From NCBI GenBank assembly GCA_938005475.1, contig CALLNY010000004.1, positions 1 through 33,979 on the forward strand: DNA of 33,979 nucleotides. Direction: 5' to 3'. The position numbers and the translations under genes were made by a program. Source of the stretch: an uncultured Bacteroidia bacterium. GTDB taxonomy: Bacteria; Bacteroidota; Bacteroidia; J057; CALLMJ01. Positions 1-33,979 of the stretch are shown piece after piece (position 1 is the stretch's first letter; the number at the start of each line of letters is the position of its first letter). The notes under the pieces are model-generated. The model was given only the letters and a program-made list of their open reading frames with translations. It was not told the origin of the DNA and did no database searches.

Positions 1-495
1 AACAGGGTCTGCAACCCAATACTCCTTTACACCATTCTCCTCATACAAACGAAACTTAATATTCAAATCTTTCTTAACACTACCCTCAGAAAGTATTTCC
101 ACAATCAAATCAGGTGCACCTATACAACCTCTCTCATCTAACTTACTTTTATCACATACCACACATATATCAGGCTGTACTACCGTATAAATTTCATTAT
201 TACTTTGCTCACTGAAAAAACCCAAAGTAACATTTTTATTTCTATCTATCAAACGTACATCAAAAGGCGAAGTAAACAAGCTACATTCACTTCTTTTTGT
301 TTTCAAATAATTTCCAATTAACAAAGTATAATTAATTACGGTACTTTGATGTATTCTTTTTGGAGCGGGAGACATTAAAGAGATTTTCCCCTTAAACAAC
401 TCTACACGTTGCTCAAATTGCCATAGCAGATAGTCAGCATAAGTATACAATTTATTGAAATCTAACTGATTGATATTGGTAATGATGTTGTGCAT
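1..495 (-). CDS. Uma2 family (DUF820) nuclease-fold protein, partial (3' end outside window)
   Basis: The reading frame begins at an ATG at 495 and stays open for 165 codons to the window edge, so the C-terminus is missing. It matches the Uma2/DUF820 family, which has a PD-(D/E)xK nuclease-like fold and is often present in many copies in cyanobacteria and some Bacteroidota. Visible family landmarks are RVELFKGKI (about 30-38), MSPAP (41-45), SPFDVRL (76-82), QPDI (107-110), APDLIVEILS (127-136, candidate catalytic D129 and E133), IKFRLYEENGVKEYW (146-160) and VADPV at the edge. No helicase, methylase or other restriction gene is nearby. It starts 12 bases after the stop of the upstream Fe-S gene, so it is probably co-transcribed with it. 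The physiological role of this family is not established. The family call is firm; nuclease activity is only inferred. Confidence 0.85.
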   Translation of the reverse strand, partial: MHNIITNINQLDFNKLYTYADYLLWQFEQRVELFKGKISLMSPAPKRIHQSTVINYTLLIGNYLKTKRSECSLFTSPFDVRLIDRNKNVTLGFFSEQSNNEIYTVVQPDICVVCDKSKLDERGCIGAPDLIVEILSEGSVKKDLNIKFRLYEENGVKEYWVADPV

Positions 496-507
496 AATTT
501 CAATGGT

Positions 508-1845
508 TTAGGGAAGGACAATTTCTAGATTTTGTGTCCAGTTAGCTCTATCAGATGGAGAGAAAGCCCAGGGAGCACCGTTATTTTGTATATTATTAAA
601 CATTACATTGATACTTTCAGAAGCTTTGGACTCTTCCATAACTAAATATCTTCTTAAATCTATGATAATACTGACGGGGTCAATATTGACGGGGCAAGCT
701 TCTACACAGGCATTGCAAGTAGTACAAGCCCATAATTCTTCCTCAGTGATATAATCTCGGAGTAAAGTTTTTCCATCATCTTTCCACTGACCGTTATTTT
801 GGTCTAAAATTTTTCCTACCTGCTCTAAACGGTCTCGGGTTGCCATCATTATTTTGCGAGGAGAAAGTTTTTTACCAGTAAGATTTGCAGGACATACTGA
901 TGTACATCTTCCACATTCTGTACAAGTATACGCATTCAATAATTGAACCCAATTTAAATCGAAAACATCTTTAGCACCAAATTTTTGAGGTTGAGCATTT
1001 TCTTCAACAGGGATTGCAAAAGCGGCTTCAGGGTCCATCATCAATTTTACTTCTTTAGTTATCGCTTCGTTGTTATCTAATTGCCCTTTAGGTTGTAATT
1101 TTGAAAAATATACGTTTGGAAAAGCTAATATAATATGAAAATGTTTAGAATAAGGTAGATAATTCAGGAAAGCTAGGATTCCAAGGATATGAAACCACCA
1201 TGCGGTTCTTTCCACTATAATTAAAGCCTCGTTTGATAAACCATTTAAAATTGGTGTTATCCATACGCTCACTGGGAACATCCCCGCTTGAATATAATGT
1301 TCTACATGGCGAGATTGTAAAATTTGATCAGATGCGTTCATAAATAATAAAGCAATCATTAAAACAATTTCTGTTATCAGAATAACAGAAGCATCTAACT
1401 GCGGAAAGCCCCTTAACTCATCCATTTTCAATCGTAATACAGGACCTTGGCGTCTTATCAAAAAGATAATACAAGCAACCGTCACTAATGCCATAAAAAT
1501 TTCAAAAATACCAATCAAAACGTTGTAAGTATTACCTAAAAAAGAAGCTGTGATGCGATGTGTGCCCAATAGCCCATCCAAAACAATTTCTAGTACTTCT
1601 AAATTTATCAATAAGAAACCTGTATATACTGCTAAATGCAACAAGCCCGGTATAATTCTAACCATCATTTTAGATTGCCCAAAAGCTACTCTCAACATTA
1701 AATTTAAACGTTCGTTAGGATGGTCTTTTCTATTAATATCTCTTCCTAATAGTATGTTTCTACGAATAGAACGAACTTTCGTATAAAATAAGAAACCGGC
1801 TACTCCTAATGCTATGGCAAAAAATAACTGTGATATTATGTTCAT
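508..1845 (-). CDS. Membrane-bound (Fe-S)-binding protein with two [4Fe-4S] motifs
   Basis: A 445-residue protein. The N-terminal half is membrane-embedded, with hydrophobic segments near 3-22, 66-90, 106-130, 152-170 and 214-245; several histidines there (for example H70, H219, H235, H237) could bind heme b as in nitrate-reductase gamma-like subunits. The C-terminal half holds two ferredoxin motifs: C308-x2-C311-x2-C314-x3-C318 and C374-x2-C377-x2-C380-x3-C384. This is the layout of heterodisulfide-reductase/GlpC-related electron carriers common in Bacteroidota. The cysteine-rich CCG domain seen in HdrB/HdrD is absent. In related genomes that domain is usually in a separate second Fe-S gene just downstream, but here a Uma2 gene follows instead. 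Electron donor and acceptor cannot be read from sequence. A TAnnTTTG box lies 29 bases upstream of the ATG. Confidence 0.85.
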   Translation of the reverse strand: MNIISQLFFAIALGVAGFLFYTKVRSIRRNILLGRDINRKDHPNERLNLMLRVAFGQSKMMVRIIPGLLHLAVYTGFLLINLEVLEIVLDGLLGTHRITASFLGNTYNVLIGIFEIFMALVTVACIIFLIRRQGPVLRLKMDELRGFPQLDASVILITEIVLMIALLFMNASDQILQSRHVEHYIQAGMFPVSVWITPILNGLSNEALIIVERTAWWFHILGILAFLNYLPYSKHFHIILAFPNVYFSKLQPKGQLDNNEAITKEVKLMMDPEAAFAIPVEENAQPQKFGAKDVFDLNWVQLLNAYTCTECGRCTSVCPANLTGKKLSPRKIMMATRDRLEQVGKILDQNNGQWKDDGKTLLRDYITEEELWACTTCNACVEACPVNIDPVSIIIDLRRYLVMEESKASESINVMFNNIQNNGAPWAFSPSDRANWTQNLEIVLP

Positions 1846-1873
1846 ATTACAAATATTATCAATAATTCTAACG

Positions 1874-1881
1874 CAAATCTA
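1874..1881 (-). promoter_or_regulatory. Bacteroidota-type -7 box for the Fe-S gene
   Basis: On the minus strand the sequence reads TAGATTTGCG, matching TAnnTTTG with a GCG extension, 29 bases before the ATG at 1845. No TTG is present at 17-23 bases upstream, so only the -7 half is supported. Confidence 0.45.
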
Positions 1882-2252
1882 ACGAAAAAAATTTTTATCC
1901 TAATTGAGAAAAATAAATAGGCATAGAAAAAGTTTTAGAATTATTCCAAAGCCTGTAAAACATTCTATATAACGAATCTCAGTTCTCGACCATATGTTAG
2001 CTACCATATCCCTATTGCGTAATTTGGGCTAAATTTTTTACCTTATATTACGGGATTCTTAACTAAATTCACTATTTTTACAGCATAAACAATGATTTTA
2101 TTACACTATGAAACATAAAAACTTCAACGATGAATACTATAATGAAATAATTATATAAAGCTTTTCAGGTCCTCCTATTGGTTGATTGGTAATCATTACT
2201 TCTTGAATAACCATATTCATTTATATTATTATGCTTTTTTCAATCTACTTTG

Positions 2253-2429
2253 ATGCGTTTCTTTAATTACCGCTTTCAGGTGGAAAGTATTTTTAGAGAT
2301 ACCTATCAAAAAAATTTATTCTCTAATCTTACGCATACCTATACCTACGAGAAGGTGATTGTAAAGGGTTTAAAAATTATCATACTGGTCTATGGAATAA
2401 CTTACCAGTTTAAATATCAGAAAAAATAA
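2253..2429 (+). pseudogene. Possible C-terminal remnant of an IS4-type DDE transposase
   Basis: A 58-codon open frame in an otherwise gene-free, AT-rich region. Near its start it reads NYRFQVESIFRDTYQ. This resembles the C1 signature of IS4-like transposases (typically YRFQIE or YRWQIE, followed by FRD or FK), which carries the catalytic Glu. The remaining residues are basic and hydrophobic but not clearly alignable by eye. The DDE catalytic N-terminal part is not visible upstream and no terminal inverted repeats were found, so at most this is a decayed 3' fragment. It could also be a chance open frame. Confidence 0.35.
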
Positions 2430-2684
2430 GTTTAAAAATATTATATTATAAAATTTATTTTTCTATGGCTTTTAATTTAAAATTTTTTATAATGATTAGT
2501 TTTTTTGATGAAATAGATTTTATTTTATTAAATTTTGTTTGATGAATTGTTTTTTATAGACTTTATTTTTCAAAATACAATGAAAATTTTGTTTATTTAG
2601 GTTTTTGTTGGGAATTTATAAAAAATTTATTCATTGAAAATCAATTAATTACTTATATATTGTAAAAATATATTTCATTTTTTT

Positions 2685-2714
2685 TTGAAAAATCAGAGAT
2701 TGAGTTTAATTTTG
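2685..2714 (+). promoter_or_regulatory. Promoter for the DUF697/SHOCT gene (TTG-N19-TAATTTTG)
   Basis: TTG at 2685-2687 and TAATTTTG at 2707-2714 are separated by 19 bases, matching the Bacteroidota housekeeping consensus. The -7 box continues as GCGTCA. The gene's ATG follows 26 bases after the last G of the box. Confidence 0.7.
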
Positions 2715-2739
2715 CGTCATAAATTTAAATATAATCAAA

Positions 2740-3297
2740 ATGGCAAGTAAAGAAAATCTTGAGCAAATCGTAAAAGGGCATGTATTGTATGCAATGGGAG
2801 CAGGTTTAATACCAGTTCCTGGTTTAGATGTAACGGGTGTAACTCTGGTTCAGTTAGATATGCTAAAAAAAATAGCGCAAGAATATGAAGCAGACTTTTC
2901 TGAACATCAGTTGAAGGCGATTCTAGCAGCATTAGGAAGTAATATTTTCGCAAAAATTGGTGCAAATTCAGGTTGGCTTGTTCCTGCTTTTGGACAAACC
3001 GTAAGCCAATTGACTATGTCCGCTTTATCAGGTGCTTTAACTTATGCTATCTCGCAAGTTTATATTAAGTATCTAGAAGATGGCAAACTATTTGATTTTG
3101 ATACCCAAAAATATAAAGATTTCTTCAATGAACAATTTGAGAAAGGCAAAGAATTCGTAAAAAATCTTGGTAAAAAAACAGAAACAGATAAAGACCCCGT
3201 AGAAAAATTAAAAGAATTATCAGACCTAAAAGAAAAAGGAGCTATCTCTGAAGAAGAATATAACAAAATGAAAGAAAAACTTTTCGCTTCACTTTGA
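2740..3297 (+). CDS. DUF697-like protein with C-terminal SHOCT domain
   Basis: A 185-residue protein. Residues about 8-115 contain the DUF697/YcjF-type pattern: AMGAGLIPVPGLDVTGVT followed by LDMLKKIAQEY, then Gly/Ala-rich amphipathic helices (ALGSNIFAKIG, LTMSALSGALTYAISQVY). This type often associates with membranes and with dynamin-like or Era-like GTPases, but no GTPase domain or gene is present here. A charged linker (about 118-150) leads to a SHOCT module at 152-185 (VEKLKELSDLKEKGAISEEEYNKMK, shown here only as the pattern KLKELSDLKEKGAISEEE), a short helical domain found at the ends of many unrelated proteins and thought to mediate oligomerisation. It is a single-gene unit with its own promoter and a strong downstream terminator. 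Function is unknown; a membrane-stress or tethering role is speculative. Confidence 0.75.
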   Translation: MASKENLEQIVKGHVLYAMGAGLIPVPGLDVTGVTLVQLDMLKKIAQEYEADFSEHQLKAILAALGSNIFAKIGANSGWLVPAFGQTVSQLTMSALSGALTYAISQVYIKYLEDGKLFDFDTQKYKDFFNEQFEKGKEFVKNLGKKTETDKDPVEKLKELSDLKEKGAISEEEYNKMKEKLFASL

Positions 3298-3337
3298 TTT
3301 TTTCATATTAAATAAATATTTTGAGTTCCTAAGTTTG

Positions 3338-3365
3338 AGAGGCTAAATTTACTTAGCCTCTTTTT
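3338..3365 (+). terminator. Rho-independent terminator after the DUF697/SHOCT gene
   Basis: An inverted repeat AGAGGCTAA / TTAGCCTCT (3338-3346 and 3353-3361) with a 6-base loop is followed by a T run (3361-3365). It lies about 40 bases after the stop codon at 3297. Confidence 0.85.
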
Positions 3366-3407
3366 GATTCTTAAACCGCAAATTCTTTATTGAAAATTAG
3401 GATTGGC

Positions 3408-3524
3408 ATGCTCTACCTTTGCCGTTTAGTCGGATTAGACGAATGGTTTACTAAGTATGGCGTAAATTCCACGTTTTATACCATTACCAATAATAAGCTA
3501 ACATTGATTGCTAATAATTTTTAG
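3408..3524 (+). other. Unassigned 38-codon open frame in intergenic space
   Basis: Between the terminator at 3338-3365 and the TolC promoter lies an ATG-started frame of 38 codons containing LVGLDEWFTKYGV and ending LIANNF-stop. Its composition is protein-like and slightly less AT-rich than its surroundings. I do not recognise it. It could be the end of a decayed gene or a chance frame. Confidence 0.2.
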
Positions 3525-3541
3525 GAAACTTGAAACTTTTT

Positions 3542-3574
3542 TTGAGTTTCCATAGTTTTTTTTAAGTAGTTTTG
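3542..3574 (+). promoter_or_regulatory. Promoter for the TolC-family gene (TTG-N22-TAGTTTTG)
   Basis: TTG at 3542-3544 and TAGTTTTG at 3567-3574, continuing as GCGTCA exactly as in the promoter at 2685-2714. The ATG is 15 bases after the box. Confidence 0.65.
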
Positions 3575-3588
3575 CGTCAAATTTCATC

Positions 3589-4926
3589 ATGAAAAAAACG
3601 GTTCTTTGGCTTATCTTATTGAGTACTTCTTTATACGCTCAAAATAAAATGTCTTTGCAACAGTGCATAGAATATGCATTAAAAAATCACCCCAATGTAA
3701 CAAAAGCGGAATTAGAAAAACAAATTGCTAAGTACCAGATGCGTGAGACAATAGGCAAAGGTCTACCTCAGCTAAATGCAGATTTAGATGTTCGTCATTT
3801 CGTTGAGCTACCTGTTTCTTTGATTCCTGCCCAAATCTTCGGTGGGCCTCCTGGAAAATTTATACGTGTTCAATTTGGGACCCAAAATAATGCACAAGCA
3901 AATTTACAATTCTCTCAACTCATTTTTGATGGGCAGTATTTCGTTGGTATAGAAGCCTCTAAATTGTATTACCAACTTTTAGATAAACAAATCATAAAAA
4001 CAAAAGAAGAACTAGCAGGTAACGTAGCAAAAGCTTACTATGCAGTTATCATCAATCAAAAAAGGTTAGATATACTCAAAATCAATCTTTCCGAGTTAGA
4101 TTCTACTCTACAGATATTAAAAGCGCTTCGTAAAAATGGAATGGTCGAATCCATTGATGTTGATAGAGTACAGGTTACTTATAATAATCTGAAAACAGAA
4201 CTTGAAAAAGCCAGAAAATTAGTAGAATTAAGTCTTAATTTGCTTAAATTCCAAATGGGAATGGATTTAAAACAATCATTAGAGCTTGATGATACTAATT
4301 TAGAACAACAAATCTCTGAAGTAATCAATCAACCTACTACTGCCAATGGCTCTAAAAGAATTGAGTTCGATTTATTACAACAACAAATTAAATTACAAAA
4401 AAAGAATATACAACGTTACCAATTTGGAAGATTACCTGGAGTTTATGGTTATGCTTCTTTAAGTACACAAGCCCAGAGAAATGAATTTGATTTTTGGGAT
4501 ACAAAAAAACAGTGGTTCGGCTTTGGTTTAATTGGTTTTCAAATTAAAGTGCCATTATTTGATGGTTTGGTGGCACACAATCGTATTCAAGCAGAGAAAA
4601 ATCGTTTATATACCTATGAACAAGACCTAAAACTCTTTAAGCAAGCCGTAGATTTAGAAGTCAGTAACGCGGAAACCCAATTTATCAATACCAAAACTAC
4701 CTTAGAAATTCAAAAAAGAAATTTAGAATTAGCACAAGAAGTTTTTAGGGTTAGCAAACAAAAATATGAAAAAGGAGTTGGTTCAAATTTGGAGTTAGTA
4801 CAAGCCCAAACAGCTCTGGAGCAAGCCCAAATCAATTATTTCAACACTCTATTAGAGGCTTATTCCGCTTTTGTAGACCTTAAAAAATCTACGGGAGAAA
4901 TCCTTAGTACTTTCTACCCAAAATAA
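3589..4926 (+). CDS. TolC-family outer membrane efflux protein
   Basis: A 445-residue protein with a clear signal peptide (MKKTVLWLILLSTSLYAQ) and the two-fold repeated long-helix architecture of TolC-like outer-membrane channels. Typical sequences are LQQCIEYALKNHPNV (about 23-37) at the start of the first repeat and YEKGVGSNLELVQAQTALEQAQ (seen as GVGSNLELVQAQTALEQAQ) near the C-terminus, before the last coiled helix. Length fits the family. TolC proteins form the trimeric exit duct of tripartite export pumps, spanning the outer membrane and periplasm. Here no membrane-fusion protein, RND, ABC or MFS pump gene is adjacent, and the gene has its own promoter, so its inner-membrane partner must be encoded elsewhere. 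Substrate is unknown. Confidence 0.9.
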   Translation: MKKTVLWLILLSTSLYAQNKMSLQQCIEYALKNHPNVTKAELEKQIAKYQMRETIGKGLPQLNADLDVRHFVELPVSLIPAQIFGGPPGKFIRVQFGTQNNAQANLQFSQLIFDGQYFVGIEASKLYYQLLDKQIIKTKEELAGNVAKAYYAVIINQKRLDILKINLSELDSTLQILKALRKNGMVESIDVDRVQVTYNNLKTELEKARKLVELSLNLLKFQMGMDLKQSLELDDTNLEQQISEVINQPTTANGSKRIEFDLLQQQIKLQKKNIQRYQFGRLPGVYGYASLSTQAQRNEFDFWDTKKQWFGFGLIGFQIKVPLFDGLVAHNRIQAEKNRLYTYEQDLKLFKQAVDLEVSNAETQFINTKTTLEIQKRNLELAQEVFRVSKQKYEKGVGSNLELVQAQTALEQAQINYFNTLLEAYSAFVDLKKSTGEILSTFYPK

Positions 4927-4962
4927 AGCATTGCCCTTTAAAAATAAAATCTTAAACCATTT

Positions 4963-4992
4963 TTGATTATTCAAAATAAAATGCTAATTTTG
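4963..4992 (+). promoter_or_regulatory. Promoter for the TPR-ribH unit (TTG-N19-TAATTTTG)
   Basis: TTG at 4963-4965 and TAATTTTG at 4985-4992 with a 19-base spacer; the box continues as GCG. The ATG of the TPR gene is 24 bases downstream of the box. Confidence 0.7.
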
Positions 4993-5015
4993 CGTGCTTA
5001 TCAGAAAAAGAATTT

Positions 5016-5738
5016 ATGAGTAAACAAAGTAACGAAGTTTACCAAGTTAAAAATGAGGTGGTTACTAAAAATGCGGCGAGTACAACAGATGATGTTCTAA
5101 CTCCTGACACAGTCTTAACCAAAATTAGAATATTTTACGATAAATATAAAAAACAGATTGCATATGTAGGGGTAGGGATATTAGTGATAGTGGCGGCTTA
5201 CTTCGGTTATAACTATTATTTGAACTGGCTAAACGAAGAAGCGGAAGTCAAAATGATGGGGGCAGTAGCGCTTTTTGAAAAAGATTCATTAGATAAAGCT
5301 ATCCATGGGGACGGTAAAAATTTAGGTTTTAAAGCCATTTTAGAAGATTATTCTGGTACGCACAGCGCTAATCAAGCAAAATATTATCTTGGTATTATTG
5401 CCTTGAAGAAAGGACAGTATCAGGAAGGTATTGAATATTTAGAATCTTTCTCAAAACCTATAAACAATTTGATATCAGCCTCCGCATATTCTGCAATAGC
5501 TTACGGTTACGAAGAATTAAATGAACCTGCGAAAGCGGCAAGTTTTTATGAACAAGCGGCTAGAGTCATTGAAAACAATCAAACCACTCCGTTTTATTTA
5601 CAATTAGCCGCAGAAAATTATGAGGTCGCAGGAGAAAATCAAGCCGCATTAGCTATCTACAAAGAAATCATTAAACGCTTCCCTAATTCTCAAGAAAAAT
5701 CCAAAGCGGAGAGAATGGTAGAAAAACTATCTAATTAA
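5016..5738 (+). CDS. Tetratricopeptide-repeat membrane-anchored protein
   Basis: A 240-residue protein. It has a polar N-terminal segment (1-47), one transmembrane helix at about 48-67 (IAYVGVGILVIVAAYFGYNY), and a C-terminal domain of TPR-like helical hairpins (for example YYLGIIALKKGQYQEGIEYL, seen as LGIIALKKGQYQEGIEYL, and SAIAYGYEELNEPAKAASFY, both near 120-190). The layout resembles YfgM-type ancillary chaperone proteins, with the TPR domain on the far side of the inner membrane. It ends with a repeat of the form AALAIYKEIIKRFPNSQEK, as in BamD-type TPR domains. It lies 5 bases upstream of ribH and is surely co-transcribed; my recollection is that TPR-ribH adjacency is common in Bacteroidota. 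No specific partner can be deduced. Confidence 0.8.
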   Translation: MSKQSNEVYQVKNEVVTKNAASTTDDVLTPDTVLTKIRIFYDKYKKQIAYVGVGILVIVAAYFGYNYYLNWLNEEAEVKMMGAVALFEKDSLDKAIHGDGKNLGFKAILEDYSGTHSANQAKYYLGIIALKKGQYQEGIEYLESFSKPINNLISASAYSAIAYGYEELNEPAKAASFYEQAARVIENNQTTPFYLQLAAENYEVAGENQAALAIYKEIIKRFPNSQEKSKAERMVEKLSN

Positions 5739-5743
5739 AAAGT

Positions 5744-6271
5744 ATGTCCTTAGCACATTTACAAACTACCTACCAACCTTTAAATAACTACGATAACGTC
5801 AGTATTGCGATTGTAGTAGCAAATTGGCATACCGAAATTATACAAAAGCTGTATGAAGGAGCTTACACAGTATTAAAAAAGTTTCATGTAGGTAAAATAG
5901 AGCGTTTTGATGTACCAGGTTCATTTGAACTATCTTTTGCGGCAAATCATCTTGCTGGTTATGGTGTTTTTGATGCTATTATTTGTATTGGCGTAGTTAT
6001 TCAAGGAGAGACCAAACATTTTGATTTTATTTGTCAGGCGGTTGCAAATGGAATTACCAATGCCTCTCAAAATACCGATACCCCTATTATTTTTGGGGTC
6101 CTTACTCCTAATACGTTAGAGCAAGCCTATGAAAGAGCTGGAGGAAAATACGGAAATAAAGGAGAAGAAGCCGCTTACGCCGCTCTTCAAATGATAGATT
6201 TCAAGTTCTATGCCCAAAACGTTTACCAATCTATTCAACCTAACTGGATTGATAGCCAAATAGACTCCTAA
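5744..6271 (+). CDS. ribH: 6,7-dimethyl-8-ribityllumazine synthase
   Basis: A 175-residue protein catalysing the penultimate step of riboflavin synthesis: condensation of 5-amino-6-ribitylamino-uracil with 3,4-dihydroxy-2-butanone 4-phosphate. Family signatures are IAIVVANWH (21-29, aromatic W28 at the pyrimidine site), VPGSFEL (57-63), IGVVIQGETKHFDFIC (82-97, catalytic H92 and phosphate-binding region), IIFGVLTPNTLEQA (115-128) and RAGGKYGNKGEEAA (131-144). A short extension after about residue 151 (beginning DFKFYAQNVYQS) goes beyond the usual end of the family. No other rib genes are nearby, and no FMN riboswitch is seen upstream. It is cytosolic and likely forms an icosahedral or pentameric assembly as in relatives. 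Confidence 0.95.
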   Translation: MSLAHLQTTYQPLNNYDNVSIAIVVANWHTEIIQKLYEGAYTVLKKFHVGKIERFDVPGSFELSFAANHLAGYGVFDAIICIGVVIQGETKHFDFICQAVANGITNASQNTDTPIIFGVLTPNTLEQAYERAGGKYGNKGEEAAYAALQMIDFKFYAQNVYQSIQPNWIDSQIDS

Positions 6272-6288
6272 AATTAATCTTCTCTATC

Positions 6289-7428
6289 GTGAAGCAAATT
6301 GTAGCAGTTATTGGTTATATTTTTTGCTTCCAATTAGCTTACTCTCAAGTTATTATAAGTAAATTTGTTCCAGGGGATTTTCGTTTCAGTAATACTCACC
6401 GCGTTGAACTTTTAAATATTGGTAATACCACCGTAAACATTGGTAACTATTTAGTAATAACGAGAGATTACGCCGTAAAATTACCTCCTCAAATTTTTTT
6501 ATCTCCAAACCAAAAATATATTCTTGCTCAAAAAAATAGTGTTATCAAGCCGAATTTAGAACTGAATACCTGTAAAGATTTTCTTTTTAAACCTTACAAA
6601 AAAAATGTTGAAGGCAATTACGTAGTTTTGTTTTCTCCATATCTACAATTTCTTGACGGATTTTATTTTTCTCAATTGAAGGATGTTCCTTTTTTACCTG
6701 AAAAAAATGCTTTAATTTTAGGGAATGGTAACATTATTCATTACGAAATACCTGCCCCTAATTTTAGTAAGTGGAAATACTATCCTATGGGAGAAGACCC
6801 CGCCATCGGATTTGAACAGTATCGTGGAGAGTGGAGAATAACCTCTGTTTATCCGAACAAAAAGATTTACTCGCAAATACAGTTTAAAAATTTTGAGTAT
6901 CGTTTTTTAAATAATGTAATCAACTTTTATTTAGAGACTTCAACCGAAGAAAATTTATCGCATTTTGAGTTACAAAAACTTATAGGAAAGACTTTTCAAA
7001 CAGTATTTCAATTTCAACCTAATAATTCTTACAAAGGAGGAATATATAAATTTGCTGATTCAGAAGTACCTTTAAATCAGACGCTATACTACCGAATAGC
7101 AGTGCGAGATCATTTTGGGATATGGTCGTACTCTAAAATTTTAGAAATCGAGACCAAAGAAAATAAAAAAGACTTTTGGTATGAACTTTTACCACAAAAT
7201 CCGAACTCGCGGCAAGAAATTAGTTTGCGTTTTCTATCCAACTACTCCCAAAACATGAAAGTGAAACTCTTTAATGACCGTATGCAGGAATTAAGTACCA
7301 TTTTCAATAGCTTTATTTATTCCAATCAACAAAATTTATTAAGAATTAAAAAGCTACCTTCAGGAAAATATTGGCTAATTTTTCAAACAGACCTCAAACG
7401 TGAATTTTTAAGTTTTGTAGTTTATTGA
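6289..7428 (+). CDS. Exported protein with lamin-tail-like N-terminus
   Basis: A 379-residue protein starting with GTG at 6289; there is no ATG at the proper distance. The first 20 residues (KQIVAVIGYIFCFQLAYSQ after the start) form a good signal peptide. Residues about 21-110 resemble a lamin-tail (LTD-like) beta-sandwich: VIISKFVPGDFRFSNTHRVE, then LLNIGNTTVNIGNYLV and FLSPNQKYILA. Such domains are common in secreted Bacteroidota proteins. The middle has a fibronectin-like stretch (HFELQKLIGKTFQTVFQ, then LYYRIAVRDHFG). The end (LPSGKYWLIFQTD near 357-369) resembles the last strands of a T9SS type A sorting domain, but the usual first motif is weak. It follows ribH by 17 bases, so it may be read from the same promoter. 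Function is unknown. Confidence 0.6.
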   Translation: MKQIVAVIGYIFCFQLAYSQVIISKFVPGDFRFSNTHRVELLNIGNTTVNIGNYLVITRDYAVKLPPQIFLSPNQKYILAQKNSVIKPNLELNTCKDFLFKPYKKNVEGNYVVLFSPYLQFLDGFYFSQLKDVPFLPEKNALILGNGNIIHYEIPAPNFSKWKYYPMGEDPAIGFEQYRGEWRITSVYPNKKIYSQIQFKNFEYRFLNNVINFYLETSTEENLSHFELQKLIGKTFQTVFQFQPNNSYKGGIYKFADSEVPLNQTLYYRIAVRDHFGIWSYSKILEIETKENKKDFWYELLPQNPNSRQEISLRFLSNYSQNMKVKLFNDRMQELSTIFNSFIYSNQQNLLRIKKLPSGKYWLIFQTDLKREFLSFVVY

Positions 7429-7454
7429 ACATTGAGCAATTACAAATCATTAAA

Positions 7455-8954
7455 CTATTTTTGATAAATCATAAATTCTACGCGTTGATTGAGAGTTCTA
7501 CCTTCTTCTGTATTGTTATCACCGATTGGTCTTGATGCGCCATAACCTACAGTACGAATTCTATCAGGTGCAATTCGTTGAGAAATTAAATATTTTTTTA
7601 CTTCGTTGGCACGGTTTTCTGATAATATCCTATTAGCCTCCGCAGGGCCTAAATTATTCGTATGCCCTGCTATTTCTATTTTAATTTCGGGGTTCTCTTT
7701 CATGAGTTTGACTAAGCGATTGAGTTCGTGAATAGATTCGGGTCTGATATTATATTTACCTCTCTCAAAGAATATATTATTTAAACGAATGCTTTGTCCG
7801 ATTTCTAGCGGTAGGAGATAAATATCCTTTTGTATCGTTTGGGATTGCGTGATGTTAGTTAAATCTAAATTTTCATTCACAGAGTAAAAACCTATGGTTT
7901 CAGCCATTATAGCGTATTTTTTACCAATGGGTAACGTAATCTGATACTCTCCAATTCCTGTTACCGATTGAGCCCTACCTGCTTCTTTTCCATCTTCTAA
8001 ATACTCGTATAGGATAGTCGCACCTAATGGTTCATTAGTTTTTTTATTGATTACTTTTCCTTTTACTAAAACTACGGGATTAGGTTTTACTTTTTCTTTT
8101 AATTTGATAACATATATATCACATCCACCAAAAGAGTTCGAATTAGCATTAAAGTAAGCATATTCTCCCATAGCATCTACTACAAAGGTTTCATTATGCC
8201 CAGCATCGTTAATATCTTTTCCTAAATTGATAGGTTCTGTCCATTGAGTATAGGTTTCATCCAAACGTTTAGTCATATAAATATCCCAAGAGCCAAAGCC
8301 TCCTTGGCGAATATTAGCAAAATATAGGGTTACACCGTCGGATGCTAAAAAAGGACTTAAAACTCTGGAACCGTTATTGATAACTTTACCAGTATGTTTG
8401 GGATAAGACCATTTTCCTGATTTTAAGAAACTTACGTATAAATCCCTTTCACTTACGGCATCATTGCCTTTATAAGTGAATAATAATACATTGCCTTCAT
8501 TGTTTAAATAAAAAGTAGCGTCCGTTTCTGGTAGATTAACGCCTAATTCAATAGGTTTAGGTTCAGACCAACCATTCACAGTGCGTTCAATAGTACATAA
8601 TTTTCGTTTGCCATTTAAAATTAGTGTGAGTAGTAAGCGGTTGTTATCAGGGGAGATTGAGTAAACATAGACAGAATTAGTGCCGTCATTAAATTTTGCA
8701 GGAAACTTTTTGGCTTCAGACCATTCGCCATTTACGTTTTTTTGTGTATAAAACAAGAAATTTTCATCGTTATTGGGGCATAAAATACGAGTAAAATACA
8801 ATGTACTTCCATCAGGGGAAATTCGGGGTCTATAATCGTAACAAGGGGAATTGACGTTCTTCCCTAAATTTTGAGGGTTCCCTACAATCATACTTTCCTG
8901 CGAAAACAGGTTATAAGGATAAAAAAGGATAATTAATGCCAAGCAAAGGACCAT
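7455..8954 (-). CDS. OmpA-family protein with PD40 propeller and carboxypeptidase-regulatory-like domain (PorE-like)
   Basis: A 499-residue exported protein. It has a signal peptide at 1-19 (ending NLFSQ), PD40/WD40-like propeller repeats at about 25-290 (for example RISPDGSTLYFTR, YSISPDNNRLLLT, FLASDGVTLYFAN, DIYMTKR), a CarboxypepD_reg-like beta domain at about 291-375 (VKGKVINKKTNEPLGATI, then YQITLPIGKKYAI) and a C-terminal OmpA domain at about 385-499 (FFERGKYNIRPES, EIAGHTNNLG, LSENRANEVKKYL). This order matches PorE-type T9SS proteins of Bacteroidota, which anchor the machinery to peptidoglycan, but the N-terminal TPR of PorE is absent, so a general envelope-anchor role is equally possible. 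Asn433 stands where OmpA domains usually have the diaminopimelate-binding Asp; Arg448 is kept. It is transcribed convergently with 6289-7428. Confidence 0.85.
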   Translation of the reverse strand: MVLCLALIILFYPYNLFSQESMIVGNPQNLGKNVNSPCYDYRPRISPDGSTLYFTRILCPNNDENFLFYTQKNVNGEWSEAKKFPAKFNDGTNSVYVYSISPDNNRLLLTLILNGKRKLCTIERTVNGWSEPKPIELGVNLPETDATFYLNNEGNVLLFTYKGNDAVSERDLYVSFLKSGKWSYPKHTGKVINNGSRVLSPFLASDGVTLYFANIRQGGFGSWDIYMTKRLDETYTQWTEPINLGKDINDAGHNETFVVDAMGEYAYFNANSNSFGGCDIYVIKLKEKVKPNPVVLVKGKVINKKTNEPLGATILYEYLEDGKEAGRAQSVTGIGEYQITLPIGKKYAIMAETIGFYSVNENLDLTNITQSQTIQKDIYLLPLEIGQSIRLNNIFFERGKYNIRPESIHELNRLVKLMKENPEIKIEIAGHTNNLGPAEANRILSENRANEVKKYLISQRIAPDRIRTVGYGASRPIGDNNTEEGRTLNQRVEFMIYQK

Positions 8955-8976
8955 ATAAACGAATAAAAATGGTTGA

Positions 8977-8984
8977 CAAATTTA
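8977..8984 (-). promoter_or_regulatory. -7 box for the OmpA/PD40 gene
   Basis: The minus strand reads TAAATTTG, 23 bases upstream of the ATG at 8954. No correctly spaced TTG is visible. Confidence 0.35.
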
Positions 8985-9013
8985 ATGCAATTTTTAATTA
9001 GGTGATAAGTTAA

Positions 9014-10051
9014 TTACCAATCTTTGAAGTATCTTTTTTTCATTACAAAGAAGTTCCAAATCATCAATTGAGGGATAACACCTTTCATTTTTCGTAAAGG
9101 GATTTTGGATTTAATTTTTTTTCGTTCTGCAATAACATGCGGGAGTAAGGCATAAAATGCCAAATGTCCTTTAAGGACCAACCAAAGTAAGCGTGGTTCA
9201 CCTGTAAAAAGCCCACGAATTGCGGCTATACCATCAAGACAAAGTCTAAAAAAAACTTTATAGAGTGCTTCTCCAATCGGGAGATTTTTGGTCATTACTA
9301 CGAGGGAATTACGAATGTTTAAAAAAATTTTTTTAGGTGAACCGTGTGCAAGAGTACCGCCCCCAATATGGTAAACTACCGAGGAGGGGATTACTTTAAT
9401 GTCGTAACCTGCATTATGGACTTTCCAACAGAAATCAATTTCTTCCATATGGGCAAAAAGTTTAGCGTCAAATAATCCTATTTCATGAATTACAGAAGTT
9501 CTAATTAACATACAGGCACCGGAAGCCCAGAAAATATAGGTTTCATCATCGTATTGCCCCATGTCTTCTTCGGTTACATTGAAAATTCTTCCACGACATA
9601 AAGGATAAGCCAGAATATCAATAAAGCCGCCGCTTGCTCCTGCATATTCAAATTTATGTTTTTCGTTATAACTTAATATTTTAGGTTGAACTGCGGCTAA
9701 TTTTGGTTCATTTTCCATAGCACGTACTAATGGTTCTAACCAGTTTGTAGTTACTGCAACGTCGGTGTTTAGTAATAAAGTGTAGGTAGTATCTACAAAA
9801 GGGATAGCACGATTATTACCTTCTGCGAAACCGTAGTTTTTGTCTAGTTGTACAATTTGAATTTGAGGATAATAATTTTTGACAAAAGCTACGCTATCAT
9901 CAGTAGATGCATTATCTAACATCAAGACTTTGAAATCTTGGTAATTAGATTGGAAGAGGAGGGGCAAGAAATTTTTTAGGTGTTGTACTCCATTCCAATT
10001 TACGAGCACGATAGTAACGATAGGATTATAAACCGAACTTGGAGAGGTCAA
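9014..10051 (-). CDS. Family 2 glycosyltransferase
   Basis: A 345-residue GT-A-fold glycosyltransferase of the rhamnosyltransferase-like GT2 group. Motifs: IVTIVLVNWNG (11-21), MLDNASTDDS (44-53), NYGFAEGNN (72-80), LLNTDV (93-98, the metal-binding DxD-like site), WASGACMLIR (175-184) and EEIDFCWK (203-210, ED catalytic-base region), then H228. The C-terminal part (about 250-345) is basic with amphipathic helices and may touch the inner membrane. The start is a TTG at 10051, overlapping the end of ybaB by 26 bases; the only later alternatives would cut into the first beta strand. It is the last gene of a probable four-gene operon. It probably adds sugars to a surface glycan, but donor and acceptor are unknown and no other glycan genes are nearby. 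Confidence 0.9.
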   Translation of the reverse strand: MTSPSSVYNPIVTIVLVNWNGVQHLKNFLPLLFQSNYQDFKVLMLDNASTDDSVAFVKNYYPQIQIVQLDKNYGFAEGNNRAIPFVDTTYTLLLNTDVAVTTNWLEPLVRAMENEPKLAAVQPKILSYNEKHKFEYAGASGGFIDILAYPLCRGRIFNVTEEDMGQYDDETYIFWASGACMLIRTSVIHEIGLFDAKLFAHMEEIDFCWKVHNAGYDIKVIPSSVVYHIGGGTLAHGSPKKIFLNIRNSLVVMTKNLPIGEALYKVFFRLCLDGIAAIRGLFTGEPRLLWLVLKGHLAFYALLPHVIAERKKIKSKIPLRKMKGVIPQLMIWNFFVMKKRYFKDW

Positions 10052-10358
10052 AACCGGGTATATTGGGTAAAAGATTTTGTGTTATTTTTTCGAGTTTGGA
10101 TTTAGCTTTGGAGGAAGCTTCTTCGAGGGCTTTATTTACAGCGGCACAAACGAGGTCTTCTAACATTTCGGGGTCATTTTTATCTATGACCTCGGGGTCA
10201 ATTTTAATTTTAATAATTTTTTTGGAAGCGGTTGCGGTTGCAATGACCATCCCACCTCCAGAAGAACCTTCTGCTGTAATAGAGTCCATAGACTCGTTTA
10301 TTTTTTTCATATTTTCTTGCATTTCCTGCATCTTACCAAAAAAATCTGCCATGTTCAT
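10026..10358 (-). CDS. ybaB: YbaB/EbfC family nucleoid-associated protein
   Basis: A 110-residue (or 108, if the in-frame ATG at 10352 is used) small DNA-binding protein of the YbaB/EbfC family, which forms tweezer-like dimers and affects nucleoid organisation. Typical pattern: an N-terminal helix (MADFFGKMQEMQENMKKI), GGGMVIATATASKKIIKIKI (around 34-53) with the conserved glycine-rich strand, then IDPEVID, EDLVCAAVNKALEEA and a C-terminal IPGFDL. In many bacteria ybaB sits with dnaX and recR; here it is downstream of a solute-binding protein and a small lipoprotein gene, and overlaps the glycosyltransferase gene. Length is normal for the family. Confidence 0.92.
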   Translation of the reverse strand: MNMADFFGKMQEMQENMKKINESMDSITAEGSSGGGMVIATATASKKIIKIKIDPEVIDKNDPEMLEDLVCAAVNKALEEASSKAKSKLEKITQNLLPNIPGFDLSKFGL

Positions 10359-10366
10359 AATTGTAT

Positions 10367-10516
10367 TTATTTAAGTTTGATTCCTTGCTTTTTGAGTTGT
10401 TTTTCTTTTATGTATTCTGCATGTTTAGGATGATTACAGTTCTTTCGTGGGTCGGTACAAGCGAATGTAATTAATCCTATGAAAAAGAAACAAATTATGA
10501 TTGATGTTTTGTTCAT
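10367..10516 (-). CDS. Small predicted lipoprotein (49 aa)
   Basis: A 49-residue protein from ATG 10516 to TAA at 10367-10369. It has a short basic N-terminus, a hydrophobic stretch (SIIICFFFIGLITFA) and Cys20 directly after, consistent with a Bacteroidota lipobox cut by signal peptidase II. The mature part is about 30 residues, charged, with a second Cys (RKNCNHPKHAEYIKEKQ) and a Lys-rich end. It lies 17 bases after the stop of the solute-binding protein gene and 8 bases before ybaB, so it is embedded in that operon. I do not recognise a family. Placement and lipoprotein-like structure support a real gene. Confidence 0.7.
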   Translation of the reverse strand: MNKTSIIICFFFIGLITFACTDPRKNCNHPKHAEYIKEKQLKKQGIKLK

Positions 10517-10533
10517 ATCTTAATCTATGGAAT

Positions 10534-12342
10534 TTATTTATACTTAACAAGTTCTTTGGGTGTCCAAAATCTTATAGGTTGAAATCCTGGTCTGACGGTA
10601 ACTGCTTCTGCATTTCTAAAACGTTTATGAATAACGATTCTATCGAGGGGCTGAGTAAGAAAAATACAGGGAACTTCTTTGTGGATTAAAACTTGAAATT
10701 TTTTATATAAATCTACTCTTTTGTTTTCATCTAGTTCCGTGCGGATTTGGTCTATGATTTGGTCTATTTCTTTATTAGAGAAAGCAATAAAATTTGTTCC
10801 ACCGTTAATAGATTCGGTATGCCATAATTGTTTTAAATCTTGCAGGGCAGGAGGAGTTGTCCAAGCACCATAAAACAAATCAAATTGATGTAAAGAAAGT
10901 TGTTCAATTATTTTTTTGAATTCCATGTTCACCATTTTGATTTCTATACCTATTGCTTTGGCACTTTCCTTAAACATGGTAACAATGTTTCTTCTTTCTT
11001 CATTTGTTTCATCTAGCAGAAATTCAAAGCTTAATTCAACGGTCTTTCCGTCAATGGTTTTATCTAAAATGCCATTGTTATTGGAGTCTTTCCATCCATT
11101 ATCTTTCAAAAGGGTAGCGGCGTATTCAGGGTCATAAGGAATGGGCTTTAAGGTATCATTGTAGATGTTTCCGTTGCTTTTTAGAATAGGTCCAACGATA
11201 CGTTGAGCCATTCCTTGTGCTACTTTATCTATGATTAAGTCTACATTGGCAAGGTGAGCAAGTGCTAAACGAACGTTTTTATCAGCGAGAGCAGGATTTC
11301 TATTATAAAGTTTGGGTTGGTTGTTAATTCCAATAAAAGAATAAATAGAAGTTGCGGGGTTATAAATGTAATAATGATTCGTGACATCAGGGTCTTGTTT
11401 TAGTTGGATAAAGTTTTTAGATACAATCCCGCTGGCGGCGTCAATTTCTTGGTTTTTAATAGATGCAACCACTGCGGTGGGGTCCTTGATAATTTTGAAA
11501 ATAATTTTTTGGGGATAGGCTTCTAATGCTTCGGTTTTTGCGAGTATTTTATCTCCCCACCAATTATCTTTTCTTACTAATTCAATTTTTTGATTGGTCT
11601 CCCAGGTAGTAAATTTATAGGGACCTGAGCCTACTACAAATTGAGGTTCTCTGCCGTATTTAATAGAATTAAATTCTTCTGCAAATTGTGTGATTTCCTT
11701 CGGAATGACGGTGTTAGTATCTTTGGATAATTTTACTTCGTAAGTACCTAAATCTTTTAAACTGAATTTGTCTAGTAAGCCATTAGGGTCATAAAAGTAT
11801 TGAGGGATAATAGGAATTTGAGAGATATCATAAACAGAACGAAAATACCTTTGATTAGCAAGGAAGGTTACTTTGTAAGGATTATCTGGGTCTAATTTGA
11901 TATTTTCTAAAAATTCAAAATATACACGTGTCTTTTGGCAGTTTACTTTTGGGTTTTTAATCACTTTAAACGTAAACTCAACATCTTTCCCTGTAATTGG
12001 TTGCCCATTATCCCAGAAAGCATCATTCCTTAATTCAAAAGTTATATTGAGTCCATCTTTGGATACTTCAGGTAAACTTTTGGCGAGCATTGGGTAGAGT
12101 TGGAAATCTTTAAGATTTTGATAAAGAAGGGTTTGGTAGACGTATTTTTGTAATTCTTGGGAAATAGCATCACTGGTGTTGGTAGGATGAAATCCTTGCG
12201 GGTCATTAGAAATTTGCAGAACGACCCAATCGCCGATGCTGGGCTCTTTTTGGCTACTTTCATAATTTTGAATGTTACCACCGCAACTGATTAAGTGTAA
12301 TAAAAGACTTAGTATGGAACCATTCAATATGAGCTTTTTCAT
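10534..12342 (-). CDS. ABC transporter substrate-binding lipoprotein, family 5 (peptide/nickel type)
   Basis: A 602-residue protein. N-terminal lipoprotein signal: hydrophobic LNGSILSLLLHLIS followed by Cys20, GGN. The remainder is a family-5 solute-binding protein (OppA/DppA-like): LTFELRNDAFWDNGQPI-type signature near 91-110 (here FELRNDAFWDNGQPITGKD), VVGSGPYKF (about 235-243), NVRLALAHLANVDLIIDKVA near 360, and RNIVTMFKESAKAIGIEI near 455. These proteins capture oligopeptides or similar ligands for an ABC importer, but no permease or ATPase gene is adjacent. It is the first gene of the operon continuing to the small lipoprotein, ybaB and glycosyltransferase. Ligand specificity cannot be read from sequence. 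Confidence 0.9.
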   Translation of the reverse strand: MKKLILNGSILSLLLHLISCGGNIQNYESSQKEPSIGDWVVLQISNDPQGFHPTNTSDAISQELQKYVYQTLLYQNLKDFQLYPMLAKSLPEVSKDGLNITFELRNDAFWDNGQPITGKDVEFTFKVIKNPKVNCQKTRVYFEFLENIKLDPDNPYKVTFLANQRYFRSVYDISQIPIIPQYFYDPNGLLDKFSLKDLGTYEVKLSKDTNTVIPKEITQFAEEFNSIKYGREPQFVVGSGPYKFTTWETNQKIELVRKDNWWGDKILAKTEALEAYPQKIIFKIIKDPTAVVASIKNQEIDAASGIVSKNFIQLKQDPDVTNHYYIYNPATSIYSFIGINNQPKLYNRNPALADKNVRLALAHLANVDLIIDKVAQGMAQRIVGPILKSNGNIYNDTLKPIPYDPEYAATLLKDNGWKDSNNNGILDKTIDGKTVELSFEFLLDETNEERRNIVTMFKESAKAIGIEIKMVNMEFKKIIEQLSLHQFDLFYGAWTTPPALQDLKQLWHTESINGGTNFIAFSNKEIDQIIDQIRTELDENKRVDLYKKFQVLIHKEVPCIFLTQPLDRIVIHKRFRNAEAVTVRPGFQPIRFWTPKELVKYK

Positions 12343-12359
12343 TATTATTTTTCAAAACG

Positions 12360-12367
12360 CAAATATA
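12360..12367 (-). promoter_or_regulatory. -7 box for the solute-binding protein operon
   Basis: The minus strand reads TATATTTGCG, a full TAnnTTTG match with GCG extension, 18 bases upstream of the ATG at 12342. A TTG exists upstream but only 14 bases away, shorter than usual. Confidence 0.5.
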
Positions 12368-12393
12368 AAAAAATAATTTACCAAAACTTTTTC

Positions 12394-13596
12394 TTATGTT
12401 AATTGATTAAGCGCTTTTGCCATTCTGTGAATTCCTTCGTGAATATCTTTTTCACTACAAGCGTAAGATAAACGAATATATTCATCAGCACCGAAGGCTG
12501 AACCGGGAATTGTAGCGACACCGTTATCTACTAAATAAAAGGCTAAATCTTCGGAAGTTTTAATGTATTTTTTTTCAGGGGTCTGTTTATGGAGGAATTG
12601 ACTAATGTTAGGAAAAAAATAGAAAGCTCCTTGAGGGCAATCTAATGGCACTTGGGGTAGAAGTTCACGAAAGAGTTGTATTCCTAAATCTCTACGTATT
12701 TTAAAGGTTTTTACCATTTCATAAGTAGGAGTTAAATCGGAGGAGACTGCGGTTAAAGCGGCTTTTTGAGCGATAAAATTTGCTCCACTAGTAACTTGCC
12801 CTTGATATTTTTCACATAAATCAGCTATCCATTTGGGTGCTCCTAAAAAACCTATTCGCCAACCTGTCATAGAAAATGCTTTTGAAACTCCATTTATGGT
12901 TATTGTTCTCTCAAAAACTTCTGGTATTGATGCCATACTACAAGCAGGCTCTTCGTAACTTATTAACTGATAAATTTCATCTGAAATTACATATAAATCG
13001 GGATATTTTAAAATGACTTGCCCTAATGCTTCTAATTCTGGTTTTGTATAGATACTGCCTGTTGGATTGGAGGGAGAACTAAAAATGATTAAACGGCTTT
13101 TGGGCGTTATTGCTTTTTCTAATTGTTCAGGTGTGATTTTGAATTTCTGCTCGTGTGTAGTGGGAATAAATACGGGAATACCTTCGGCTAAATATACCAT
13201 AGCGGCATAAGAAACCCAAAAAGGAGTTGGAATGATGACCTCTTCGCCTGGGTTCACCAAAGCCATTACCGCATTAAAAATAGACTGCTTAGCTCCTGTA
13301 GAAATGATGATATTTTCCGTTTGGTAAGGTATATGGCTAATTTTCTTAAAAAATTTCGCTACTGCTTCCCGTAATTCTACAATCCCTGCAACAGGGGTAT
13401 ATTTAATTTGTCCTTCTTGTAAAAGTGGGTATACTGATTCGCAAATAGGTTTAGGAGTAGGAAAATCCGGCTCGCCTAATGTAAAGGAAATAATGTCTCT
13501 TCCTTGTGATTTAAGTTGCCTCACATATTTAGCCATAGCTAAAGTTTCAGATTCTGAAATCTCTGTTAAGCGTTTGGAGCCTATGTATTTTTGCAT
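12394..13596 (-). CDS. Class I/II pyridoxal-phosphate aminotransferase (aspartate aminotransferase type)
   Basis: A 400-residue fold-type I aminotransferase resembling subgroup I-beta aspartate/prephenate aminotransferases. Key residues: FTLGEPDFPTPKPI (38-51), substrate/PLP-loop STGAKQS (99-105), SSPSNPTGS with N177, ISDEIY with D206 and Y209, and the Schiff-base lysine K239 in NGVSKAFSMTGWR, with R247. The C-terminal substrate-carboxylate Arg is in EYIRLSYACS. The start is set at the ATG at 13596. A longer frame from a TTG at 13623 is rejected, because the promoter -7 box (13621-13628) overlaps that position. Aspartate and oxoglutarate are the likely substrates, but exact specificity in this family is hard to assign. 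It is monocistronic, with a strong terminator of the preceding gene just upstream. Confidence 0.9.
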   Translation of the reverse strand: MQKYIGSKRLTEISESETLAMAKYVRQLKSQGRDIISFTLGEPDFPTPKPICESVYPLLQEGQIKYTPVAGIVELREAVAKFFKKISHIPYQTENIIISTGAKQSIFNAVMALVNPGEEVIIPTPFWVSYAAMVYLAEGIPVFIPTTHEQKFKITPEQLEKAITPKSRLIIFSSPSNPTGSIYTKPELEALGQVILKYPDLYVISDEIYQLISYEEPACSMASIPEVFERTITINGVSKAFSMTGWRIGFLGAPKWIADLCEKYQGQVTSGANFIAQKAALTAVSSDLTPTYEMVKTFKIRRDLGIQLFRELLPQVPLDCPQGAFYFFPNISQFLHKQTPEKKYIKTSEDLAFYLVDNGVATIPGSAFGADEYIRLSYACSEKDIHEGIHRMAKALNQLT

Positions 13597-13620
13597 ATCG
13601 ATTGAGTGGTTATCAATACA

Positions 13621-13628
13621 CAAAAGTA
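13621..13628 (-). promoter_or_regulatory. -7 box for the aminotransferase gene
   Basis: The minus strand reads TACTTTTG, 25 bases before the ATG at 13596. It supports that start over the upstream TTG, which would lie inside the box. No convincing TTG at -33. Confidence 0.45.
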
Positions 13629-13643
13629 AACATTTTTTGTTGT

Positions 13644-13674
13644 AAATAAAAAGCTACTCTTAAACGAGTAGCTT
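13644..13674 (-). terminator. Rho-independent terminator of the T9SS-sorted protein gene
   Basis: A perfect 9-base stem AAGCTACTC / GAGTAGCTT (13651-13659 and 13666-13674) with a 6-base loop. On the minus strand it is followed by TTTTTATTT, 26 bases past the stop codon at 13700. Confidence 0.88.
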
Positions 13675-13699
13675 CATTAAAAAGGATTTTGGATTTAAA

Positions 13700-16048
13700 T
13701 TATTTAGCAAATTTGAATGAATGAGTTTGTTGATTTAATTGAGTTTGAAGAATATACATTCCCCGAACGTAATTTTCAGTTTCAATGGTTAATATTTGTT
13801 TGCCAACTTTTAAATCAAAATTACCCTCTAAAATTTTTTGTCCGTTTAAGTTGAACACTTGATATTTGAGCATTTGCTCTTGGTCAGTTTCTACTATCAA
13901 ATTTAAGTAGTTTTGAACAGGATTTTGATAAAGTTGTATATCATTTTGGAGTGATACATTAAGTTCTAGGGTTTCAGAATATACACTTTGCCCATTATTC
14001 AAATTAGCTTTAATGCGGTAAAAGATTTTGGAAGTAAAAGGTTCTGATGTATCTAAATAATCATAAGTAGAGGTATTAGAAAGGTTTATAATAGTAACAG
14101 GAGAGAATTGACGGGCATCATAAGATTTCTGAATTTCAAAATTTTGAATTTCTTGGACGTTTTCTACAATCCAACTTAAATAATTTTGATGCTGGGTTCT
14201 TTGAAGGGTAAATTGTTTGAAGAAAACGGGGAGTGGATTGGGCGTATCATTACCTCCTACAATAAATTCAGAGAAGGAAGTTAGCCCTATCAAGCTAAGC
14301 GTAAATTGTGAATTCGAGCCAAATGGGACACCTTGAGTTCCTGGTGCTGTCCATGGGGTCGTGGAGTCATCACGTTTCAGTACTACTAATTCTTGGTAAT
14401 CCTCAACACCATAATAGTTCGTTCCTACCATTCGGAAAGTATATACATAACCTGCAAGAGAAGGGTCTGGAATGACACGGTGGTAACCATAACTATAAAT
14501 ACGATTTACATTAATAGACCCAACTGTTAAAGGTAAACCTAAATTACCTGCATATCCTGTGATATATTCTGAGGTTATGTAACCACCGGTGGTAGGTGCA
14601 GTTGTCATTAAGATGGCACAAGGCTGGATATCCGAGATAATACCAATAGGGAAGCCCCCAGAAACAAAATCAGTGGTAGCGCCTGCTTTAAACCATCTCT
14701 TAAATTTACCGTTATAAAGGTAAGAAGAAGTAAGAGTATAGAATAACGTACCCGGAATAATGTCATTTAAACCTAACGTAATGGTATAACCATTTCCATT
14801 AATTTTACCACCACCTGCAGGCATATTTAGCCCCCCTTGTATTAAAATATCAGAATTTAACACGTAACCATCTGGGTCAGGTAAGGCTACCACAACAGTA
14901 GGTCCAAAATTTAAAGTTCCTGTATTGGTGATAGACTGGGGAGTTGCAACAGTATTTTGTAAACTTAATACATAATTAGGGGGTGTTACCGATGGATTAA
15001 AATCGATATTTCCAATATTGGTTATATTTCCACCAATCACATCCGCTCTTGAAGTTAATAAAATGGGATATAAGTTAAATGTAGAAGTGATGGATTGTAC
15101 TTCTAAATTACCACCAATAGTTAGAATGCCGGTACCTGTATAATTGAAATTACCACCACTTAAAATGAAATTACCACCAACGTTTAATTTTCCTGAACTG
15201 GTTCTTTCAGAGGTACCTGATATGATTAAAATGTCTTCTGATACATTTACGTCTGCGGTTAGACCTAATCTTAAATTTCCTTGTTTTACAATGAATTGTT
15301 GTACGTTAAGGGGAGATGTACCCGTAAGATTGGTATTAAAGGATGGATGGTCTAATTCAAAAATAGCATAAGTTCTGCCAGCAGTAGCAGGAGCATTAAG
15401 GTTGTGTTGGTGGATATATTTACTATTTGGCTGAAAGACTACTTTGGAGTTTGGTGCAGAAAGACCGAAAGGGTTACCACCGTCTCTATAAATATATTCA
15501 GAGCCTGCTTCAAAGATAGTAGTACTAGGAGTTCCAGTATTGCCGAACATATTTCCGCTAAAGCCTGAATAGGCAATACATTGGGAACCATTTTTAAATA
15601 TGAAGCTATTTGGATCTGCCGTTAGGAAACGATGTGCCGCCTGGCTCGCTCCGATGCCACCTTGAATTTCAGCAGTTGCTCCTGAGGCAATTTGTAAAGT
15701 AATGGCATTTGCACCAACTAATTCGAGACCTGAACCTGGCTCCACAAAAAAATCAGTACCTACACCTCCGCTTATTGTTAAGGTATTTGGAGTCGTAGCA
15801 TTAAAACCCACTTTGGTTCCATTTTTTACTTTAAGTTGACCAATGGTTTGAGTGGGAATGTTTGTTACATTGTAAGTACCTCCATCACTAAACTCCAGAA
15901 TATCATCCGATGCAGGAGCTGAACGGTTTGGTGTCCAATTCGTTGGAGTGTTGAAATTTCCACCCGCAGGATTGTTCCAAACATACGTGGTCTGAGCTTG
16001 TAACGTTAGACCGCAAAAGAAAAGCAAGGTAAATAAATGTTTTATCAT
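13700..16048 (-). CDS. Large secreted beta-rich protein with T9SS type A C-terminal sorting domain
   Basis: A 782-residue protein starting at ATG 16048 (MIKHLFTLLFFCGLTLQAQ signal peptide). A longer frame reaching 16129 would place the promoter inside the gene, so it is rejected. The N-terminal region begins TTYVWNNPAGGNFNTPTNW, a motif frequent at the start of T9SS-exported Bacteroidota surface proteins. Residues about 40-420 are Gly/Asn/Thr-rich with short recurring strands (LTISGG, LNVGGNFILSGGNFNYTG, LTIGGNLEV), suggesting a beta-solenoid. Residues about 610-695 look fibronectin/Ig-like (LSWIVENVQEIQNFEIQKS). The last about 75 residues are a T9SS type A sorting domain (IQLYQNPVQNYLNL, VFNLNGQKIL, YVRGMYILQ). 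It is therefore probably exported and attached or released by the T9SS. Ligand or adhesive function is unknown. Confidence 0.85.
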   Translation of the reverse strand: MIKHLFTLLFFCGLTLQAQTTYVWNNPAGGNFNTPTNWTPNRSAPASDDILEFSDGGTYNVTNIPTQTIGQLKVKNGTKVGFNATTPNTLTISGGVGTDFFVEPGSGLELVGANAITLQIASGATAEIQGGIGASQAAHRFLTADPNSFIFKNGSQCIAYSGFSGNMFGNTGTPSTTIFEAGSEYIYRDGGNPFGLSAPNSKVVFQPNSKYIHQHNLNAPATAGRTYAIFELDHPSFNTNLTGTSPLNVQQFIVKQGNLRLGLTADVNVSEDILIISGTSERTSSGKLNVGGNFILSGGNFNYTGTGILTIGGNLEVQSITSTFNLYPILLTSRADVIGGNITNIGNIDFNPSVTPPNYVLSLQNTVATPQSITNTGTLNFGPTVVVALPDPDGYVLNSDILIQGGLNMPAGGGKINGNGYTITLGLNDIIPGTLFYTLTSSYLYNGKFKRWFKAGATTDFVSGGFPIGIISDIQPCAILMTTAPTTGGYITSEYITGYAGNLGLPLTVGSINVNRIYSYGYHRVIPDPSLAGYVYTFRMVGTNYYGVEDYQELVVLKRDDSTTPWTAPGTQGVPFGSNSQFTLSLIGLTSFSEFIVGGNDTPNPLPVFFKQFTLQRTQHQNYLSWIVENVQEIQNFEIQKSYDARQFSPVTIINLSNTSTYDYLDTSEPFTSKIFYRIKANLNNGQSVYSETLELNVSLQNDIQLYQNPVQNYLNLIVETDQEQMLKYQVFNLNGQKILEGNFDLKVGKQILTIETENYVRGMYILQTQLNQQTHSFKFAK

Positions 16049-16064
16049 AAAATAAAATTTGCTA

Positions 16065-16095
16065 CAAAGATAGTTGAATGGAAATTGAAAAACAA
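16065..16095 (-). promoter_or_regulatory. Promoter for the T9SS-sorted protein gene (TTG-N20-TATCTTTG)
   Basis: On the minus strand, TTG (16093-16095) and TATCTTTG (16065-16072) are separated by 20 bases, just after the stop codon of pcm at 16104. The ATG at 16048 is 17 bases downstream of the box. Confidence 0.72.
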
Positions 16096-16103
16096 ATTTT
16101 TTA

Positions 16104-16754
16104 TTAAAGTTTCCAACCTTTATCTCCAATCAAAGGAACGAACTTGAACTCATCATATACTTTGGTTTCGTAGGCATTATCATCTTTTTTGATAACTTTA
16201 TACATTTTTTGAATTTCACGGTCTCCAACAGGAATAACCATAATTCCATTGATATTTAACTGTTTTAAGAGCGGTTCAGGGATACTCGGACTTGCCGCGG
16301 TAACTAAAATTCTATCGTAAGGAGCAAAAGTTTGCCATCCAAGAGTACCATCTCCAATTTTGATTTGTACATCATAGCCTAAAATTTTTAATTTTTCTTT
16401 GGTTAACAAAGCGATTTCTTTAAGTCTTTCAACAGAGAACACGATGGCACCCATTTCGCATAAAACAGCCGCTTGGTACCCTGAACCTAATCCAATTTCC
16501 AGTACTTTCAATCCTTTTTTTACTTCCAGTAATTGAGTTTGGAAAGCAACTGTATAAGGTTGGCTGATGGTTTGATTTAAAATGATAGGCAAGGCTCGGT
16601 CTTCGTATGCAGAATCCATTAAAAGCTCATCTACAAAAAGATGCCTTTTCACTTTTTGGATAGCGGCAAGAACTTCTGTATCGGTTATGCCTTTTTTTGC
16701 TAATTCTTTAACCAGCTTTTCCCGTAATCCCCTAAATTTGAATTCTTTATCCAA
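16104..16754 (-). CDS. pcm: Protein-L-isoaspartate O-methyltransferase
   Basis: A 216-residue SAM-dependent methyltransferase that methylates isoaspartyl residues arising in damaged proteins, allowing their repair. Landmarks: RHLFVDELLMDSAYEDRALP (37-56), NQTISQPYTVAFQTQLLE (about 60-77) with the conserved QTISQPY, VLEIGLGSGYQAAVL (SAM motif I, about 84-98), GDGTLGW (about 133-139) and APYDRILVTAA. It starts with TTG at 16754, only 2 bases after the ychF stop; there is no in-frame ATG before the conserved N-terminal helix. It is the third gene of apt-ychF-pcm. Length is normal. Confidence 0.92.
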   Translation of the reverse strand: MDKEFKFRGLREKLVKELAKKGITDTEVLAAIQKVKRHLFVDELLMDSAYEDRALPIILNQTISQPYTVAFQTQLLEVKKGLKVLEIGLGSGYQAAVLCEMGAIVFSVERLKEIALLTKEKLKILGYDVQIKIGDGTLGWQTFAPYDRILVTAASPSIPEPLLKQLNINGIMVIPVGDREIQKMYKVIKKDDNAYETKVYDEFKFVPLIGDKGWKL

Positions 16755-16756
16755 TG

Positions 16757-17854
16757 TTAAACAGAAGTTAAAAAGTGCATAATATCGCCATCTTGAACAA
16801 TATAATCTTTACCTTGAACAGTCATTTTACCTGCTTCTTTAATAGAGGCTTCCGAACGATATTGAACATAATCCTCGTATTTGATAACCTCTGCACGAAT
16901 AAAATGCTTCTCGAAGTCGGAATGAATTTCAGCCGCCGCTTGGGGAGCTTTAGAGCCTTTTTTGATGGTCCATGCTCTTACTTCTTTAACACCTACCGTG
17001 AAGTAGGTTTGTAATCCTAATAAATCAAATGCAGAACGAATTAACCTATCCAACCCTGATTCTTCTAACCCATATTCTTTTAGGAACATTTTTTTTTCTG
17101 TTTTATCGGTAATTTCTGCGATTTGCGCTTCTAATGCCGCACAAATCCGTAAAACATTAGCTCCCTCATGCTTTACCGATTCTCTTAACGCTTTCACATA
17201 AGCATTATCCTCATGTAAAGAAGCCTCATCTACATTAGCAACGTACATCATCGGCTTCATAGTAAGTAAAAATAGTTGCCTTATAATTTCTTTTTCTTCA
17301 TCAGAAGTTTCTAGAGTACGAGCATTATTACCTTTTTCTATGTGCTCTTTATATTTTTGATAAACAGCTAATTCTTGTTTAGCTTTGTTGTCACCGGCTT
17401 TGGCACTTCGTTCTAATTTACCAATTTTAGAGTTTAAGGTATCTAAATCTTTGATTTGAAGCTCAAGTTCAATAATTTCTTTATCCAGGACGGGGTCAAT
17501 AGGTCCTGATGAACGTACGATATTAGGGTCATCAAAACAACGAACCACATGTATAATAGCATCTACTTCACGTATATGGGTTAGAAAAGCATTGCCACGC
17601 CCTCCACCTTTGCTTGCACCTTTTACTAAACCTGCAATATCCACAAATTCTACCGTCGCATAAACTACTCTTTGGGGATTTACTATCTTTGCTAGTTCCT
17701 CTAAACGATTATCAGGAACATCTACAATACCAATGTTGGGGTCAATGGTTGCAAATTCATAATTAGCGGCTACATTTTGTATGTTAGTCAAAGCAGAAAA
17801 AAGCGTTGATTTTCCTACATTGGGTAATCCCACAATTCCACATTTTAATCCCAT
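16757..17854 (-). CDS. ychF: Redox-regulated ATPase YchF (Obg-like)
   Basis: A 365-residue P-loop protein of the YchF/OLA1 family, which prefers ATP over GTP and binds ribosomes. P-loop GIVGLPNVGKST (6-17), switch region FATIDPNIG (about 34-42), Walker B-like VDIAGLVKGASKGGGRGN (about 72-89), the altered base-specificity motif NVDE (about 203-206) in place of NKxD, a coiled-coil insertion around 130-190, and a C-terminal TGS domain (about 280-365: LQTYFTVGVKEVRAWT, FIRAEVIKYEDY). It lies 5 bases after apt and 2 bases before pcm. Confidence 0.96.
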   Translation of the reverse strand: MGLKCGIVGLPNVGKSTLFSALTNIQNVAANYEFATIDPNIGIVDVPDNRLEELAKIVNPQRVVYATVEFVDIAGLVKGASKGGGRGNAFLTHIREVDAIIHVVRCFDDPNIVRSSGPIDPVLDKEIIELELQIKDLDTLNSKIGKLERSAKAGDNKAKQELAVYQKYKEHIEKGNNARTLETSDEEKEIIRQLFLLTMKPMMYVANVDEASLHEDNAYVKALRESVKHEGANVLRICAALEAQIAEITDKTEKKMFLKEYGLEESGLDRLIRSAFDLLGLQTYFTVGVKEVRAWTIKKGSKAPQAAAEIHSDFEKHFIRAEVIKYEDYVQYRSEASIKEAGKMTVQGKDYIVQDGDIMHFLTSV

Positions 17855-17859
17855 ATGTT

Positions 17860-18399
17860 TTAGTATTCAATTAAATATTCAATTTTATCAGAAATTTTAG
17901 AAAGTTTTTGATATCCGCCTAAAAATTTGAGGTTAATAAGGAAAGAAAAACCAGCAAGCGATGCTTGTTTTTGTTGTACAAATTGGGCGGCGGCAGCCGC
18001 AGTCCCTCCTGTTGCTAATAAATCATCATGAACTAAAATAACATCCTGAGAATCAATAGCAAAATCCGGCATCTCAATAATTGCTGCTCCATACTCTAAA
18101 TTATAACTGACCTCCAAGTTATGTGGAGGCAATTTTCCTTTTTTTCTTACAATCACAAAGCCCGCTCCAAGTTCCTGAGCCATTAAACTCCCCAAAATAA
18201 ATCCCCTACTTTCTATGCCTATTACCTTCGTAATCCCTAAATCACGAAATGGCTCACACAATCCCATTACAACTCTTCTTACTAAATCCGCCTTTAATAA
18301 TAACGGGCTTATATCTTTAAATAACACGCCCGGCACCGGAAAATCAGGCACCTCCCTAATATTAGCGTATACCTCTTCTTGAAGAGCAGTTAAACTCAT
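17860..18399 (-). CDS. apt: Adenine phosphoribosyltransferase
   Basis: A 179-residue enzyme converting adenine and PRPP into AMP (purine salvage, including adenine released from methylthioadenosine). Signatures: IREVPDFPVPGVLFKDISPL (13-32), IGIESRGFILGSLMA (about 61-75), RKKGKLP, and the PRPP-binding loop VILVHDDLLATGGTAAAA (about 119-136). The frame is open up to 18501, but the family begins at MSLTALQEEV, and a promoter-like TTG-N22-TAATTTCG lies inside that extension, so the start is placed at 18399. First gene of apt-ychF-pcm and divergent from metH. Confidence 0.93.
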   Translation of the reverse strand: MSLTALQEEVYANIREVPDFPVPGVLFKDISPLLLKADLVRRVVMGLCEPFRDLGITKVIGIESRGFILGSLMAQELGAGFVIVRKKGKLPPHNLEVSYNLEYGAAIIEMPDFAIDSQDVILVHDDLLATGGTAAAAAQFVQQKQASLAGFSFLINLKFLGGYQKLSKISDKIEYLIEY

Positions 18400-18429
18400 C
18401 TTTGACAAAATTTTCGCTGAAAAATAATG

Positions 18430-18462
18430 CGAAATTACATATTTTGAGTTTCCCTTAAACAA
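18430..18462 (-). promoter_or_regulatory. Probable promoter for apt-ychF-pcm (TTG-N22-TAATTTCG)
   Basis: On the minus strand, TTG at 18460-18462 and TAATTTCG at 18430-18437 (one mismatch to TAnnTTTG) are 22 bases apart. It is 31 bases upstream of the ATG at 18399 and supports that start. Confidence 0.5.
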
Positions 18463-18551
18463 ATTTTTTGCGTTATCCCTATGAAATTTATTCCTAAACA
18501 CTAAATCAACTACCTGTAAAATTTTTATGAACTTTCTGACTTCTTATTTGT

Positions 18552-18559
18552 TATTTTTG
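18552..18559 (+). promoter_or_regulatory. -7 box for metH
   Basis: TATTTTTG continuing as CGAA, 14 bases before the metH ATG. No TTG at the right distance. The short apt-metH gap shows no cobalamin-riboswitch-like structure. Confidence 0.5.
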
Positions 18560-18572
18560 CGAACTTATTCCT

Positions 18573-21500
18573 ATGGATATTTTTCAAGCTATTGAACGAC
18601 GCATCTTGATTTTGGATGGTGCCATGGGTACCATGATTCAAAAATATAAACTTTCTGAAAAAGATTATCGTGGGTATCGCTTTACAGATTTTCATCGTGA
18701 TGTTAAAGGTAATAATGACCTACTTATTCTAACTCAACCAACTATTATTGAAGAAATTCACGAAGCCTATTTAAAAGCAGGTGCTGATATCATCGAAACC
18801 AATACCTTCAACGCTAATGCTATTTCTATGGCAGATTACGATATGCAGGATTTGGTCTATGAACTAAACTACGAAGGGGCTAGGCTTGCAAAAAATGTAG
18901 CATTAAAATATTCCACTCCTGAAAAGCCACGATGGGTAGCGGGCTCTATCGGTCCCACCAACAGAACCGCTTCGCTTTCTCCCGATGTTAATGACCCTGG
19001 CTATCGTGCTGTTACCTTTGATGATTTAGTCAAAGTGTATTACGACCAAGTAAAAGGATTAGTAGAGGGAGGTGCTGATTTGTTGTTAATTGAAACCATT
19101 TTTGATACCCTCAATGCAAAAGCCGCTATCTACGCTATTGAAGAGTTTACTATTCACACAGGTAAATCCTTGCCTATCATGATTTCGGTTACTATCACCG
19201 ATGCCTCAGGCAGAACCTTATCAGGTCAAACAACGGAAGCTTTCTGGAACTCTGTTAGCCATACCCAAAACCTATTCTCCGTAGGTATTAACTGTGCATT
19301 AGGAGCAAAAGATATGCGTCCTTATCTACAAATTTTATCTAAAATTGCTAATTGTTATGTTTCTGCACATCCTAATGCAGGGCTCCCCAATGCTTTCGGT
19401 GAGTACGATGAAACTCCTTTACAAATGCAAGAACAAATTCAAGATTTTTGCCAATCTGGCTTTGTCAATATTGTAGGTGGTTGTTGTGGTACTACCCCCG
19501 AACACATCCAAAAAATAGCAGAAATTGCCGCTCAATATCCCCCGCGAAAAATACCTGTCATAGAACCATATTTAAGACTATCAGGGCTTGAACCCGTCAC
19601 AATTTTCCCAGGCTCTAATTTTGTCAATATTGGAGAACGAACTAACGTAGCAGGTTCCCCTAAATTCAAGAAACTCATCATGGAAGGAAACTATGAAGAA
19701 GCATTAAGTATAGCAAGACAACAAGTTGAAGGCGGAGCCCAGATTCTTGACGTTAACATGGATGACGGGATGCTTAATGGGGAAGAAGCAATGGTTAAAT
19801 TCTTAAATTTGATAGCCGCAGAACCCGATATCGCTAAAATCCCTATCATGATAGACTCCTCTAAATGGACTATCATTGAAGCAGGATTAAAATGTTTGCA
19901 AGGCAAGGGGATTGTCAATTCAATAAGTTTAAAAGAAGGAGAAAAGACGTTTATTGAACAAGCCAAAAAAATTCGCCGTTACGGTGCGGCGGTGGTTGTC
20001 ATGGCTTTTGATGAAATAGGGCAAGCTGATACCTTTGAACGCAAAATAGCAATTTGTAAAAGAGCTTACGATATTCTGGTAAACCAAGTAGGTTTCCCTC
20101 CCCAAGATATAATTTTTGACCCCAACATCCTTACCATTGCAACAGGTATTGAAGAACACAACGAATATGGAAAAGCTTTCATTGAAGCTACACGCTGGAT
20201 AAAACAAAACCTACCTTTAGCCAAAGTAAGTGGAGGTGTAAGTAACATTTCATTTTCTTTTCGGGGTAACAACGTAGTACGGGAAGCTATTCATGCCGCT
20301 TTTCTGTATCATGCTATCCATGCAGGGTTAGATATGGGAATTGTTAATGCAGGACAATTAACCGTTTATGATGATGTACCCAAGGATTTATTGGAACTTG
20401 TTGAAGATGTTCTTTTCAATCGTAGACCTGATGCCACAGAAAGATTAGTAACTTTTGCAGAAACCATCAAAAATTCAGGGCAAGCCCAGTCTAAAACAGA
20501 AGAATGGCGAACCAAAGAACCCATAGAACGCCTTAAATATGCGCTTGTAAAAGGAATTGTAGATTATATTGAGCAAGATACCGAAGAAGTTAGAAAAAGG
20601 TATGCCACAGCATTAGAAGTGATTGAAGGACCTTTGATGGAAGGAATGAACATTGTGGGCGATTTGTTTGGTGAAGGTAAAATGTTTCTACCGCAGGTAG
20701 TCAAATCGGCAAGAGTGATGAAAAAAGCGGTTGCTTACTTAATTCCTTTTATTGAAGCAGAAAAAAAAGCCAGCGGCGTAAATAAAGCGGCAGGTAAAGT
20801 ACTTCTAGCCACCGTAAAAGGAGACGTGCATGACATCGGTAAAAACATCGTAGGCGTAGTGCTTGCTTGTAATGGTTACGAAATCATTGATTTAGGCGTC
20901 ATGATTCCTTGCGAAAAAATTTTAGAAACCGCTAAAAAAGAAAATGTAGACGTCATTGGTTTAAGTGGCTTAATTACTCCCTCGTTAGACGAGATGGTGC
21001 ATGTTGCCTCAGAAATGCAACGTCTAAATTTTAATATACCCCTCTTAATTGGCGGTGCAACCACTTCTAAAGCCCATACCGCCGTAAAAATTGAGCCCCA
21101 GTACCATAATAATGCTGTTATTCATGTTTTAGATGCTTCTAAATCTGTGACTGTCGTTTCTACACTCCTTTCTGATGACCAAAAAGAAAATTTTAAAAAA
21201 TCCATTAAAATCGAATATCAAAAATTAAGAGAAATTCACTCTAAAAAGAAACAACACAAAAACTACGTTTCCTTTGAAGAAGCACAAAACAATAAAATAA
21301 AAATTGATTTTTATCAAGAACCTACTCCTATACCCCGTTTTTGTGGTACCAAAGTAATTACTCCTAAAATTGAAGAAGTACGTCCTTTTATTGATTGGAC
21401 TCCGTTTTTTGCAACCTGGGAACTTAAAGGAAAATTTCCTGATATTTTTCAAAATCCTGAATATGGACAAGAAGCCCAAAAGTTATATGAAGATGCCAAT

Positions 21501-22232
21501 AAAATGTTAGATGAGTTCCAAAGATATGAATTCTTACAACTTAAAGGAGTTTTTGGTATTTATCCCGCTAATGCTGTAGGTGAAGATATTGAAGTCTATA
21601 TGGATGAAAGCCGTTCAACAGTATGGAAAAAGTTTCATTTCCTAAGGCAACAAATTGAAAAAGGTACCGGTTTATCACATTACAGTTTAGTAGATTTTGT
21701 AGCCCCAAAACAAACAGGGCAAAAGGACTATTTAGGAGGTTTTGCCGTGAATGCAGGTATTGGTTTAGAAAATATCGTTAAAAAATATGAACTAGACCAT
21801 GATGATTACCATGCTATTTTAGCTAAAGCTGTTGCAGATAGATTAGCAGAAGCTTTTGCAGAATATTTACATTTTTTAGTAAGAACCCAATACTGGGGCT
21901 ATAGTCAAGAAAAGTTTGATAATGAAAGACTTATAAAAGAAGATTATCAAGGGATACGACCTGCACCAGGCTATCCTGCCTGCCCTGACCATACCGAAAA
22001 AATTACACTTTTTGATTGGTTAAATGTCACTGAAAATACTGGTTTGATTTTAACCGAGAGCATGGCAATGTATCCTGCCGCCGCCGTAAGTGGTTTTTAT
22101 TTTGCTCATCCCAAAGCTCAATACTTCGGTTTAGGTGATATCGCCAAAGACCAAGTCCAAGATTACGCAAAACGTAAGAACGTAACCCAAGAATACGTAG
22201 AAAAGTGGCTTCAAACTCATTTAAATTATTGA
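18573..22232 (+). CDS. metH: Cobalamin-dependent methionine synthase
   Basis: A full-length 1219-residue four-module enzyme that transfers the methyl group of 5-methyl-tetrahydrofolate to homocysteine via methylcobalamin. Module 1 (about 1-320): DGAMGTMIQ, zinc ligands C241 (GINCALGA) and C304/C305 (GGCCGTT). Module 2 (about 345-620): pterin-binding, with [21 protein letters not shown] and [10 protein letters not shown]. Module 3 (about 645-890): cobalamin cap and Rossmann domain with D751-V-H753-D-I-G756, H753 being the lower cobalt ligand. Module 4 (about 920-1219): SAM-dependent reactivation domain, with [10 protein letters not shown] and [17 protein letters not shown]. The spacing of C241, C304, C305 and H753 matches the E. 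coli enzyme with a constant offset of 6. The stop overlaps the end of the convergent permease gene by 7 bases. Confidence 0.98.
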
Positions 22233-23911
22233 TTTTCAATCATATTTAATTTAGAATGTTTGAGACCATAACTAAAATAAAAAACAAGCCCCACTATCAG
22301 CCAAATAAAAAAATAAGCCCAATTTTTTTCTGCGATATGTGTCATCAGATAGAAACATGAAGTAATGCCCAATACAGGAATTAAAGAAAGTTTATATCGG
22401 AAGGTAAGATAAAATAAGGCTATTAACAAACAAAAGAATAAATAAGTAGGGACATGAAAATGTATGAAGGGCTCTAAAAAATTATTAGGGTTCATTTGAT
22501 AACTAAAAAACAAAAGGGTAAGCATAAGCGGAGTATAAATCCATTTTGCGTTGAGGTAAGGTACTTTAAATTTGGAGTTATACTGCTCATTTTTAAGTTG
22601 AAGAACTAAAATTCCACCACAAACCAAAACAAAAGCAAATAAAGTACCAACGCTGGTCAAATCCGTAACTTCGGTGAGGTTCATAAATAAAGCAGGGATA
22701 CCAACCACGAAACCTGTTAAAATCGTAGAAAACCCGGGAGTTTGGGTTTTAGGGTTAATTTTGCCGAAGATAGGGGGTAGTAACCCATCTCTACTCATAG
22801 ACATCCATATACGCGGTTGCCCCATTTGAAACACTAATAAAACACTTGCAATAGCAATCACAGCCGAAACAGCCACAATTTTAGCAACCCATTGTAAATG
22901 AACTTGTTCAAATACAAAAGCAAGCGGGTCTCCAACTCTTAAAGTTTCATAAGGGACCATTCCTGTCAGCACTAATGCAATTCCTATATACAAGATAGTA
23001 CAAATCAGCAAAGAATAAATCATTGCTTTAGGCAAATCCTTTTGGGGATTTTTACATTCCTCAGCGGCAGTACTTAAAGCATCAAAACCTATGTAAGCAA
23101 AAAAAACCGCAGAGACCCCTTTCAATACTCCTGAAATCCCATTCGGAAGAAAAGGGCTCCAATGGTCTGTATTCACATAAAAAGTTCCTATCACAATCAC
23201 CGCGATTATGACGGATATTTTTAAGGCTACCATTAAATTACTCGCTGTTTTAGATTCTTGTATTCCGATATAAACCAAATAAGTAATGATGGCAACAATA
23301 GAAAGCGCTGGTAAATCACAAATAATTTTTAATCCCCCGATTTGTGGAGCGTTGTTCCATGCGTTGTAACCTTCTAACAAATAACTTTCTATTTCGGATA
23401 ATTTTTTTCCACTTTGAACAAGGGATTCCACTTCGGTATGATAACGAGCGGCGCTTAAATAATCAATCGTAAAATATTCGGGAATTTTTAGTCCCCCAGA
23501 GTTTAATAAGGCAGTAAAATAATCAGACCATGAGATAGCAACCGCAATATTTCCTATGGCATATTCCACGATTAAAGCCCATCCTATAATCCAAGCTATC
23601 AATTCTCCAAAAGTAGCGTAAGCATAGGTATAAGCAGAGCCTGAAATAGGAACCATAGAAGCAAATTCTGCATAACATAAAGCAGAAAAACCACTAGCAA
23701 ACGCAGTAAAAATAAATAAAAATACTACACCCGGACCCCCATCCGCAGAAGCATTACCAATAGTAGCAAAAATACCTGCGCCTATAATAGCGGCAATCCC
23801 CAGCGAAGTTAAATCCCATACCCCTAAATTCTTTTTTAGGCTATGACCATCTGCTGTATTTTTTACGTCAGCTAAAATTTGGGATATTCTTTTCTTACGA
23901 AAAAGGTTCAT
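22226..23911 (-). CDS. APC-superfamily amino acid permease (cationic amino acid transporter-like)
   Basis: A 561-residue integral membrane protein with 12 or more hydrophobic segments. The N-terminal APC signature is [19 protein letters not shown] (about 34-52), with the GAGIF substrate-site motif on TM1, then [18 protein letters not shown] and [20 protein letters not shown] (TM2-TM3). [12 protein letters not shown]-like (here [20 protein letters not shown], about 267-286) is the TM6 motif. A longer external loop of about 50 residues around 148-200 follows TM4. It resembles YfnA/CAT-type exchangers or proton symporters, but the substrate is not fixed by sequence. Its ATG overlaps the glyA stop (ATGA), so translation is probably coupled to serine hydroxymethyltransferase; a serine/glycine or related substrate would fit but is inference. 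Confidence 0.9.
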
Positions 23912-25185
23912 GGTCTCGTATAAGGTAACGGATATTGCTTCATCAGCTCATGAACTTCTTTTTTTACACTGGATATAATCTTTTCATTATTAGCATGGGA
24001 AATAATTTTATCAATCCAGTTAGCGATATGTTCCATTTCTTGTTCTTTGAGCCCACGCGTAGTGATAGCGGCTGTCCCTAAACGTATTCCTGAGGTAATA
24101 AAAGGGCTTTGGGTATCAAAGGGCACCATATTTTTATTAGCTGTGATATCAGCGGCTACTAAGGCTTGTTCAGCGGCTTTCCCTGTTATGTTTTTATTCC
24201 GCAAATCAATTAACATCAAATGATTATCTGTTCCCCCTGAAATAATTTTGTAACCTTTTTGTATTAACGCATTTGCTAATGCTTGTGCATTTTTAATAAC
24301 TTGTTGGCAGTAAGTTTTAAATTCAGGTTGTAAGGCTTCGCCGAAAGCAACGGCTTTTGCGGCTATCACATGCTCCAAAGGTCCTCCTTGTGTTCCCGGA
24401 AACACAGCTCCGTCTAATACTTGGCTTAACATCTTAATTTCTCCTTTCGGTGTCTTCTCTCCCATAGGATTAGGAATATCATGACGTAACATAATAATAC
24501 CACCGCGAGGTCCACGTAAAGTTTTGTGTGTAGTACTGGTTACAATATGACAGTGTTCTAACGCATCATTCAATAAACCGGTGGCTATAAGCCCAGCAGG
24601 GTGTGCAATATCAGCTAATACTAATGCACCAATTGCATCAGCTATCGCCCTAATTCTCGCGTAATCCCAATCACGAGCATAAGAACTTGCCCCGCAAATG
24701 ATAAGTTTAGGTTTTTCTGATTCCGCAATTTCCTCCATTTGTTCATAGTCTATTAAACCCGTATCCTCCTTGACACCATAAAATAATGGAACATAAATTT
24801 TACCCGAAAAATTGACAGGCGAGCCATGGGTCAGATGACCACCATGAGCTAAATTTAAACCTAAAATTTTATCTCCCGGTTTAAGAACCGCTAACATGAC
24901 GGATGCGTTGGCTTGTGCCCCTGAATGTGGCTGAACGTTTGCCCAACTCGCTTTAAATAAACGCTTTAACCTGTCAATCGCTAAATTTTCTATCTCATCT
25001 ACTACCTGACAACCTCCGTAGTAACGTTTCGCAGGTAATCCCTCCGCATATTTATTCGTTAAACAGGAACCCATCGCATCTAATACCGCTTGACTAACAA
25101 AATTTTCTGACGCAATCAACTCGATACCTTCATTTTGTCTTTGGAATTCTTTCTCTATCAATGAAAAAACTGGATCTTTATACAT
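23908..25185 (-). CDS. glyA: Serine hydroxymethyltransferase
   Basis: A 425-residue PLP enzyme interconverting serine and glycine while charging tetrahydrofolate with a one-carbon unit. Landmarks: [16 protein letters not shown] (about 14-29), [15 protein letters not shown] (about 45-59), [15 protein letters not shown] (about 82-96), [35 protein letters not shown] with the Schiff-base lysine, and [15 protein letters not shown] near the end. The frame is open to 25239, but family alignment favours [14 protein letters not shown] at 25185; the extra 18 residues are hydrophobic and non-conserved. The upstream minus strand has a weak TAATTTTA promoter-like box. The stop overlaps the permease start by 4 bases. 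Confidence 0.97.
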
Positions 25186-25347
25186 CGTTTGCGATAAAAA
25201 CGTAAAATTAAAAGTTTTTTTAATAAAGATTACGAACAATTAGTTAAAAGTTATTATTGAGTTTGCACGTATAGTATTTAGCATTTCTTGACTTTACTTT
25301 GCTCACAATAACCTGGTAAAGATTTTCAATAAAATAAAGCATAAAAT

Positions 25348-25388
25348 AAAATTTAACTTTGCTCCTTATTTGAACAAAGCTAAATTTT
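25348..25388 (-). terminator. Rho-independent terminator of the lipoprotein/PepSY-like operon
   Basis: On the minus strand AAAATTTAGCTTTG (25375-25388) pairs with CAAAGTTAAATTTT (25348-25361): a 14-base stem with one G-T wobble and a 13-base loop. It is followed by ATTTTATG and starts about 20 bases after the stop at 25409. Confidence 0.8.
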
Positions 25389-25408
25389 CTATTCAGTTTC
25401 AAATTATT

Positions 25409-25990
25409 TTATTCTTTTTCAGGCACTTCCAAAATATTTTCCTTAATCTCGGGGGATAAGTTCTCTTCTTTCAACTCGTTACCATTTTCATCTACAAAAG
25501 TGATAACACGAGTAGAATTTTGAACTAAAACAATACGGTAGGCGGATTTATTATTTTTAGCAAGATATATTTTTTGGGAACCCTGAATTTTATAACCAGA
25601 GAAACGTTTCAATACGGCATCTTTTATGTTGGCAGGTAAACCTTTTTCGCCTTGCAACATCGTCATGTGACCACGTACTTCGCCGTTTTCTGTAATTCGG
25701 CAATGTGTAATGTAACCCTCTTGATTTTTAAATCTTGCAATATAGACGACCGGTTTACTCATGCCTTTATTTCCTCCTTTATTAGGTCTTTCGTTAACAA
25801 GCCATTTATCTACTGTTGTTCCAGGAAACATCCTTTGCTGTGTATCTTTTACTAATTGTGGAACATTAGTTACTTCAATTAAAGCTTGATTGAGCTTATG
25901 TTGACCACGATTACCAGGCTGGGCTATAAGACCTTGAAATTCAAGCAATAGAATACTCACTACTACAATTAAAAAACCAAACTTTTTCAT
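25409..25990 (-). CDS. PepSY-like exported protein
   Basis: A 193-residue protein with a signal peptide (MKKFGFLIVVVSILLLEF, cleavage near GLIAQ). Starting at ATG 25990 avoids nine non-signal residues in the longer frame. The mature part contains a PepSY-like pattern: VPQLVKDTQQRMFPGTTVDKW (about 44-64, here split as VPQLVKDTQQRMF and PGTTVDKW), then YIARFKNQEGYITHCRI with strand-like repeats, then LPANIKDAVLKRFSGYKI and YRIVLVQNSTRVITFVDENG. Such repeats of about 40 residues, with a helix followed by strands, occur in small periplasmic Bacteroidota proteins. No catalytic residues are apparent. It follows the DUF4878-like lipoprotein by 42 bases in one operon. Function is unknown. Confidence 0.7.
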   Translation of the reverse strand: MKKFGFLIVVVSILLLEFQGLIAQPGNRGQHKLNQALIEVTNVPQLVKDTQQRMFPGTTVDKWLVNERPNKGGNKGMSKPVVYIARFKNQEGYITHCRITENGEVRGHMTMLQGEKGLPANIKDAVLKRFSGYKIQGSQKIYLAKNNKSAYRIVLVQNSTRVITFVDENGNELKEENLSPEIKENILEVPEKE

Positions 25991-26032
25991 ACAAAAATTT
26001 TTAGGTTCATTTGACAATTTTCATGCCAGTTT

Positions 26033-26446
26033 TTATTGGAACAAGCTTATTTTCACAAGCCATCTTCCATCTATCTTCTCAACTTTTAAGTTGTTCACTA
26101 TAACTTTGCTGTTCTTATCTTTTATTTCGCAAATTTTTTTATTTTCTCCATCTCCATCTATGCATACGCAAGTATAGGGACCATTCGCTTCGTATTCTTT
26201 TATTTTCTGGGCATTACTCTCCTGAAACTGTTTTTTATCTTCCTCATTTTTCAGGAATTTTTCCATAACCTGTTCCATGGACTCTAAAAATTTAATACTC
26301 TCAGGAGCGGCATACTCTTTTGCTTTTTTTAAATCTATATGAACTAATGCCTCATTAAATGCTAAAGCAACGCTTTCAGGTGTATTACTAGAACTACAAC
26401 TAATCAGAAAACAACTTGTTAATATAAATAATACGAAATTTTTCAT
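26033..26446 (-). CDS. DUF4878-like lipoprotein
   Basis: A 137-residue lipoprotein: signal MKNFVLFILTSCFLIS then Cys17, SSSN. Residues 21-60 (TPESVALAFNEALVHIDLKK, then AKEYAAPESIKFL) fit the DUF4878 pattern, a NTF2-like fold frequent in Bacteroidota lipoproteins. A charged helix (about 62-88) follows, then a Cys pair region (YTCVCIDGDGENKKIC) and a C-terminal strand (VNNLKVEKIDGRWLVKISL). It is the first gene of a two-gene operon with the PepSY-like protein. The promoter box is only 5 bases from the ATG, so the message may be almost leaderless. Function is unknown. Confidence 0.75.
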   Translation of the reverse strand: MKNFVLFILTSCFLISCSSSNTPESVALAFNEALVHIDLKKAKEYAAPESIKFLESMEQVMEKFLKNEEDKKQFQESNAQKIKEYEANGPYTCVCIDGDGENKKICEIKDKNSKVIVNNLKVEKIDGRWLVKISLFQ

Positions 26447-26450
26447 GCCG

Positions 26451-26478
26451 CAAATCTACAAATTTTATTGAACAACAA
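26451..26478 (-). promoter_or_regulatory. Promoter for the lipoprotein/PepSY-like operon (TTG-N17-TAGATTTG)
   Basis: On the minus strand, TTG at 26476-26478 and TAGATTTG at 26451-26458 are 17 bases apart; the box continues as CGG. It ends only 5 bases from the ATG at 26446, so transcription should begin at or near the start codon. Confidence 0.65.
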
Positions 26479-26628
26479 ATCTAAGATTCGCAAGTAAATA
26501 CAATATAAAAAATTCAGTAAGACACTCAAAAGAAGTACAGCAAGAAAATAAATTTTATGAAACAATCTTTACGTATTAAGAAAATTACGAAATTTGCGAA
26601 AATTTTTAGATTACTGCAAAATTATTCA

Positions 26629-29600
26629 ATGAATAAAGTTGATGTGCAAATTTATCCTATCAAAAAGCAATTTCATCTTCCTGAGATAGAACAGGAGGTA
26701 TTGGAATATTGGAAGAAATACCGTATTTTTGAAGAGAGTATACAACAAAGAGAGGGATATCCTGCTTTTAATTTCTATGAAGGACCTCCTTCTGCAAACG
26801 GCTTCCCCGGTATACATCACGTGATGTCTCGTACATTAAAAGACCTTTTTTGTCGTTATAAAACCATTAAAGGCTTTAAGGTCAATAGAAAAGCAGGTTG
26901 GGATACACATGGCTTGCCCGTAGAGTTACAAGTAGAAAAAAAACTAGGCATCACCAAAGAAGATATCGGAAAAACAATCTCTATCGAAGAATACAACAAA
27001 GCTTGTCGTGAAGATGTCCTTAAATTTAAAGATAAATGGGACGAACTCACTGAAAGAATGGGCTACTGGGTAGACCTCCAAAATCCTTATATCACTTTTG
27101 ACAATCATTACATAGAAAGCGTATGGTATATCTTAAAAAATTTCCATCAGCGAAATCTTCTTTATAAAGGCTATACCATTCAACCATATTCCCCCGCCGC
27201 AGGTACAGGTTTAAGTTCTCATGAACTTAATTTACCCGGATGTTACAAGTTAGTCAAAGATACTTCTTGTGTAGCACAATTTTTAGTAAAAGGAACCGAA
27301 AATACTTTCTTTTTAGCATGGACAACTACTCCTTGGACACTCCCCGCCAACAGTGCATTAGCCGTAGGAAAAGATATTCTTTATATAAAAGTACAAACCT
27401 TTAATCCCTACACCCATCAACCTATTACGGTTATCCTAGCAAAAGACCGTTTATATACTTATTTTTCTAAAGAGGGAGAAAATCAAGATTTGAATACCTA
27501 TGTGCCAGGACAAAAGATTATTCCTTTTCAAATTACTGAGCATCTTACTGGGAAAGATTTAGTAGGTATTCGTTACGAACCTTTATTTGATGACTGGGCA
27601 AGAACTTATCCTGATGAAGCTCAAAAAGCCTTTCGCGTCATTATTGGGGATTTTGTTACAACCGAAGACGGTACTGGAATAGTCCATATTGCTCCTACTT
27701 TTGGGGCTGATGATATGCGTGTAGCTAAACAAAATGACATTCCCGCTGTGCTTTTTGATGGTGAGCCTATTGTAGATAAAAAAGGTAAATATATCCCTCA
27801 AATCAAGCTATTTGCTAATCGCTACGTAAAAAATTATACTAATGACCCTAACTACCAAAATCTAGACGTAGATATTTCCGTTTACCTAAAACAAAATAAT
27901 CGTGCTTTCAAAATAGAAAAATACGAACATAACTATCCGCATTGTTGGCGTACTGATAAACCTATTTTGTATTACCCATTAGAATCTTGGTTTGTAAGAA
28001 CTACAGCTTTTAAAGAACGGCTTGTTGAACTCAATAAAACCATCCATTGGAAGCCTCAAAGTGTAGGAATAGGGCGTTTTGGAAATTGGTTAGAAAATTT
28101 AGTAGACTGGAATTTAAGCCGTTCCCGTTATTGGGGAATTCCTTTACCTATTTGGATTGCAAGCACCAATAAACAGTACGCTATAGGCTCTATCCAAGAA
28201 CTTCAAAATGTAGGATACATAATTCCTGAAAAATGCCCCGATTTAGAAACGGAAATCGCAAAGCAACCTCTATTTGAACATGAAAATTTATTGAAAACAA
28301 ACCCTCAGTCTATTCGTACTAAAGCCAAATACCTCGAGTTTTGTATGAAAAACGCCAATATTGGGCATACTCCTAACTCTACCGTGGTTGTTCAGGATTG
28401 GCTGAAAAAAGGTTGGCTGAAAAAAGTGTCTGATTTATCAAATGAACAAATTGATTTACATAAACCTTTTATTGACTATGTAGTTTTAATTCCGAATACT
28501 TCATGTGAAGAAGTTTTTGTGAGGGAGAGTGATTTAATAGATGTTTGGTTTGATAGCGGTGCAATGCCCTACGCACAAGTACACTATCCCTTTGAAAATG
28601 AAAAAGATTTTGATAAAGTTTTCCCCGCAGACTTTATTGCTGAAGGAATAGACCAAACCCGTGGATGGTTTTTTACTCTACATGCTATTGCAACCCTTTA
28701 TAAAGATTCTATAGCCTTTAAAAATGTCATTGCCAATGGTCTATTGCTAGATAAAGACGGTATTAAAATGTCAAAACGCTTAGGGAACGTCGTAGACCCC
28801 TTTGAAACTTTATCTAAATACGGAGCAGATGCTACCCGTTGGTATATGATGGAGAATACTCCCCCTTGGGAAAATCTCAAATTCAATCTGGATACTTTAC
28901 AGGAAACTATACGTAAGTTTTTTGGTACTTTGTTTAATACTTACCATTTTTTTGCTTTATATGCGAATTTAGATGGTTTTACGACCCAATCGGAGTTCAT
29001 TCCTTACCTTAAACGCACTGAATTAGACCAATGGATTATTTCGTTGTTGAACAGTTTAATTATTAAAGTTGAAACTTCATTAGAGGACTATGACCCCACT
29101 ACTGCCGCAAGAGCTATTCAAGAGTTTGTAATTGAGCAATTATCTAATTGGTACGTTCGTTTATCACGCAGAAGGTTCTGGAAAGGACAGATGAACCAAG
29201 ATAAACTTGCCGCATATCAAACTTTACACGAATGTCTGTTGAAAGTAAGCCAGTTAATGTCTCCTATTGCTCCTTTTTCTGCGGAATGGTTGTATAAATC
29301 CTTGACTTACTCCTCTTGGCAAGATAAAAATTCCGTTCACATTGCTTTATTTCCAAAAGCACAATCCCAACTTATTCAGAAAGATTTAGAGGAGCAGATG
29401 GAAATTGCCCAAAAAGTATGTTCTTTAGTCCATTCTATTCGTAAAAAACATCAATTACGAGTACGTTTACCATTATCCAAATTATTAGTTCCTGCTCAAA
29501 ACGAACAAATGAAAATAGCTTTACAAAAAGCGAAAGATTTAATTCTCTCAGAGGTTAATATTAAAGAACTAATTATTCCCAATGATAAGGATACTACCAT

Positions 29601-30123
29601 CATCAAAAAAATAAAGCCTAATTTTAAATTGCTAGGTCCGAAATTAGGCGCACAATTAAAATCAGTACAACAAGCAATTGAAAAGCTTTCACAAGAAGAA
29701 ATAAGAAAATTAGAAAAAGGCCAGGCAATTCCTATAGAAGTGAATGGTAGTATTTATGAATTACAACCTAGCGAAGTAGAGATTTTCAATCAGGACATCC
29801 CAGGTTGGGCTGTAGTTTCCGAAAATGCTATAACGGTTGCAGTAGATTTACAAATTACGAAAGCATTAGAAAATGAAGGTATTGCAAGAGATTTTGTGAA
29901 CAGAATCCAAAATTTACGAAAAGAATTAGATTTTGAAGTTACAGATAAAATTATAATTAAAATACAGTTACAAAAAGAATGGAAAGAAGCTCTTGAAGTA
30001 TGGAAGAACTACATTCAAACAGAAACTTTAGCGAGTGCAATGGAATGGGTTAATAGTTTGGAAAATGGGTATGAAATTGAAGTAAATAATATTATTGGTA
30101 AAGTAACAATTATAAAAATTTAA
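26629..30123 (+). CDS. ileS: Isoleucyl-tRNA synthetase, type 2 (eukaryote-like)
   Basis: A 1164-residue class I synthetase charging tRNA-Ile. The frame opens at 26557, but the ATG at 26629 (MNKVDVQIYPIKK) fits the family, and a promoter-like GAAATTTGCG lies between. It is type 2: GWDTHGLPVELQVEKK, YTIQPYSPAAGTGLSSHELN region, editing domain with TTTPWTLPANSA and HIAPTFGADD, and WNLSRSRYWGIPLPIW. The catalytic KMSK motif is K713-MSK-R717, as in type 2 enzymes. The HIGH motif is replaced by G61-I-H63-H64 (context SANGFPGIHHV). The anticodon-binding domain runs from about 830, and a C-terminal DUF5915-type domain from about 990 to 1164. The C-terminal zinc finger of bacterial type 1 enzymes is absent. 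First gene of ileS, dksA-like, lspA, with gaps of 5 and 3 bases. Confidence 0.96.
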   Translation: MNKVDVQIYPIKKQFHLPEIEQEVLEYWKKYRIFEESIQQREGYPAFNFYEGPPSANGFPGIHHVMSRTLKDLFCRYKTIKGFKVNRKAGWDTHGLPVELQVEKKLGITKEDIGKTISIEEYNKACREDVLKFKDKWDELTERMGYWVDLQNPYITFDNHYIESVWYILKNFHQRNLLYKGYTIQPYSPAAGTGLSSHELNLPGCYKLVKDTSCVAQFLVKGTENTFFLAWTTTPWTLPANSALAVGKDILYIKVQTFNPYTHQPITVILAKDRLYTYFSKEGENQDLNTYVPGQKIIPFQITEHLTGKDLVGIRYEPLFDDWARTYPDEAQKAFRVIIGDFVTTEDGTGIVHIAPTFGADDMRVAKQNDIPAVLFDGEPIVDKKGKYIPQIKLFANRYVKNYTNDPNYQNLDVDISVYLKQNNRAFKIEKYEHNYPHCWRTDKPILYYPLESWFVRTTAFKERLVELNKTIHWKPQSVGIGRFGNWLENLVDWNLSRSRYWGIPLPIWIASTNKQYAIGSIQELQNVGYIIPEKCPDLETEIAKQPLFEHENLLKTNPQSIRTKAKYLEFCMKNANIGHTPNSTVVVQDWLKKGWLKKVSDLSNEQIDLHKPFIDYVVLIPNTSCEEVFVRESDLIDVWFDSGAMPYAQVHYPFENEKDFDKVFPADFIAEGIDQTRGWFFTLHAIATLYKDSIAFKNVIANGLLLDKDGIKMSKRLGNVVDPFETLSKYGADATRWYMMENTPPWENLKFNLDTLQETIRKFFGTLFNTYHFFALYANLDGFTTQSEFIPYLKRTELDQWIISLLNSLIIKVETSLEDYDPTTAARAIQEFVIEQLSNWYVRLSRRRFWKGQMNQDKLAAYQTLHECLLKVSQLMSPIAPFSAEWLYKSLTYSSWQDKNSVHIALFPKAQSQLIQKDLEEQMEIAQKVCSLVHSIRKKHQLRVRLPLSKLLVPAQNEQMKIALQKAKDLILSEVNIKELIIPNDKDTTIIKKIKPNFKLLGPKLGAQLKSVQQAIEKLSQEEIRKLEKGQAIPIEVNGSIYELQPSEVEIFNQDIPGWAVVSENAITVAVDLQITKALENEGIARDFVNRIQNLRKELDFEVTDKIIIKIQLQKEWKEALEVWKNYIQTETLASAMEWVNSLENGYEIEVNNIIGKVTIIKI

Positions 30124-30128
30124 AGATT

Positions 30129-30548
30129 ATGGAAGAAAAAACGTATTATACAGCAGAAGAGTTACAGGAGTTCAAAGAATTGATTCTAAACAAATTGGAG
30201 AAGGCAAGAGAAGAATATAAGTCGCTTCAGGAAAGTTTAAGAGAAACGACAGAGAATGCCGCTGATGGTTATAATATCACAGAATATGGAACAGATACAC
30301 AAGAAAAAGAACAGTTAGAATTATTCTTGATGCGTCAAGCAAAATTCATTGACTCTTTAGAAAGGGCATTAGTAAGAATAGAAAATGGTACTTATGGCAA
30401 ATGTAAAGTAACAGGAAAATTAATTCCAAAAGAAAGATTGAGAGCCGTTCCTCATACAGAAATTAGCATTGAAGCAAAGTTAGCTCAAAAGAAAACTCCT
30501 AATATCCAACATTCTACGGAGTATCATCAGGAAGAATCAGAAGATTAA
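30129..30548 (+). CDS. TraR/DksA-family protein with degenerate zinc finger
   Basis: A 139-residue protein. An N-terminal coiled coil (about 9-85: LQEFKELILNKLEKAREEYK and RQAKFIDSLERALVRIENG) leads into the DksA-type C-terminal motif GTYGKCKVTGKLIPKERL (87-104) and LRAVPHTEISIEAKLAQ. Classical DksA has four zinc cysteines; here only C92 remains, the second position being T95. The coil tip (ENAADGYNITEYGTDT) lacks the DxxDxA pair that acts on RNA polymerase in E. coli DksA. Similar Cys-poor copies next to lspA occur in Bacteroidota. It may still bind RNA polymerase, but its function is unproven. Located between ileS and lspA in a tight operon. Confidence 0.88.
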   Translation: MEEKTYYTAEELQEFKELILNKLEKAREEYKSLQESLRETTENAADGYNITEYGTDTQEKEQLELFLMRQAKFIDSLERALVRIENGTYGKCKVTGKLIPKERLRAVPHTEISIEAKLAQKKTPNIQHSTEYHQEESED

Positions 30549-30551
30549 TTC

Positions 30552-31172
30552 ATGAATAAGAAACTCATAGCCATCGTAGTTTCAGTGGTATTATTAGACC
30601 AGGCGGTCAAGTTGCTTGTTAAATTGAATATGCAGTTGGGCGAGGAGATTAAGGTCCTAGGAAATTTTTTTAAAATTCATTTTACAGAAAATCCTGGTGC
30701 GGCTTTTGGGGTTACTTTAAGTAATCTATTCGCAGGTTTAATATCGGATACCACTGCTAAAGCGCTTTTAAGTGTTCTATCAGTGATATTAGTTTGCGGC
30801 ATTGTCTATTATTTATACCAAATCAAGGACTACAAAACGGCTTTACCTTACTGGGTTGCTTTGATACTAGGCGGAGCCATCGGCAATATTATAGATAGAT
30901 TGTTCTACGGTATCTGGTTTGCTCCCATGAACGATTATGAAGGTGGATTCTTGCATGGTAGGGTTGTAGATATGTTTTATTTCGATATTTACCAAGGAAT
31001 TTTACCAGATTGGATACCTATTTGGGGAGGTACTTATACCGCATTATGGCCAATTTTTAATATTGCGGATACCGCAATCTCTATAGGAATTATTGCTATC
31101 ATTGTTTTTCAGAAAAGCTTATTCCCTGAAAAAAACAAAAATATTCAAACAAAAAAAAATTTGTTATTATAA
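30552..31172 (+). CDS. lspA: Lipoprotein signal peptidase (signal peptidase II)
   Basis: A 206-residue inner-membrane aspartyl protease that removes the signal peptides of lipidated prolipoproteins. Signatures: VVLLDQAVKLLVK (about 13-25), FTENPGAAFG (about 49-58), LILGGAIGNIIDR (about 103-115), GRVVDMFYFDI (first catalytic Asp) and FNIADTAISIG (second catalytic Asp). Four transmembrane helices are evident. It is slightly longer than E. coli LspA because of an insertion between GRVVD and FNIAD (IPIWGGTYTALWP, typical of Bacteroidota) and a basic tail. Last gene of the ileS operon; the predicted lipoproteins at 10367, 10534 and 26033 would be its substrates. Confidence 0.96.
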   Translation: MNKKLIAIVVSVVLLDQAVKLLVKLNMQLGEEIKVLGNFFKIHFTENPGAAFGVTLSNLFAGLISDTTAKALLSVLSVILVCGIVYYLYQIKDYKTALPYWVALILGGAIGNIIDRLFYGIWFAPMNDYEGGFLHGRVVDMFYFDIYQGILPDWIPIWGGTYTALWPIFNIADTAISIGIIAIIVFQKSLFPEKNKNIQTKKNLLL

Positions 31173-31191
31173 TCAATGTTATTTATTTTTG
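31161..31191 (+). promoter_or_regulatory. Promoter for the PepSY-like/ccmD-like/SDR/ispE group (TTG-N20-TATTTTTG)
   Basis: TTG at 31161-31163 (inside the last lspA codons) and TATTTTTG at 31184-31191 with a 20-base spacer. The ATG at 31213 is 22 bases downstream. The following four genes have short gaps or overlaps. Confidence 0.65.
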
Positions 31192-31212
31192 TCCGTGAAA
31201 TGTAACTAATAC

Positions 31213-31755
31213 ATGAAAAGTTTCTTTGTAGCAGTATTGGCATTAGTAATAATTACATTAACTCTAAATGCACAAGGTTTTTGGACACCTATAGATGAAA
31301 CAGAAGTTCCCAAAGAAATTGTAGATAAATTTCATGAGCAACATCCTAATGCAAGAAATACGCACTGGGGTTTACGCAAAAGCGGTAAAACAGAACTTTA
31401 TAAAGTTACAGCAGTAGAAGGTGGGCATCACGTTAAAGCTAGATATAACAAGCATGGTACAGAATTAGAAAAAATTCATGCTACTCAATTAGAAAAAGTT
31501 CCGGATCCTGTTAAAAAAGTTATCGAAGAACAAATTAAGCAAGGCTGGGATATAATTCGTATTTATCATGCTTTTAAACATAATTCAAAAGATAAAGACG
31601 AAGATAAAGAAAATGATGATGATGATGATATTTATAAACTTTTTTTTGAAAATCATAACCATCACCGTAAATATCTACACCTAGAAGTAAACGTAAAAGG
31701 AAAGATAATTGAAAAAGATTATAAAAGACATTCAAAACACGAAGTACATTATTAA
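31213..31755 (+). CDS. PepSY-like exported protein with His/Asp-rich C-terminus
   Basis: A 180-residue protein with a signal peptide (MKSFFVAVLALVIITLTLNA, cut near AQG). Two PepSY-like repeats: VPKEIVDKFHEQHPNARNTHW (split here as VPKEIVDKF and HPNARNTHW) with YKVTAVEGGHHVKARYNK, and VPDPVKKVIEEQIKQGWDI followed after an insertion by YLHLEVNVKGKIIEKDY. The insertion (about 118-160) is charged: KDKDEDKEN, five Asp codons in a row at 31615-31629 (GAT repeated five times), then FFENHNHHRKYLH; the end is RHSKHEVHY. The clusters of His and Asp could bind divalent metals, but no known metal-site motif is present. It shares its general design with 25409-25990. The stop overlaps the next gene's start (TAATG). 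Confidence 0.65.
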   Translation: MKSFFVAVLALVIITLTLNAQGFWTPIDETEVPKEIVDKFHEQHPNARNTHWGLRKSGKTELYKVTAVEGGHHVKARYNKHGTELEKIHATQLEKVPDPVKKVIEEQIKQGWDIIRIYHAFKHNSKDKDEDKENDDDDDIYKLFFENHNHHRKYLHLEVNVKGKIIEKDYKRHSKHEVHY

Positions 31756-31931
31756 TGATAAATCTACAAAGTTTGTTACAAACGCAAAACACGGATAAAT
31801 TTTTGTTTGCATCGGATAAAATCTATACGGTTTTATCCGTTGTTTTAATTATATGGGTAGGAATTGTGATAAAATTGTTTTTATTAGAAAAGAAAATCAA
31901 AGAACTAGAAGATAAAGACAAGAATCAATAA
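31755..31931 (+). CDS. CcmD-like small membrane protein (58 aa)
   Basis: A 58-residue protein starting at the ATG overlapping the previous stop (TAATG) and ending 1 base before the SDR gene. A polar N-terminus is followed by SDKIYTVLSVVLIIWVGIVI (about 20-39) as one transmembrane helix, then LFLLEKKIKELEDKDKNQ, a charged cytoplasmic tail. This matches the layout of Bacteroidota CcmD-like proteins: a KIY-containing helix start and a LxxLEKKIxxLE-type tail. CcmD helps release heme-CcmE from the CcmABC complex in cytochrome c maturation. No other ccm genes are present here, so the assignment rests on shape and a short motif only. Confidence 0.55.
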   Translation: MINLQSLLQTQNTDKFLFASDKIYTVLSVVLIIWVGIVIKLFLLEKKIKELEDKDKNQ

Positions 31932-31932
31932 T

Positions 31933-32733
31933 ATGATTGGAGAATTACAAGGCAATTTAGAGGGAAAAACTGCATTAGTAGGTGGTAGTACGCAGGGTAT
32001 AGGATTAGCTACAGCTATTCTACTCGCTCAGGCTGGAGCTAACGTGATTTTGATGTCTAGAAATCACGAAGCTTTGGAGAATCTATTTTCAGAACTACCA
32101 ACTCCTTTTCAACAAAAGCATCATTTCATTGTTGCAGATTTTTCTCGCCCCGAAGAAACCCAACAAAAAGTTAAGAATTATATTCAAGAAAAAGGTAACA
32201 TTCATATTTTAGTGAATAATTCAGGAGGTCCTGCACCGGGCCCTATAATAGATGCCCACTCTTATCAGTTTATTCATGCATTTGAAAAACATTTAATTAC
32301 CAATCATTTGTTAGTACAAGCAGTAGTAGAGGGAATGAAAAAAGAGGGTTACGGCAGAATTATTAATATTATTTCAACCTCCGTAAAGGAGCCTTTACCG
32401 AATTTAGGAGTTTCTAATACCATAAGAGCGGCAGTAGCGAATTGGGCAAAAACCCTAGCAAATGAGTTAGGTGCTTTTGGAATTACAGTAAACAATGTTT
32501 TACCAGGTGCTACAAAAACCCAACGATTAGAAAGTATCATCTTAACTAAATCTCAAAAAACAGGTATCCCAGTAGAAGAAATAAAAAAAGAAATGAAAGC
32601 AGAAATTCCGTTACGCCGATTTGCATTTCCTGAGGAAGTTGGCTATGCGGTTGTATTTTTAGCATCGCCCTTTGCGGCTTATATAAACGGTATCAATCTG
32701 CCCGTAGATGGTGGAAGAACCGGCTCTTTGTAA
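31933..32733 (+). CDS. SDR-family protein lacking the canonical YxxxK catalytic pair
   Basis: A 266-residue short-chain dehydrogenase/reductase fold protein. Cofactor loop GGSTQGIG (17-24), basic residue MSRN (41-44, suggesting NADP preference), VNNSGGP (94-100), ISTSVKEPLPNLG around the usual catalytic Ser (S148-S150), and the C-terminal PVDGGRTGSL. At the position of YxxxK it has S161-N-T-I-R165 (VSNTIRAAV). It resembles the 3-oxoacyl-ACP-reductase-like subgroup of SDRs with NNSGG and no YxxxK, whose activity is not established. It sits 1 base after the CcmD-like gene and 13 bases before ispE. Confidence 0.88.
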   Translation: MIGELQGNLEGKTALVGGSTQGIGLATAILLAQAGANVILMSRNHEALENLFSELPTPFQQKHHFIVADFSRPEETQQKVKNYIQEKGNIHILVNNSGGPAPGPIIDAHSYQFIHAFEKHLITNHLLVQAVVEGMKKEGYGRIINIISTSVKEPLPNLGVSNTIRAAVANWAKTLANELGAFGITVNNVLPGATKTQRLESIILTKSQKTGIPVEEIKKEMKAEIPLRRFAFPEEVGYAVVFLASPFAAYINGINLPVDGGRTGSL

Positions 32734-32746
32734 ATCTGTAATCTTA

Positions 32747-33529
32747 ATGCAAGCAAATACCTTAGAAAGAAAATGTTATTGCAAAATCAATCTCGGCTTA
32801 TTTATTAAAGAAAAACGTTTAGATGGCTACCACGAAATAGAAACCTTGATGGTCCCCATCCAAAATTATTATGACCTATTGAAAGTCCAAATTTTATCAA
32901 CGAATGGTTTTGAGTTTGTTCAAAGAGGTATTGTAATGGATGTCCCTATTCAACAAAATATAGTTTATAAAGCTTGGAAAAAAATCAAAGAAGAATTTGG
33001 AATAAATAAAGGAATTAAAGTAGAATTAGAAAAGAATATACCAATTGGAGCCGGTCTGGGAGGGGGTAGTTCAGATGCCGCCCAAATGTTGTTGATTATC
33101 AATGAACTTTTTGACTTAAATCTAGATTTTCATGTTTTACATCGCTTTGCACGTACGCTGGGAGCAGATGTTCCTTTTTTTTTGCAAAATAAACCTTTAA
33201 TTGCACGCGGAATTGGTGATGAATTTGAAGAAATAGAGCTACCATTTCATTATGACATTAAAATTATAGTACCACCTTTCAGTTCTAACACCAAAGAAGC
33301 CTACCAAGCAATAAATCTAAAAGAATGTTCTACTCACAAAGATTTAAAATCTATTCTATTAGGTGACAGAACCGCATGGAAAACCCATTTGACAAATGAT
33401 TTTGAAAAACCTTTATTTAAAAAATTTCCGGAATTATTATCTATCAAAAATGGTTTGTATGAGGCAGGTGCTTTTTATGCTTCTATGACTGGTTCGGGAA
33501 GTGCTGTTTATGGTTTATTTAAAAAATAA
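32747..33529 (+). CDS. ispE: 4-diphosphocytidyl-2-C-methyl-D-erythritol kinase
   Basis: A 260-residue GHMP kinase of the non-mevalonate (MEP) isoprenoid pathway: phosphorylates the 2-hydroxyl of CDP-methylerythritol with ATP. Motifs: CYCKINLGLFI near the N-terminus with the catalytic Lys, RLDGYHEIETLM, ATP loop IPIGAGLGGGSSDAAQ (about 92-107), LGADVPFFL with the catalytic Asp, and MTGSGSAVYGLF close to the C-terminus. An upstream in-frame ATG at 32708 lies inside the SDR gene and precedes residues not conserved in the family; the ATG at 32747 is 13 bases after the SDR stop and is preferred. No other MEP genes are in the window. Confidence 0.95.
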   Translation: MQANTLERKCYCKINLGLFIKEKRLDGYHEIETLMVPIQNYYDLLKVQILSTNGFEFVQRGIVMDVPIQQNIVYKAWKKIKEEFGINKGIKVELEKNIPIGAGLGGGSSDAAQMLLIINELFDLNLDFHVLHRFARTLGADVPFFLQNKPLIARGIGDEFEEIELPFHYDIKIIVPPFSSNTKEAYQAINLKECSTHKDLKSILLGDRTAWKTHLTNDFEKPLFKKFPELLSIKNGLYEAGAFYASMTGSGSAVYGLFKK

Positions 33530-33680
33530 AATTTAGGGAAAAATGTAAGTTGCCAATTTAGGGCAATACATTGCGTTGTCTTTCAGAAACTACTCACCTT
33601 TCTTCTATGACATTGAAATATACAGAAAGAAATGGTGTTACTTTCGGAGTAAGAAATATTATTTTGTTTGAAAGTAAAAA

Positions 33681-33708
33681 GGGAGAACCTTGTTAAAATC
33701 GTTCTCCC
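33681..33708. terminator. Hairpin between the convergent ispE and P-type ATPase genes
   Basis: Inverted repeat GGGAGAAC / GTTCTCCC (33681-33688 and 33701-33708) with a 12-base loop in the 210-base gap between the convergent genes. There is no strong T run on the plus side. On the minus strand the reverse complement of AAAAA precedes it, giving a T run, so it best suits the ATPase gene. A weaker TTGCC/GGCAA hairpin (33549-33565) follows ispE more closely. Confidence 0.5.
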
Positions 33709-33739
33709 CATACAAATTGCGCCCAATATAACTATGAAG

Positions 33740-33979
33740 TTATGATTTAGTTTTAGTTAAAATTTTAGCTAACCCAATGATACTGAAAGAACTGAACATC
33801 ATCAATGCCGCCGCAAAAAGCGGATGCAAAACTGCGGTTATACTTAAAGTAATGCCTATCACATTGTAAAACAAAGAAAAGGTAAATATTTTTTTTAAAC
33901 TATTTTTTGCATGTTGGGCGTAACGAATTAGCGCGGGCAATTTAGGAAGATGTTCCATACGAACTAATGCATCAGCTTC
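33740..33979 (-). CDS. Heavy-metal translocating P-type ATPase, C-terminal fragment (5' end outside window)
   Basis: Seventy-nine residues read in frame from the window edge (EADALVRMEHLPKLPALIRYA) to the stop at 33740. The pattern is the end of a P1B-type ATPase: the residues after the soluble phosphorylation domain (EAD-x-V-x-M-x-x-L-x-x-L-P), then RYAQHAKNSLKKIFTFSLFYN, NVIGITLSITAVLHPLFAAA and LMMFSSFSIIGLAKIL, the last two transmembrane helices. The YNVIG and LMMFSS sequences resemble copper-type CopA or FixI/CcoI pumps; in Bacteroidota the latter usually lie before cbb3 oxidase genes, which would be outside this window. The protein is continuous to the edge and shows no sign of being truncated. 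Confidence 0.85.
   Translation of the reverse strand, partial: EADALVRMEHLPKLPALIRYAQHAKNSLKKIFTFSLFYNVIGITLSITAVLHPLFAAALMMFSSFSIIGLAKILTKTKS

Follow-up and report, generated by a model that had tools for sequence, protein, structure and literature searches.

A type 2 isoleucyl-tRNA synthetase with the swapped GXHH signature in a Bacteroidia bacterium, a form shared by all relatives read across the phylum

The ileS gene described here, from a member of the class Bacteroidia, almost certainly encodes the housekeeping type 2 isoleucyl-tRNA synthetase (IleRS2) with the GXHH signature, a known form inherited from a common ancestor. The gene lies in a stretch of 33,979 nucleotides from an uncultured organism, referred to below as the window. 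To judge by the sequences of its relatives, GXHH appears to be a condition of this essential gene that the whole phylum has inherited, and it does not mark this organism out as specially resistant. The insensitivity of the enzyme to mupirocin is very likely by analogy with published enzymes, and homology would predict an intrinsic mupirocin resistance of the cell.

The gene and its product

The open reading frame at 26557-30123 (+) encodes a full-length isoleucyl-tRNA synthetase, with a score of 964.6 bits against the TIGR00392 profile (cut-off 621.4). In Pfam searches the protein shows a catalytic domain of class I together with an anticodon-binding domain and the DUF5915 end. The mechanically called frame begins 24 codons ahead of Met25, the ATG at 26629. 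In L068, a relative with 84% identity, the matching ATG aligns with Met25 and is preceded by a stretch that contains stops, so that Met25 is the likely start of ileS. The features of the locus are collected in Table 1.

Table 1. Features of the ileS locus, in coordinates of the window
Feature	Position	Strand	Basis
ileS, type 2 isoleucyl-tRNA synthetase, 1164 aa from Met25 (likely start)	26629..30123	+	TIGR00392; PF00133, PF08264, PF19302/DUF5915; start via L068
GIHH, swapped class I HxGH signature	26809..26820	+	codons GGTATACATCAC; place set by alignment to solved IleRS2 structures
Stretch with insertion of about 50 residues, ORF residues 551-624	28207..28428	+	anchor spacing compared with relatives
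KMSKR, second class I signature	28765..28779	+	KMSKR also in 96 of 129 relatives
DUF5915 C-terminal domain, ORF residues 993-1186	29533..30114	+	PF19302, E 6.9e-54
DksA/TraR-type zinc-finger protein, next after ileS	30129..30548	+	PF01258
lspA, lipoprotein signal peptidase	30552..31172	+	PF01252, TIGR00077 over cut-off

With regard to its type, the protein is nearer to the solved IleRS2 enzymes than to IleRS1, with 870-857 bits to the Priestia megaterium IleRS2 and 755 to the Thermus IleRS, against 308 or fewer to IleRS1 in matches to PDB sequences, and it carries the DUF5915 end of type 2 (eukaryote-like) enzymes. The original prediction of a type 2 enzyme is thus borne out both by this end and by the best solved relatives. 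The canonical HXGH enzymes of P. megaterium and Thermus thermophilus (8c8v, 1ile) share its fold and domain order and are its best sequence matches in the PDB, yet they have HVGH in place of GIHH, and mupirocin inhibits them with a Ki of about 1 uM or less.

The placement of GIHH at the class I HxGH position, with the first and third residues exchanged, had been proposed from the sequence and is confirmed by alignment to solved IleRS2 structures. The stretch PPSANGFPGIHHVMSRT aligns over PPTANGLPHVGHALGRT of the wild-type P. megaterium enzyme (8c8v/8c8u), which puts GIHH on HVGH, and also over PPTANGLPGVHHALGRT of 8c8w, the published GVHH mutant of the same enzyme. The mutant is the best PDB match, with 869.7 bits compared with 861.9 for the wild type. 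With Gly first and His third, aligned on HVGH and on the GVHH of 8c8w, the protein belongs by sequence to the G/AXHH group of IleRS2. The numbering given earlier, G61-I-H63-H64 and K713-MSK-R717, is exact when counted from Met25. An HxGH elsewhere in the chain, which would have spoken against this placement, is ruled out, as a scan of the whole protein finds no such string.

Compared with the published G/AXHH enzymes of Streptomyces griseus and Deinococcus radiodurans, the protein has the same swap of first and third residues at the same place, the same type 2 architecture and the same housekeeping role. It differs in having GIHH where the D. radiodurans enzyme has ALHH, in its KMSKR and in a short genus-level insertion. 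This insertion is the sole local peculiarity of the enzyme, a minor extra that is common to L068 only. About 50 extra residues (around SIRTKAKYLEFCMKNANIGHTPNSTVVVQDWLKKGWLKKVSD) are placed between one half of the catalytic core and the other; the spacing between the flanking anchors is 100-102 residues here and in L068 (102 in the latter), against 36-53 in the 23 other aligned relatives, and the stretch is left unaligned to solved IleRS2.

The swapped signature across the phylum

In the 30 relatives from the same genus, order and class, all motifs read are GXHH. A wider survey covered 296 genomes across the phylum with DNA patterns for PxANGxPGxHH and PxANGxPHxGH. The first pattern matched 192 of the 296, the sampled members of the same class among them, and, as both patterns demand the ANG context, it missed the other 104 on that account. 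The second matched none of the 296, with the same ANG limit and no separate positive control, although the protein sequence of the P. megaterium enzyme does fit it. Thirty of the 104 non-matching genomes, chosen to cover families without a match, were read directly and all contain PPTVNGxPGxHH. The misses are therefore a limit of the pattern, as GXHH stands behind TVNG in the non-matching genomes that were sampled.

At the level of individual loci, 129 of the 139 tabulated in relatives gave GXHH at once. The remaining 10 either started inside the gene or, in the case of L077, had a SANAQ context variant, and all proved to be GXHH once the missing parts were read. Together with one further genome (G010) this amounts to about 140 sequences, partly redundant, from Bacteroidia and other sampled families of the phylum, all with GXHH and none with HXGH. 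The surveyed records that bear names include Carboxylicivirga, Paludibacter, Niastella, Chitinophagaceae, Flavobacteriales, Prevotellaceae and Saprospiraceae. Because the motif is present in all relatives read, GIHH in this enzyme is neither chance nor a sequencing error; for the same reason, the distinctiveness that had been implied for it does not hold. KMSKR is ordinary as well, being the commoner second signature among relatives (96 of 129, with KMSKS in 28 of 129).

Outside the class of the window, the residues that precede the motif are often TVNG, compared with SANG or TANG, and mostly occur with KMSKS. TVNG was seen in families f32, f33, f34, f39, f41, f45, f49, f50, f53, f64 and f66 (loci L038-L066 and L162), and makes a tidy lineage marker.

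Mupirocin and the G/AXHH enzymes

Of 163 prokaryotic IleRS2, 86 carry the G/AXHH motif, which was seen in no IleRS1 and is tied to mupirocin hyper-resistance of up to 10^3-fold (Brkic et al. 2023, PMC10485003). For instance, mupirocin inhibits the D. radiodurans IleRS2 (DrIleRS2, with ALHH) with a Ki of 6.6 mM, which goes down 823-fold on change to HVGH, and GVHH put into the P. megaterium and Thermus enzymes raises the Ki about 200- to 430-fold (PMC10485003). In the structural account of these enzymes, a shift of the helix tip in IleRS2 allows the third His to assume the catalytic position of the first, and this His clashes with mupirocin (PMC10485003). The statement in the original prediction that GXHH type 2 enzymes are extremely resistant while remaining active agrees with this work.

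If the same account applies here, the ring nitrogen of the third-position His would sit where the first His of HxGH normally acts, as deduced from Brkic et al. 2023 (PMC10485003). It would replace the function of the first His, so that isoleucine activation would still work, and its bulk would clash with mupirocin, and inhibition would be expected to require very high concentrations of the drug (sub-mM to mM). The swap itself would have been passed down from a common ancestor and would not be an adaptation of this organism. The degree of resistance is not readable from the motif alone, because the Ki of published G/AXHH enzymes, natural and engineered, varies widely, from 35 uM to 6.6 mM (PMC10485003). 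Furthermore, the tolerance or sensitivity of a cell can have other causes, such as uptake or efflux.

The literature searched held no direct Ki or MIC report on mupirocin tolerance in Bacteroidota; a culture study that predicts a rise in Bacteroidaceae diversity under mupirocin (PMC13085705) offers weak support. Bacteroidota were not found by name in the main texts of the two IleRS papers searched, which may therefore leave such a phylum-wide count unmentioned.

Copy number and gene neighbourhood

The genome is a draft of 2.63 Mb in 105 contigs, with a completeness of 100% and a contamination of 0.26%. A profile search of the whole genome gave a single ileS match over the cut-off, and the remaining matches are weak and partial and fall in long frames such as other class I synthetases typically have. 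This gene is the sole ileS of the genome, with a small doubt left by the draft assembly. The MupA and MupB models, which describe acquired mupirocin-resistant IleRS2 of staphylococci, give this protein 790-794 bits against a curated cut-off of 1900, and no MupA-type gene over the cut-off and no strong match to the MupA model were found elsewhere in the genome. A second ileS or a MupA-like gene is thus rejected, with none over the respective cut-offs. The score of about 790 bits reflects membership of the same broad type 2 family. Unlike MupA and MupB, the enzyme falls far under the cut-off, is the only copy and lies in a conserved chromosomal neighbourhood.

This neighbourhood is the order ileS-dksA/traR-lspA. 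In 56 of 80 named relatives (66 of the 80 have at least 1.3 kb of downstream sequence) ileS is directly followed by a DksA/TraR gene, and lspA was found downstream of ileS by tblastn in at least 25 relatives. Profile searches and tblastn gave no sign of a mobile element in the ileS neighbourhood.

Descent and its alternatives

An emergence or acquisition of GXHH within this lineage, as an adaptation to mupirocin or a similar compound, would accord with the published view that IleRS2 gained the motif on at least two occasions, perhaps under pressure from antibiotics (PMC10485003). However, GXHH in all relatives read across the phylum, together with the conserved neighbourhood devoid of mobile-element signs, largely refutes such a lineage-specific origin, and the low MupA and MupB scores also speak against it, which makes it very improbable. 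Selection of the swap by mupirocin in this lineage is unsupported, because the swap is common to the whole group examined. Even less probable, if only slightly, is a specialised or non-canonical resistance copy whose housekeeping counterpart was missed among the 105 contigs. A draft leaves room for such a gap, but the completeness and contamination values, the single match over the ileS cut-off and the lack of strong MupA-model matches argue otherwise, as does the presence of the same IleRS type in relatives.

There is equally little to be said for a defect, in which the swap would impair catalysis or editing. In its favour, HxGH enzymes normally depend critically on the first His, and kcat falls by as much as about 10-fold in canonical IleRS2 mutated to GVHH (PMC10485003), but the natural ALHH enzyme DrIleRS2 is fully active, with a kcat of 45.5 per s (PMC10485003), and the GXHH form is kept throughout the phylum and in the only ileS of this genome.

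An inherited housekeeping GXHH enzyme remains the preferred explanation, and this IleRS would be one more natural case of the published mechanism. Somewhat beyond this, we consider it probable, with considerable reserve, that GXHH has become fixed throughout the phylum-level group (Bacteroidia and the other families sampled) and that the entire phylum would be enzymatically hyper-resistant to mupirocin by descent, as a by-product and not as a response to the drug. The phylum-wide count is useful in showing that the swapped signature is the norm here; its occurrence in a single genome is therefore uninformative about special resistance. The group also offers a large number of enzymes, most of them untested, with which to ask if mupirocin ever selected the swap.

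Other features of the locus

The window contains no tRNA gene. Upstream of ileS, at 25409-26446 (-), two small proteins are encoded, one of 202 aa without a Pfam match and one of 137 aa that matches DUF4878 weakly; in the named relatives, neither was found near ileS. At 31213-31755 (+) lies a gene for a 180-aa protein without a Pfam or NCBIfam match, found among the named relatives only in L068. A branched-chain or cationic amino-acid permease-like transporter is encoded near ileS at 22226-23911 (-), where it adjoins the gene for serine hydroxymethyltransferase (23908-25239) and faces metH (18573-22232).
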